A DNA stretch of 49,279 bases from positions 1 to 49,279 of the forward strand of contig JALVVN010000028.1 of the NCBI GenBank assembly GCA_027023405.1. The letters run 5' to 3'. The position numbers and the translations under genes were made by a program. Below, one piece after another: positions 1-49,279 of the stretch; positions within the stretch are counted from its first letter, which is position 1, and each line of letters begins with the position of its first letter. Below the pieces are notes generated by a model. That model did no database searches. It was given only the letters and a program-made list of their open reading frames with translations, and was not told where the DNA came from. This stretch comes from Campylobacterales bacterium (GTDB lineage Bacteria > Campylobacterota > Campylobacteria > Campylobacterales > QNZT01).

Positions 1-723
1 ATAGAGGATATGGTACAGACGGTAAAGCGGGTGATCGTCTCAAAAGAGCAGAAGATCGAGCTAGATGTCGTCGGGGAGCGTGCGATCAGCTACCAAGATC
101 TACTCGCTACCTTTCGAAAGTGGCTAGGGTATGAGAGCGTGCGTGTTGTCTCGATGCCGACAGTAGGCACCAATCTCATCGGCAAGCTACTACAAGAGCC
201 TACCATCTGTCAGGATAACATCAAAATGCTCGAGGAGGGAAATCACGCCGATGTCGCACCTTTGGCGGATTTTTTGGGATATGCGCCGATTGGGATCAGG
301 GAAAATCTACAAAACACTGAAGCGAGTAACGCGCAAAAACTCTACGCTTCGCTCTATCTTTTGCGTCCATTGTTGCGTCTGGTGATCGGGCTGGTCTGGG
401 TGTGGTCGGGGATCGTTTCACTCTTTTTGTATCCGCGTCCTTTGGCGCTGGATCTGTTGCATGAGATCGGGATCGTTTCGGGGTTTGATCTGCCGATGCT
501 CTATGTTGCGTCGTTTTTGGATATCGTGCTTGGGGTCTTGACGATCTTGGGGTATCGCTTGGGAGTGTTGCTGAAGCTTCAGATCGTTGTCATCGGGGTT
601 TATACGCTGTTGCTGACTCTCCTTGCGCCCCATCATTGGCTACACCCTTTTGGACCGGTGCTGAAAAATATACCGCTGATCTTCACGATCTATATCCTGA
701 TGAAACTGGAGAGATATCGATGA
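1..723 (+). CDS. C-terminal part of an SDR/NmrA-like protein with DoxX-like membrane domain (partial)
   Basis: The reading frame is open from base 1, so the 5' end lies outside the window; the ATG at 10 is probably internal. About 110 soluble residues resemble the C-terminal lobe of NAD(P)-binding epimerase/NmrA-type proteins. They are followed by four hydrophobic segments (roughly residues 118-140, 160-183, 185-206 and 217-234) typical of the DoxX-like domain that is often fused behind such proteins. The family is generally called a nucleoside-diphosphate-sugar epimerase-like membrane protein; its substrate is unknown. It overlaps the next gene in an ATGA arrangement, suggesting an operon. 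The fusion assignment rests on the visible part only, because the Rossmann motif would be upstream. Confidence 0.72.
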   Translation: MEDMVQTVKRVIVSKEQKIELDVVGERAISYQDLLATFRKWLGYESVRVVSMPTVGTNLIGKLLQEPTICQDNIKMLEEGNHADVAPLADFLGYAPIGIRENLQNTEASNAQKLYASLYLLRPLLRLVIGLVWVWSGIVSLFLYPRPLALDLLHEIGIVSGFDLPMLYVASFLDIVLGVLTILGYRLGVLLKLQIVVIGVYTLLLTLLAPHHWLHPFGPVLKNIPLIFTIYILMKLERYR

Positions 724-1187
724 GCTATGAAACGCTACTTGCACTACATATCTTTTCGGTTATTGTATTGCTAGGTATCGGTGGGGGATCAGCCTTTTAT
801 AAATTTATGGCAGATCGATCGACGCAGGTGGATGTGATCGTCCATACCAATCGTCTTGTCGTCTTGGCAGATTGGCTTTTTACCACGCCGGCGATCCTGT
901 TTCAACCCATCTCCGGTGTGTGGCTGATGAAGATTACGGGCTATACCTTAGAGACGCATTGGCTCTTTGTGTCGATCATGCTATATGCGTTTGCGACACT
1001 AATGTGGATCGTAGCGGTGTACCTACAGATGAAAATGAAAAGGCTCTCGATTCAGGCACAAAAAGAGAGAAAGCCACTTGATAAAGCGTATGCAAAGCTC
1101 GTGAAGTATTGGATATGGCTGGGGATCTTTTCCGCATCGGCTATGGGGATAGTTTTCTATTTGATGATTTTTAAGAGGGTGTTTTAG
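720..1187 (+). CDS. DUF2269-family integral membrane protein
   Basis: This encodes 155 residues with four predicted membrane helices. The N-terminal helix carries a Gly-rich stretch (LLGIGGGSAFYKF), and WLFTTPAI and an FQPISGVWL segment follow, which is the pattern of DUF2269 proteins. I start it at the ATG overlapping the stop codon of the upstream gene (ATGA), rather than at the longer in-frame start at 636, because the extra residues are read through the conserved end of the previous gene. The function is unknown. DUF2269 genes commonly sit beside DoxX/SDR genes, as here, so the pair probably acts together at the inner membrane. Confidence 0.75.
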   Translation: MSYETLLALHIFSVIVLLGIGGGSAFYKFMADRSTQVDVIVHTNRLVVLADWLFTTPAILFQPISGVWLMKITGYTLETHWLFVSIMLYAFATLMWIVAVYLQMKMKRLSIQAQKERKPLDKAYAKLVKYWIWLGIFSASAMGIVFYLMIFKRVF

Positions 1188-1223
1188 AAAGGGCTGTGTA
1201 TCCGTTGGTGCGGTGATATTTAA

Positions 1224-1247
1224 AAAATCCTTTAACTATTGGATTTT
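1224..1247 (-). terminator. Possible minus-strand terminator hairpin
   Basis: On the minus strand AAAATCC, a 10-nt loop and GGATTTT are followed directly by more Ts and then AAA. It overlaps the last codons of the minus-strand gene and lies between two convergent genes. The stem has only three G-C pairs, so it is a weak candidate. Confidence 0.35.
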
Positions 1248-1825
1248 CTATCCTCACTCAAAATCTCGATCACTATCTGAAAATAGGCATAAAACATTAA
1301 AACAATAGAGCTAATCTTGACGATGACGGATAGGATTTTGTAGTATTTCAAGAGGGAGAGTGTAGAAAGGATATAGTTGAAGTCATGGTAGCCGTCAACG
1401 CCCAAAAAGCTTTTGGATGCGGGGAGATAGAGTCCTTGGTTGGAGGTGGAGATATACCAAGCAGTGTAGTCCATGGAGATCGCTAGGATAAACAGTGTGA
1501 GATAGTAAGCGATGAGGTTTTGCGATCGTTTATAGTAGAGGGCTATCCCAAGAGGTACACCCCACTGAAACAGGGTGCCGTTGAGTGCGGTCATAAACTG
1601 AGGACAGTGAAGAAGATAACAGACCCCGTGACCGCCTTCATGGATGATTCCCAAAGTTTGATTGATTACAAAAAAGTAGAGCCCAAAGATCCTTTTGAGT
1701 AGAGAGCTATCGATCTGATTTAGACCGTCATAGGGTTTATATGTGAGATAGAGTAGAAAAAAGAGTGTGATCAAAACGATGAATAGCTTTTTTGCCTGAG
1801 GTGTCCAGCGTGTAGGGTGGTGCAT
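1232..1825 (-). CDS. Multi-helix membrane protein with HEGGH motif (M50-like metalloprotease candidate)
   Basis: The product is 197 residues with about five membrane helices. Helix two ends in IIHEGGHGVCYLL, an HExxH zinc-ligand pattern placed inside a membrane segment, as in M50/M50B (site-2-protease-like) proteins. A following segment (ALNGTLFQWGVPLGIAL) resembles the loop after the active-site helix in that group. The usual third ligand motif (NxxPxxxLDG) is not obvious, so proteolytic activity is not assured. The gene starts 2 bp after the stop of the YheT-type hydrolase and is probably translated from the same message. A specific role cannot be assigned. Confidence 0.6.
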   Translation of the reverse strand: MHHPTRWTPQAKKLFIVLITLFFLLYLTYKPYDGLNQIDSSLLKRIFGLYFFVINQTLGIIHEGGHGVCYLLHCPQFMTALNGTLFQWGVPLGIALYYKRSQNLIAYYLTLFILAISMDYTAWYISTSNQGLYLPASKSFLGVDGYHDFNYILSTLSLLKYYKILSVIVKISSIVLMFYAYFQIVIEILSEDRKSNS

Positions 1826-1827
1826 CT

Positions 1828-2799
1828 CTATCCTTTTTGGTTGTTAGTGTTGATTGCATCAAAATACTCCCCGATACGCCGATAGAGCCAAAAGTTCGGA
1901 TGCCAAAATGAACCACCGACAAATCCCAGATGCCCTCCGGTCTCATGTAGCTCTAGGGTGATAGATGAGGAGAGCTCATTTTTGGTGGGGATCACGCCAG
2001 CACCGGTAAAAGGATCGTCTTGAGCGTGGAGAATGAGTGTCGGTTTGGTGATAGCTTTGAGATAAGGTTTGGCGCTAGATCGTCGGTAGTAATCATGCAC
2101 ATCCCTAAAGCCATGTGCCGGTGCGGTGTAGGCATCGTCAAATTTCCAAAAAGTATCCAGTCTCCAAAGCTCTTTTTGGGTGAGTCCGGTGATGGATTGC
2201 ATATCAAAGAGATCATATTTTTGTGCTACCTGCGCGAGGAGAGGTTTGAGCAGATGGCTTTGATAGTGTTTTGAAAATCCTTGATTGATTTGTGTCGCAC
2301 ACACTGCCAAATCCATAGGCGCACTCACGGCGATAGCGCCATCGAGAGGAGTCTTATCTCCCATCTCACCCATGAGTTTAAGGAGCATATTGCCTCCCAA
2401 AGAAAAGCCCACACCAAAGAGTCGATGTCGGGGAAAACGATGCCGGATTGCTTCAATCCACTGCTTTGCATCTTCGGTCTCTCCACTATGATAGAGACGG
2501 GGTGTGCGGTTGGGTTCACCGCTACAACCGCGAAAGTGCATCAGTACAGAGATATACCCATGATGCTTGAGTTCCTTCATCGTTTGCAGGATATAGGGGG
2601 AGTGGATAGAGCCCGTCAAACCATGAAAGAGGATCACGATAGGTGCATCGATTTGGATATGAGGATCACCGTACCAAACCACATCCACAAAATCACCATC
2701 AGGTAATTCAAATCGCTCTACGATCAAAGAGTCAAGGGAGGGTTTGGGATAGTAGGTGGCGTAGAGTGTTTGAATATGAGCATTTTGAAATAGTTTCAT
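1828..2799 (-). CDS. YheT/EMBL8-family alpha/beta hydrolase
   Basis: At 323 residues this is normal for the YheT family of esterase-like alpha/beta hydrolases. The oxyanion segment FHGLTGS is near residue 58. The nucleophile elbow GFSLGGN lies near residue 132, and the acid (HAQDDPF) and the catalytic histidine (ETGGHLGFVGG) lie in the last third, so the triad is complete. Members act on small lipid-like or ester substrates; the physiological substrate in bacteria is not settled. The gene is followed closely by the HEGGH membrane protein and preceded by a 53-aa membrane peptide, all on one strand. Confidence 0.85.
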   Translation of the reverse strand: MKLFQNAHIQTLYATYYPKPSLDSLIVERFELPDGDFVDVVWYGDPHIQIDAPIVILFHGLTGSIHSPYILQTMKELKHHGYISVLMHFRGCSGEPNRTPRLYHSGETEDAKQWIEAIRHRFPRHRLFGVGFSLGGNMLLKLMGEMGDKTPLDGAIAVSAPMDLAVCATQINQGFSKHYQSHLLKPLLAQVAQKYDLFDMQSITGLTQKELWRLDTFWKFDDAYTAPAHGFRDVHDYYRRSSAKPYLKAITKPTLILHAQDDPFTGAGVIPTKNELSSSITLELHETGGHLGFVGGSFWHPNFWLYRRIGEYFDAINTNNQKG

Positions 2800-2836
2800 A
2801 AAGCGTTGCCGGTGATTTTAGGGGTGTAGTGCAGGC

Positions 2837-2998
2837 TCACTTTGTTTGGGTATGTTGTACCTCAAAACTCCGCTCGCTTTTAGGTTTTTTGGAGTCTTTT
2901 TCGATCTTGTCGATGATGAAGATCGGTGTGGCGAAGATGTAGAGAATACTGGCAACGATAAATATCATGAGTAGATAAAACGGTATTTTGCTTTTCAT
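2837..2998 (-). CDS. 53-residue single-span membrane peptide
   Basis: The ATG is preceded by an AAGGAGACAGCA ribosome binding site at ideal spacing. The product begins with a short basic stretch and one hydrophobic helix (about residues 6-30), then a charged C-terminal tail rich in Lys and Glu. It matches no family I recognise. It lies 37 bp upstream of the YheT-like hydrolase and is probably its transcription partner. The strong Shine-Dalgarno and intact hydrophobic helix support a real gene. Confidence 0.6.
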   Translation of the reverse strand: MKSKIPFYLLMIFIVASILYIFATPIFIIDKIEKDSKKPKSERSFEVQHTQTK

Positions 2999-3023
2999 TG
3001 CTGTCTCCTTGTGATTGATGTGA

Positions 3024-3029
3024 ATGATA
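3024..3029 (-). promoter_or_regulatory. Putative -10 box (TATCAT) for the 53-aa peptide/YheT operon
   Basis: TATCAT on the minus strand sits about 25 bp upstream of the start codon, with the AAGGAG site between. No convincing -35 element is visible, which is common in Campylobacterota. Confidence 0.35.
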
Positions 3030-3111
3030 GCGCAAAAAGGATAAATAATTTCTCTCTTTTGTTAGAACTAGTGACAGGGTTATCTCTTTGGTGTAAGGAT
3101 TTGTTAGAGAT

Positions 3112-3637
3112 TTAACTGCCTATCAGTTCCAAACTCTTATCGATACTATCTTTCAAACAATATATGAAATTCTGTGATATCTTCTAAACTCATATTATTA
3201 CTTTTAAACCTATATAAAAGATTTTCTACATCATTTGAAATTTGACTGGGAGGGGATAATTCTATATCTACACCTTTGATATATCTTTCATCTAATCTAT
3301 ATGCTCCAATAGGTTTCGATACATATTCCGGTGCGACTTTTAGAGCATCTTCAAACATAATCGCATGAATATCTTTGATAAAACTACTATCGATTAAATG
3401 AGTTGGATTTTGTGCCTCACGAACAACTACATCATAAGATTTTGCAAAGCCTAATATAACAAGTTGCTCTCCAAGGGGCTTATGCCCAGCTGTATGCCCC
3501 AACTCTAGCAACTCTTTAGTTTCGCCAAAAGAGAGAGTAGTCCCCTCTATTGCATTTGAGTGATGAGTGATTGAAATACGAAGTTGTCTAAAAAGTTCTT
3601 CACGCTGCTTTAATGTTAATTTGTTAAGTTTATGCAC
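3112..3637 (-). pseudogene. Fic-family AMPylase, catalytic core deleted
   Basis: The 163-residue reading frame starts at a GTG behind GAGGAAAG. It matches the N-terminal half of a class II Fic protein: the inhibitory-helix motif SNAIEG (about residues 27-32, the S/TxxxE[G/N] type), the GETKELLE segment, and EFHILFER at the very end. In intact relatives EFHILFER runs straight into the catalytic HPFxDGNGR loop; here a TAG follows instead. Just downstream, in a shifted frame, LKDSIDKSLELIGS ends in TAA at 3112 and looks like a Fic C-terminal tail. I infer an internal deletion that removed the active site and shifted the frame. The remaining protein cannot AMPylate. Confidence 0.75.
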
Positions 3638-3638
3638 A

Positions 3639-3808
3639 CTATCTTTCCTCTATAAATTTAGCTAAATTAGCTCCTTTTGTTAATTTAGTTACATCTGTTT
3701 TACTATTTCTTTAAAAAAATAATTATTTTCTCTTATAATATTGCCATATTTTATACCAAAGAAATGTATCATCATAACTTTTTCACCTTTCTTAGCTTCA
3801 TTATACAT
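3639..3808 (-). pseudogene. Decayed small HTH-like gene upstream of the Fic remnant
   Basis: Two adjacent frames joined by a one-base shift read as one protein: MYNEAKKGEKVMMIHFFGIK and onward to KEIVKQ in the first frame, then DVTKLTKGANLAKFIEER in the second, stopping with TAG immediately before the Fic GTG. The combined sequence resembles small HTH-like proteins with an IHLFGIKY core and a final helix around KGxxLAKY. The N-terminus is also missing. Its position suggests it once formed a two-gene unit with fic. The family assignment is from memory of the motif and is tentative; the frameshift is seen directly. Confidence 0.5.
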
Positions 3809-3850
3809 TATTACTCAATGTTAATCCTAAGTCTTGTTCTCTCATTTTTC

Positions 3851-3886
3851 CCGTTGTCTCGGTAAGCGAAGCGTCGGAGACAACGG
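3851..3886. repeat. Perfect 10-bp inverted repeat (hairpin 1)
   Basis: CCGTTGTCTC and GAGACAACGG enclose a 16-nt loop. The stem is G+C rich in an otherwise AT-rich stretch. It is flanked by T's before it on the plus strand (A's after it on the minus strand), so it is not a canonical terminator for the minus-strand toxin gene. It may be a mobile-element or recombination end, or a transcript-stabilising structure. Confidence 0.6.
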
Positions 3887-3896
3887 TTGAAGATAG

Positions 3897-3925
3897 CCAA
3901 TAAATTGCCGTAGGTAATTTATTGG
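3897..3925. repeat. Perfect 10-bp inverted repeat (hairpin 2) at the toxin stop codon
   Basis: CCAATAAATT and AATTTATTGG flank a 9-nt loop, 10 bp from hairpin 1. The right arm contains the toxin's stop codon on the minus strand. The two hairpins together mark the boundary between the toxin-antitoxin module and the fic remnant. Confidence 0.6.
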
Positions 3926-4239
3926 TTACTCTGACTTGTTATACTCTTTTGATGGTTTTCAAGAAGTCTTTTGCCATGCACTACAGCTACCAATAAAATT
4001 TCCTGTGCATTTACTTTATAGATTAGTCTGTAGCTATAAACAAATATTTCACGAATCATTGGGTCGTTGAATTCTGGAACTTTTCTACCTAATTCCGAAA
4101 ATTCCTGTAGCATTTCTGCTTTTTCAAAAAATTTTGAAACAACCGATTTTGCGTAAATCGGAGAATCCTTTTTTATATATGTTGCGATTGATTCGATATC
4201 TTCAAGAGCCTCCTCTGACCACTTTAGAGTGAAAGCCAT
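3919..4239 (-). CDS. RelE/ParE-superfamily toxin
   Basis: The 106-residue protein has the ParE layout: the start FTLKWSEEALEDIESIATYI, the central FSELGRKVPEFND motif, an IREIFVYSYRLIYKV strand, and a VVHGKRLL strand near the C-terminus. ParE-type toxins poison gyrase and RelE-type toxins cleave mRNA on ribosomes; the R-P-spaced 'GRKVPE' core favours the ParE side. It overlaps the upstream antitoxin by 16 bp, the normal translational coupling of such pairs. The C-terminal tail (SITSQSNQ) runs into hairpin 2 and may be altered by it. Confidence 0.85.
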   Translation of the reverse strand: MAFTLKWSEEALEDIESIATYIKKDSPIYAKSVVSKFFEKAEMLQEFSELGRKVPEFNDPMIREIFVYSYRLIYKVNAQEILLVAVVHGKRLLENHQKSITSQSNQ

Positions 4240-4412
4240 TTAGCCATTCTTTGTTTTGCTTTTTCGTGTGAAGAAACTTCACCATTTTCAGCACGGCTTA
4301 TGCCATTTTTGATTTTTTCAACAACATAGAGATGATATTGTATATCTTCGTAAGTGCAGTCATCAGGAAGATTTTGAATTATTTTTTGCGCTTCTTGTTT
4401 TATGGCAACCAT
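4224..4412 (-). CDS. Antitoxin partner of the ParE-type toxin
   Basis: This is a 62-residue protein with a strong AAGGAGG site before its ATG. The segment CTYEDIQYHLYVVEKIKNGI followed by SSHEKAKQRMAKWL is characteristic of short antitoxins paired with RelE/ParE toxins: a helical DNA-binding/dimer part and a C-terminal toxin-wrapping helix. Gene order (antitoxin first, overlapping the toxin) fits. Autoregulation is likely, but I see no convincing operator. Confidence 0.82.
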   Translation of the reverse strand: MVAIKQEAQKIIQNLPDDCTYEDIQYHLYVVEKIKNGISRAENGEVSSHEKAKQRMAKWLSL

Positions 4413-4434
4413 ATTGTACCTCCTTTTTATTTGA

Positions 4435-4440
4435 ATTATA
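4435..4440 (-). promoter_or_regulatory. -10 box (TATAAT) of the toxin-antitoxin operon
   Basis: A perfect TATAAT on the minus strand lies 22 bp upstream of the antitoxin ATG, ahead of the AAGGAGG site. Confidence 0.5.
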
Positions 4441-4450
4441 ACATAGATGT

Positions 4451-5071
4451 CTAGAATACAAAAATCAATCCTATGATAGCAGGTATAATAAAAACCAATA
4501 TTAAGAGGACAACACCTTTGTTGAAACTCTTTTTTTCTTCTTCAACTTGCTTATAGTCATTAATAATTTTATTTTTAAAATCATAGTCCTTTTCCTTTTT
4601 AATATCTTCTATAACTTTGACTATACTCTTTTCTGTTGTGTTAAAAAAACTGTTTTTTGTATCAATTGCAAAGAAAAATTCACCAATTTTACTATTATTG
4701 TCATCATATAAAGTAAGACTTGTCCATGAAGCACTAATGAGTCTATGCCCTTTATGAATATGCTTTATTTCGGTAGAAACTTGTTTAATATCAAATTCTT
4801 TATCATCATTGATAATGATTTTATCTCTATACAATTTTAGAGATCTATACAAAGTCAAACTCTCAAAAACAGGTAAATACCAATATAAAATTACCAAAAT
4901 GATTGGAATAAATATAATACTCATCATTATGAAGCCAGGAGTATCATCATTAAACAGTGAGTTGCCTGCACCTACCAAATATAAAAAAAGAAATAGCTGT
5001 ATATTAAACAACAACAAAATATTTTTCTCAGGATCTTTTTTGTATTTAATTTCGTAGATGAGATTATTCAT
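4451..5071 (-). CDS. Orphan membrane protein, no recognised family
   Basis: The product is 206 residues from the ATG at 5071, which has AGGAAA in front; a longer in-frame start at 5107 has no ribosome site. There are two hydrophobic helices near the N-terminus (about residues 15-35 and 45-65), a polar Lys/Asp/Asn-rich middle, and one helix at the extreme C-terminus (FNKGVVLLILVFIIPAIIG). The middle could be a cytoplasmic PH-like or beta-rich domain (ISASWTSLTLYDDNNSKIGEF), but I cannot assign it. Codon use is strikingly AT-rich compared with the flanking core genes, which suggests acquisition by transfer. Confidence 0.6.
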   Translation of the reverse strand: MNNLIYEIKYKKDPEKNILLLFNIQLFLFLYLVGAGNSLFNDDTPGFIMMSIIFIPIILVILYWYLPVFESLTLYRSLKLYRDKIIINDDKEFDIKQVSTEIKHIHKGHRLISASWTSLTLYDDNNSKIGEFFFAIDTKNSFFNTTEKSIVKVIEDIKKEKDYDFKNKIINDYKQVEEEKKSFNKGVVLLILVFIIPAIIGLIFVF

Positions 5072-5181
5072 TATTTTCCTAGTATAACTATTTATACCCC
5101 CAAACATAATACCACAACAACACTACCAAATCACATTTATCTGAACACAAGAATTATACACATAGTCATAAAATTTTTAAA

Positions 5182-5206
5182 ATAATATTTCAAATTGAAA
5201 TATTAT
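5182..5206. repeat. 25-bp palindrome with 12-bp perfect arms
   Basis: ATAATATTTCAA and TTGAAATATTAT are separated by a single A. All-AT composition except for one G-C pair per arm rules out a strong terminator; the tight symmetry is what a dimeric repressor operator looks like. It lies 110 bp upstream of the orphan membrane gene start (minus strand). Confidence 0.55.
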
Positions 5207-5233
5207 CTCATATTAAGTCAAAAATATATTACC

Positions 5234-5280
5234 ATAACTCTACCAAAGGAGTTTTGCAGTTTATGCAATTTTGGAGTTAT
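5234..5280. repeat. Nested bulged hairpin
   Basis: ATAACT (5234-5239) pairs with AGTTAT (5275-5280), CCAAA (5243-5247) with TTTGG (5270-5274), and TTGCA (5254-5258) with TGCAA (5264-5268), leaving a GTTTA apical loop. The three colinear stems are unlikely by chance and suggest a structured RNA leader or a recombination site. Confidence 0.45.
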
Positions 5281-5431
5281 GTTTAGATAAATGACAAAAA
5301 ATCCATGATTCGTGCAAATGTTCATAGTATAGGATTTAAATAGTCTGAAATGCTAGTCATTGCCCCACTTGATGTAAATAATAGTCCAAAAAGGATAAAA
5401 TCTTTTCTTTTGAGCTGAAAGGGGTGGCGCG

Positions 5432-5851
5432 ATGTTGGAGTGTATCAATGAGACCGATATTTCTGTCGATCTCTCGCTTTTGGAGCGGATTGCTGAGGAT
5501 TTGAGCGATCGTGGCGTGGAGTTGAGCTTTGTCACGGATGAAGTGATGCAGGAGCTCAATCATGCGCATCGCGGTATCGATCGTCCGACCGATGTGCTCT
5601 CTTTTCCCGTCGATCCCTTTCCGATGGCACCGCTAGGTGAGATCGTCATCAATCTTGATCGTGCCAAAATAGATGCCAATCGGTTGGGGCATACGCTCGA
5701 TCAGGAGGTGGCGCTTCTCTTTATTCACGGGATGCTTCATCTGCTGGGGATGGATCATGAGATCGATGACGGAGAGATGCGAAAACGGGAGCGAGAATTG
5801 ATTTTAGAGTATGGTTTACCAGAGAGTTTGATAGTAAGGAGTGAGGGATGA
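5432..5851 (+). CDS. ybeY: Endoribonuclease YbeY
   Basis: The 139-residue protein has the hallmark zinc site HGMLHLLGMDHE (H99, H103, H109), preceded by the conserved PTDVLSFP loop near residue 52 and the GEIVIN strand. YbeY is a single-strand endoribonuclease needed for 16S rRNA 3'-end maturation and ribosome quality control. Length is normal. The stop codon overlaps the start of the antiporter gene (ATGA), so the two are co-translated. The ATG at 5432 has AAAGGGG upstream. Confidence 0.93.
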   Translation: MLECINETDISVDLSLLERIAEDLSDRGVELSFVTDEVMQELNHAHRGIDRPTDVLSFPVDPFPMAPLGEIVINLDRAKIDANRLGHTLDQEVALLFIHGMLHLLGMDHEIDDGEMRKRERELILEYGLPESLIVRSEG

Positions 5852-6786
5852 TTTGGGATTTTGTGATCTTTGCGGTGGCGATGTTTGCCTTGACCAAGGG
5901 AGCGGATTTTGTGATTGATGAGAGTGAGAAGATAGCGATTCATTACGGTATCTCTCAGTATGTCATCGGTGCGACGCTGGTAGCGCTGGGGACGAGTCTT
6001 CCAGAGATGGCATCGAGTATGATGGCGGCGTACGATGGGCGCAACGAAATGGCAGTCGCCAATGTGATTGGTAGCAATATCATCAATATCGCGCTGGTGC
6101 TGGGGATCGTTTTTGTGATCAGCAGTCGTATTATGCCTGATCGGGATATCTTCGGAAAGGACGGTGCATGGGGGATCTTTCCCGTGATGGTCTTTATCGT
6201 GATGGTGATCGATGGAAGCGTATCGCGGTTTGAGGGGTTTTTACTGTTGGTGATGATGGGCGCCTATATTCTCTTTTTGATCCAAAATGATGATGAGATT
6301 ATCGATCAAGTCGATGAGGATCTCTCCAAGGAGCCGTTTGCGTGGAAGCCGACGCTGTTGCTGTTGTTAGCCGGTTTTGTGTTGGTGATCGTGGGGGCAA
6401 ATTTTGCGGTGGATGCAGCGGGTAATATCGCTCGGGCGTTTGGTGTGAGCGAGTGGGTGATCGGTCTGTTGTTGGTGGCATTTGGTACGAGTCTGCCCGA
6501 ATTGATGGTCGCACTCTCCGCCGCCAAAAAGGGCAACGGCGATATGGTGCTTGGCGGGATCATCGGGAGCAATGTCTCAAACTTCACCGTTGTTTTGGGC
6601 GGATCGGCACTGATCCACCCTCTAGCGGTCGATCTTGCCAAAAATGCCTTTGATATCTTTAGTGTGTTGGCGATCACATTGATGCTCGTTTTTATCACCG
6701 CGAACAAACTCTACACCAAATCGGCAGGAATTGTGCTTCTGATTATGATGGCACTTGTGATAGAACATAGTGTGAATCAATTTTAG
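5848..6786 (+). CDS. CaCA-family calcium/sodium antiporter (YrbG type)
   Basis: The product is 312 residues and about ten membrane helices arranged as two inverted halves. Each half carries an alpha repeat: GATLVALGTSLPEMASS near residue 41 and LLVAFGTSLPELMVAL near residue 207, with a paired IGSNIINI / IGSNVSNF motif after each. The acidic residues in GTSLPE bind the cation. Such proteins export Ca2+ (or K+/Na+-linked Ca2+) across the inner membrane. The acidic linker near residue 150 (DDEIIDQVDED) is the cytoplasmic loop between the halves. It is coupled to ybeY upstream and lies 8 bp before the 885-aa gene. Confidence 0.9.
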   Translation: MIWDFVIFAVAMFALTKGADFVIDESEKIAIHYGISQYVIGATLVALGTSLPEMASSMMAAYDGRNEMAVANVIGSNIINIALVLGIVFVISSRIMPDRDIFGKDGAWGIFPVMVFIVMVIDGSVSRFEGFLLLVMMGAYILFLIQNDDEIIDQVDEDLSKEPFAWKPTLLLLLAGFVLVIVGANFAVDAAGNIARAFGVSEWVIGLLLVAFGTSLPELMVALSAAKKGNGDMVLGGIIGSNVSNFTVVLGGSALIHPLAVDLAKNAFDIFSVLAITLMLVFITANKLYTKSAGIVLLIMMALVIEHSVNQF

Positions 6787-6794
6787 GAGCGTTT

Positions 6795-9452
6795 ATGCGT
6801 ATTGGAGTCTGGTTTGCGTTGTTAGTGAGTGTGGAGCTTGTAGCCAAGGATATTGCCCTGCCGGGTGATAGCTATGAGTCGATCCAAAACGGAGATATCG
6901 AGATGATCTACGACAGAGATCACCGCACGATCGCCCCGACTTTGGTGCAAAAAGAGCAGGAGGTGATTGAGGATTATCAAAAGAGTTTCGGCTTCAAGCT
7001 CGATGACAAACTCTATATGGGACTTCTTTCCACACGAAATCAGATCGCAAACGCCTTCTCAACACAGATGCCACTCAATATGCAGATGGATTACGGCGCG
7101 GGAACGCTCTATTATGATAGGTTTGCGTCCAAAAGCTGGATCGACATGCTCCTCTTTCACGAGAGTGCGCACAACTTTCAAAACAACCCCAAGAAAAACC
7201 CTCTCTCCAGATGGGCTCACAAGATTTTTAAAAACAGCTTTTACAGTGGTACGATCATCCCGATCTTTCCCGTCCCGAACAATCTCTGCTCCCCCTTTAT
7301 GATGGAGGGAAACGCTGTCCTAAACGAGTCGCTACACGACAACGGTGGGCGACTCTTTAGCGGCGCGACACTCGCGATCGGCGCGACCCAAGCTAGAGCG
7401 GGATATATCACACCTGAACGCACCTACAACCAACACCTCTTTTTTCCTTACGGACGACACAACTACCTCATAGGCGGGCTCTTTTCGCAATTTTTGGCGG
7501 AGCGTTTCGGCGTGGATCGCACTAACCGCTACTTTTACAACCACTCAGGGCAGTGGATACCGATCTTTACCGAACACGCTTTTAGAGAGAGTTTTGGGAT
7601 CAGCTATACCCAAGCGATCGAAGCGTTTAATAAATGGATCACAGCGCGCACACAAGGATTTATCGCCACCAAAGGGGAGCTACTCGCACACGCCAAAGCA
7701 CAAACCACGCTAAACCGTGTGGGAGATGAGATCCTCTTTGTCGGCTCAAATGATCGCCAAATCCCCTATCTCTACCGGTACGATCGTAAGCGCCACACAC
7801 TTCAAAAGCATCACACTACACTCCCAAACGGAAAAATATTTAAGATCAACGGTCACTATTACAGCCGATGTTCTGCACACACTTCCCCGACACACATCAG
7901 CGCCGGACTCTTTGACCAAGAGGGCAATCCCTATGTACCGGCTCTTTCCAAAGTGGTGCAAAGTATCGATCCTGATGGCGCAGATCTGATCTACTTCGAC
8001 ATTCCCCGATCTCTCTCACAACCTGTCGCCTTTCGCAAAGATCAGAAGATCGGACGGGTAAACTCCTCCATCTTCAAAGATGATGCGGGGCATCTCTACT
8101 ACTTCAAGCAAGAGGGTGATAAGCGTACTCTCTATCGGGATACTCAACCACTTTTTCACTACCGAGGATGGTACGGTTTTGTCGCCGATGTAGATCGGGC
8201 GGGGCGTATCTATATCGTCGCCGATAGTAGCGTCGGGAGTACCGTTTACCGCTACGATCGGGGTGATCTCGTGCGTATTTTGGCAGGAGATGATCTCCTC
8301 GATGCCAAAGTGATCGATGCAGATCATCTTTTGGTTGAGCGGGTAAGTGCGGAGGGGATTGACTTTATGGTCGCAAAAACCAAAGTGATGCACAGCGAAA
8401 TCGCTTTTATACACCCCAATCTACCCACCTTTGCAAAGAGTAGTAGTGGGCATGCGCAAGATCAGAAACAGAGAGTCGATCTCTCTGCTCCTCATTCCTA
8501 TACACCGATTGCCAACCTCCACTACAGTTCGCTTGATAATTATGTAACTTATGATTCCGCCAACGGCATCAACTATGATCTCACCGCCAAGTGGAGCGAT
8601 CCGCTTACCCAAAACAGCTTTGCACTCTTCACCAGTCGCTTTAGTGACGATTCGATCGTCGGTGCGGGATATGACAACTCCCAAATGCGTCTGAAGTATG
8701 GGCTCAGTGCCTACGGTGTGCTTGAGCACGATCAAAATATTTCGAGTAGAGGGTATGGACTTAGCGCCTATTTGAGTTACCCGATCTATCGTAAAATGTA
8801 TCAATCGATCGATACCAAACTCTCCTATACGCTTTCGTACGACAGAGCCGATCGGGCACCGCTGACGCTCAATGTAAGTCTGAGCGATGCACGCCATTTT
8901 GGACATAGCATGTATCTCAATAGCGGAAAATTTCTTGATATCACTGCAGGATTGGATCGTGGAGATCTCGCCTACGGTGCCAAAGGGTATCTCATCCATG
9001 ATCTCGGTTCGCAGTGGTATGCAAGCCTACTAGCCGGTGGAGCCCATAGTCAAGTCAACCATCAGGATACAAAACGGGGACTCAAGCTTGAATCCTATCA
9101 AAACCGCCTCAGTGACGCGCTCAACTTTGAGATGCCAAGTCTCAAAAACGATATCTATATCAAGGATATCATCAAAGCCGGTGTTTCCGTCACCAAGGTA
9201 TTGGATTGGCATCACTACTTTTTCACCTTTCCTATCTCTCTGAGAAGGGAAGCTATTAGTGCCAAATACCGTTACTATGATCTAGGCTTTATCAAAGGGG
9301 GGCGCCGATCGTTCAATGAGTATCATATTGGATTACGCGCCGATCTACTCTACTTTAACACACTTGAGCTACCGTTTGAGATCGAGTATATTGAAAACCC
9401 CGATCTCAAAGAGAGTTCGCATTTGAGAGTGCTGTTGGATATGGTATTTTGA
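6795..9452 (+). CDS. Secreted zinc-protease-like / propeller-like / outer-membrane-barrel protein
   Basis: The 885-residue product begins with a signal peptide (hydrophobic to about residue 16). Residues 30-280 form a gluzincin-like domain: HESAH at 122-126 with a downstream EGNAVLNES glutamate at 171, the H-E-x-x-H...E arrangement of peptidase MA-like enzymes. Residues 300-560 contain repeated short strands of the LYRYDR / IYIVADSSV / VYRYDRG kind, suggestive of a beta-propeller. From about residue 580 to the end there is alternating aromatic/polar sequence with many YDS, YGLSAYG and LSYTLSYD strands, ending in LLDMVF with a C-terminal Phe, as in BAM-assembled outer-membrane barrels. I do not recognise a named family. 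A possible role is a surface- or periplasm-facing protease anchored by its own barrel. It is co-oriented with ybeY and the antiporter. Confidence 0.7.
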   Translation: MRIGVWFALLVSVELVAKDIALPGDSYESIQNGDIEMIYDRDHRTIAPTLVQKEQEVIEDYQKSFGFKLDDKLYMGLLSTRNQIANAFSTQMPLNMQMDYGAGTLYYDRFASKSWIDMLLFHESAHNFQNNPKKNPLSRWAHKIFKNSFYSGTIIPIFPVPNNLCSPFMMEGNAVLNESLHDNGGRLFSGATLAIGATQARAGYITPERTYNQHLFFPYGRHNYLIGGLFSQFLAERFGVDRTNRYFYNHSGQWIPIFTEHAFRESFGISYTQAIEAFNKWITARTQGFIATKGELLAHAKAQTTLNRVGDEILFVGSNDRQIPYLYRYDRKRHTLQKHHTTLPNGKIFKINGHYYSRCSAHTSPTHISAGLFDQEGNPYVPALSKVVQSIDPDGADLIYFDIPRSLSQPVAFRKDQKIGRVNSSIFKDDAGHLYYFKQEGDKRTLYRDTQPLFHYRGWYGFVADVDRAGRIYIVADSSVGSTVYRYDRGDLVRILAGDDLLDAKVIDADHLLVERVSAEGIDFMVAKTKVMHSEIAFIHPNLPTFAKSSSGHAQDQKQRVDLSAPHSYTPIANLHYSSLDNYVTYDSANGINYDLTAKWSDPLTQNSFALFTSRFSDDSIVGAGYDNSQMRLKYGLSAYGVLEHDQNISSRGYGLSAYLSYPIYRKMYQSIDTKLSYTLSYDRADRAPLTLNVSLSDARHFGHSMYLNSGKFLDITAGLDRGDLAYGAKGYLIHDLGSQWYASLLAGGAHSQVNHQDTKRGLKLESYQNRLSDALNFEMPSLKNDIYIKDIIKAGVSVTKVLDWHHYFFTFPISLRREAISAKYRYYDLGFIKGGRRSFNEYHIGLRADLLYFNTLELPFEIEYIENPDLKESSHLRVLLDMVF

Positions 9453-10008
9453 GAGGCACTATTTTATCCTGGTTCTGTTTGATATTTCGGTTTTTATAAA
9501 CCTCGGAGTAATCTCGTTGTACTCCACGAGATTTGGTGAAAGCAGATGCGAAAATTTCGTTTTTGTCATTGTAAAATTCCCATGTCGTATTTGACCATAC
9601 ATGCCCCATTCTACTGATAATCTGTGATTTGGCGATAAAACTCAAGTTTTCAAAAGTCGCTTGTTTTGTGATTTTGAGATCGCATTGAACCATCCCAACA
9701 CCATTAATGGGTGAGCAAAGATTGTGGGCAATTTTACCGACTTGAGTGATAAAAACTGTTAAGAGTGTTCCCGATACATGCGTCCATTTAGCTTCTGGGA
9801 ATGATGTATTGTCAGGTATTCGAATATCACCCTTTGCCAGAATATTGTTACCCTTTAACGCACTATCGTAGGGATCTATTTCAAATGATACCCTATCTAT
9901 CAAAATATCCTCTTGCGCATAATTTGGCATGTTCATGCGATGTATTTCATCTCGATTAAGGACTTGTGTTAGCCCATCCTTAACATTATCTAACAAATCT
10001 TTGCTCAT
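9406..10008 (-). CDS. 200-residue cytosolic protein, possibly hotdog-fold
   Basis: No signal peptide or membrane helix is seen. Predicted secondary structure is mostly strands around a central helix (HVSGTLLTVFITQVGKIAHNLC), and the stretch QATFENLSFIAKSQIISRMG followed by TWEFYND and IFASAFTKSRG resembles hotdog-fold thioesterase/dehydratase-like proteins. That resemblance is weak and no catalytic residue can be named. Its 3' end overlaps the 3' end of the 885-aa gene by 47 bp in convergent orientation. The overlap and the lack of a clear ribosome site are slightly unusual, but composition and length argue for a real gene. Confidence 0.55.
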   Translation of the reverse strand: MSKDLLDNVKDGLTQVLNRDEIHRMNMPNYAQEDILIDRVSFEIDPYDSALKGNNILAKGDIRIPDNTSFPEAKWTHVSGTLLTVFITQVGKIAHNLCSPINGVGMVQCDLKITKQATFENLSFIAKSQIISRMGHVWSNTTWEFYNDKNEIFASAFTKSRGVQRDYSEVYKNRNIKQNQDKIVPLKIPYPTALSNANSL

Positions 10009-10103
10009 ATCTTCTATCCTTTTTAAAATAATTTGAAATTTTTTGATAGTTGAAAATCATATAGAATTTGTCATTACAAAGATATTTATTATCGGAGGTA
10101 CTT

Positions 10104-10565
10104 TTAAAAATTTATTATCAAAGCAATTTCATCACAAACCGGAAAGTGCTTACACTTGACGCAGTCCGCCCATATTTTATGTTCAGGTAGTGACTCTTTG
10201 GGGATCTCTATGAAGCCGAGTTTTTCAAAAAAGGCTTTTTGGTAGGTGAGGGTAAAGAGCTGTTTTACACCGAGTTTTCTTGCTTCTTCTTGGCTCTCTT
10301 GTACCAATCGCTTACCGATACCTTCCCCGCGATACTTCTCATCAACAATCAAGCTTCGTACTTCCGCAAGAGTAGGGGAGTGAATGTGAAGTGCAACATA
10401 GCCGATGAGAGTTTCATCGTCAAAGGCGAGGGTGTAGGATCGGATGTTTGTCGCAATCTCATCATCGCTTCGGTAGAGGATCACACCGCTGGTCACTTCC
10501 GGCAGGACAAGTGCTTGCATCTCTTTGATGTGGTGGAGGGTGGCTTTTTGGTAATGGATGGACAT
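10104..10565 (-). CDS. Short-form N-acetylglutamate synthase (GNAT)
   Basis: The product is 153 residues. The GNAT core is clear: the acetyl-CoA loop KYRGEGIGKRLVQ near residue 80 and the AFFEKLGF motif after it. The C-terminal tail IWADCVKCKHFPVCDEIAL, with its cysteine cluster, is typical of the single-domain ArgA-like synthases that start arginine biosynthesis in many Campylobacterota. I start it at the ATG at 10565, which has AAGGAGTG ahead and forms TAATG with the engB stop; a GTG 9 bp upstream is less likely. It is the last gene of the long minus-strand run. A generic N-acetyltransferase is the alternative. Confidence 0.78.
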   Translation of the reverse strand: MSIHYQKATLHHIKEMQALVLPEVTSGVILYRSDDEIATNIRSYTLAFDDETLIGYVALHIHSPTLAEVRSLIVDEKYRGEGIGKRLVQESQEEARKLGVKQLFTLTYQKAFFEKLGFIEIPKESLPEHKIWADCVKCKHFPVCDEIALIINF

Positions 10566-11173
10566 TAGTGACACTCCTTCTGGAAGAGTGAGCCAAAGAT
10601 CGCTTCATTGGCTTCTTGGATACCGCTCTTTTTGAGGTTGGAGACGAGTAGTGAGCCGGGGAAGTCGCGCTTGAGTTTTGTTCGCTCTTTTTGGTTGAGT
10701 TTGTCGGCTTTGGTGAAGATTTGGAGTATCTCTTGATCCCCGCGCTTGAAGCTTTGGAGATACTCAAGCACATCACGATCGATCTCCATCTTCGGGTGTC
10801 GTGCATCGAGTAGGTGGACAAAGAGTCGGATCGAGCTTCGTTTGCCGATAAACTCCGTCAAGCTCTTTTGCCAAATCTTTTTTTCACTTTTAGAGACCTT
10901 TGCATAACCAAAGCCAGGTAGATCGACAAGTCTCGCCTCAAAACGGTCGCCTTCGCAATCATAGAGAATATCAAAGAAGTTGATCAGGCGGGTTTTACCA
11001 GGGGTTGAGGAGCTTTTGGCAAGGTTTTTACGCTGTGTGAGGGCGTTGATAAAGCTTGATTTGCCGACATTACTGCGTCCGAGTATCGCCACTTCACTAC
11101 GATCGGGTGGGAGCGCTTGGGTAATATTTTGTGCGGAGGTGACAAATTTGGCATCGATAAGTCGTAACATCAC
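10565..11173 (-). CDS. engB: Ribosome biogenesis GTPase EngB/YsxC
   Basis: At 202 residues this is the usual length. The G1 loop is GRSNVGKSS (about residue 32), the switch-I region SSSTPGKTRLINFF follows, G3 is DLPGFGYAKVSK near residue 85 and G4 is TKADKL near residue 151. EngB is an essential GTPase in late 50S subunit assembly. It overlaps lptA by 4 bp upstream and the acetyltransferase start downstream, so it is embedded in a translationally coupled operon. Confidence 0.95.
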   Translation of the reverse strand: MMLRLIDAKFVTSAQNITQALPPDRSEVAILGRSNVGKSSFINALTQRKNLAKSSSTPGKTRLINFFDILYDCEGDRFEARLVDLPGFGYAKVSKSEKKIWQKSLTEFIGKRSSIRLFVHLLDARHPKMEIDRDVLEYLQSFKRGDQEILQIFTKADKLNQKERTKLKRDFPGSLLVSNLKKSGIQEANEAIFGSLFQKECH

Positions 11174-11628
11174 TGCTCTTTGACATCAAAGATAAGTTTG
11201 ACAGGTTGATTAGCTTTGCCGTCGATGACTGCTTTGCCGGTGGTGCGATCGATGACCACCTTTTCGCCGGTGAGCTTTTGTCCAAATGCCTGTTCATCCA
11301 GCTCTACGGAGCCCTCTAACTCATATCGTAGGGTGCCTGGATCGTAGAGGAGTCGTTGGGCGTGCCCGACAAAGATGCGATTTTGGGTGTGGATTTGAAA
11401 GGAAACCGCGCCCTCCGCCTCATAGCGTGTTGGCTTGTGTTTGGGATCAAATGCAATGACAAGTCGCCCGGCTTGAATAAAATCCGATCCTTTATGTATT
11501 TGTACATGTCCGCTCAAAACAGAGTTGCCGGATTTCTCATCGACTTCGAGTTTGTCTGCACTGACCTCGACCTTTTGCGCAAAGAGTACGAGTGTGATGA
11601 GTGAGAGTAGTAGTAGCGATTTTATCAT
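11170..11628 (-). CDS. lptA: LPS-transport periplasmic protein LptA
   Basis: The product is 152 residues from the ATG at 11628, which overlaps the lptC stop (ATGA); a longer reading frame to 11733 is not needed. A signal peptide (MIKSLLLLSLITLVLFA) is followed by repeated OstA-type strands (EVSADKLEVDEKSGNSVLSG, HIQ/VQIHKGSDFIQAG, YEAEGAVSF), the beta-jellyroll that bridges LPS from inner to outer membrane. Its partner lptC is directly upstream. Confidence 0.9.
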   Translation of the reverse strand: MIKSLLLLSLITLVLFAQKVEVSADKLEVDEKSGNSVLSGHVQIHKGSDFIQAGRLVIAFDPKHKPTRYEAEGAVSFQIHTQNRIFVGHAQRLLYDPGTLRYELEGSVELDEQAFGQKLTGEKVVIDRTTGKAVIDGKANQPVKLIFDVKEQ

Positions 11629-12149
11629 TCTTTTACCTCTTGTATATAGTGTACCCGTTCCGCTTGCATCTTTTTGTGTAAGAGATCGTAGCGAAATGTG
11701 CTCCCCTCTATTTGGGTATCTTGCTTTTGCCACAGTTTGAATGCCACGGGGCTTGTGAGTACCTTACTACTCATATTATACTCTAATCTTTGTGTAATCA
11801 GACGCAAATCTTGACTGTTTTGGTAAAAAACTTTATCTTCAAACGCTATTAGATGATTTCGATGCGTTGCCGATCCGGCGCGTACTTGATGAGTGAGGTT
11901 GCCCTCTGTGTAGCTTGCATTGATATCGGTGAGTGTTTCATGATCGGCGTAGCGTATTGCTTTGGATGCGTGGATTTGACGCGTGACGCCTTTGGGGGTG
12001 ATAAAGGTACCGTGTAGTTGGGTAAAGCTTAAATCTGTTTGCAGTGCAATTTCATCTTTATGACCGAGATCTTTAGGCTTTTTGGTCGCCAAAAAGGTGA
12101 GTTCTGCCACAAACAAAAAGAGGAGAACGGTAAATATCTTTACTCCCAT
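11625..12149 (-). CDS. lptC: LPS-transport protein LptC
   Basis: The 174-residue protein has a single N-terminal membrane anchor (IFTVLLFLFVAELTFLA), followed by a periplasmic jellyroll with strands such as LHGTFITPKGVTRQIHASKA and DINASYTEG. LptC takes LPS from LptBFG and passes it to LptA. Sequence conservation in LptC is low, so the call rests on topology, length and the fixed order kdsC-lptC-lptA. It overlaps kdsC by 10 bp upstream and lptA by 4 bp downstream. Confidence 0.85.
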   Translation of the reverse strand: MGVKIFTVLLFLFVAELTFLATKKPKDLGHKDEIALQTDLSFTQLHGTFITPKGVTRQIHASKAIRYADHETLTDINASYTEGNLTHQVRAGSATHRNHLIAFEDKVFYQNSQDLRLITQRLEYNMSSKVLTSPVAFKLWQKQDTQIEGSTFRYDLLHKKMQAERVHYIQEVKE

Positions 12150-12634
12150 AACGCCAAAAATGCCTCATAGCGTTGCTCCTCTTTGAGGAGGATTTCGATC
12201 ATCTCTCGTACCGCTCCCTCTCCGCCGTTGTGCGTGAGTATATGTGTGACACGATTGCGAATTTGTGAGACGGCGTTTTGGGGGGCAAAGGATCGGGCGA
12301 TAGATGTTAAGAGTTTGAGATCATTGAGATCATCACCGATCCCCGCTACACTCTCAAGACCAAATTCATACTCTTCTACGATCTTTTCGAGGGTCGCTTT
12401 TTTATCTTTGATACCTTGATACAGATGGGTGATGCCCAGCTCTTGTGCGCGTCGCTGGACGATTTGGCTCTCTCTTCCCGTAATAATCGCCACCTTTTTA
12501 CCCAGTTTGATCCAAGAGGCGATCGCCAAACCGTCTTTGACATCAAAGGATTTGATCTCATCGCCGTTTTGGGTGTAGGTGATCTTGCCGTCAGTCAGGC
12601 ATCCATCCACATCCAAAACCAATAGCTCTATCAA
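12140..12634 (-). CDS. kdsC: 3-deoxy-D-manno-octulosonate 8-phosphate phosphatase KdsC
   Basis: At 164 residues this is a capless C0-type HAD phosphatase. Motif I is LDVDGCLTDG (nucleophile D8, acid/base D10), motif II IITGRES near residue 52, the motif III Lys lies in GIKDKKATLE, and motif IV is GIGDDLNDL near residue 98. KdsC dephosphorylates KDO-8-phosphate to give KDO for LPS core. Overlaps with hisB and lptC show it is read in one transcript with the LPS transport genes. Confidence 0.92.
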   Translation of the reverse strand: MIELLVLDVDGCLTDGKITYTQNGDEIKSFDVKDGLAIASWIKLGKKVAIITGRESQIVQRRAQELGITHLYQGIKDKKATLEKIVEEYEFGLESVAGIGDDLNDLKLLTSIARSFAPQNAVSQIRNRVTHILTHNGGEGAVREMIEILLKEEQRYEAFLALWE

Positions 12635-13215
12635 AGGGTGCCTTTGGTGCTAGGGATACCGATGCGATCATTGTGTGCGACGGCACGGCGCAGTGCAACG
12701 GCAAAGGATTTGAATGCCGCTTCGATGATGTGGTGTCGGTTTTGACCGCGAAGCATCACGATATGCGCAGTGATCCCGGCATTGAGCGTGAGGGCGCGGA
12801 AAAACTCTTCGACCAATTCACAATCAAAGGTGCCGATCATTCCCTCACACGGTACTTCATAGTGCAAAAAGGGACGGTTGCTCAGATCCAGTGCACAATT
12901 GACCGCTGCTTCATCCATTACGACGGTTGCTTCTCCGTAGCGCTCCACATTTTCGATAGGGAAGATTGCCTTTCGCAATGCCTGACCAAGGACAATTCCC
13001 GTATCTTCGACGCTGTGATGAAAATCGACATGTAGATCGCCGTTGCAGGTGAGATCAAGATCGATGAGGGCATGTTTGCTAAAGGCTTCGAGCATATGAT
13101 CAAAAAACCCGATATCGGTTGTGATACTGTTTTTGCCCGCTCCATAGAGCGTCAGTGTGAGGTCAATCTGTGTCTCTTTGGTCTCTCGTTTGATCTGTTG
13201 TGATCCTATTTTCAT
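12631..13215 (-). CDS. hisB: Imidazoleglycerol-phosphate dehydratase HisB (monofunctional)
   Basis: The product is 194 residues from the ATG at 13215, with AAGGATTAAG ahead; a TTG 18 bp upstream would read into rlpA. The two manganese-binding repeats are seen: DFHHSVEDTGIVLG near residue 65 and HHIIEAAFK near residue 160, together with GFFDHMLEAFSKHA. It catalyses the sixth step of histidine synthesis. It lacks the HisN-type phosphatase domain of enteric HisB. It is the only histidine gene here and sits inside an envelope operon, which is a recurrent arrangement in this phylum. Confidence 0.94.
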   Translation of the reverse strand: MKIGSQQIKRETKETQIDLTLTLYGAGKNSITTDIGFFDHMLEAFSKHALIDLDLTCNGDLHVDFHHSVEDTGIVLGQALRKAIFPIENVERYGEATVVMDEAAVNCALDLSNRPFLHYEVPCEGMIGTFDCELVEEFFRALTLNAGITAHIVMLRGQNRHHIIEAAFKSFAVALRRAVAHNDRIGIPSTKGTL

Positions 13216-13216
13216 C

Positions 13217-14173
13217 TTAATCCTTTGTGACAAATGCCCCTTTGAGCTTGTGTTGTTTGATGAAAGCTTGTGCCTTACCGATGCTTTTGAAATTTTTTAC
13301 ATAAACACGGTAGAGTGGTTGTCCCATCACACTCTTTCCCAATACCTCTGTATGATGATCGGCTATTGTAGCATATTTTTTAGCGATCTGCCTTGCCTTT
13401 TGGTGGTTGGTGGTTGAGAGGATCTGCACTTTAAAGGTAGCATTGGAAGTGTGCGTAGGGGGAGTGGTTTTTGGTGTTGTTATCGCCGGTGGTTTTGAGA
13501 TAGAGGGTTTGATACTCTGCATATCAGTGGCGACGGCAGTGGGTTCACTCTTCTCTAGCGGTGAGATTGCCTCTTGGGTTGGCACTGCTGTTGAAACGGC
13601 AGTTTCAAGAGAGTGGGTTGCTTGAGGAAAGGGTTTGTTGTAGCGGTATTTATCGACCTGTGTGTCGTAATCCACCACTTCCAGCTCGACTCTTGCCGTA
13701 CCTTTTCGTATCATACCAATCGCCTCTGCCGCAGCCTGTGAGAGATCGATAATGCGGTTTTCGACAAAAGGACCGCGATCATTGATGCGTACGATGGTAC
13801 TCATGCCGTTATCGAGGTTGGTCACTCTGACACGCGTATTCATCGGGAGTGTCTTGTGTGCGGCAGTCATAGTGGTCATATCGTAGTATTCACCGTTTGC
13901 GGTTTTACCCCCGTGAAAATTGGGACCGTACCAACTAGCGATACCGCGAAAGCGTTGCCCGATGTGTGGCACAAAGGGTTCGTAGCGTTTTCCGTTGACG
14001 GTGTAGCTCTTCATTGTAGAGCGATACATTGCACTGTTAGTGATAGGTTCTTGAGGAGGTAGTGAGCATCCCTCATCGACAATGACACTTCCGTTATGCG
14101 GAACAAAGGGGTTATAAAAGGCACAGCCACTAAAAAACGCAGGAATTAGGACAAAAAAGGAGAGTCGCTTCAA
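13217..14173 (-). CDS. rlpA: Septal-ring lytic transglycosylase RlpA-like lipoprotein
   Basis: The 318-residue protein begins with a lipoprotein-type signal ending FFSGC. The double-psi beta-barrel follows (GIASWYGPNFHGGKTANGE, ALPMNTRVRVTN-like strand, then RINDRGPF), with the conserved His/Asp pair of the RlpA active site. After a Thr/Pro/Ser-rich linker (residues about 190-240), a SPOR domain (FKVQILSTTNHQKARQ, then LYRVYVKNF) closes the protein and binds denuded septal glycan. The gene ends 1 bp before hisB and begins 4 bp after the MltD-like gene, so the two peptidoglycan hydrolases are coupled. Confidence 0.93.
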   Translation of the reverse strand: MKRLSFFVLIPAFFSGCAFYNPFVPHNGSVIVDEGCSLPPQEPITNSAMYRSTMKSYTVNGKRYEPFVPHIGQRFRGIASWYGPNFHGGKTANGEYYDMTTMTAAHKTLPMNTRVRVTNLDNGMSTIVRINDRGPFVENRIIDLSQAAAEAIGMIRKGTARVELEVVDYDTQVDKYRYNKPFPQATHSLETAVSTAVPTQEAISPLEKSEPTAVATDMQSIKPSISKPPAITTPKTTPPTHTSNATFKVQILSTTNHQKARQIAKKYATIADHHTEVLGKSVMGQPLYRVYVKNFKSIGKAQAFIKQHKLKGAFVTKD

Positions 14174-14177
14174 GATT

Positions 14178-15419
14178 TTACCTCATTAATAGTATGGTTT
14201 GGTTGGTTTCAAGACGGTATCCGATATTTGGATTGAGTCTTTGAATAGTAGTGATTTTATTATTAAATTTTAAACTAATTGTTAATAGTGTGTCGTTTGG
14301 TTGGACGACATAGGGAAAAGTAAAGTGAGTAGGGGTATTGTGACCTCTCTTCTGTGCGATGAGTGGTTTGAATGTGATAGTGTGCTCTTTTTCCACTTTT
14401 GCCGGTAATTTGATTTTTTGACCCGCTTTGGCAAAGAGGTGAATATCGGGATTGAGCTTTTGGAGTGCCAAAAAGGAGAGATGAAATTTTTGAGCGATAT
14501 GATAGAGGGTCATATCTTTTGGTGGTGTGTAGAGACCTTTGGCTTTGGCACGATACTCACTGAGTAGTGATTTGGGAAGATAGATAGTGCTTTTTGCTTT
14601 AATGGGATCTTTTTTGATGTGTGCATTGAAGTGCTTAAATTTCTTGGGCGTGATATGATAGATTTGTGCTAGATCGCTGATATGATAGGTTTTGGTGAGT
14701 GAGTGTGGGAGTAGAGGTTGAGTTTTTTTGCGCAGGGTTCGAATAGTTTTTTGAACTGGTGCTGATTGTGCAATGAGTGCCGAAACGATCAAGCGACGGA
14801 TATAATCTTTGGTCTCTTTGGGAAGATAACTGTATCGCGGATCCAAAAGGGCGAAGATATCATCACTTTGCGCTTTTTTAATAGCGCGTGAGAGGCGTGT
14901 CTCTCCGCAATTGTATGCGAGTGCTGCAAGGTACCATTTTTTGAAGCGTTTATGCAGGTAGGAGAGGTAGCGAATCGCCGCTTGGGTCGATTTTATTGGA
15001 TCGCGTCGTTCATCGATCTGTGGCGTCATCTTGAGTTTGAGCAGTTTGGCGGTAGAGGGGAGAATCTGCCACAATCCAACCGCTTTTTTTTGTGATTTTG
15101 CGTGGATGAGAAATTGGGATTCGATCATTGCCATATAGAGAAAGAGATCAGGGACATCGGATTTGCGAATTATTTGTTTGAGTGTGAAGAAAATTTCGGG
15201 ATTTTTCTCAATCGCCTTTTTGAAACTGATAATATCGATCTGTTTGAGTTCATTTAAGAGATTGTTATAGGGAGTATCATAGATAAAATCTTTGTCAAGA
15301 TCTAAGCGCTTTATAATATGAAGTTGTGTCGATTCATCGAAGTTGGATGCAATATCCTTCATATCAAATGCAAAGCTGTGAAAATTGAACAGAAACAGAA
15401 GAAGTAGCGTTTTTAGCAA
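14178..15419 (-). CDS. MltD-like membrane-bound lytic transglycosylase with two LysM domains
   Basis: The product is 413 residues with a signal peptide. The SLT domain (about residues 85-210) shows the catalytic Glu in AMIESQF, then the KKAVGLWQILPSTAK and ALAYNCGETRL motifs of family 1 transglycosylases. Two LysM repeats follow near the C-terminus (DMTLYHIAQKFHLSFLALQK and DTLLTISLKFNNKITTIQR). It cleaves peptidoglycan strands to 1,6-anhydro-muropeptides. The gene is coupled with tatD upstream (7-bp overlap) and rlpA downstream, and all three probably share one promoter further upstream. Confidence 0.9.
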   Translation of the reverse strand: MLKTLLLLFLFNFHSFAFDMKDIASNFDESTQLHIIKRLDLDKDFIYDTPYNNLLNELKQIDIISFKKAIEKNPEIFFTLKQIIRKSDVPDLFLYMAMIESQFLIHAKSQKKAVGLWQILPSTAKLLKLKMTPQIDERRDPIKSTQAAIRYLSYLHKRFKKWYLAALAYNCGETRLSRAIKKAQSDDIFALLDPRYSYLPKETKDYIRRLIVSALIAQSAPVQKTIRTLRKKTQPLLPHSLTKTYHISDLAQIYHITPKKFKHFNAHIKKDPIKAKSTIYLPKSLLSEYRAKAKGLYTPPKDMTLYHIAQKFHLSFLALQKLNPDIHLFAKAGQKIKLPAKVEKEHTITFKPLIAQKRGHNTPTHFTFPYVVQPNDTLLTISLKFNNKITTIQRLNPNIGYRLETNQTILLMR

Positions 15420-16201
15420 ATGTGCTCCAACTCTTTGAAAAGTTGTTTGCTATTATGTAGCACAATCTCTTCAAGTTTTGTTTCATCGATCTCTAAAATC
15501 TCCGCAACTTTTTTTGCGACAAGTTTGGTATAGGCGGGCTCATTGCGCTCTCCGCGATGAGGATGGGGTGTGAGATAGGGAGCATCCGTCTCAAAGAGAA
15601 TTCGATCGAGTGGGATTTTGGGAACGATTTGCACAAGTTTTTTGGCATTTTTAAAGGTGACAACCCCACCGATACCAAAATAGAATCCCTGTTCAGCCAA
15701 CGGGAGTAAACTTTCACTGGCATTAAAGCAGTGGAGTACCCCGCCGACCTGATCGGCTCCCTCTTGCAGGAGGAGTTCCAAACTGTCGTGTGAGGCTTCT
15801 CGGATATGAATGATAAGAGGCTTTTTGTATTGAACGGCTAAGTCAATCTGATCGATAAAGACCTCTTTTTGGCGTCGCTTCTCCTCTATTTTTTCCGATT
15901 CATCTTTGGGGAGTCGATAGTAGTCTAGCCCACATTCACCCACAGCAACACATTTGGGATGGGTGATGTAGCGCTCAAGATAGCTTCGATCGTAGCTTTG
16001 GCAGTCGTAGGGGTGTACGCCGACACTAAAGAAGAGGTTCTCATGCGTTTCACAGAGTGTGACGGCGCGCTCTAATTCACTCGGATCGGCACCGGGGATG
16101 ATTGACGCACAGATTCCCGCCTCCTTGGCACGCGTCAAGACTTCCGGAAGATCTTCAAAAAAGCGTTTGTCGTTTAGATGGGTATGTGTATCGATTATCA
16201 T
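15413..16201 (-). CDS. TatD-family metal-dependent hydrolase
   Basis: The 262-residue TIM-barrel enzyme has the metal ligands of the family: IDTHTHLND at the N-terminus, the GVHPYDC motif near residue 62, GECGLDYYR near residue 91, the HIREA strand near residue 130, HCF near residue 157, and ETDAPYLTPHPHRG near residue 205. TatD proteins are 3'-5' DNA exonucleases/deoxyribonucleases of broad role. The start overlaps the stop of the upstream GT-like gene (ATGA). Confidence 0.93.
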   Translation of the reverse strand: MIIDTHTHLNDKRFFEDLPEVLTRAKEAGICASIIPGADPSELERAVTLCETHENLFFSVGVHPYDCQSYDRSYLERYITHPKCVAVGECGLDYYRLPKDESEKIEEKRRQKEVFIDQIDLAVQYKKPLIIHIREASHDSLELLLQEGADQVGGVLHCFNASESLLPLAEQGFYFGIGGVVTFKNAKKLVQIVPKIPLDRILFETDAPYLTPHPHRGERNEPAYTKLVAKKVAEILEIDETKLEEIVLHNSKQLFKELEHIC

Positions 16202-17283
16202 AGTGACTTAATCAGATCAATATAGGTTTCAATGGTTGCTTCAGGATCAAATATTTTGAATACTTTTTCACGATTTTTGGTGAGAAGATCTTGCTCAATA
16301 GTGGCATTGTCTGACTCCTTGGTATTTTTGAAATCCTCAAATGTTTTAAAAAAGAAATCATTAACAAAAAAGAGATCATCAATTTCATGTTCATCATAAA
16401 GATAGACGATATGCTTAGCATAGAGTGCTAGGGGCAGTGTAGGGTTGTTTTGATCGTAGTTGATAACAATGGCACTGTTTGCCAGACGAAAAAGGAGCGC
16501 TTTTTGTTTGTCACTCATCAGCGCTTCGATGAGCAAATAGTCAAAATTTTTACCCTCTAGGTGTGTTTTGATGCTTTCTCTCTCTTCCAAATTGTGTCGT
16601 GAGAGGGTAAAGATAAAGGTACTTTGTTTGAGTTTTTGTGTCGGAAGTTCGGATATATCGTCAATGAGTTGCTCTTGTTTCTCTAAAGCGCCACTGAGAT
16701 CACAGTAGATGATATCTTTTTCCAAATCGAGTCCCATTGCACGACTTGCTTGGAGAATATGCTGATCGCCGATAGCGTCGATCTCACGGAAAAGCTTGAT
16801 ACCGTTAGGAACAAGGTGTCGTTTTTCATCACTAGAGAATGAAAAAGCCTCCATTTGATTCAGCGTCGAAAAGAGAAGGTATCCGGCTCTATCATAAAGG
16901 TTTTTATAGAGCGGTTTTTGTATGAGTGAGATTGGTTCCCTCTGCTCGGAAACCGTGACAAAATAGGTGTGACACAAATTCTCGATCTGATCGACAAGCA
17001 TTAGACAACTCTTTTCACACTTATAGATATCGATGATATCATAATCCTCAAGATAGGAGAGCAGTTTTTTGCGATGGTTGATACGGCTAATAGCTCTGAG
17101 TTTACCCGTTTTTTCTAAAAAATCGAGTTTCGATTCGATATCGAATGTAACCTCTTTGCCGTTTTCATCCAGCTTATACTCCAGAAGGGAAAGCGTTGAG
17201 ACTTCGGCATTGTGTGCACGAAGTCTCTCTACGCGATCTCGAAGTGTATCATCTATTTTGGTATAGAGAAACAGTATGCGCAT
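16198..17283 (-). CDS. GT-B-like protein, degenerate glycosyltransferase fold
   Basis: The product is 361 residues and soluble. The N-terminal half opens with MRILFLYTK followed by alternating strands and helices, as in the acceptor domain of GT4 enzymes. The join between halves is HLVPNGIKLFREI, a typical GT-B inter-domain phrase, and the second half has STFIFTLSRHN and SAIVINYDQNNPTLPLALYAK. The E-x7-E donor motif of active GT4 enzymes is not visible, so it may be a catalytically altered relative. It overlaps tatD by 4 bp and lies 12 bp after dodecin. No function can be given. Confidence 0.55.
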   Translation of the reverse strand: MRILFLYTKIDDTLRDRVERLRAHNAEVSTLSLLEYKLDENGKEVTFDIESKLDFLEKTGKLRAISRINHRKKLLSYLEDYDIIDIYKCEKSCLMLVDQIENLCHTYFVTVSEQREPISLIQKPLYKNLYDRAGYLLFSTLNQMEAFSFSSDEKRHLVPNGIKLFREIDAIGDQHILQASRAMGLDLEKDIIYCDLSGALEKQEQLIDDISELPTQKLKQSTFIFTLSRHNLEERESIKTHLEGKNFDYLLIEALMSDKQKALLFRLANSAIVINYDQNNPTLPLALYAKHIVYLYDEHEIDDLFFVNDFFFKTFEDFKNTKESDNATIEQDLLTKNREKVFKIFDPEATIETYIDLIKSL

Positions 17284-17295
17284 CGAGATCCGAAA

Positions 17296-17499
17296 TTAGT
17301 CAATGACAAATGAGATTTTGGCAGTAATACGATATTTTGAAATCTTATTGTCAGTCACTTTTGCGCTCTTCTCTTTGATGTAGATTGACTTAATATTACG
17401 CACAGACTTAGAGGCTTCTGTGATAGCATTTTGCGCCGCATCCTCCCAGCTTTTGTCTGATTGAGCCAGTACTTCAATAACTTTGACAACTTTTGACAT
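17296..17499 (-). CDS. Dodecin family flavin-binding protein
   Basis: The 67-residue protein has the full dodecin pattern: VVKVIEVLAQSDKSWEDAAQ, an amphipathic helix with NAITEASKSVRNIKS, then a KYRITAKISFVID beta strand. Dodecins form hollow dodecamers that store or buffer flavins or CoA-type cofactors. It has an AAGGAGTTACG ribosome site before the ATG. It lies just upstream of the GT-like gene and 55 bp downstream of recN. Confidence 0.9.
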   Translation of the reverse strand: MSKVVKVIEVLAQSDKSWEDAAQNAITEASKSVRNIKSIYIKEKSAKVTDNKISKYRITAKISFVID

Positions 17500-17554
17500 C
17501 GTAACTCCTTTAAAATGTGATGAATGATTATAGAACAGTTTGCCTTAAGTGCCC

Positions 17555-19081
17555 TTATGCCAGCAGGCTTTTTGCAAATTCTACCGCCTCTTTGGTCACT
17601 TTTTCACCGCTTATCATGCGTGAGAGTTCTGCAATCCGCTCTTTATCATTGAGAAGTTTCACACGACTGACGCCGTTCTCTTTGTGTACTAAAAAGTGCA
17701 TTTGAGCTTTGGAGCTGAGTTGGGGTTGGTGGCTGATGGCAAAGAGTTGGTAGGTTTTGGCGAGTTGCTCCAAAACTGTAGCAACGCTCATCGACTCTTT
17801 TCCACTGAGATTGGCATCGATCTCATCGAGGATCAGCACGCCACTCTCTCCTTTGAGCAGATCGCTTTTTGCTGCTAGATAGGCGAGTCGAATACGGTTT
17901 AGTTCACCGGAGCTCACTTTTGCAAGCGGAGTGTTGTTGAGTGTGACGCTGATCTCATCAAAGCCCAAGCGGTGCATCTCCCCTTTCGTAAGATTTAGTG
18001 AGAGATTATCCAAAAAGAGATGTTTGAGATAGTGGTTTGTTTTGGTCTTGAGGGTATTGAGCGCTTTTGCGCGTTTGGTGTGAAGTGTTTGTGCATCCTT
18101 TTGGATGATTTTATTGAGTTTGCTAATCTCCGCTTCTAATTCCTCTCGGGTGTCGTCAATATTTTCATAACGACTCAACTCCTCCTTTTTGCGCTCCAAA
18201 TAGGCTAAACTCTCTTCGATGGAGCCATATTTTCGCTTGAGATCGGCGAGCTTGTCGAGGCGGTTGAGCATCGCTTCGATATCCAGAGCGTTGAGTTCAT
18301 CGAGGCGCTCTTTGGCATTTTCGAGCTTGATACGGATATCGTTCATCGCCTCATCAAAGATTGGACTCTCCTCGTCCAATTCGCTCAAGACTTGAGATAC
18401 TTTCGACTCATAGGTAAAGATTTCATAAGCTTCATCGATGAGTGCTTCGAGCTTCTCCTTTTTGCTTAGCTCTTTTTTTTGGCGCATCAGCTCTTCATAC
18501 TCATCCACTTTGGGGGCGATCTCTTCGATTTGAGCGATCTCAAACTTTGCAAACTCTTTGAGATCGGTGATCTTTTGTGCCTCCTCCCTGATCTGCTGAA
18601 GCTCTTGTCGCTTCTGTTGAAGTGCTTTATAGTTGGATTCAAATGTGTGTAAAACCGATTCATAGTCTGTATCTTCTTGTGTAAGTATGCGATCGAGAGT
18701 GTTGAGAATCGTGTGACTCTCAAACTCATTGACATCCCGAAGGGAGAGATAGTGGATATAGGAGGAGGAGAGATTTTTGAGATTTTTCTTGGAGACTTGG
18801 CGATCGTTGATAAAGTAGCGGGTCGATTTTTTATTCTCTAGCCGAAAGATATTGGGGCGCTCCTCTTCGATTCCGATCGATTCAAGATTCATCGGTGCAT
18901 CGAGGCTGATCTCCGCACTCTTTGCGGTGGCATCTTTGAGCCCAAAGAGAGAGAGGAGGGCATCCATCAGGATCGACTTACCCGCACCGCTAGGACCGGT
19001 AAAGATGATGAGATTGGCGTCAAACTCTAGGTTTAACTCCTCAAAGCTGAGTGCCTCTTTGAGATAAAATCGTTCGATCAA
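17555..19081 (-). CDS. recN: DNA repair protein RecN
   Basis: The product is 508 residues, slightly short for RecN (about 550) but complete: Walker [15 protein letters not shown] near residue 29, a long coiled-coil arm rich in Glu/Lys (about residues 160-350), the ABC signature [13 protein letters not shown] near residue 385, and Walker [15 protein letters not shown] near residue 415. RecN is an SMC-like ATPase for double-strand-break repair and sister-chromatid cohesion. Its ATG overlaps the nadK stop (ATGA). Confidence 0.93.
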
Positions 19082-19980
19082 CTGTTCCCCCAGTGTAGTT
19101 TTTGTTTGAGGACATCAAAGTAGTTTCGCTCCACACGATGCACCATCTTGAGGCGCTGTTTGGAGATCTTGATACGGATCTCATCAAATGATTTGAGATT
19201 GTAGATATCTTGTCCATCGACGACGATGATGGTCTCATCCTCACTCATAAAAGTGGTGCCAAACTCCGCAGGTAGAACGACCGGTCGTTCACTCAGCGAG
19301 TGGGGGCAAATAGGTGTGAGGATCAGCGCTTCGGTAATCGGAAAGACAATAGGTCCACCCGCTGAGAGATTGTAAGCGGTTGATCCTGTGGGAGTAGAGA
19401 TGATCAAGCCGTCACCGCGATAGGTGTTGAGGTGTTTGCGGTCCATATCTGCCTCTTTGGAGGTGAGGTAGGCATCGATAGAGATCATCCCTTGGATGGA
19501 AGGGCGGGAGAGGACGACATCATTGACGGCGATAAGATGCTTGGACTCTCCCGAATGTGAATAGAGCTCCACCTCAAAGACCATTCGGTGATCGATACGA
19601 TAATCATCACGAAAGATTTTGTCGATAAAAGATTCGATTTCACTCGGTTTGATATCGGTTAAAAATCCCAAAGTCCCCGCATAGATACCCAAGATCGGCT
19701 TGTCATAAGCGAAGCTTCGGCGACAGAGGGAGAGGAGGGTGCCGTCACCGCCCAGAGAGATGAGAAGATCGCTTCTCTCAAAAAGCTCCTTTTTACTCAC
19801 ACCGTCAGTCAAGCCTAAATTTTTGGCACCAATCTCCTCAACGATGAGACAAACGCCATGTGCTTCAAGCGCTTCCTTGAGTTTTTGATATTCGGAATAG
19901 AGTGCAGGAGAGTCTGGTCTGACGACCAATCCGGCACACTTTATGCTTTCAAGCTTCTCATCATCAAATATGTAATGCAT
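19078..19980 (-). CDS. nadK: NAD kinase
   Basis: At 300 residues this is normal. The diphosphate-binding GGDGT motif is in [16 protein letters not shown] near residue 77. The AVNDVV motif lies near residue 148 and [16 protein letters not shown] near residue 190, as in all NadK enzymes. It makes NADP from NAD and ATP. It overlaps recN by 4 bp, the common NadK-RecN pairing. No Shine-Dalgarno is evident before the ATG, and a TACAAT box on the minus strand lies only 6 bp upstream of the start, so a leaderless transcript is possible. Confidence 0.94.
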
Positions 19981-20030
19981 AGCGATATTGTAACCAAAAT
20001 TGATTAGAGGTAGCCTAAAGCGAGATTTGG

Positions 20031-20036
20031 TATAAT
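20031..20036 (+). promoter_or_regulatory. -10 box (TATAAT) of aspS
   Basis: A perfect TATAAT lies 38 bp before the aspS start in the divergent nadK/aspS spacer (19981-20074). No clear -35 element is present. The AGGAAGAG ribosome site falls between box and start. Confidence 0.6.
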
Positions 20037-20074
20037 CGCGATTTATTTGAAAATAGTTCTAATTAGGAAGAGAT

Positions 20075-21826
20075 TTGAGAACAGATTATTGTACAGGGAT
20101 AGACGAAAAGGATATCGGCAAAGAGGTTTCATTGTGCGGGTGGGTCAATAGCTATCGCGATCACGGTGGCGTGATCTTTATCGACTTGCGGGATCGAAGC
20201 GGGTTAGTGCAACTGGTATGCGACCCTGCGGACAATGTCGAAGCACACAAGATCGCCAATGAGGTGAGAGATGAGTATGTTATCATCGCCAAGGGGAAGA
20301 TCCGTGCCAGAGGAGAGGGGCTCGAAAACCCTAACCTCAAAACAGGGAAAATCGAAGTGGTGGTGGATGAACTCACGATTGAAAACGCCAGTGAAGCGCT
20401 CCCCTTTGTCATTAATGATGAGAAGGTGAATGAGGAGATCAGGCTCAAATATCGCTATCTCGATTTGCGTAAGCATAAGATGTTTGAGACATTCAAGCTC
20501 CGCTCCAAAGCCACTATCGCAGCACGAAATGTCCTCGATGCGCATGGATTTTTAGAGGTTGAGACACCGGTACTGACCAAATCGACACCGGAGGGGGCGA
20601 GAGACTATCTCGTGCCCAGTCGTGTACACGGCGGAGAGTTTTACGCACTTCCCCAATCGCCTCAACTCTTTAAGCAACTCTTGATGGTGGGTGGTTTCGA
20701 TCGTTACTTTCAGGTGGCAAAGTGCTTCCGTGATGAGGATCTTCGTGCCGACAGACAGCCGGAGTTTACGCAGATCGATATGGAGATGAGCTTCGCGGAT
20801 CAGGAGGATGTGATCAAGGTGAGCGAAGCGATGCTAGAGGCGATCTTCAAGGAGGCGGGTGTGGAGATTCAGACGCCTTTCCCTCGTATCACCTACAAAG
20901 AGGCGATGGAGAAGTATGGTAGCGACAAGCCCGATCTCCGATACGATTTGGCGATGGTTGATGTAGAGGATATCTTTGCACGATGTAGCAATGAGATCTT
21001 CTCAACGATCGCAAGCGATACCAAAAAGAACCGCATCAAAGCGCTCAAATGCCCCAACGGTGACAATATCTTCTCGAAGCGCCAAATGAAGGGATTTGAG
21101 GATTATGTCCGCAAATTTGGTGCGAGTGGATTGGGCTATTTTCAATACAAAGAGGAGGGGCTCAAGGGACCTTTGACGAAGTTCTTTGAAGAGAGTGACC
21201 TCCAAGAGATCGTTGATCGTTGTGATCTCAAAGTGGGCGATGTGGTCTTTTTCGGTGCGGGTGAGAAGAAACTCGTGTGGGACTATATGGGAAGATTTCG
21301 TATCTTTTTGGCGGAGCAGATGGATATCATACCCGAAGATCGTTTTGAGTTTGTGTGGGTGGTTGATTTTCCGATGTTTGAAGTGGAAGAGGGCAAGATC
21401 AAAGCGATGCACCACCCCTTTACGATGCCCAAAAACCTCGATGTCGAAGATCTCGAAGAGGTCGAATCGATCGCCTACGATATCGTACTCAACGGCGTAG
21501 AGCTTGGCGGTGGAAGTGTTCGTATCCACAAGAGCGATATCCAAGCGAAGATCTTTGAGCTCTTGGGGATCAGTGACGAGGAGGCGCAGGAGAAGTTCGG
21601 CTTCTTGCTTGAAGCTTTCAAATACGGTGCACCGCCACATGCGGGAATCGCCTTTGGGCTTGATAGGATCATTATGCTATTGAGTGGAAGTGAGAGTATT
21701 CGTGATGTGATTGCCTTCCCCAAAACACAGCGCGCGCAGTGTCTGCTCACCCAAGCTCCGAGCGGTGTGGACGGTGAACAGCTCAAAGAGCTTAGCATTC
21801 GTATCAGAGAGATGAAAAAAGTATAA
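20075..21826 (+). CDS. aspS: Aspartyl-tRNA synthetase, bacterial type
   Basis: The product is 583 residues, start TTG with AGGAAGAG upstream. It has an N-terminal OB-fold ([21 protein letters not shown]), class II motif 1, motif 2 ([20 protein letters not shown] near residue 216), the GAD insertion, and motif 3 ([13 protein letters not shown] near residue 526). In Campylobacterota AspRS is generally non-discriminating and also charges tRNA-Asn, which GatCAB then amidates; gatB is in this window, in line with that. It is followed by adk after 13 bp. Confidence 0.96.
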
Positions 21827-21839
21827 AAGAGGAATGAAA

Positions 21840-22412
21840 ATGAAAAAACTATTTTTGATTATCGGCGCTCCGGGTAGCGGTAAGACAACAGATGCGGAAC
21901 TCATCGCAAAACGACATGAAAATATCACACACTACTCCACAGGCGATATGTTTCGTGCCGAAGTGGCGAGTGGAAGCGAGCGTGGAAAACTTATCAAATC
22001 CTACATCGACAACGGTAATCTTGTGCCTATCGATATCGTCATTGAAACTATTGTCGGTGCGATCAAAGCTTCACCGACTGATGTAGTGGTGATCGACGGA
22101 TATCCTAGAAGTATCGAGCAGATGGAGGAGTTAGATAAATATCTTCAAAACGAAGAGGGCGTGGAGCTTGTCAATGTGATTGAAGTGGTCGTCAGCGAAG
22201 AGACGGCACGAGATCGTGTACTTGGCAGAGGACGCGGCGCGGATGACAACAATGAAGTCTTTGACAACCGTATGAAGGTCTATCTCGAACCGCTAGAAGC
22301 GATCCAAAACTTCTATGAGAAAAAAGGAATCCTCCATAAAATCGATGGCGAAGGAACGATCGAAGAGATCGTCGATAATATGGATGCGTTTGTGATGGAG
22401 AGGTTGGGGTAG
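21840..22412 (+). CDS. adk: Adenylate kinase
   Basis: The product is 190 residues from the ATG at 21840. An earlier in-frame ATG (21834) lies directly on the AGAGG ribosome site, so I prefer the second. The P-loop GAPGSGKTT near residue 8, [10 protein letters not shown] near residue 37, IDGYPRS near residue 85 and the LID arginines ([20 protein letters not shown]) are present. It is the short-LID form without zinc cysteines. It interconverts ATP + AMP and 2 ADP. It shares a transcript with aspS and ends in the terminator at 22428. Confidence 0.95.
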
Positions 22413-22427
22413 ATTATTTTGAATATA

Positions 22428-22455
22428 CAAAAGAGCACCTCTTGGTGCTCTTTTG
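22428..22455 (+). terminator. Rho-independent terminator of aspS-adk
   Basis: A perfect 12-bp stem, CAAAAGAGCACC with GGTGCTCTTTTG around a TCTT loop, begins 16 bp after the adk stop. The right arm ends in TTTTG, supplying the U-rich tail. It is the clearest terminator in the window and separates adk from mutS7. Confidence 0.85.
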
Positions 22456-22496
22456 TCATTTGCGCAGATTTAGAGACTTTTTAAACCCCATTCAAG

Positions 22497-22502
22497 TATA
22501 AT
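22497..22502 (+). promoter_or_regulatory. -10 box (TATAAT) of mutS7
   Basis: A perfect TATAAT lies 40 bp before the AUC start proposed at 22537, downstream of the adk terminator. The transcript would begin near 22509, leaving a leader of roughly 28 nt with AAGGA at 22525-22529. No -35 consensus is seen. Confidence 0.55.
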
Positions 22503-22536
22503 ATCCCCCATACCGAATACCAACAAGGATAGAGCT

Positions 22537-25464
22537 ATCGCGATTCAGGATGAGACTGCCAAGAGGATCTTAAACGACAAAAAGCGCCTCCTTACCGAGA
22601 TCTACTTCGATTTACAGCGCCATTTTGAGCAGAAGTATGGTTCAGATTGTGTTGTTTTTATGGAGATCGGGAGCTTTTTTGAGACCTATGAGGTCAATAA
22701 CGATCAAGAGCAGATTGGTAAAGCCAAAGAGATCAGCGAACTACTCAATATTCAGCTTACCCGAAAAAATAAATCGATCTTAGAGAACTCCGTGCAAAAT
22801 CCGCTTTTGGCGGGGGTGCCGTCGGTAGCGTTTGAGCGCCATTTGAGTCGTGTGATCGCAAGTAAACGCTATACGGTGGTGATCGTACGACAGAGGGGAG
22901 AGATGCCCAATGTCACCCGCTACATCTCTAATATCATCAGCCCTGGTACCAACTTTGACTATCTTCAGGAGGCGCAGGAGAACAATGTTGTCTCACTGGT
23001 GATCGACCAAAATGCGGGGATTTACTCGGTCGGATATGCCGCGATCGATGTGAGTACGGGCAAGACCCTTTTGCATGAAATTCACGGTACGAGTGAGGAT
23101 AAGAGTTTTGCGCTGGATGAGATCTTTACCCTTTTGCAATCCTACCACACCTCTGAAGTGGTGCTCACCTTTTGCGCAGGTGAGATTGATAGGGAGTGGG
23201 TGCTCAACTATCTGGAGATTGAGGAGAATTATCACCACAGTTTCAACACTTGCCGTCTCAAGATCGCCTACCAAAATGAGCTCTTCAAAACTATCTATGC
23301 GATCAAATCCCAACTCTCACCCATCGAGTATCTCGATCTGGAGCGCTACCCCTATGCGAGTGAGTCGTTGGCGATTTTGTGTGATTTTATCATCGAGCAT
23401 GATGCGACGCTGATTGAAAAGATGGATAAGCCGAAGTTTTTGGAGGGGAGCCACTTTCTCTATCTAGGTAATAACGCCCTTGAGCAGTTGGGGATCCTCT
23501 CCCGACAGAGCAACCAACCCAGTCTATTGAGTCTCATCGACAAGAGTGCGACCGCCATCGGAAAACGGCTTCTCAAAGAGCGATTGCTCAATCCTATCTG
23601 CGATCTAGAGAAGCTCAATGCCCGCTTCGATTTGAGCCAAAAGCTACAGCCCCACTACAAAGAGTTTGAGATTTGGCTCAAGCAGATCTATGATCTGGAG
23701 CGGATGCTACGACGCATCAAGCTTCAAAAACTCCATCCGTTTGAGTTGAGCTTTCTCGCGACTTCGTTGGAGTCGGTGACGACGATCCTGCGCAAAGAGC
23801 GGGAGTTGGGGATCGGTGAGACGGATAGACTCCATGAAATTTGTGAGGATTTTTTGCAAAAGCTTCAAAACAGTTACGACCTTGATCGCTGTGCCAAAGT
23901 CGCTTACAATCAAATCAGCGAAAACTTTTTCAAAGAGGGAGTCTATCCCGCCATCGATCAACTCGCCTCCAAACAGCGGATGCAACTCTACAAGATCGAG
24001 ACGATCTGTGCCCATATCAATTCGCTTTTTGAGGGTAGCGAAGCGAAGTATGCGAGTGTGGAGTATTTGGAGAGTGAGGGGTACTATATCTCGATGACCA
24101 AAAATCGCTTTAGTCTGATCGAGAAGGTGTTTGAGAAGAGCTTTATCACGATTGACGGTGAGCACCACTTTTTGCGTGACTTTCAGATCAAAAAGCTCAA
24201 AAACTCCGTCAAAATCACCTCTGAGCTCTTTGAGGAGATCTCCTCCTACTATATCGCCAATCAAGTCAAGATGATCGCACTGGTCAAGCGACGATATCTG
24301 GAGAGTTTGGGGGATTTGGAGCAGGAGTATGGGCACGGGTTGGAGCAGATCATCACGCATATCGGGGAGCTGGATGTAGCGATCTCCAACGCCAAGTGCG
24401 CCCAACTCTACGGTTACAGTCGTCCTGTGATTGAGAAGATGGAGGGAAAGGCGTTTTATGAAGCGGTTGGATTGCGACACCCCATCATCGAGGCGCGTGA
24501 AGAGAATGGGCTCTATGTACCCAATGATCTCTATTTGGGTGAGGTGGATGAGATTCCCTCAGAGTCGCTTTTTGCTTCCGATACGGCGTTGAGAGGGGTT
24601 TTGCTCTATGGGATCAACTCAAGCGGCAAGAGCTCCTTGATGAAGAGTGTCGGGATCAGTGTGGTAATGGCGCAGGCGGGCTTTTTTGTCCCGGCAAAAT
24701 CGCTTCGTTTTCGCCTCTTTGACAAGATCTTTACCCGCATCGTCTCAGGGGACAACCTCTACAAAGGGCTCTCGACCTTCGCGATCGAGATGCTGGAACT
24801 CAAAAATATCTTCAACCGCGCGGGCAAACACTCCCTCGTACTCGGTGATGAGATTTGTCACGGTACCGAAACGGAGTCGGCTTTGGCGATTGTCGCGAGT
24901 GCGATTAGGCAACTCGATCGGCTGGGAACCATCTATATCTTTGCAACCCATCTGCATCAACTCACACAGCTCAAAGAGATTCAGGAGATTAAGGCATTGC
25001 GTTTTATGCATCTGGGGGTGCACTATGATGAGGAGGGGGACAAACTCATCTACGATCGCATACTCCAAAGCGGTAGCGGTAGTTCACTCTATGGATTGGA
25101 GTTTGCCAAGTCGCTCCATCTCGAGAAGCGCTTTATCCAGGAGGCATATGCGATCCGCAAGCGGGTGAGCCAAGAGTACACCCAAGCCGAAAGAGTACAG
25201 CAGAAAAAACGAAGCAAATACCACAAAGACCTCTACCTCTCCAAATGCGCTCTCTGCGATAATCCCGTCGAGGATGTGCACCATATCCACCACCAAAAAG
25301 ATGCCGATGAATCGGGCAAGATCGCCCACTTTCACAAAAACCACCGCCACAACCTGATCCCACTCTGCAAAGAGCACCACAAAAAGGTGCACGAGGGAAA
25401 GATCCTCATCAACGGCTTCGTGATGGGAGAAGAGGGGCTGGAGTTGCACTTTAGTGAGCGGTAG
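22537..25464 (+). CDS. MutS7-type mismatch-recognition ATPase fused to HNH nuclease
   Basis: The protein is about 975 residues if it begins at ATC 22537, or 934 from the first ATG (22660). The family's N-terminal helix ([12 protein letters not shown]) lies upstream of that ATG in the same open frame, which contains no ATG, GTG or TTG between the in-frame TAG at 22471 and 22660. ATC 22537 sits 7 nt after AAGGA and fits best. The mismatch-probing motif GSFFETYEV follows, then the long lever region and the ATPase with Walker [10 protein letters not shown] and FATHLHQL. The last 75 residues are an HNH module: [19 protein letters not shown], then [14 protein letters not shown]. MutS7 proteins are thought to recognise and nick mismatches without MutL/MutH. 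Confidence 0.92.
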
Positions 25465-25484
25465 CGCCTACCTCCACGGCGCTA
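25462..25484. repeat. 7-bp perfect inverted repeat between convergent genes
   Basis: TAGCGCC and GGCGCTA flank a 9-nt loop, overlapping the mutS7 stop and the end of the GH5-like pseudogene. No T-run follows on either strand, so it is at best a weak bidirectional terminator. Confidence 0.3.
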
Positions 25485-26221
25485 AAATCGCATCGAGTAC
25501 CGCTTTTCTCGATCCATACCACTCATTTTTCTCTCGATCGTAATATTTGGTATCGGAGTTGATCGCAAAAGGGATGTGTCGTTTGTAGAGCTCTTGAGAG
25601 ACAAAGGAGCTAAAATGGATCTGCTCTGCGAGTGAGTAGCTTCCGCCTGCGGGTGCGCCGTCTGAGGCTCTTTTGTCGGAGTTGACTTTGTTGAAGTCGC
25701 TACTCATCCATGCGCCTACCCAAGTCGGGATATGGTATGCATTTGACCAAGCAAGCGCGTGATCAAAACGATCGGTGAGGAGCTTTTTCTCCTCATCCGT
25801 ACCGATGGTCCACTGTTTTTTGGGATTGTCTGTTTGAGATCCCGCTGCGTAGAAGTGCCACTCCGCCATGATATGGTCACTGGGTGTAGGGATCTCCAAG
25901 TTGTCGAGTTCATAAGGGTCGGAGATTTTATTGGGAGCGATGATGAGAATGCGCTGGGGATGAGCCCTGCATCGAGTGATTCGATGACGGTTTTGAGTAG
26001 TTCATCTTGAAGTGTCGGATCGGTGAGAATGTCATCTTTGATGCGTATTCTTACATGGCTAAAGCCCCGATCTTTGAATTTTTTGGGGACATTGATTCCT
26101 GCTTTTCTTGCTTTTCGCATCGCCCCTCGCCCTTCAGCGGTTTTGAGCCAATCGACATCAATCCCGACTTGAAGCATTTGTTGAAATTCAGTAGCGTGAG
26201 TAGATATTTTTGATATCTCAT
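25468..26221 (-). pseudogene. GH5-like glycoside hydrolase, internally deleted and frameshifted
   Basis: Three pieces in different frames add up to one degraded gene. An ATG at 26221 behind AAGGAAG opens a signal-peptide-like MRYQKYLLTLL; the frame then shifts into QQMLQVGIDVDWLKTAEGRG and on to VIESLDAGLIP. A second junction near 25960 shifts the frame again into RILIIAPNKISDPYEL, followed by MAEWHFYAAG, WVGAWM and FAINSDTKYYD to the stop. Intact relatives, as I recall them, have roughly 70-80 residues between the LIP and RILI segments, including the acid/base glutamate strand, so that block appears deleted. HxY (WHFY) remains. The family assignment is by motif memory; the frame breaks are seen directly. 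Confidence 0.7.
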
Positions 26222-26320
26222 TGTCTTCCTTCTGATGAAAGGATGAGTAGTATAGCATAATTTTAGCCCCCATACTGTACACTAAACGGTTAAAATTTTG
26301 ATAGATTACAGGAAAAGAGT

Positions 26321-27052
26321 ATGACGGTAGAGTTAGCGATTGTCGGTGCGGTTGTGGGAGCGATCTCCGGTTTTTTCGGAGTGGGGGGCGGTACGATTTT
26401 GGTGCCGATTCTGCTCTATTTGGGATTTGATATTAAGGAGGCGATCGGGATTTCGGTGATTCAGATGGTCTTCTCCTCGCTCTACGGATCCTTTCTCAAC
26501 TACAAAAAGGGCTCACTCAAAGTTGGGGACACGATCTTCTTTGGGATCGGCGGTGCGATTGGTGCAATGGGGAGCGGGTATATTGTCCATCATCTCTCCT
26601 CAACAACACTCTCACTCATCTTTTTGTCGGTGGTGATCTTCGCGATTTATCGCTTTTTTCAATCCAACGAAGAGGATGGGAGAGAGCCGATTGTTAATCG
26701 TCCGCTCTTTTTGGGGATCGGTATCTTGATCGGGCTCTTTGCGACGAGTATCGGGATCGGCGGTGCGCTGATCCTCACACCGATTATGGTTGGCTTTTTA
26801 CACCACAAGATCAAATCTGCCGTCTCTGCCGCACTCTTTTTTGTGGTCTTCTCTTCGATTTCGGGCTTGATTAGTTTGAGTCGTTACGGGCATATTGACT
26901 TTCAGAGCGGTATCACGGTAGGGATCGCTTCGTTGGTGGGTGTCTATCTCGGGGTGCATTTTGCGCATAAGACCGATCCGAAGCGACATAAGAAGATGAT
27001 CTTGGTGCTCTATTTTATCATTTTGGCACTGATGATCAATAAATTGATATAA
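26321..27052 (+). CDS. TSUP/TauE-SafE family permease
   Basis: The product is 243 residues with about eight membrane helices in two homologous halves. Each half opens with the family's glycine motif: SGFFGVGGGTILVPILLYLG near residue 17 and GLFATSIGIGGALILTPIM near residue 135. Members export or import sulfite, sulfoacetate, sulfonates or related anions; which one here is unknown, though sulfur metabolism would suit the likely lifestyle. It lies 20 bp upstream of uvrA on the same strand. AGGAAAAG precedes the ATG. Confidence 0.88.
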   Translation: MTVELAIVGAVVGAISGFFGVGGGTILVPILLYLGFDIKEAIGISVIQMVFSSLYGSFLNYKKGSLKVGDTIFFGIGGAIGAMGSGYIVHHLSSTTLSLIFLSVVIFAIYRFFQSNEEDGREPIVNRPLFLGIGILIGLFATSIGIGGALILTPIMVGFLHHKIKSAVSAALFFVVFSSISGLISLSRYGHIDFQSGITVGIASLVGVYLGVHFAHKTDPKRHKKMILVLYFIILALMINKLI

Positions 27053-27072
27053 CGATAGAGATTAGGAAAGCA

Positions 27073-29889
27073 ATGAACTTAGACAAGATAACCGTCAGAG
27101 GTGCGAGAGAGCATAACCTCAAGTCGATCGATTTGGAGATCCCGAAAAACGCTTTGGTGGTCATTACGGGGATCAGCGGGAGCGGTAAGAGTACCTTGGC
27201 GTTTGATACGCTCTATGCGGAGGGGCAGCGGCGTTATATCGAGTCGTTGTCAAGTTATGCGCGCCAATTTTTGGATCGTGTCGGCAAGCCCGATGTTGAT
27301 AAGATTGAGGGGCTGACACCCGCTATCGCCATCGATCAAAAGACGACCTCCAAAAACCCCCGATCTACGGTGGGAACGATCACGGAGATCTACGACTATC
27401 TACGACTACTCTATGCGCGGATCGGCAGACAGCATTGCCATCAGTGCGGTAAGCCGATTAGTCAAATGGGTGTGAGCGATATCATCGAACAGGTGCAAAA
27501 GCTACCGGAGGGGGCGAAGATCGTCTTGAGTGCGCCGTTGGTGCGGGAGAAGAAGGGGAGCTATACCGATCTGATCGAAAATCTGCGCCAAAAGGGTTTT
27601 GTGCGGGCGATGATCGACGGTGTGATGGTGCGCTTGGATGAGGATATCGAGCTGAGTAAGACCAAAAAACACTCCATCAGTGTTGTGGTTGATCGGGTGG
27701 TGGTGAAGCCTGAGAGTATGCAACGCATCGCCGAGGATGTCGAGAAGGCGCTCAAGGAGAGTTACGGTGAGTTAGAGGTGGAGGTGCTCAACTTCGAGGA
27801 GTTGGGATTGCCGAGTTCGCATATCCATTATAGTGAGCACTTTGCCTGTTTTGATTGTAAGATCTCTTTTGAGCCGCTGGAGCCTTTGAGCTTCTCCTTT
27901 AACTCCCCTAAGGGGGCGTGTTTGGTGTGTGACGGTTTGGGTATCCGCTATGCGATCGACATGAGCAAGGTGATCGATCCCCATTTGAGCATCGATGAGG
28001 GGGCGGTGAAAATCTTTTACGGATTTAACAAGGGCTACTATTCCAAATTTCTCAAAGGATTTTGCGAAGCCAACGGTATTGCGACGGATATCCCCTTTGA
28101 GGAGCTTGAGGAGCATCAAAAAAAGGCGATTTTGCACGGTGGTGTAGAGCCGGCGGATTTTACCTGGAAGCGTCATCGACTCAAACGGAAGTTTGAGGGG
28201 GTGGTCAAGATCGCCTACGACATGATCAAGGATGAGAAAGATCTTGCGGAGTATATGAGCGAAAAGGTGTGTGACAAGTGTGGCGGACACCGGCTCAAGA
28301 GCGAATCGTTGGCGGTGCGGGTCGCCGACAAGGGTATTGCTGAGATTATCGATATGCCGATCGAGGAGAGTTATACCTTTTTTGCAGAGGAGAAAAACTT
28401 TGACTATTTGAGTGCACAGCAGGCGCAGATCGCCGCACCCATTCTCAAAGAGATTCGTGAGCGACTCTTTTTTCTCTATGATGTGGGGTTAGGATATCTC
28501 TCACTTGGACGGGATGCGCGGACGATTTCGGGCGGTGAGGCACAGCGGATCCGTATCTCTTCACAGATCGGTAGCGGTTTAACGGGGGTGATGTATGTCT
28601 TGGATGAGCCGAGTATTGGGCTGCATGAGCGGGATACGCTTCGGCTGATCCGCACACTCAGAAACCTGCAACAGCGGGGAAACTCCGTCATCGTCGTCGA
28701 GCATGACAAAGAGACAATCTTGGCGGCGGATTATATTATTGATATCGGTCCCAATGCGGGGAAATTTGGTGGAGAAGTAGTCTTTGCCGGAACGCTTAAC
28801 GAGATGAAAAAGGCGAAAACACTGACAGCTGATTATCTCTATGGACGCAGGGATATTAGTTATTACAAAGGGAGAAAGCAAAAGGAGTGGATCGAGATCA
28901 AGCATGTCACACTCAACAACCTTAACGATCTCAGTGCCAAAATTCCGCTTCACAATTTAGTCTGCGTGACGGGTGTGAGTGGAAGTGGAAAGAGTTCACT
29001 CATCTTGCAGACACTGATGCCGGTAGCAAAAGCACTGCTCAATCGTGCAAAAAAGGCGAAGAAGGTCGATGGCGTCGAGATCAAGGGACTGGAGAAACTC
29101 GATAAGGTGATTTACCTCGATCAGAGCCCTATCGGACGAACGCCACGATCAAATCCGGCAACCTACACGGGAATGATGGATGAGATTCGTGCACTCTTTG
29201 CCAAGACTAAAGAGGCGAGTATTCGTGGGTATAGTGTGGGGCGCTTTAGCTTCAATGTCAAAGGGGGGCGCTGCGAAAAGTGTCAAGGAGACGGTGAGAT
29301 CAAGATCGAGATGCACTTTTTGCCCGACATCCAAGTCAAATGTGACGCCTGTGGCGGTAAACGCTACAATGCCCAAACACTCGAGATCCTCTATCGAGGC
29401 AAGTCGATCGCCGATGTTTTGGCGATGAGTGTAGAGGAGGCGCTGGAGTTTTTCAAATCGGTTCCCAAACTCTACCAAAAGCTCACAACGCTCAAGCAGG
29501 TGGGATTAGGCTATATCACTTTGGGGCAAAATGCGACGACGCTCAGTGGCGGTGAGGCGCAACGCATCAAACTCTCCAAAGAGCTAAGTAAGAGCGATAC
29601 GGGTAATACCCTCTATATCTTAGATGAGCCGACGACGGGGTTACACTTTGCCGATGTGGATCGTTTGGTTGGAGTTTTACAACATTTGGTCGATTTAGGA
29701 AATAGTGTCGTGGTGATTGAGCACAATATGGATGTGATCAAAAATGCCGACTATATTATCGATATGGGTCCCGAAGGGGGGATCAAAGGCGGTAAGATTG
29801 TTGCGACCGGTTCACCGCAAGCGTTGGCAAAGGGTGCAAAAAAGAGTGGAAGCTATACTGGTGAGTTTCTACAGGCTATCTATTCTTAG
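27073..29889 (+). CDS. uvrA: Excinuclease ABC subunit A
   Basis: At 938 residues this is normal for UvrA. Walker A motifs are GISGSGKSTLAF (about residue 34) and GVSGSGKSSLIL (about residue 636). ABC signatures are TISGGEAQRIRI and TLSGGEAQRIKL, and zinc-finger cysteine pairs occur in HCHQCGKPI/CDKCGGHR and CEKCQGDG...CDACGGKRY. It recognises bulky lesions in nucleotide excision repair. It follows the TSUP gene by 20 bp and may be transcribed with it. Confidence 0.97.
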   Translation: MNLDKITVRGAREHNLKSIDLEIPKNALVVITGISGSGKSTLAFDTLYAEGQRRYIESLSSYARQFLDRVGKPDVDKIEGLTPAIAIDQKTTSKNPRSTVGTITEIYDYLRLLYARIGRQHCHQCGKPISQMGVSDIIEQVQKLPEGAKIVLSAPLVREKKGSYTDLIENLRQKGFVRAMIDGVMVRLDEDIELSKTKKHSISVVVDRVVVKPESMQRIAEDVEKALKESYGELEVEVLNFEELGLPSSHIHYSEHFACFDCKISFEPLEPLSFSFNSPKGACLVCDGLGIRYAIDMSKVIDPHLSIDEGAVKIFYGFNKGYYSKFLKGFCEANGIATDIPFEELEEHQKKAILHGGVEPADFTWKRHRLKRKFEGVVKIAYDMIKDEKDLAEYMSEKVCDKCGGHRLKSESLAVRVADKGIAEIIDMPIEESYTFFAEEKNFDYLSAQQAQIAAPILKEIRERLFFLYDVGLGYLSLGRDARTISGGEAQRIRISSQIGSGLTGVMYVLDEPSIGLHERDTLRLIRTLRNLQQRGNSVIVVEHDKETILAADYIIDIGPNAGKFGGEVVFAGTLNEMKKAKTLTADYLYGRRDISYYKGRKQKEWIEIKHVTLNNLNDLSAKIPLHNLVCVTGVSGSGKSSLILQTLMPVAKALLNRAKKAKKVDGVEIKGLEKLDKVIYLDQSPIGRTPRSNPATYTGMMDEIRALFAKTKEASIRGYSVGRFSFNVKGGRCEKCQGDGEIKIEMHFLPDIQVKCDACGGKRYNAQTLEILYRGKSIADVLAMSVEEALEFFKSVPKLYQKLTTLKQVGLGYITLGQNATTLSGGEAQRIKLSKELSKSDTGNTLYILDEPTTGLHFADVDRLVGVLQHLVDLGNSVVVIEHNMDVIKNADYIIDMGPEGGIKGGKIVATGSPQALAKGAKKSGSYTGEFLQAIYS

Positions 29890-30007
29890 AAGCCTGATAG
29901 GAAGAGGTTTCCCCTTTCTTATTTGTTTGATGATACGCAATTACACAAGAAAAGTAAAAAATAACTTTTTTCAATAGAAAAGTGGCACAACGAGAAGAGA
30001 GTTGTGG

Positions 30008-30013
30008 TATGAT
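30008..30013 (+). promoter_or_regulatory. Putative -10 box (TATGAT) of the D-arabinose operon
   Basis: TATGAT lies 44 bp before the TTG start of the first glycosyltransferase, in the 168-bp spacer behind uvrA. A short CACAAC/GTTGTG inverted repeat (about 29986-30006) sits immediately upstream. No -35 consensus is visible. Confidence 0.4.
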
Positions 30014-30057
30014 GATGAAAGTTTCAGAAAAATTTATCGGATATTTGGAGAAGATAG

Positions 30058-31113
30058 TTGCAAAACAGAGTTGCTAAACGCAAAATTCTTTTTATTGTCA
30101 CACGCTCTGAAAACGGTGGTGCACAGCGTTGGGTCAAGGAGCAGATCGATATCGTAGGCGATCATTTCGAGACCCATATTGTGACGGATGAAGAGGGATG
30201 GCTGATTCAGCATGCGAAGATGGACGGCTATATGACCGATATGCGTATTCACCAACTCCACTCTTTCATGTTTTTGCTTCGCTTTGCCGACTATTTGAAA
30301 AAGCATCATATCGATTTGGTGGTAGCCGGTACGGCAAATGCTGGTGTGTATGGTCGTTTGGTACAACTTCTGTATCGTGTCAATGTACTCTATGTGAGTC
30401 ATGGATGGGCATCTATCTATAACGGTGGAAAGATGACATTTGTCTATACGACCGTTGAGAGAATGCTTTCAAAAGTGACCAAATCGGTGATGTGTGTCTC
30501 ACAATCCGATTATGACCGTGCAAAAAATGAGGTCAAGATTGAACCCCAAAAGCTTATATTTATGCGTAACAAATCACTACCGATGAAGCGTCGTCCAAAT
30601 ATCGGACAACTTACAGGAAGACCGAAGATCGTAAGTGTTGCGCGTTTTAAACATCCTAAGAGACAGGATCTCTTAATTGAGGCGGTGCGTGATATGGATG
30701 TCGATCTCTACCTTGTGGGAGATGGACCATCGCGAGAAGCAAATGAGCTAAAGGCGGGATCAAATGTATATTTTTTGGGTGAAATAGATGGGTTTGATGA
30801 GTTTTATAAGTATGATATCTTCGCTTTAATTTCAGATAGTGAGGGATTGCCGTTATCAGGCGTTGAGGCGATGGGAGTCGGATTGCCGTTGTTGTTGAGT
30901 GATGTGGGTGGGTGTCCGGAGCTCATTGAAGAGAATGGTTTAGTGGTAGAGAATAATGTTGAGGAGATACGAAAGGGACTGGAAGCTATTCTTGAAAATT
31001 ATGAAAAATTTGCCCATAACTCGATTAAGTTGTTTGATAGAGAGTACAATTTAAAAAGGCATAAAATGACCTATATCGACTACTATCAACGCTACATTCC
31101 ATTGGAGCGGTAG
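30058..31113 (+). CDS. GT4-family glycosyltransferase
   Basis: The product is 351 residues, start TTG with GGAGAAG upstream. The acceptor half opens with KILFIVTRSENGGAQRWV. The donor half shows VSVARFKHPKRQDLLIEAV (start near residue 195) and the E-x7-E motif in SDSEGLPLSGVEAMGVGLP near residue 260, so the enzyme looks active. GT4 enzymes use nucleotide or lipid-phosphate sugars with retention. It is 1 bp upstream of the UbiA gene's GTG, heading the operon; it may build the glycan that receives arabinose. The sugar specificity cannot be read from sequence. Confidence 0.88.
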   Translation: MQNRVAKRKILFIVTRSENGGAQRWVKEQIDIVGDHFETHIVTDEEGWLIQHAKMDGYMTDMRIHQLHSFMFLLRFADYLKKHHIDLVVAGTANAGVYGRLVQLLYRVNVLYVSHGWASIYNGGKMTFVYTTVERMLSKVTKSVMCVSQSDYDRAKNEVKIEPQKLIFMRNKSLPMKRRPNIGQLTGRPKIVSVARFKHPKRQDLLIEAVRDMDVDLYLVGDGPSREANELKAGSNVYFLGEIDGFDEFYKYDIFALISDSEGLPLSGVEAMGVGLPLLLSDVGGCPELIEENGLVVENNVEEIRKGLEAILENYEKFAHNSIKLFDREYNLKRHKMTYIDYYQRYIPLER

Positions 31114-31114
31114 G

Positions 31115-31984
31115 GTGGAAATTAAGGCGCTTCTTCAGTTGATGCGTCCGCATCAATATATCAAAAATCTTTTTATCTTTTTTCCACTCTTTTTTGCACT
31201 CAAGATAACTGATTTCGATGATCTGTGGCGCGCCTTTGTTGCCTTTGTTGCTTTTAGTCTGAGTGCCAGTGCGATCTATATTCTCAATGACTATTTTGAT
31301 ATCAAAGCGGATCAGATGCACCCTAAAAAGCGCTATCGCCCCTTGGCGAGTGGAGCGGTTAGTAAGCCACGCGCACTTCAGCTGATGGGGGTTTTGGCGG
31401 CAATCGGTATCATATTGATGGGGATGCTCTCATTACAAGCGCTACTCTTTTTACTTCTCTATATGGCGATGAACCTTGCCTACACGATCAAACTCAAACA
31501 TATTTCAATTATCGATATGGTTACTATTGCGATCGGGTTTGTATTACGACTCTTTGTCGGATCGGCGGTGACGGGAATTGTACTTTCGCAGTGGATTGTG
31601 ATTATGGTCTTTTTGTTGGCGCTCTTTTTGGCGCTTGCCAAACGGCGGGATGATGTGCTGATCTACCTCAAAGAGGGTACGAAAGCCAGAGCGGTGATAG
31701 AGAATTATAATTTGCAATTTTTGGATATTGCGATGTCGATTATGGCGTCGGTGGTGATCGTGACCTATATTTTGTATGTTACCTCATTCGAAGTGACAGC
31801 ACGATTTCATAGCCACTATCTCTATCTTACGGCACTTTTTGTTATTATAGGGGTTGTGCGTTATTTACAGATCGCCTTTGTTGATGAGCAGAGTGGTGCA
31901 CCGACCAAAGTGGTGCTCAAAGATCGTTTTATGCAGGCGATTATCGTCGGATGGATCGCCTCATTTGTGTGGATTTTGTACTGA
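31115..31984 (+). CDS. UbiA-type decaprenyl-phosphate phosphoribosyltransferase
   Basis: The product is 289 residues with about eight membrane helices, start GTG with GGAG upstream. The opening MRPHQYIKNLFIFFPLFFA, the aspartate motif ILNDYFDIKADQMHPKKRYRP and the second motif YTIKLKHISIIDM are those of the 5-phosphoribosyl-diphosphate:decaprenyl-phosphate transferases (mycobacterial Rv3806c type), not of quinone prenyltransferases. It would make polyprenyl-phosphoryl-5-phosphoribose. It is followed by gtrA, dprE1 and dprE2 with overlapping stops and starts. Confidence 0.88.
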   Translation: MEIKALLQLMRPHQYIKNLFIFFPLFFALKITDFDDLWRAFVAFVAFSLSASAIYILNDYFDIKADQMHPKKRYRPLASGAVSKPRALQLMGVLAAIGIILMGMLSLQALLFLLLYMAMNLAYTIKLKHISIIDMVTIAIGFVLRLFVGSAVTGIVLSQWIVIMVFLLALFLALAKRRDDVLIYLKEGTKARAVIENYNLQFLDIAMSIMASVVIVTYILYVTSFEVTARFHSHYLYLTALFVIIGVVRYLQIAFVDEQSGAPTKVVLKDRFMQAIIVGWIASFVWILY

Positions 31985-32379
31985 TGGTTATTCGTTATAT
32001 TCTCTTTGCACTCATTTCGACGGTGGCAAATTTGGGGTTTCAATTTTTGAGCTTTCAACTCTATGGCGGCTTTATGGCGATCTATGTCGCGATGGCGGTT
32101 GGAACGCTTGCCGGACTTGTGGTGAAGTATATTCTCGACAAGCGCTACATCTTTTACCATGAGACCCAAAGCAAAAAAGAGGATGCGCAGAAGTTTATGC
32201 TCTACTCTCTGATGGGAGTTTTTACGACTTTTATCTTTTGGGGTGTAGAGATCGGGTTTGACAAAGTGTTCGGCGGTGCGACGGCAAAGTATGTCGGCGG
32301 TTTTATCGGTTTGGCGATCGGGTATAGTATCAAATATTTTTTAGACAAGCGATTTGTCTTTGTGACCAAGGAGGCGTGA
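31984..32379 (+). CDS. GtrA-family membrane protein
   Basis: The product is 131 residues with four membrane helices, start ATG at 31984 overlapping the UbiA stop (TGATG). Typical GtrA features include FALISTVANLGFQFLSF and paired KYILDKRYIFY / KYFLDKRFVF ends in each half. GtrA proteins are thought to help move lipid-linked sugars across the membrane. In mycobacteria a GtrA protein (Rv3789) lies next to dprE1, and this gene occupies the equivalent place. Charged loops at the half ends are conserved. Confidence 0.85.
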   Translation: MVIRYILFALISTVANLGFQFLSFQLYGGFMAIYVAMAVGTLAGLVVKYILDKRYIFYHETQSKKEDAQKFMLYSLMGVFTTFIFWGVEIGFDKVFGGATAKYVGGFIGLAIGYSIKYFLDKRFVFVTKEA

Positions 32380-33677
32380 TGGCATATGAGAGTTGGGGGA
32401 TGTACCCCAAGATCCAATCAAAAGTAATAGCGTGTAGCACTTTCACACAGATAAAAGATCAGATAAACGCGTCATCAAGCCTGATTCCTTACGGCAATGG
32501 ACGAAGCTACGGTGATAGTGCTTTGAGTGAAAACCTATTGCCGATGCGTCGCTTTGATCGCTTTTTGAATTTTGATGAGAAGAGAGCTCTTTTGGAAGTT
32601 GAGTCGGGAGTGTTGTTGAGTGAAATTCTTGAGAGTTTTGTCCCTAGAGGCTACTTTCTCAAGGTGACACCGGGTACAAAGCTCATCACTGTCGGCGGTG
32701 CGATCGCCAGTGACATTCACGGGAAAAATCACCATGTTGAGGGGTGCTTTAGCGAGTGTGTCGAGTCCTTTGAGTTGATGCTTCCCAACGGTGAGATTGT
32801 GACCTGCTCCAAAACGCAAAATCGTGAACTCTTTTTAGCCACTTGCGGTGGTATGGGGCTGACGGGTGTGATCCTCAAAGCGTCGATCTACCTCAAAGAG
32901 ATCAACTCCCAATATATCGATCAGATTACCATCAAAAGTCGCAATCTCAAAGAGAGTTTTGAAGCCTTTGAGAAGTATAGCGACTACCCCTATTCGGTAG
33001 CATGGATCGACTGCTTGGCAAAGGGTGAGGATTTGGGACGATCGCTCTTGATGATGGGGGATTTTAGCCAAGACGGTGATCTCGATTATGTCGCCAAGCG
33101 TGGTCCGACGATTCCGTTTAATTTTCCCTCGTTTGCGCTCAATAACTGGAGTGTACGAGCCTTTAACTTTCTCTACTACAATCGTGTCAAAGAGAAAATC
33201 TCTAAACAAAAGGTAGGGATCGATAGCTTTTTCTATCCGCTAGATGCCATTTCGCACTGGAATCGAATTTACGGCAAAAACGGTTTTACACAGTATCAAT
33301 TTATCCTCCCAAAAGAGAGTAGTTATGAGGGGTTGCAAGAGATTTTGGGATTGATCGCTGAATCAGGTAAGGGGAGCTTTTTAGCCGTGCTCAAACTCTA
33401 CGGCAAAGCGAATGAAAACTACCTCTCATTTCCGATAGAGGGCTATTCACTAGCGCTTGATTTTAAGATCGAGCCTGATCTCTTTGCGCTATTAGATCGT
33501 TTGGATGAAGTGGTTGATCGACTGGGTGGGCGGATCTACTTGACCAAAGATGTGCGAGTGAGCAAAGAGGTGTTTGAGCGGGGATATCCGCAGATCGAGA
33601 AGTTTAGAAAATTGCGCAAAGAGCAGGGGATGCAAGAGAAGTTTCAATCCCTACAATCAAGGAGGCTTGGGTTATGA
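32379..33677 (+). CDS. dprE1: DprE1-type FAD-dependent decaprenylphosphoryl-ribose 2-oxidase
   Basis: The product is 432 residues from the ATG at 32379, which has AGGAGG upstream and overlaps the gtrA stop. The FAD domain shows PYGNGRSYGDSAL near residue 38, VTPGTKLITVGGAIASDIHGKNHH near residue 98 (the His cofactor contact and GKNHH motif of DprE1) and GMGLTGVIL. The C-terminal half ends in GGRIYLTKDVRVSKEVF and SRRLGL, as in mycobacterial DprE1. It oxidises the 2-OH of polyprenyl-phosphoribose. At the residue equivalent to the benzothiazinone-target Cys387, in the segment GYSLALDF, an alanine (A359) is present. Confidence 0.9.
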   Translation: MAYESWGMYPKIQSKVIACSTFTQIKDQINASSSLIPYGNGRSYGDSALSENLLPMRRFDRFLNFDEKRALLEVESGVLLSEILESFVPRGYFLKVTPGTKLITVGGAIASDIHGKNHHVEGCFSECVESFELMLPNGEIVTCSKTQNRELFLATCGGMGLTGVILKASIYLKEINSQYIDQITIKSRNLKESFEAFEKYSDYPYSVAWIDCLAKGEDLGRSLLMMGDFSQDGDLDYVAKRGPTIPFNFPSFALNNWSVRAFNFLYYNRVKEKISKQKVGIDSFFYPLDAISHWNRIYGKNGFTQYQFILPKESSYEGLQEILGLIAESGKGSFLAVLKLYGKANENYLSFPIEGYSLALDFKIEPDLFALLDRLDEVVDRLGGRIYLTKDVRVSKEVFERGYPQIEKFRKLRKEQGMQEKFQSLQSRRLGL

Positions 33678-34408
33678 GTGAAGTGTTGATTATCGGTGCG
33701 ACAAGTGATGTAGGGCGAGCGCTTGCAAGGCGTTATGCCAAAGCAGGATATGATGTCGTATTGACGGCTAGAGATGAAACAAAACTAAAAGCCGAAGCAG
33801 AGGATTTGTCACTGCGTTTTGGATCAATTCGCGTGACGAGCTATCCGCTTGATGTGCGTGCATTTGAGACACACCAAGACTTTGTAGAGAGCTTAGATCG
33901 GATGCCTGATGGTGTGATCGCGGTTGCGGGTTATTTGGGAGATCAGCAAAAGGCGCAACGAGAGTTTGAAGAGACAAAAGCGATCATCGAGACCAATTAT
34001 ACGGGCATTGTCTCACTTTTGGAAAAGTTTGCCGATCGTTTTGCGAAGCGACGATCGGGCTTTATCGTCGGGATTAGCTCCGTCGCCGGCGAGAGAGGGC
34101 GAAAATCAAACTACATCTACGGATCGGCAAAGGCAGGTTTTACGACCTATCTGTCGGGACTACGAAATCGACTCCACGATCTCAACATCCAAGTCCTAAG
34201 TGTGATCCCCGGTTTTATCGCGACAAAGATGACGGCAGGCATGGATCTCCCACCCCAACTCACCGCCCAACCAGAAGAGGTTGCCGAAGCGATTTTCCGC
34301 GCCCAACAAAAGGGAAGAGATATCCTCTACACCAAGTCGATCTGGAGAGTGATTATGGCGGTTATCCGAGCGATACCGGAGTGGCAGTTTAAGAAGATGA
34401 GTATTTAA
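33674..34408 (+). CDS. dprE2: DprE2-type SDR reductase
   Basis: The 244-residue short-chain dehydrogenase has IIGATSDVGRALARRY as glycine motif, then NYTGIVSLL and SSVAGERGRKSNYIYGSAKAG with the catalytic Ser-Tyr-Lys. It overlaps the dprE1 stop (ATGA), the same arrangement as Rv3790-Rv3791. It should reduce the 2-keto intermediate to the arabinose epimer, completing polyprenyl-phosphoryl-D-arabinofuranose. The C-terminal membrane-associating tail (RVIMAVIRAIPEWQFKK) resembles DprE2. It is the last gene before the MazEF insertion. Confidence 0.88.
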   Translation: MSEVLIIGATSDVGRALARRYAKAGYDVVLTARDETKLKAEAEDLSLRFGSIRVTSYPLDVRAFETHQDFVESLDRMPDGVIAVAGYLGDQQKAQREFEETKAIIETNYTGIVSLLEKFADRFAKRRSGFIVGISSVAGERGRKSNYIYGSAKAGFTTYLSGLRNRLHDLNIQVLSVIPGFIATKMTAGMDLPPQLTAQPEEVAEAIFRAQQKGRDILYTKSIWRVIMAVIRAIPEWQFKKMSI

Positions 34409-34422
34409 GGTGCCTTTTAGAT

Positions 34423-34463
34423 TTGACTAATGTGCAAAAATAGTGTATCATTATGTAGATACA
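34423..34463 (+). promoter_or_regulatory. MazEF promoter with overlapping operator
   Basis: TTGACT (34423-34428) and TATCAT (34446-34451) are spaced by exactly 17 bp, unlike most promoters here. The -10 is embedded in an inverted repeat: TGTATC (34444-34449) and GATACA (34458-34463). A repressor bound there would block RNA polymerase, fitting autorepression by the MazE-MazF complex. Confidence 0.6.
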
Positions 34464-34479
34464 TTTTAAAGGATTGCAG

Positions 34480-34716
34480 ATGACAATAGTGGTTAAAAAG
34501 TGGGGTAACTCTTTGGCGTTTAGAATACCCAAAGAGATTGCAAATGCTTTGTCTGTTGATAATAACTCACTTTTAGATTTGGAATTGACGAAAGATGGGA
34601 TACTTTTAAAGCCTAAAAAAGCGTCAAGACTCCAAGAGCTTGTTGCTCAAATAGATGAGACCAATATCCACAAAGAAGTTGATACAGGTAAAAAAGTGGG
34701 TCATGAAGAGTGGTAG
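34480..34716 (+). CDS. mazE: MazE-like antitoxin (AbrB/SpoVT fold)
   Basis: The 78-residue protein starts at ATG 34480, with AAAGGA at good spacing. TIVVKKWGNSLAFRIPKEIANAL is the swapped-hairpin DNA-binding domain typical of MazE, and the acidic tail LVAQIDETNIHKEV would wrap the toxin. It overlaps mazF by 14 bp. It has no relation to its arabinose neighbours. Confidence 0.9.
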   Translation: MTIVVKKWGNSLAFRIPKEIANALSVDNNSLLDLELTKDGILLKPKKASRLQELVAQIDETNIHKEVDTGKKVGHEEW

Positions 34717-35053
34717 CTATATTCCACAACGAGGCGATATTGTTTGGATAAACTTTGATCCACAAGCGGGACATGAACAAAAGGGAAAGAGACCTGCGTT
34801 GATACTCTCACCGAAAATTTATAATGAGAAAGCATCACTCTGTATCGCACTGCCGATTACCTCTAAAATAAAAGGATATCCATTTGAAATTCCTTTACCT
34901 CATGATATGCCTATTAACGGTGTTGTATTATCAGATCAAGTAAAAAGTTTTGATTTTAGAGTGAGAGAAGCGAAGTTTGTGTGTCGCACACCAAAAGATA
35001 TCATTAAAGAGGTACAAAAAAATATTCAAGCATTATTGATTGATACTATTTAA
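34703..35053 (+). CDS. mazF: MazF-like mRNA-interferase toxin
   Basis: The product is 116 residues from the ATG at 34703, inside the mazE coding end; a longer in-frame start at 34655 would overlap mazE deeply and is not needed. The family's start IPQRGDIVWINFDPQAGHEQKGKRPALILS, the ALPITSKIKGYPFE strand and VVLSDQVKSFDF all match. MazF cleaves mRNA at specific short sites. Its TAA abuts the convergent HAD gene's stop with no gap. Codon use is AT-richer than its neighbours, indicating insertion into the cassette. Confidence 0.9.
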   Translation: MKSGSYIPQRGDIVWINFDPQAGHEQKGKRPALILSPKIYNEKASLCIALPITSKIKGYPFEIPLPHDMPINGVVLSDQVKSFDFRVREAKFVCRTPKDIIKEVQKNIQALLIDTI

Positions 35054-35662
35054 TCAAGTTTCACTATTTGTAGGAAACTTTCGATAATAACCCTGCGTAG
35101 CAACTGCCAGCATCTCTGTGTCACCGCTACTGTCTCCGTAGGAATAGATCTCCGTGTAGTCGTTTAGGACGAGGTGTGCTCGGATGCGATTGACCTTTTC
35201 TTGACCGTGGCAGTTGGGAGTGGCGAAGCGACCGGTGAGTCTGTTTTGGGAGATCTCCATTTGTGTGGAGAGGAGTTCGATTCCCTCTTTTTGGCACCAC
35301 GGCTCAAGCCAGCATGCAAGTGATGCCGATACGACAACGATCCGATCGCCTTGTCGTTTATGGTATTGGAGTCGATCTTTTGCTTCTTTTTGCACGATAG
35401 GATCGATCTGCGTGAGTGCATAGGATTGTCCTAAGTCTCTAAACTTCTGTGCTTCATACCCTGTGAAGTAGTGCGATAGCAGTCGCATTTTTGCTTCATC
35501 GTTTGGGATAAGTTTGAGTTTGAAAGCGACAAGCATCGGTAGGTTTTTGAGTAGCCCGATATAAAACCGTTTGGCACCGACGGCGTATCGGATAAAATCA
35601 AAGAGAGTATCTTTTGTGGTGATAGTACCGTCAAAATCGAAGAGTGCAAGGTTTTTGCTCAT
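35054..35662 (-). CDS. HAD-IB family phosphatase
   Basis: The product is 202 residues from the ATG at 35662, which overlaps the stop of the upstream GT-C gene (ATGA). Motif I is LFDFDGTITTKDTLFDF (D9, D11), motif II is VVSAS near residue 112, and motif IV is YSYGDSSGDTEMLAVA near residue 180. HAD-IB enzymes dephosphorylate small phosphorylated metabolites or lipid-linked sugars. In the D-arabinose route a phosphatase must remove the 5-phosphate from polyprenyl-phosphoryl-5-phosphoribose. No other phosphatase is in the cassette, so this is the best candidate, by inference. Confidence 0.85.
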   Translation of the reverse strand: MSKNLALFDFDGTITTKDTLFDFIRYAVGAKRFYIGLLKNLPMLVAFKLKLIPNDEAKMRLLSHYFTGYEAQKFRDLGQSYALTQIDPIVQKEAKDRLQYHKRQGDRIVVVSASLACWLEPWCQKEGIELLSTQMEISQNRLTGRFATPNCHGQEKVNRIRAHLVLNDYTEIYSYGDSSGDTEMLAVATQGYYRKFPTNSET

Positions 35663-37206
35663 GGTTGATTCCAACTCACATTGACATCAGTAGGAAGAGA
35701 AAGAGCATCAAAGCTCTGTAGTGTTTGTCGTACCTCTTCTTCTTTTCCTTTTCTCGCCCAAAAGCAGACTTCATCGTCACCATTGAGGACATTGTGTTTG
35801 ATTTTCCAGGTAGCGAGTTTGGTGTAACCGGGGATCTTTTGATCGTTAAATCGGACTCTATATGCGATGATTAGATCGGCACCTTCAGATAGGATCAGTG
35901 CTTTTTTGCTTTTGTCGTTAAATTCACCGACTGCTTTGAGGTTAATGATACGAGGATTGCTAAGTCCGTGAATATCCAAAATTTTATCATTGCTGAAGTA
36001 AGGGATAGTACCGATATTATCGGTAGCAATATAGTAATGATGAAGCTTTTGGGCAAAAAGTCCCTCTTGTATTTGTTGCTCATAGACGGCGCGTGTAGAG
36101 AGGATAGATTTAACAGGTGAAAAGAAGATCTGTTTGAATCCCGCAATTGTCAAAATTGCAAGTAGAAGATAGCGATATTTTGGTGCAATTTGGAAGCGGT
36201 AGAGTGCTAAAATGAGGTTGAGTACACCCCAAAATACAAGATAAGCTTCATAGCGGTAGAGCCAGCCTACTTTGGCAAAGGCAAGATGCACCAAAAAGGT
36301 TATGAGATAAATCGTTGTATTGAGCTGAAGAAGTCTATCTTCCCGTTTTTTAGAGAGATATAATAGTGTGCCGTTGAGTAGTAGTAGGGCAATGATATGT
36401 GCATAAGAGATATTGGAGATAAATTGATCAAAATGTCCCGCACTTCCTACGCTTTTGGCGCTAATAGAGGTGGGGAGAAATCCCAAATGAAAACTCTCTT
36501 CACTCCAAATGCCAAAGAGTGCAATGAGAATAAGACTAGAGAAAACCAGCACAATAGAAAAGCGCCATGCATGCAGATAATAGGTCAATACCATTGCAGT
36601 CGCTATAATCAAAGCTATATCTTCATATCGTACTGCAACAATGAGTGGAGCGAGTAGAAGCATCCTTCTTTGTGGAAATGTTGAGACTTTGGAAGGGTTG
36701 GGTTTGTCTTGAATTAAGAGAAAGAGATTGTACAAAAAGAGTGTGATGAGCATAATTTGTAATGAATGTTCCAGTCCACCGAATGTCAGCGCTAAAAAGG
36801 GGGTGATCGCAATCAAAAAGAGTGCGTAGATAAAATGGAGTTTATCATCACTAAATCGTTGAATGATTTTAAAGAGTATGATGATGGTAACGATTTGTGG
36901 AATGAGGTTTAAGAGTAAGGATGCGAGAGGGAAATAACTCTCTCCCAAAAGTGCATAGAGCGGTGCTATGAGAAAAAGCCAAAGAGGTGATGAGGAGACA
37001 GAGGCGTAGCTGTAGCCGTCGATGCTCAGTATTCCCTCCTGCGCGAGATGTTTTGCCATCGCCCAATGGATATAGGGACCGTGAATGGCAAAGGTCAAAT
37101 GCCCTTGTGTTAAGTAGAGGGAGAGTGTAAAAGCCACAGCGGTTGCCATGAGTAACAAAGCGATTGAGATGTAAAGATGGTTGTGAATAGTGTGTCTATT
37201 TTGCAT
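35659..37206 (-). CDS. GT-C-type membrane glycosyltransferase (candidate D-arabinosyltransferase)
   Basis: The product is 515 residues from the ATG at 37206; a start at 37215 is also possible and the far upstream one at 37296 seems too early. It has about twelve membrane helices and a C-terminal periplasmic part. The first periplasmic loop (HGPYIHWAMAKHLAQEGILSIDGYSYASVSSSPLW) and the GTIPYFSNDKILDIHGLSNP motif near the C-terminus are those of lipid-phosphate-sugar-using GT-C enzymes. It overlaps the HAD gene. Given the neighbouring genes it most likely uses polyprenyl-phosphoryl-D-arabinofuranose; the acceptor is unknown. Confidence 0.75.
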   Translation of the reverse strand: MQNRHTIHNHLYISIALLLMATAVAFTLSLYLTQGHLTFAIHGPYIHWAMAKHLAQEGILSIDGYSYASVSSSPLWLFLIAPLYALLGESYFPLASLLLNLIPQIVTIIILFKIIQRFSDDKLHFIYALFLIAITPFLALTFGGLEHSLQIMLITLFLYNLFLLIQDKPNPSKVSTFPQRRMLLLAPLIVAVRYEDIALIIATAMVLTYYLHAWRFSIVLVFSSLILIALFGIWSEESFHLGFLPTSISAKSVGSAGHFDQFISNISYAHIIALLLLNGTLLYLSKKREDRLLQLNTTIYLITFLVHLAFAKVGWLYRYEAYLVFWGVLNLILALYRFQIAPKYRYLLLAILTIAGFKQIFFSPVKSILSTRAVYEQQIQEGLFAQKLHHYYIATDNIGTIPYFSNDKILDIHGLSNPRIINLKAVGEFNDKSKKALILSEGADLIIAYRVRFNDQKIPGYTKLATWKIKHNVLNGDDEVCFWARKGKEEEVRQTLQSFDALSLPTDVNVSWNQP

Positions 37207-37312
37207 GGGGAGCATTGTAGCGAAGATAAGATGTTTTGTCACGAAAATAGAAGTTATAATCATAAAAAAATTTTTGAGTGTGCTTTGTCGTAACAAATGG
37301 CAGAGTTTGTGC

Positions 37313-37318
37313 TATGAT
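37313..37318 (+). promoter_or_regulatory. -10 box (TATGAT) of the second GT4 gene
   Basis: TATGAT lies 29 bp before the TTG start at 37348, with AAAGGAG between. It is in the spacer divergent from the GT-C gene. Confidence 0.45.
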
Positions 37319-37347
37319 AAAGGACAACGATCTTTAAAGGAGCTTTC

Positions 37348-38433
37348 TTGCAAAAAAAGAAAATTCTATTTATATTACCCTCTCTTTTTGGTGGCGGTGC
37401 GGAACGCGTGGTATTGACTCTACTACACAATTTGGATCGGAATCGATTTATTCCAATGTTAGCACTTGTTAAACGAGAGGGAAAATATCTCAAAGATGTG
37501 CCCGAAGATGTGGAGCTTATTGATCTGCAAGTCACACAGGCGCGTTATGCACTTTTTAAAATTATAAAGCTTCTTAAAAAAGAGCGTCCTGATCTGCTTT
37601 TTACCTCCTTGGCGCATCTGAATCTTCTCATCGCACTGATTCGACCTCTCTTTCCCAAATCGATCCGTTTTATTGCGAGAGAATCCAATACAGTCAGTGA
37701 AAATAACAAACGAGATAAATATCCCCGTATCAATGCACTGTTGTATAAGAGAGTCTATAACAATTACGATGCGATTGTTACACAGGCAAAGGCGATGCGC
37801 GACGATTTGGAGGAAAATTACGCTATCTCTCCTGAGAAGATGCACACGATTCACAATCCCGTAGATATCGAAGCGATTAGAGAAAAGACCTCTTTGGGGA
37901 GCGCCGATCTGCCGCAAGATAAATGCAATCTCTTGGCAGTAGGGCGCTTGAGCGATCAAAAGGGGTTTGATATGCTTCTGCGTATTGTTGCGCGATTGGA
38001 TGCGCGATACTATTTGACGATTTTGGGCGAGGGGGAAAAAGAGGAGGAGCTTAAAGCGCAGATTAAAGCACTCAAACTAGAAGATCGTGTGCGTCTCTTT
38101 GGCTTTTGTGACAATCCTTATCCTTATATGAAATCGGCTGATCTATTGGTCTTAAGTTCCCGCTACGAGGGATTGCCCAATGTCGTTCTCGAAGCCAATA
38201 GTCTCGGTACACCGGTGGTTGCCTTTGATTCGTCCGGCGGAACGGGGGAGATTGTCAAAGATGGATTAAACGGTTATCTTGTCAAAGCGTTTGATGAGGA
38301 GGCATTTGCTAGAGCGATTGAAAAAGCTTGCAAAGAGGGGTTTGATGCAAGAGAGATTGAGAACTATATTGAGGAGAATTTTTCAGTCAAAAAGATCATA
38401 CAATTGTATGAGAAGCTCTTTAGCCGTAATTAA
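37348..38433 (+). CDS. GT4-family glycosyltransferase (second)
   Basis: The product is 361 residues, start TTG with AAAGGAG upstream. KILFILPSLFGGGAERVVLT is the usual opening; the donor half has LLAVGRLSDQKGFDMLLRIV near residue 195 and SSRYEGLPNVVLEANSLGTPVV with an E-x7-E motif near residue 272. It belongs with GT4 enzymes that build LPS, capsule or O-antigen chains. It is transcribed away from the GT-C gene and flanks the arabinose cassette on the right, so it probably serves the same glycan. Confidence 0.88.
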   Translation: MQKKKILFILPSLFGGGAERVVLTLLHNLDRNRFIPMLALVKREGKYLKDVPEDVELIDLQVTQARYALFKIIKLLKKERPDLLFTSLAHLNLLIALIRPLFPKSIRFIARESNTVSENNKRDKYPRINALLYKRVYNNYDAIVTQAKAMRDDLEENYAISPEKMHTIHNPVDIEAIREKTSLGSADLPQDKCNLLAVGRLSDQKGFDMLLRIVARLDARYYLTILGEGEKEEELKAQIKALKLEDRVRLFGFCDNPYPYMKSADLLVLSSRYEGLPNVVLEANSLGTPVVAFDSSGGTGEIVKDGLNGYLVKAFDEEAFARAIEKACKEGFDAREIENYIEENFSVKKIIQLYEKLFSRN

Positions 38434-38445
38434 TGGAAAAGTGGG

Positions 38446-38451
38446 TATAAT
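38446..38451 (+). promoter_or_regulatory. -10 box (TATAAT) of atpB
   Basis: A perfect TATAAT lies 31 bp before the atpB start, with AAAAGGATG between. The promoter lies just 13 bp after the GT4 stop. Confidence 0.6.
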
Positions 38452-38482
38452 CCGCTAATTTTTTGAAAAGGATGCGTTGGAT

Positions 38483-39181
38483 ATGCAAGGAATTTTTACA
38501 TTTTTTGGAGTCATTTCTGAAAATCATACTTATCTGTTTATTGCACACATGTTACTGTCTGCATTTATCACCTATATCATTGCCAAAGTGGCAACAATGT
38601 CACTGCAACTTGTTCCCAAAAGGACACAAAATGTGATGGAGAGCTATCTTGAGGGTGTTATCTCCATGGGAAAAGATGTGATTGGGGAGGAGAAAGCAAA
38701 ACAGTATCTTCCGCTTATCGCGACATTGGGACTTTTTATTTTTGTAGCTAACATGATAGGAATTATTCCCGGATTTGAGTCCCCGACGGGCAATATCAAT
38801 ATGACTTTGGCTTTGGCGCTTGTGGTCTTTTTCTATTATCACTATGAGGGTATCAAGAAGAACGGTGTGATTAAATACTTCGGTTCATTTGTTCATTTAG
38901 GGGAGATGAATCCTATCGCAAAATTTGTCATGACACTCTTTATGTTTCCTATTGAAGTGGTTTCACATATCTCTCGTATTATTTCGCTCTCATTTCGACT
39001 TTTTGGAAATATCAAGGGTGATGATCTCTTTTTGGCGGTTATTTTGATGCTTGTGCCATTCATCGCACCGTTGGCACCGTTTGCATTGTTGACATTCTCA
39101 GCATTGTTACAAACCTTTATCTTCATGATCCTCACCTATGTCTATCTTGCCGGTGCGGTACTTGTGGATGAGGGGCATTAG
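38483..39181 (+). CDS. atpB: F0F1 ATP synthase subunit a
   Basis: The product is 232 residues from ATG 38483, giving MQGIFTFFGVISENH, the usual epsilon-type N-terminus; a TTG two codons upstream is closer to the AAGGA site and could be used. The essential Arg is in the SRIISLSFRLFGN helix near residue 174. Five or six helices are evident, with TYVYLAGAVLVDEGH at the end. Subunit a forms the proton half-channels. No other ATP synthase subunit lies nearby, in keeping with the split atp genes of Campylobacterota. Confidence 0.95.
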   Translation: MQGIFTFFGVISENHTYLFIAHMLLSAFITYIIAKVATMSLQLVPKRTQNVMESYLEGVISMGKDVIGEEKAKQYLPLIATLGLFIFVANMIGIIPGFESPTGNINMTLALALVVFFYYHYEGIKKNGVIKYFGSFVHLGEMNPIAKFVMTLFMFPIEVVSHISRIISLSFRLFGNIKGDDLFLAVILMLVPFIAPLAPFALLTFSALLQTFIFMILTYVYLAGAVLVDEGH

Positions 39182-39451
39182 ATGCAACGAAATCGTTTTG
39201 ATGCGCTTGTAAGTTTTTTGCAAGGTGCCTCTTGGGCGACTGTGATTATTGGAGCGTATCTCTTTTTTACGCTCTTTTATCCGTTTGGCTTGATCGTCGC
39301 GTTAATCGGCGGATTTTTCGGAGCATTGATCGGACTTTTTATGGTCGTTTTCTTTGAAATGGCACATACTCAAGAGGAGATTCTCAAAGAGCAAAAAGAG
39401 CAGACTCAGATTCTTAAAAAGGCGTTTGAGTCAAAGACGAAAGAGAGCTAA
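39182..39451 (+). CDS. Small two-helix membrane protein downstream of atpB
   Basis: The 89-residue protein starts immediately after the atpB stop. It has two helices (ASWATVIIGAYLFFTLFYPF and IVALIGGFFGALIGLFMVVFF) followed by a charged coiled tail rich in Glu/Lys/Gln. It resembles AtpI-like accessory proteins in size and place, but no motif proves it. Similar short genes follow atpB in related genomes, so a role in F0 assembly is plausible. Confidence 0.6.
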   Translation: MQRNRFDALVSFLQGASWATVIIGAYLFFTLFYPFGLIVALIGGFFGALIGLFMVVFFEMAHTQEEILKEQKEQTQILKKAFESKTKES

Positions 39452-40206
39452 AGAGCTCTCTTAAATCCTTCTTTGAGCATTGTTCGCATCGCCTCTCTGA
39501 CGACGCGTTTCTCTTTCTCTCCCACTTTTGAACGAAAATATTCTGTGACTTTTTTAAGATCGGCATTGCTTACATCTCGATAGACAAAGAGTGTATTGAG
39601 AAACATCTGCTGCTCAAATGAACGCTCAAGTAGACGCATAAAACGATCCCGTTTTTTGAGTGAGAGTCGCTTTGGTTTGGGTGCTTGTGTATTGAGATAG
39701 TCAAACATTTCAAAGAAGAGATCATTCATGACTTCATCCATATCGAGTGCATCGATAAAGTCATTGATCACTTTGACACGCGCTTTTGAAGGGGGATTTT
39801 CTCTCAAGTCGGCGATATAGTGTAGCATCTGTGTTTGCGCATCAGGGGAGAGTGCATCGAGGTTGGCTTGGGTGATCTCTTCCGCGCTATCGGTATGGTA
39901 GAAGTTGATGATCTTTTTGAGTGTGGAGTTGTCAAATTTTTTAATCATCACTTTTTGCACACTCTCCAATGACGCTTGCGGTGCGAAAATCTTTTGAAGC
40001 TTGGCGATGCGTTTTTGATCGGCGCGTTTGCCGTAAATTGCACTGGTTTGCTCGATCCCCATCGTGATCTGAGCACTGAGAGATTCGATTGTCTGCGCAG
40101 TTCCTGAGATATCGAGATAATCTTTGACTAACTGTGGATCAGCCTTTGCCATCAGTGTGGAGTGTAATGAAAAGAGTAATGCAAAAGATAGTAAACCTTT
40201 CTTCAT
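39448..40206 (-). CDS. Secreted helical protein, DUF2059-like
   Basis: The 252-residue protein has a signal peptide (MKKGLLSFALLFSLHSTLMA) cleaved near A20. The rest is mostly helical. KVMIKKFDNSTLKKIINFYHTDSAEEIT in the first half and LFVYRDVSNADLKKVTEYFRSKVGEKEKRVV in the second look like two related repeats, as in DUF2059 proteins. The function is unknown; the location is probably periplasm. The stop overlaps the end of the small atpB-linked gene by 4 bp in convergent orientation. Confidence 0.65.
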   Translation of the reverse strand: MKKGLLSFALLFSLHSTLMAKADPQLVKDYLDISGTAQTIESLSAQITMGIEQTSAIYGKRADQKRIAKLQKIFAPQASLESVQKVMIKKFDNSTLKKIINFYHTDSAEEITQANLDALSPDAQTQMLHYIADLRENPPSKARVKVINDFIDALDMDEVMNDLFFEMFDYLNTQAPKPKRLSLKKRDRFMRLLERSFEQQMFLNTLFVYRDVSNADLKKVTEYFRSKVGEKEKRVVREAMRTMLKEGFKRAL

Positions 40207-40313
40207 TTTGTCAACCTTTTTTATATGAATTGTATTGTTTGTTAGATCGGCTAAGATAGATAAACTTTAGTCTTTAGGCTCAAAGAGCGATCAATTTGTA
40301 ATCCATTTTTGGA

Positions 40314-40319
40314 TAGAAT
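40314..40319 (+). promoter_or_regulatory. Putative -10 box (TAGAAT) of the gatB operon
   Basis: TAGAAT lies 31 bp before the gatB ATG, with AGAGGAT between. It is a 5/6 match in the spacer divergent from the DUF2059-like gene. Confidence 0.4.
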
Positions 40320-40350
40320 ATTCAAAACTACACACTTTAGAGGATATTTT

Positions 40351-41778
40351 ATGTTTGAGACGGTTATCGGACTCGAGGTACACATTCAACTCAATACCCA
40401 AACCAAAATCTTTTGCTCCTGCGCTACATCATTCGGTGAAGCGCCCAATACCAATGTCTGCCCTGTCTGTTTAGGTTTACCAGGTGCCCTACCTGTGCTC
40501 AATATCGAAGCGGTCAAAAAGGCGATGCGCTTTGGACATGCTGTCAATGCCACGATTCACCCAAAGTCGATCTTCAATCGCAAAAACTACTTCTACCCCG
40601 ATCTCCCAAAAGGGTATCAGATCAGCCAATTTGAGATCCCGATCGTTGAAAGCGGAGAGCTCTTTATCGATTTTAAAGACGGTAGTAGCAAGCGAATCGG
40701 CATTACCCGCGCGCATTTGGAGGAGGATGCGGGGAAAAATGTGCACGACGGAGATCGGAGTAAAGTCGATCTCAACCGTGCCGGTACACCGCTACTAGAG
40801 ATCGTGAGTGAACCCGATATGCGCAGTGTCGAGGAGGCGATCCTTTATCTCAAAAAGCTTCACGCTATCGTCCGCTACCTTGAGATCAGCGATGCCAATA
40901 TGCAAGAGGGATCCTTTCGCTGTGATGTCAATGTCTCTATTCGTCCCAAGGGCGATGAGAAGCTCTATACACGGGTGGAGATCAAAAATATGAACTCCTT
41001 TCGCTTTATTCAACGCGCTTTGGAGTTTGAGATCAACCGTCAGATCGATGCGTGGGAGGATGGCGTCTATGAGGATGAAGTCTATCAAGAGACCCGTCTC
41101 TTTGATGTCGATAGCGGTGAGACGCGCAGTATGCGTGGTAAAGAGGATAGTGCAGAGTATCGCTACTTCCCCGATCCCGATCTCTTGCCGGTGGTCGTGA
41201 GTGAGGAGATGATCGCCGAAGCTGCCGATATTCCCGAACTTCCGGATCAAAAACGCGATCGTTTTATCAGTGAGTATGGGATCAAAGAGTATGACGCGAG
41301 TGTCTTGACCGCTTCATTGGAGATGGCGCACTATTTTGAGGCGATGATTGCCGAGGGTGCGGGTCCGAAAAACAGTGTTACTTGGCTGACGGTGGAGTTG
41401 CAAGGCAGACTCAAAAACGGTATGACGCTAGAGAGCTCTCCCGTCGATGCCGTCACACTTGCGACACTTGTAAAGCGGATCGAAGATGGCACCGTTAGTG
41501 GAAAAGCCGCCAAAGAGGTACTCGATCATCTGATAGAAAATCCTCAAGAGGAGATCGATGCAATCATCGAAAAACTTGGACTCAAGCAGATGAGTGATGA
41601 CGGCGCGATCGAAGCGATGGTTGATGAGATTTTGCATGCTAACGAAGATAAGGTGGCGGAGTATAAAGGGGGCAAAGAGAAACTCTTCGGTTTCTTTGTC
41701 GGTCAGGTGATGAAAGCGTCTAAAGGGAGTGCCAATCCTGCCAAAGTCAATGAGATTTTAAAGAAAAAACTCTCTTAA
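40351..41778 (+). CDS. gatB: Asp/Glu-tRNA amidotransferase subunit B
   Basis: The product is 475 residues from ATG 40351 (AGAGGAT upstream; a TTG at 40309 would add only non-conserved residues). It has the family opening [20 protein letters not shown], the [15 protein letters not shown] motif with two cysteines, HLEEDAGKN, the [17 protein letters not shown] motif and the C-terminal Yqey-like helical domain. With GatA and GatC it converts misacylated Asp-tRNA-Asn and Glu-tRNA-Gln to the amide forms. It heads an operon with the K+ channel. Confidence 0.96.
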
Positions 41779-43328
41779 TGAATCTGAAAAAAAGGCTTCT
41801 TCGATTTGCGTATCGCCTAGAAGCCTCTGAAAAATATAAGCGCACAAAAGCAAGCGTTGCAACACTCCTCAACGATCCTACTTCCAAATCGAAGAAGTAT
41901 TTTGACTATTTTATGATCTTTTTGGTACTTTCAACTGTGCTGATCTTGATCCTAGAGATCAAACACCATTTGCCTACATGGGTCTATGCCTATGAATCAT
42001 TTGCAGTGATTATTTTTGCGGTTGAGTGGTTGGCGCGGGTTTGGGTGAGTGGAGATGCGCATATGCGGGTGATTGAGCTCTATGAAAAGCGAGAAGCAAA
42101 AGAGATGCCGACAACCTTTTGGATGCTCTTTCGTGTTGCATGGAAACAGAAGATGGCATTTATCCTCTCGCCGATGTCTATCATCGATCTACTGGCGATC
42201 CTGCCCTCCTATCGACCGCTTCGCGTCTTTCGATTTTTCCTGTTGTTTCGACTCTTCAAGGTTTTTCGCTACACCCAAAACGCCAACTTCTTTTTACGCG
42301 TCTTTCATGAGAAGCGTTTTGAATTTCTCACGCTTATTATTATCTTCTCTTTTATGGTCTTTTTTGCTTCGACGGTGATCTATATCTTTGAGGGAGGGGG
42401 TGCCAATGAGAAGATCGACTCCTTCTTTGATGCGATCTATTGGGCGGTGATTACCATTACAACAGTAGGATTTGGTGATATTACACCCCAAACTACCGAG
42501 GGGCGCTTTGTAACGATCTTTTTGATCATCGGCGGTGTGGCGATCATATCGTTTATGACATCGATCATTACGACGAGTATGACCGAGAAACTTGAGGAGG
42601 TGAAGTCGCAGCATATTCTCAATGAGGTCGCAAAACTTAAATCCTATATTTTAGTCTGCGGTTACGGCAAGATGGGGAAGGTACTCTGTGAAGAGTTGGA
42701 TCGATCCGATGAAGCGTTTGTGGTGCTGGATATGCTTCCCAAAGAGATTGCAGAAGCGACTAAAAGAGGTTATCTCGCGTTAGAAGCCGATGCGTCGGAT
42801 ATGTCAGTCCTCAAAGATCTCAAGTGTGATCAAAAGCTCAAATATGCCGTCGCACTTACCAATGACGATGCGCTCAATCTCTCAATCACCCTCTCTCTCA
42901 AATCGCTTAACCCCGATATCGAAATTTTCTCCCGTCTCAACAATATCGCCATCTCTTCCAAGCTGGAGATTGCAGGAGCAAAAGAGGAGGTTTTCCCCTA
43001 CAAAGTGGCAGCGCGTGCGGCATACAAATACTTTCGACAACCAATCGCTTTTAGCGCTGTGGATAATATCCTGCTAGAGCGATACGATCCGGTGATCGAT
43101 GAAGTGGAGATCATTCAGAGCTCTCAAGCGCGAGGCAGACGCATTTCACAGATCGGCATCAAAAAGCACAATCTCAAAATCTTGGGGGTGATTCGTACCG
43201 CTGAAGCGGATAGGCTCTATTTTAATCCAGATGTCGAAACTTTTACACTTCGAGAGCACGATGTGTTGGTGGTCATCGGTGATAGCAGTGATATTGCAAG
43301 TTTTAAAGTGAGTCTGTTTAAAGGATGA
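41778..43328 (+). CDS. Six-helix potassium channel with voltage-sensor-like S4 and RCK domain
   Basis: The product is 516 residues. After a cytoplasmic N-terminus there are helices S1-S3, then an S4-like stretch with spaced arginines (YRPLRVFRFFLLFRLFKVFRY, residues about 155-175), the pore with TITTVGFGDITP near residue 233, and S6. A TrkA-N Rossmann domain (YILVCGYGKMGKV near residue 290) and a TrkA-C domain close the protein. It should be a K+ channel gated by nucleotide or Ca2+ binding and possibly voltage. It overlaps the gatB stop (TAATG) and the next gene. Confidence 0.9.
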   Translation: MNLKKRLLRFAYRLEASEKYKRTKASVATLLNDPTSKSKKYFDYFMIFLVLSTVLILILEIKHHLPTWVYAYESFAVIIFAVEWLARVWVSGDAHMRVIELYEKREAKEMPTTFWMLFRVAWKQKMAFILSPMSIIDLLAILPSYRPLRVFRFFLLFRLFKVFRYTQNANFFLRVFHEKRFEFLTLIIIFSFMVFFASTVIYIFEGGGANEKIDSFFDAIYWAVITITTVGFGDITPQTTEGRFVTIFLIIGGVAIISFMTSIITTSMTEKLEEVKSQHILNEVAKLKSYILVCGYGKMGKVLCEELDRSDEAFVVLDMLPKEIAEATKRGYLALEADASDMSVLKDLKCDQKLKYAVALTNDDALNLSITLSLKSLNPDIEIFSRLNNIAISSKLEIAGAKEEVFPYKVAARAAYKYFRQPIAFSAVDNILLERYDPVIDEVEIIQSSQARGRRISQIGIKKHNLKILGVIRTAEADRLYFNPDVETFTLREHDVLVVIGDSSDIASFKVSLFKG

Positions 43329-44017
43329 AAATGTGTGAATTGGTCATATTCGGTTATGCAAAAACAGCCAAAGAGTTAGCGCATCTGCTCAGAGAGAAGG
43401 GGCGCTGTTGTCAGATCATCTCACATCGTGCTTCAGCGGTGCAAGAGGCGCAAATCGACGGCTTTGAGAGTCACTGGTTTGACCTCACGCAAGATAGCGA
43501 TCTCAAAGAGATAGGGATCGGCAACGGGGTAAAGACGCTTTTTTGTATGGATGAGGAGCTAGATCAGAACCTCTTTGCGACGCTCTCGGCAAGGGCACTC
43601 GATCCCGATTTGGTGATCATTTCGCGTATCAGCTCTTTGGATGAAGAAGTCAAAATGAAACTTGCCGGCGCGAGTCATACCGTCGATCCTTATGACTTGG
43701 GATCGCACCGCATCTATCGCCTCATCAAAAAACCGCGTGTCTTTGATCTGCTCGATAATATGATCTTTCAAAATATGGAGTATAAAATCGATGAAGTAGT
43801 GGTAAAAAGTGACTCTACACTCATCGGAACTCCCTTTCATCAACTTAGTATCGAGAAGGAGTATGAATTGTTACTTTTGGGGGTAGAGTCTCGAGGAAAA
43901 TTTTTTTACAACACCCATCGTGTCTATCATAAGATTCAAGAGGGTGATACCTTTGTCGTTGCCGGTAATCAACAACATATCACACACTTTATAGAGGAGA
44001 TGAAAGGATGCAAATAG
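43325..44017 (+). CDS. TrkA-like RCK protein, partner of the K+ channel
   Basis: The 230-residue protein has a Rossmann-like start (VIFGYAKTAKELAHLL, where the usual GxGxxG is reduced to GYAKTA), an RCK core (ISRISSLDEEVKMKLAGASH, DPYDLGSHRIYRLI) and a C-terminal TrkA-C domain (EVVVKSDSTLIGTPFHQLSI). It is homologous to the RCK half of the preceding channel, without a pore. The loss of the glycine motif suggests weak or altered nucleotide binding. It overlaps the channel gene by 4 bp and gpsA by 10 bp. Confidence 0.8.
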   Translation: MKMCELVIFGYAKTAKELAHLLREKGRCCQIISHRASAVQEAQIDGFESHWFDLTQDSDLKEIGIGNGVKTLFCMDEELDQNLFATLSARALDPDLVIISRISSLDEEVKMKLAGASHTVDPYDLGSHRIYRLIKKPRVFDLLDNMIFQNMEYKIDEVVVKSDSTLIGTPFHQLSIEKEYELLLLGVESRGKFFYNTHRVYHKIQEGDTFVVAGNQQHITHFIEEMKGCK

Positions 44018-44898
44018 GAATCATCGGAGCGGGGAAATGGGGAGAAGCACTGGCATTTGCCCTCTCACAAAATCCAAATAATGAAGTCAAGATCACCTCT
44101 CGACATCCACGGGAGTTGCCAAATTTTGTTCCGCTCGAAGAGGTGCTTTTGATGGAGTATTTGGTCATAGCGATCTCCGCACAACATGTACGAGAGTGGA
44201 TGCAGACACATTTTCAGTTTAACGATCAAAAGATATTGGTCGCTAGTAAGGGGATCGAAGTACAGACCGGCGCCTTTCTCAATGAAATCTTTGGCGCCTT
44301 TTTGCCCCAAGAGAATCTCGCCTATATCTCCGGTCCCTCCTTTGCGGCAGAGGTGATCAAGGGGTTGCCTACAGCGCTGGTGATCAGCTCGACCAATCAG
44401 CACTTGAGTAAAAGATATGCTCAAGCCTTTCCCAACTTTATCAAAGCCTATACATCCGAAGATGTCGTCGGTGCCGAAGTAGGGGGAGCATACAAAAATG
44501 TGATCGCCATTGCCGGCGGGATCTGCGACGGACTCGCACTCGGAAACAATGCCAGAGCCGCGCTCATCTCCAGAGGTTTGGTAGAGATGAGCCGTTTCGG
44601 TGCTCATTTCGGTGCTGATCAAGAGACTTTTTTGTCACTCGGCGGAGCGGGTGATCTCTTTTTGAGTGCGTCGAGCAAACTCTCACGAAACTATCGTGTT
44701 GGATTTGGCTTGGCAGAGGGTAAAAGCCTCGAGACGATCCTACAAGATCTCGGCGAGGTAGCAGAGGGCGTTCACACCGCCAAAGCGATCGTCAAGATCG
44801 CAAACAAAGAGCAGATCTATACCCCGATCGCAACGCAGGTGTATGAGATCCTTGAGGGAAAAGATCCGAGGGAGTCGTTACGGGAGTTGCTGGAGTAG
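44008..44898 (+). CDS. gpsA: Glycerol-3-phosphate dehydrogenase [NAD(P)+]
   Basis: The product is 296 residues. GIIGAGKWGEALAFAL is the Rossmann glycine motif, and ISGPSFAAEVIKGLPTALV near residue 110 and GGAYKNVIAIAGGICDGL near residue 158 (catalytic Lys) are GpsA hallmarks; GGAGDLFLS follows near residue 214. It makes sn-glycerol-3-phosphate for phospholipid synthesis. It is the last gene of the gatB operon. Confidence 0.95.
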   Translation: MQIGIIGAGKWGEALAFALSQNPNNEVKITSRHPRELPNFVPLEEVLLMEYLVIAISAQHVREWMQTHFQFNDQKILVASKGIEVQTGAFLNEIFGAFLPQENLAYISGPSFAAEVIKGLPTALVISSTNQHLSKRYAQAFPNFIKAYTSEDVVGAEVGGAYKNVIAIAGGICDGLALGNNARAALISRGLVEMSRFGAHFGADQETFLSLGGAGDLFLSASSKLSRNYRVGFGLAEGKSLETILQDLGEVAEGVHTAKAIVKIANKEQIYTPIATQVYEILEGKDPRESLRELLE

Positions 44899-44934
44899 GA
44901 GGTATAATACTCCAATAAAAAAGACAAACCAAAA

Positions 44935-45045
44935 AATGCCAAGAAAGGGGTCAAAGAGCTCGAGAAAAAGGTTGACAAGTATGCTAAAACCATAGGAAAA
45001 CTCACTGTTGAGAGAGACTGTGCAGTGGGAAAACATGTAGCGTAA
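44935..45045 (+). pseudogene. Remnant of an IS3-family transposase orfA
   Basis: In the 225-bp gap after gpsA one frame reads KKGVKELEKKVDKYAKTIG followed by KLTVERDCAVGK, then HVA and a stop. This is the leucine-zipper end of IS3-family OrfA proteins, where intact copies have KLYAKIG and ERDWAVGKL. Downstream bases to about 45065 give broken frames that still resemble the orfA/orfB junction. No inverted-repeat ends remain. It is too short and disrupted to function. Confidence 0.6.
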
Positions 45046-45123
45046 TGGATGTCTATAAGAGGGCTAGTGAGAGGAGATAAAAGAGACAACCTGCTATAAT
45101 CCTACCAAAAAAGAGGTGCAAAG

Positions 45124-46398
45124 TTGCAAAAAGTGGAACTTCTCTCTCCTGCGGGGAATTTGGAAAAGCTCAAGATAGCGATCAACTACGGTGCGGATGC
45201 GGTTTACGGTGGTGTGAGTCACTTTTCGTTGCGGATCCGATCGGGTAAGGAGTTTAGTTTTGAGGAGTTTGCGGAGGGGATAAGTTACGCGCATGAGCGG
45301 GGCAAGAAGGTTTATGTGACGATCAACGGCTTTCCCTTTAACAATCAGCTCAAACTCTTACGCGATCACATCGCCAAGATGGCGGATCTCAAGCCCGATG
45401 CTTTCATCATCTCAACGCCGGGTGTGATCAAGCTCTCCAGAGAGATCGCGCCAAATATCCCACTACATCTCTCCACCCAAGCCAATGTCCTCAACTCTCT
45501 CGATGCAGAATTTTACTACGATCAGGGGGTGAGTCGGATCATCGCCGCACGAGAGGTGAGTCTGCGTGATCTGGAGGAGATCAAGAAGCATCTGCCCGAT
45601 CTGGAGCTAGAGGTCTTTGTGCACGGTAGTATGTGCTTTGCCTATAGCGGTCGATGCTTGGTGAGTGCGGTGCAGATGGGGCGCGTGCCAAATCGTGGGA
45701 GTTGCGCGAATGATTGTCGTTTTGAATATACCCTCTACGCGCACAATGAGGAGCATGACACGCTCTTTCGCCTTGAGGAGCAGCCGGAGATCGGCACCTA
45801 TATCTTCAATGCCAAAGATATGAATCTCGCATCGCATGTCGATGAGATCCTTAAAAGCGGTGTGGTTGATTCACTCAAGATCGAGGGGCGGACGAAGAGT
45901 GTCTATTATGCGGCGATCACGACCAAAGCCTATCGAGAGGCGATCGATGATTATATGGCGGGTCGGTTTGATGGGCAAAAGTATCAGCGGGAGTTGCTGA
46001 CGACGAAAAACAGAGGCTTTACCGATGCCTACCTCATCTCCCGACCCTTTGAGCGCGCCGATACCCAAGAGCACAATTTTGCGATGAGTCGGGGGACGCA
46101 TGAGGTGAGCGGTGTGGTGCTAGAGGACGGCAAGCACTTCATGTGCAAGTACAAAACCTACCCCGACACCGATATCGAACTCGTCATCCCCAAAAACCGG
46201 CAGATCGAGCCGGTAGAGAGTGAGATCGGCAAGATTTTCTACAAAGAGGGCACCCCCTATATCCGCTTTTACAAGATCATCACAGACACCGACAAAGAGC
46301 TAGAGAGTGTCCATAGTGGATATATGCTCCCCATCCGCCTTCCCGGTTCACTGCCACCTTTTACGATGATGCGCCAAAGGGTAGATCAAGCAAATTAA
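45124..46398 (+). CDS. U32-family peptidase/tRNA hydroxylation protein (TrhP-like)
   Basis: The product is 424 residues, start TTG with AAGAGGTG upstream. The U32 signature EVFVHGSMCFAYSGRCLVS lies near residue 165, with the additional cysteines in GSCANDCRFEY. The opening VELLSPAGNLEKLKIAINYG and the C-terminal small barrel place it with YegQ/TrhP, which carries out prephenate-dependent 5-hydroxylation of tRNA uridine-34; a collagenase-like role is the older annotation. It is transcribed alone, behind the IS3 remnant. Confidence 0.9.
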   Translation: MQKVELLSPAGNLEKLKIAINYGADAVYGGVSHFSLRIRSGKEFSFEEFAEGISYAHERGKKVYVTINGFPFNNQLKLLRDHIAKMADLKPDAFIISTPGVIKLSREIAPNIPLHLSTQANVLNSLDAEFYYDQGVSRIIAAREVSLRDLEEIKKHLPDLELEVFVHGSMCFAYSGRCLVSAVQMGRVPNRGSCANDCRFEYTLYAHNEEHDTLFRLEEQPEIGTYIFNAKDMNLASHVDEILKSGVVDSLKIEGRTKSVYYAAITTKAYREAIDDYMAGRFDGQKYQRELLTTKNRGFTDAYLISRPFERADTQEHNFAMSRGTHEVSGVVLEDGKHFMCKYKTYPDTDIELVIPKNRQIEPVESEIGKIFYKEGTPYIRFYKIITDTDKELESVHSGYMLPIRLPGSLPPFTMMRQRVDQAN

Positions 46399-46454
46399 CA
46401 TTCACTTAACAAAATCTTTGCATAATTTGGAGAAACAATAAAAAAGGAGTAGAG

Positions 46455-47192
46455 ATGCGAAGAGTTTTTATCTATCTATTGGCATTGCTGACAGCGGCGG
46501 GATTACAGGCGGAGATGCACCAAGGAGGTATGCATCATGGAGAGATGCACCACAAGGGTATGAAGCATAAAATGATGCATAAGATGTTTCAAACCGCACC
46601 GATGGATAAGGTGATATTGATGCAAAAGGGCGATGCGAAGCCGTTTTGCCCGCAGTGCGGTATGAATCTCCCGATGTTTTACAAGACAAACCATGTCGCC
46701 GAGGTGGACGGCAAAGTCAAGCAGTATTGCTCCATTCACTGTCTGGTAGAAGATATTGTAAAAAATCATAAAAAACTCAAAAATATCAAAGTAGTCGATG
46801 TGACGACGCTCAAGTTTATTCCGGTAGAAAAAGCCTTTTATGTGGTGGGAAGCAAGGTCAAAGGCACGATGAGTATGACCAGCAAGTACGCTTTCGGTAC
46901 CAAAGAAGCAGCGGAGGCATTTGCCAAGGAGCATGGAGGAAAAGTGACGAATTATCAGGGGGCTTATGAGGAAGCAACGAAAGATTTTGCAAAAGATAGT
47001 GCGATGATCAGTAAAAAACAGGCGATGATGGCAAAGAAGGGTGAGATGCTCTATGCCAAAAAGTGTCAGCCGATCGATGTAAAGTTTGATTCTCCGGCAG
47101 CAGCCAAAGCCTACATCATGAAAAACGGATCATGCAAAGGGTTAAATCCAAAACAGTTACAGGCGGTGGGACTGTTTTTGAGTAGAAGATAG
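46455..47192 (+). CDS. NosL-like periplasmic metal protein with His/Met-rich N-terminus
   Basis: The 245-residue protein has a signal peptide ending near A19, then a His/Met-rich stretch (residues 21-45, repeated MHHGE/MHHKG units) likely to bind copper. The NosL core has FCPQCGM (C65, C68, M70), YCSIHC (C92, C96) and YVVGSKVKGTMSMTSKYAFGT near residue 129. The last 50 residues (GEMLYAKKCQP, then NPKQLQAVGLFLSRR) look like a small cytochrome c that has lost its CxxCH. NosL delivers copper to nitrous oxide reductase. No nos genes are in view. AAGGAGTAGAG precedes the ATG. Confidence 0.78.
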   Translation: MRRVFIYLLALLTAAGLQAEMHQGGMHHGEMHHKGMKHKMMHKMFQTAPMDKVILMQKGDAKPFCPQCGMNLPMFYKTNHVAEVDGKVKQYCSIHCLVEDIVKNHKKLKNIKVVDVTTLKFIPVEKAFYVVGSKVKGTMSMTSKYAFGTKEAAEAFAKEHGGKVTNYQGAYEEATKDFAKDSAMISKKQAMMAKKGEMLYAKKCQPIDVKFDSPAAAKAYIMKNGSCKGLNPKQLQAVGLFLSRR

Positions 47193-47221
47193 TATCTGCC
47201 CCAAATAGGAGGCAGTTACTA

Positions 47222-49279
47222 CTACCGCGACAAAATGTACGCGACTGCCGTATGAGGGGCGATATCTGTATCGACATGCAAGCTTGCCGGAGATGATTGA
47301 GAATCAAAGTCGATTTGAGTCACTTTGACATTGGAGCCAAATCCGTAGCGTGCAGGATCGATATCAAAGGTATAGTGGATATGCTTCTCTTTTGAGGCAT
47401 TGGCTACGATAAAAGCGATCTTGTCTCCATCCTCGCTTCGATAGACGCCGTGCAGGAGTGCCGGCATCGTGATCTGCTGATCCTCCCCGTAATCTTGCCA
47501 AACTGTTTGTAATTGACCACCGTCATTCGGGATCTCTACATCTCTCAAAGAGTCTCCATACGCGAAAAACTCTCTAAGTCTATAGTGCATGGTTGCTAGT
47601 TTTTTGATAAAGGCGTAATTGATCTTTGCGCTATCTCGTGGGTCATGAAGTAGCCATTGAGTGATAATGCCCGGTTGCACACCGAATATAAATGCACGCA
47701 TCCGACTCATGTAGTACCGGAGCGTATCATAGGCGCCTGTATCCATCTGTAAGCCGAATAGTTGCACTTTTCCGCCATAGACTGCTTGATATGCCGGCAC
47801 CATGTGATTGACACCGCGATAGTGGAGAAAGAAACCGTCTATATGATCCGCCATATAGTCCGCCATCCCTTCAGAAGTGATAAATTTGTCTCCTCTAAAG
47901 GCATCGATTTTGCTAAACATTTGGGCATATCCCTCTCTCCACCATGTTCCTCCAGCCAGTGGGTGAGCGTGATGCTCATCCATATCTTCTCGCATCGCAG
48001 AGGCAGTCACTTGATCGATATAGATACCGTCTGCGTTGATATCTTTCAAGACGACACGCGCCGCACCCGATATTTGGTTTTGCCAGTAGATTTGAGAAGG
48101 ATCCATGATCGCAAAGTCATGGTGATTCCATTTTTGTGTATAGGGTGAACCGTCACTCTTTTTAAGTGAAGCGTCTCTTGCTTCTTGCGTGAAGTGCCCC
48201 GCTTCCATATCAAAGATAAAGCCGTTTGTGTAGGGCATGATCGTTAAGTTGGGGTGCTGTTGATGTAGTGCATCGACGGTAGATTTGATATCATTTTTCA
48301 GGGGTGCTTCGGGGTAAAAGATATGTGGATAGTCCCGATCCATGACAAGTTTGTACCACTCATCCCATACAAATGCCACGGGCAGTGGAGAGAATGTATC
48401 GGCAAGATCGCTCATCTCATACTTGATAAAGTTGAGATAGTTGTCGATCTTCTCTTTTCTTCGATCCTCATCCGCAATCTTCATATATTCTGTGATGACT
48501 TGGCTATTTGCCCAAAGCGCGATCTCGCCGATCTTGTGTTGGCGTCGTTTTCGCTCAGGGGTCATGTGGGGGTAGTAGTCGGCACTTTTGCTTGCCCACT
48601 CCTTGTAGATCTGTGCCGCATTGTACCAGTCGCCTTCAAATCCGTCTAGTTCAAAAACACCGCTTAATGAGAAGTTGTTGTTTGGTTTGGTTTTGTCGGG
48701 AGGGGTGATGTGGGTAGTGTAGATGAGTTCGTGATTTGCCTCATCTTTTTTGGCGACAAATCGTTTTTTGGCGGCTTTGGGGTCGTGATTTCCGATATAG
48801 AGTCCACCTTTTTGATTGTAGTAGGCAAAAAACTGCATCGTTGATTGCCATCCGGCGGGGTAATTCATCGAGAGGTCGATCGCTTCGTTACTCTCTTTGA
48901 GTACACCGCTATATTTGGGGATTAGGAGTTTTGCATCCTGAAAGAGTTTGAGGTGAAGTTCGGGGGTTGTGAGATCGATGAGTGAGTAGGCATCGCCCAC
49001 GCCGATCACATCCATATCCCACTTAGATCCCACCGGATTGGTTTCAACCTTTAGATGCACGGAGAGGGTAGCAGGTAGATTTGCAACGGTAGGTTGAGAG
49101 AGTGTGATCTCATAGTTCTTCCCCTCATGTCGGACGGCAATATCTCCCCATCCGTTACGCGAATCGATCTCTGTCTTATCTTGGGTATTGAGATTTTGGA
49201 GAGTGAGCGTAAAGAGGGAGGAGTCCTTTTGGAGCATCTCTTGATCATTGACTTTGAGTGAGTGTAGAGAGATCCCTTG
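47222..49279 (-). CDS. Large glycoside-hydrolase-like protein (DUF6259-like), 5'-partial
   Basis: The frame is open to the window edge, so the N-terminus is missing. The visible 685 residues include an N-terminal beta-sandwich (residues about 1-200), a TIM-barrel core and a C-terminal beta domain. In the barrel ADGIYIDQVTASA presents an aspartate where clan GH-D-type enzymes place their nucleophile, and VAFVWDEWYKLV and HIDGFFLHYRG are other strand ends. It resembles the DUF6259 group of putative glycosidases; substrate unknown. It converges on the NosL-like gene with a 29-bp gap. Confidence 0.65.
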   Translation of the reverse strand, partial: QGISLHSLKVNDQEMLQKDSSLFTLTLQNLNTQDKTEIDSRNGWGDIAVRHEGKNYEITLSQPTVANLPATLSVHLKVETNPVGSKWDMDVIGVGDAYSLIDLTTPELHLKLFQDAKLLIPKYSGVLKESNEAIDLSMNYPAGWQSTMQFFAYYNQKGGLYIGNHDPKAAKKRFVAKKDEANHELIYTTHITPPDKTKPNNNFSLSGVFELDGFEGDWYNAAQIYKEWASKSADYYPHMTPERKRRQHKIGEIALWANSQVITEYMKIADEDRRKEKIDNYLNFIKYEMSDLADTFSPLPVAFVWDEWYKLVMDRDYPHIFYPEAPLKNDIKSTVDALHQQHPNLTIMPYTNGFIFDMEAGHFTQEARDASLKKSDGSPYTQKWNHHDFAIMDPSQIYWQNQISGAARVVLKDINADGIYIDQVTASAMREDMDEHHAHPLAGGTWWREGYAQMFSKIDAFRGDKFITSEGMADYMADHIDGFFLHYRGVNHMVPAYQAVYGGKVQLFGLQMDTGAYDTLRYYMSRMRAFIFGVQPGIITQWLLHDPRDSAKINYAFIKKLATMHYRLREFFAYGDSLRDVEIPNDGGQLQTVWQDYGEDQQITMPALLHGVYRSEDGDKIAFIVANASKEKHIHYTFDIDPARYGFGSNVKVTQIDFDSQSSPASLHVDTDIAPHTAVAYILSR

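Follow-up and report, generated by a model that had tools for sequence, protein, structure and literature searches.

The Omp85 superfamily comprises the machines that build outer membranes, together with several subfamilies that carry enzyme or propeller domains and have no known function. Most of its studied members assemble or move proteins (PMC4104836, main text; PMC11116518). The main text of the 2014 survey by Heinz and Lithgow already describes Omp85 subfamilies without POTRA domains, among them WD40-Omp85, which has a TolB-like propeller and no POTRA and is likened there to a BamA-BamB fusion; what that main text says of WD40-Omp85 includes no mention of a protease domain (PMC4104836). 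PlpD, for which the type Vd model of surface display was first proposed, forms a dimer whose enzyme domain stays in the periplasm (PMC11116518).

The window, meaning the whole stretch of 49,279 nucleotides that was analysed, contains an ORF with an ATG start that encodes 885 amino acids plus a stop codon (Table 1). The full-length AlphaFold2 model, computed from a 41-sequence alignment, has a pLDDT of 90.8 and a pTM of 0.90, and it shows a disordered signal peptide followed by an alpha/beta domain, a propeller, a variable linker and a barrel. The first-pass annotation had read the chain as a gluzincin-like protease, a propeller-like middle and an outer-membrane barrel, and this three-part layout, with its gluzincin assignment, is upheld by the predicted structure, by fold matches and by conservation. 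The proposed signal peptide also holds, since the first 17 residues look Sec-like by eye and residues 1-18 are disordered in the model; there is no lipobox Cys within residues 1-17 (also by eye), and cleavage probably follows A17. Searches of Pfam, NCBIfam and the PDB sequences, with the single protein and with profiles, gave nothing above cut-off, and no convincing match came from a viral fold library. This is thus a protease-propeller-barrel protein for which neither Pfam nor NCBIfam has a family, and the label "unknown family" was right at that level. Its domain folds, its invariant catalytic residues, its family and its relatedness to other proteins are supported by computation.

Table 1. 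Features of the protease-propeller-barrel locus (positions in the window)
Feature	Residues	Position	Strand	Basis
Upstream Na/Ca antiporter gene		5848..6786	+	Pfam/NCBIfam and neighbourhood comparison
Probable ribosome-binding site, AGGAG		6785..6789	+	sequence; 5 nt 5' of ATG
Protease-propeller-barrel gene		6795..9452	+	homologs; dN/dS
Sec-type signal peptide	1-17	6795..6845	+	by eye; hydrophobic N-termini in homologs
Gluzincin-fold zinc peptidase domain	19-294	6849..7676	+	domain model; fold matches
HESAH, two zinc ligands and general base E123 (predicted)	H122-H126	7158..7172	+	invariant in 105 + 20 homologs
Third zinc ligand in EGNAV (predicted)	E171	7305..7307	+	invariant in 105 + 20 homologs
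Invariant acidic residue of the E171 helix	E178	7326..7328	+	homologs
Probable transition-state tyrosine of YxxG	Y224	7464..7466	+	invariant; PepN spacing
Six-bladed beta-propeller	about 295-530	7677..8384	+	model; internal repeats; sister family
Variable linker	531-570	8385..8504	+	model; alignment; low confidence 549-559
16-stranded Omp85-type outer-membrane barrel	576-881	8520..9437	+	model; fold matches
Place of the Omp85 loop-6 RG(F/Y) motif, degenerate	R761-G762	9075..9080	+	model; alignment
C-terminal Phe of last strand, beta-signal position		9447..9449	+	sequence; homologs

The protease domain, predicted alone with a pLDDT of 93.6, matches the M30 peptidase lugdulysin (Z 15.8) and the M1 aminopeptidases and M9 collagenases (Z 12-13.6), all of which are gluzincins. 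H122, E123, H126, Q129, E171, G172, E178, Y224 and G227 do not vary among the 105 distinct homologs compared, and H122, E123, H126, E171, E178, Y224 and G227, though not Q129, are also invariant in 20 proteins of a sister family described below, so the HESAH...E motif is not due to chance. In the model, the HExxH motif lies in a helix at 115-130, E171 in one at 167-178 and Y224 in one at 222-238, a placement like that in gluzincins, and the predicted zinc site thereby agrees with the gluzincin-like site first noticed in the sequence. The fold, the HExxH helix and the Glu ligand on a later helix are those of clan MA(E). Y224-x-x-G is spaced as in the tyrosine motif of M1 (E. coli PepN, YEKG), and Y224 was also aligned, at low probability, to the Tyr of Peptidase_MA_2 proteins. 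Sequence matches to described peptidase families are lacking in the searches made: no Peptidase_MA_2 (PF13485) match above the curated cut-off and no match to peptidase family M1 (PF01433) was found in the protein's own genome, the best PF13485 score in a sister protein, 15.4 bits, fell short of the cut-off of 32.4, the direct hhalign comparison to E. coli PepN was not significant, and M30 had the fold match but no sequence match in the PDB. An M1-type aminopeptidase was considered and rejected as unlikely, because the GxMEN motif is absent from the 885-aa translation.

The propeller consists of six repeats of about 38 residues with about four strands per unit by DSSP. Several repeat-repeat profile scores reach 12.6-20.3, above all repeat-control scores (at most 11.4), with one control-control pair at 13.2; the repetitive, propeller-like character of the middle region thus stands. 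Its TolB-like nature is suggested by the model, the internal repeats and a weak profile match, and the direct hhalign comparison to TolB was not significant.

The C-terminal region is predicted to form a barrel of 16 strands, ending in Phe as had been proposed; the last residue is F in 80 of the 105 homologs, L in 13, Y in 9, I in 2 and A in 1. Its fold is that of BamA, TamA, FhaC and Sam50 (Foldseek and VIA-align, Z 15-17 over about 270 residues), and the predicted barrel is therefore of Omp85 type, which refines the generic outer-membrane protein reading. R761-G762 sits in the loop that joins strands 11 and 12, which at 38 residues is the longest of the modelled barrel and an odd-numbered one. 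Most members have R/K-G-V/I at this position, with no aromatic residue, and some lack the motif. There is no POTRA domain in the model, the propeller standing in its place, and no patatin domain, as the N-terminal domain is a gluzincin in the models. In the genome search with PF01103 (Omp85) the protein went unmatched at E<=0.1, none of 64 barrels matched at E<=10, and direct hhalign to BamA/TamA was not significant. The Omp85 assignment is thus based on the fold together with a chain of matches by way of the sister family; no direct sequence match supports it.

The sister family is a large, distantly related gammaproteobacterial one (loci L263-L282). A family-profile search in the class of a Marinobacter genome matched 36 of 369 genomes, a count that includes the centre genome, with a full-length match, and others that match mainly over the protease domain; a phylum-wide search gave more. 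The sister proteins are mostly about 950 aa, and 17 of them align well with each other. Many have PD40 repeats, a TolB propeller model matches all ten scanned (E 1e-11 to 1e-26), PF01103 matches reach 4e-8 and pass the cut-off in one protein, and LRGY is conserved; in none of the ten proteins scanned does the protease part reach a Pfam cut-off. In five loci the sister gene follows a probable argA.

The sister family aligns with the profile of the window family over its full length (817 columns, hhalign 99.9%, E 1e-33), the catalytic residues are the same (n=20), and the reciprocal search from the sister family finds the window ORF with an E of 1.7e-14. Compared domain by domain, the hhalign values are 99.9% for the protease, 31% for the propeller and 31% for the barrel, each domain matches its own counterpart best, and all other pairings are under 4%. 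The sister barrel in turn matches BamA/TamA (95.8%, E 6.5e-9) and the sister propeller matches TolB (98.1%). The bridge from the window protein, whose own propeller and barrel are too diverged for PD40 or PF01103, to BamA/TamA and TolB therefore runs via the sister family only. Along it, Omp85 homology is traceable through intermediate sequences, from window to sister to BamA/TamA, and the window propeller owes its TolB-like character to common descent with that of the sister family, as judged from these alignments. Since the two families share full-length alignment, domains and catalytic residues, the window protein is best read as a diverged protease-propeller-Omp85 protein. The first-pass annotation had called the design unusual; the layout is confirmed, and with a gammaproteobacterial sister homologous over its length it is less isolated than supposed. 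Matches of the A10 profile in 157 of 200 Campylobacterota genomes were not counted, as they are apparently mostly TolB; they are about 420 aa and cover the propeller region only.

By profile search, 51 of the 399 Campylobacterales genomes sampled have a homolog with a full-length frame, a few of these matches being weak or fragments at contig ends. A single-sequence scan of genome contigs gave nothing and the first profile was too diverse, and a closer profile was used in a species-level genome collection, giving 155 confirmed loci of which 80 were kept. The homologs belong mostly to free-living Campylobacterales (Sulfurimonas, Sulfurovum, Sulfuricurvum and Sulfurospirillum-like MAGs), and no relatives were found in the viral contigs and plasmids searched. 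In the tree, one strongly supported clade of marine Gammaproteobacteria (L177-L189, with Marinobacter, Alcanivorax, Bermanella, Aliivibrio and Catenovulum) is nested within those of Campylobacterota, a position suggestive of horizontal transfer from that phylum. Close homolog pairs have dN/dS of 0.08-0.23, indicating purifying selection. The gene is missing from most Campylobacterales genomes, and its role is therefore not an essential envelope function. Two Helicobacteraceae-labelled MAGs carry two tandem diverged gene copies each (L171 323-6053 and L173 662-6392). Another copy (L046, G120:C1:1109654-1112314) is interrupted by three TAA codons close to the start of its profile match, has a remaining frame that starts at about residue 77, and is possibly decaying.

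The AGGAG upstream of the gene overlaps the TAG stop (6784-6786) of the Na/Ca antiporter gene. Together with ybeY this gene lies directly upstream in the same direction (5432-6786), and the order ybeY, antiporter, protease-propeller-barrel gene recurs in the window's taxonomic family and not elsewhere. At its 3' end the gene has a 47 bp tail-to-tail overlap (9406-9452) with a minus-strand ORF of 200 aa (9406-10008) that has no Pfam match. Beyond it lies a convergent envelope cluster (10104-15419, minus strand) of GNAT acetyltransferase, EngB-like GTPase, LptA, LptC-like ORF, likely kdsC and hisB, RlpA-like and LysM/SLT lytic transglycosylase genes, Pfam matches backing some of these assignments only; in relatives from the window's taxonomic family, apparent PBP2 and MreD genes are also found in this region. 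A ParE-type toxin gene (PF05016, E 1.6e-17) is present at 3919-4239 on the minus strand. Across the gene neighbourhoods there is no conserved functional partner, only housekeeping genes within single families, and guilt by association was dropped; because there is no conserved partner gene, any substrate named here is a guess.

The protein is fairly likely to be a zinc metallopeptidase that its barrel ties to the outer membrane, on the periplasmic face; we infer the periplasmic topology, the proteolysis and the class of substrate. The signal peptide would direct export through Sec, and the 16-stranded Omp85-type barrel would insert in the outer membrane. The propeller and gluzincin domain are expected on the periplasmic side, because an even strand number puts both barrel ends in the periplasm, and the long beta11-beta12 loop at the place of Omp85 loop 6 fits such periplasmic termini. 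H122, H126 and E171 would bind zinc, with E123 activating water and Y224 stabilising the transition state. The propeller, between the membrane and the catalytic domain, probably receives or filters substrate as an adaptor. Envelope polypeptides may then be cut at the outer membrane, for quality control or maturation, much as if a protease of BepA type had been joined to an Omp85 scaffold, and such a role is the most plausible guess.

The first-pass annotation had allowed for surface or periplasmic substrates. On a surface reading, the protease and propeller would cross through or past the barrel and act outside the cell, as in the type Vd model. The order of signal peptide, N-terminal enzyme and C-terminal barrel is indeed that of autotransporters, and some of the bacterial M30 and M9 fold relatives are secreted enzymes. 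This reading nevertheless appears unlikely, since about 530 residues in two well-folded domains would need to cross a 16-strand Omp85 barrel, the modelled loops have lengths that suit termini in the periplasm, and in PlpD, on which the type Vd model was founded, the enzyme stays periplasmic (PMC11116518). The periplasmic face is thus the better supported of the two sites, with PlpD as an analogy, and the surface the less likely.

It is also possible, with a similarly low likelihood, that the protein is first of all an assembly or transport factor, its barrel an active BamA/TamA-like insertase or channel and its protease a means of trimming or removing clients. The Omp85 fold, the usual job of the studied superfamily members (PMC4104836, main text; PMC11116518) and the BamA-BamB comparison made for WD40-Omp85 in the survey's main text (PMC4104836) point this way. 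In contrast, the protein has no POTRA domain and a degenerate RG(F/Y) motif, its barrel is less conserved than the protease and propeller among the 105 homologs, and the same genome already has BamA and two further Omp85 proteins. A related and rather improbable idea is a protease-coupled Omp85 machine in one chain, with the barrel engaging outer-membrane clients and the propeller passing them to the protein's own zinc protease; if true, a single polypeptide would here correspond to BAM and a quality-control protease together, in a branch described up to now only as propeller-barrel. A pseudoenzyme that keeps the gluzincin fold as a binding domain is very unlikely, as the complete HExxH, the Glu ligand and the Tyr are invariant in 125 proteins of two families.

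The periplasmic, membrane-anchored metallopeptidase thus remains the preferred reading. The conserved, apparently intact HExxH gluzincin gives a little-studied propeller-Omp85 branch a testable catalytic function, and annotation is gained for about 10% of the sampled gammaproteobacterial genomes (36/369) and many sulfur-oxidising Campylobacterota. The protease-propeller-barrel design is found in many sea-dwelling bacteria.

BepA is a periplasmic zinc protease that acts on stalled outer-membrane proteins, and the way of working suggested here, in which a zinc protease acts on the inner side of the outer membrane, is alike; BepA differs in belonging to family M48, in its TPR domain and in having no barrel, and no relation is claimed. 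Lugdulysin (PDB 7bb8), the best fold match of the protease domain (rmsd 4.1, 233 aligned), has 12% identity, comes from a Gram-positive source and has neither propeller nor barrel. The M1 aminopeptidases (PepN, ERAP, IRAP) and M9 collagenases share the gluzincin fold and HExxH...E, and M1 also the YxxG tyrosine motif, while the window protein is without the GxMEN exopeptidase motif and without a PF01433 match. The patatin-Omp85 proteins PlpD and FplA likewise have an N-terminal enzyme tethered to an Omp85 barrel, but the enzyme is a phospholipase and one POTRA takes the place of the propeller (PMC11116518). WD40-Omp85, as the main text of the 2014 survey presents it, has a TolB-like propeller directly before the Omp85 barrel and no POTRA (PMC4104836). 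The sister family has the same layout by Pfam and NCBIfam and, judging from it, presumably is that cluster; the window protein adds a likely protease domain, which the main text does not give to WD40-Omp85. The 'metalloprotease' subfamily of the survey is defined in its main text by PF00149 (PMC4104836), and since the Pfam name of PF00149 is Metallophos, protease-propeller-Omp85 may be the better-founded protease-Omp85 design.

Follow-up and report, generated by a model that had tools for sequence, protein, structure and literature searches.

The genes Rv3789-Rv3790-Rv3791 of mycobacteria encode, in that order, GtrA, DprE1 and DprE2, of which the last two are drug targets in tuberculosis. The mycobacterial DPA pathway as a whole, whose lipid-linked sugar goes into the cell wall of tuberculosis bacteria, involves Rv3806c (UbiA), Rv3807c, Rv3790/Rv3791, Rv3789 and AftB. 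A second group, the three-component pentofuranose systems, is known from C. youngae O1/O2 and includes Araf variants with DprE1/E2 (Kelly et al. 2024, PMC11127046), and DprE1/E2 homologues were reported in the systems of Araf-containing glycans (PMC11127046). In P. aeruginosa, TfpW adds D-Araf to pilin (PMC11841053). With the P. aeruginosa pilin and the three-component systems of 2024, the kind of system considered here is already known. A sequence-only reading of this DNA had singled out the occurrence of the cassette outside Actinobacteria; this is not novel (PMC11127046), and at least 585 DprE1 relatives are present in GTDB contigs.

The locus shares with the DPA pathway the families for phosphoribosyl transfer, epimerisation and the candidate flippase, as well as an AftB-like GT-C in the vicinity of these genes. 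The gene order GtrA-DprE1-DprE2, previously described as close to the mycobacterial one, equals Rv3789-Rv3790-Rv3791 and is also shared. The phosphatase is Rv3807c in mycobacteria and an unrelated HAD protein here; the lipid is probably undecaprenyl phosphate, unlike that of the DPA pathway; there is a single GT-C, with HG for the DD motif; and DprE1 has Ala at the position of the Cys that is the benzothiazinone target of mycobacterial DprE1. In common with the three-component systems, the locus has UbiA with a HAD phosphatase, a small membrane protein as flippase candidate, a GT-C and an epimerase that sets the pentose. In those systems, however, HAD is fused to UbiA, whereas it is a separate gene here; the flippase candidate of C. 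youngae is ArnE/EmrE-like, while that of this locus is of the GtrA type. The GT-C of this locus is AftB-like. The arabinosylation of group IV pilin in P. aeruginosa also employs a D-Araf donor in a Gram-negative bacterium, with a proposed synthesis of the UbiA/DprE1/DprE2 type as here (PMC11127046, PMC11841053). The acceptor there is pilin and the GT-C is TfpW, whereas no pilin gene was recognised adjoining this cassette.

The window, i.e. the whole stretch of 49,279 nucleotides that was analysed, contains the features listed in Table 1. The genes named in the sequence-only reading were found at the coordinates given there, and its end point, 37206, is an internal ATG of the GT-C gene (residue 31 of the longest open reading frame), which is the more likely start. 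The likely start of the HAD gene is the ATG at position 35662, which overlaps the stop codon of the GT-C gene, and an in-frame ATG of the GtrA gene at 31984 overlaps the UbiA stop codon. The genes for UbiA, GtrA, DprE1 and DprE2 overlap as a tight operon. The GT-C and HAD genes overlap too and run in the opposite direction to the donor genes, from which a toxin-antitoxin pair separates them. This MazE/MazF pair (34474-35053), which separates DprE2 from HAD, was absent from the sequence-only reading.

Table 1. Features of the cassette and its surroundings, with positions in the window
Feature	Coordinates	Strand	Basis or remark
GT4-family glycosyltransferase	30058..31113	+	PF00534/PF13692; ends 1 bp upstream of UbiA
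UbiA-superfamily polyprenyl-phosphate phosphoribosyltransferase (DPPR synthase, Rv3806c type)	31115..31984	+	NF008977, PDB 8j8j, motifs
GtrA-family membrane protein, candidate flippase for lipid-linked sugar	31951..32379	+	NF037976 168 bits, above cut-off; PF04138
DprE1-type FAD oxidase (2'-oxidation of polyprenyl-P-ribose)	32376..33677	+	NF053785, PDB 4aut, motifs
DprE2-type SDR (2'-keto reduction to the arabino form)	33674..34408	+	NF053786, NF005489, motifs
MazE-like antitoxin	34474..34716	+	PF04014 E 1.3e-11; outside pathway
MazF-like toxin	34655..35053	+	NF007386 126.8 bits, above cut-off; outside pathway
HAD-IB phosphatase	35054..35674	-	PF12710 E 2e-39; TIGR01490 above cut-off
AftB-like GT-C glycosyltransferase (GT-CA fold)	35659..37296	-	AftB-only PDB profile match; AF2 fold
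GT4-family glycosyltransferase, PglJ-like	37348..38433	+	PF00534 E 3.8e-38; NF050063 165 bits, below cut-off

Judged by the families of its proteins, their intact active sites, the operon structure and the synteny kept in other genomes, the locus is very probably a three-component, extracytoplasmic pentofuranose system that supplies a D-Araf donor for periplasmic transfer by a GT-C. UbiA would form polyprenyl-P-ribose-5-P from PRPP and polyprenyl phosphate, probably undecaprenyl phosphate, and HAD would strip off the 5'-phosphate. Oxidation at C2' by DprE1 and re-reduction by DprE2 would then yield polyprenyl-P-D-Araf in the cytoplasm. The candidate flippase GtrA may aid its passage across the inner membrane, and a GT-C would use the flipped donor in the periplasm on an acceptor glycan or glycoprotein. 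The adjacent AftB-like enzyme is the natural candidate for this transferase. The flanking GT4 enzymes may build part of the acceptor glycan; the upstream one (30058-31113), a probable acceptor-glycan enzyme, had no match in the other cassette loci compared.

Against the decaprenyl-phosphate phosphoribosyltransferase model NF008977, UbiA scored 227 bits (E 3e-67), just below the cut-off of 234; the quinone UbiA model gave 44 bits. UbiA also matched the solved enzyme of the Rv3806c type (PDB 8j8j, E 4.9e-38) and retains the motifs NDxxDxxxDxxHPxKxxRP and KRRDD. DprE1 reached 384 bits (E 1e-114) with the NCBIfam DprE1 model NF053785 and 70 bits with lactone oxidases, and it matched solved DprE1 structures with an E value of 2.7e-73 (PDB 4aut). 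Its HGKNHH motif and the region of the catalytic Lys (TKD) are conserved. In the DprE1 tree it fell, with 99% support, into an almost wholly campylobacterotal branch within the DprE1 family, far from the Actinobacteria sampled. The adjoining DprE2 scored 182 bits with NF053786 and 347 bits, above the cut-off, with NF005489, and has kept GATSDVG and the S-Y-K residues. The curated cut-offs missed by DprE1 (384 against 500) and DprE2 (182 against 250) seem to have been chosen with the mycobacterial enzymes in view. HAD retains its DxDGT, S and GDSxGD motifs; the catalytic motifs of UbiA, DprE1 and DprE2 are likewise all in place. Judged by the E values of DprE1 and UbiA, chance is ruled out as the source of the family matches. 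Each donor protein thus matched the family proposed for it in the sequence-only reading, and the donor cassette is complete.

The cassette would be a coincidental grouping if UbiA were a prenyltransferase for quinone or other aromatic substrates and DprE1 some other FAD oxidase; such enzymes do belong to the same superfamilies. The probability of this is negligible in view of the score differences for UbiA and DprE1, the synteny kept across phyla and a second UbiA, of the quinone type, encoded elsewhere in the same genome. Quinone UbiA and unrelated FAD oxidase were rejected on the model scores and the DprE1 tree; UbiA is of the phosphoribosyltransferase kind and DprE1 belongs to its own family, as had been claimed. 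It is very unlikely that DprE1/E2 homologues of different specificity yield ribofuranose or some pentofuranose other than D-Araf as the end product. Campylobacterotal UbiA-HAD modules that lack DprE do carry a different epimerase, and the GT-C examined in PMC11127046 shows donor promiscuity, but DprE1 and DprE2 are both present here, adjacent and intact, and their homologues accompany Araf in the glycans surveyed in that work.

The HAD protein is assigned as the putative 5'-phosphatase for polyprenyl-P-ribose-5-P through its synteny with the cassette and the fusion of a HAD domain to UbiA in other loci. A separate HAD gene was present in 29 of 79 UbiA loci and an N-terminally extended UbiA in 33; only one locus had both. 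The extension was HAD by PF12710 in all four cases tested. A separate HAD gene adjoins the cassette in several Bacteroidota loci and in most of those from Campylobacterota, where the core is UbiA-GtrA-DprE1-DprE2; elsewhere HAD is fused to UbiA.

DprE1 was found in 18 of 396 other Campylobacterota genomes, with a patchy distribution; the core is conserved in these 18 genomes, and its synteny also in diverse phyla. The mycobacterial arabinose-donor pathway is thereby placed in several Campylobacterota families. In other genomes the slot between DprE2 and HAD holds unrelated GT-C enzymes or other polytopic proteins. The GT-C next to the core is exchanged between unrelated families; as an exchangeable module, the core occurs sporadically in Campylobacterota lineages and changes its GT-C partner between them. 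A plasmid search for DprE1 gave only matches below 60% identity, mostly from Rhizobium, so no plasmid source is indicated for this copy. A literature search on arabinofuranose in Campylobacterota returned nothing relevant.

The GT-C sequence alone gave no match in Pfam, NCBIfam or a single-sequence search of the PDB, AftB included. With a profile of its family, AftB was the sole match in the PDB (E 6.2e-19), and a profile without the distant family members still matched it (E 1.9e-6); the match is independent of those members. A single-sequence structure prediction had a pLDDT of 44 and was replaced by an AF2 model from a 26-row alignment with a pLDDT of 89, for which the best fold match was AftB (9dlh, TM 0.53). 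The family occurs in Acidobacteriota. A relative shares one run with a UbiA in L180 and adjoins one in L195. No relative was found in the 396 other Campylobacterota genomes and no match in viral contigs.

Residues H72-G73 of this GT-C replace the DD motif found in 29 of 29 relatives. The catalytic D62 of AftB falls in this motif, in the first juxtamembrane helix, and the exchange D62A abolishes AftB activity (PMC12041299). As each of the two codons differs from those for Asp, one sequencing error alone would not produce His-Gly. The donor-binding Glu and both Arg are kept (E176, R223, R348): E176 and R223 align with the region of AftB E172 and R221, and R348 is probably the counterpart of AftB R372. 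Sugar transfer by this GT-C is doubtful because the catalytic Asp-Asp reads His-Gly; the enzyme may be impaired, or the transfer may fall to a different GT-C of this genome. The earlier proposal of a D-Araf-containing surface glycan or glycoprotein therefore holds for the donor, while the step from there to arabinose on a surface glycan is not secured.

That the donor pathway is intact and the adjacent GT-C dead, with the donor unused or taken by another GT-C, has a probability somewhat short of even. The invariance of DD, the essential D62 and the two altered codons agree with a dead enzyme, but the retained Glu176, Arg223 and Arg348, the conserved C-terminal DNIG and GL motifs and an open frame with no stop or frameshift argue against long decay. 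Two PMT-family (PMT_2) GT-C genes on another contig (C12:43771-46967) might take over the donor, although their neighbours, PAP2-type and GT2 genes, point to another donor system. An active GT-C in which His72 or another group stands in for Asp through an altered mechanism is unlikely. The DD pair alone is altered and the model folds confidently, but there is no precedent among the 29 relatives, the loss of activity in D62A weighs against it, and no close relative with H-G was found; 399 Pseudomonadota gave one weak match of 23% identity. It is quite unlikely, too, that the cassette belongs to a set of exchangeable pentofuranose modules in Campylobacterota and that its own orphan AftB-like GT-C works with His in place of the Asp regarded as essential for this fold. 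An AftB relative with His-Gly at the catalytic position offers a ready-made test of whether Asp is indispensable.

In another family of Campylobacterota, UbiA-HAD occurs without DprE and is accompanied by a GalE-like epimerase and an ArnE/F-like flippase. Poly-G/C tracts occur within these UbiA genes, which look phase-variable and hint at switchable pentofuranose decoration in that family.

The window, from contig C28 of a draft genome of 2.03 Mb that was 99.9% complete, contained a block of ten genes with uvrA on one side and the gene for the a subunit of ATP synthase on the other. Neighbouring genes from the first GT4 to DprE2 were 1 bp apart or overlapped slightly, as in a translationally coupled operon. 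The G+C content was about 41 to 46% in the block compared with 48 to 50% immediately upstream. A local fall to 31 to 35% occurred at positions 3000-6000, where a small membrane protein gene was located (4451-5107, minus strand). A relative also had a MazF-like gene, there adjoining uvrA (locus L208, 7634-7960).

Main genes of the predicted arabinose block, in window coordinates
Gene	Position	Strand	Remark
GT4	30058-31113	+	first gene of plus-strand run
UbiA	31115-31984	+	plus-strand run
GtrA	31951-32379	+	plus-strand run
DprE1	32376-33677	+	plus-strand run
DprE2	33674-34408	+	last gene of plus-strand run
MazE/MazF pair	34474-35053		between DprE2 and HAD, inside block
HAD	likely start 35662	-	overlapped by GT-C gene
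GT-C	37296-35659, likely start 37206	-	overlaps HAD gene
Second GT4	37348-38433	+	last gene of block

In profile searches the UbiA protein scored 227 bits with the decaprenyl-phosphate phosphoribosyltransferase model versus 44 bits with quinone UbiA, and its closest solved relative was the mycobacterial enzyme 8j8j (E 4.9e-38). It is thus of the phosphoribosyltransferase and not the quinone type, as the sequence-only reading had held. The other UbiA-superfamily gene of the genome, on contig C40, presumably encodes a quinone-type enzyme, judging from its sequence. DprE1 scored 384 bits with the DprE1 model and aligned with solved DprE1 across almost its full length. DprE2 reached 182 bits with its own model and also matched the uncharacterised SDR model NF005489 above cut-off. 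The scores of GtrA and HAD exceeded the model cut-offs, and the catalytic motifs of UbiA, DprE1, DprE2 and HAD were all intact. Family scores and motifs confirmed the genes as first described, and together with synteny they make the predicted role as donor pathway for D-Araf a well-supported inference. Within the motif GYSLALDF of DprE1, Ala occupied the position of the Cys attacked by benzothiazinones in mycobacterial DprE1, as it did in 13 of 13 other DprE1 loci compared; because the target Cys is replaced, these enzymes are probably insensitive to covalent benzothiazinones. Elsewhere on contig C28 (about 61.2-63.3 kb; locus L143, 11887-13971) a 694-residue protein combined an FAD-binding oxidase part with a C-terminal part resembling a methyltransferase; its likeness to DprE1 was distant and limited to the FAD domain.

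The common order in Campylobacterota was UbiA-GtrA-DprE1-DprE2, often followed by one large membrane-protein gene and then HAD. Among 79 UbiA loci, 29, which belonged to Campylobacterota and several Bacteroidota, had a separate HAD gene of the window type, and in 33 UbiA carried an N-terminal extension of at least 160 residues; the extensions were HAD domains by Pfam in all four tested, and both arrangements occurred together at one locus only. ORF15 of C. youngae is a HAD-UbiA fusion, and its HAD domain has been demonstrated to cleave the 5'-phosphate from the ribose (PMC11127046). This activity and the distribution of HAD genes and UbiA extensions make the window's HAD protein the likely 5'-phosphatase of the donor pathway. 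In the mycobacterial pathway this place is taken by Rv3807c, which is unrelated to it. Systems of this kind have already been published, and that of the window is a variant.

DprE1 was present in 18 of 396 other Campylobacterota genomes, the 18 coming from 10 other genera; identity was 62 to 72% along the full length for 17 of these proteins, and one was more distant; none of the 21 genomes of the same family had a close DprE1. One Campylobacterota genome (loci L126 and L128) carried two UbiA-GtrA-DprE1-DprE2 copies with different neighbours. At least 585 DprE1 relatives were found in GTDB contigs, and the best 80 of these covered many phyla. In the tree the protein grouped with DprE1 sequences, as proposed, in an almost wholly Campylobacterota branch (99% support), well separated from both sampled actinobacterial sequences. 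Three branch members, L044, L049 and L050, were in MAGs assigned to other phyla (named Desulfamplus, Cyclobacteriaceae and Bathymodiolus methanotrophic symbiont); their cassettes were of the Campylobacterota type and may represent transfer or mis-binned contigs. The arabinose block lay directly ahead of atpB. In three genomes of the same family atpB was preceded by what we take, from sequence, to be an ABC-transporter permease gene and then a DUF2400-like gene, and in a same-genus genome with atpB (L206) the block was absent there. The altered surroundings of atpB and the patchy distribution of DprE1 suggest acquisition within the lineage.

In twelve loci the gene between DprE2 and HAD encoded a GT-C of the PMT_2 type, about 490 residues long, and these twelve were related to one another. 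Elsewhere this slot held membrane proteins with no detectable kinship to the PMT_2 type or the window GT-C, some of them without any Pfam match. Relatives of the window GT-C were absent from the 396 other Campylobacterota genomes and were found in Acidobacteriota, UbiA also being nearby in two of those loci; one run (L180) comprised UbiA, GT-C and a gene we presume from sequence to be DUF362-like. With a profile built from 26 members of the family of the window GT-C, AftB was the one match among 177,635 distinct PDB sequences (E 6.2e-19; E 1.9e-6 without distant members). From the 26-row alignment AlphaFold2 gave a confident model (pLDDT 89, pTM 0.89), and its best PDB fold match was donor-analogue-bound AftB (TM 0.53). 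AftB cannot do without D62, an aspartate of its DD motif, and its donor is bound or stabilised by E172, R221 and R372 (PMC12041299). DD was present in 29 of 29 relatives, whereas the window GT-C had His72-Gly73 (codons CAC GGT) at this site, the sole departure from family at a catalytic position in the whole locus; E176, R223 and R348 were kept. The enzyme may be dead or active by other means. Two further PMT_2 GT-C genes on contig C12 of the genome could encode alternative users of the donor, although they sit among what are, from their sequences, presumably PAP2-type and GT2 genes. Mainly because of the GT-C, the D-Araf-containing surface glycan is putative.

UbiA of the phosphoribosyltransferase type occurred in 32 of 397 Campylobacterota genomes, 19 of which, including that of the window, had DprE1 as well. 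The remaining 13 belonged almost entirely to one family group (f2). Gene-by-gene reading of f2 loci showed UbiA, then candidate GT-C enzymes (large membrane proteins), a flippase of the ArnE/F type, a GalE-like epimerase and, in most loci, HAD, with DprE1/E2 absent. The xylofuranose system of C. youngae O2 has the same gene layout. A run of 9 to 14 G or C bases at one conserved site was present in 8 of 10 complete f2 UbiA genes examined (L215, L216, L217, L220, L221, L222, L224 and L225); the window's own cassette had no long G/C run. The frame was broken at the run in six of the eight genes. These are candidate phase-variable runs, assembly error in long runs being an alternative; if phase-variable, f2 UbiA would be a candidate for switchable pentofuranose donor synthesis.
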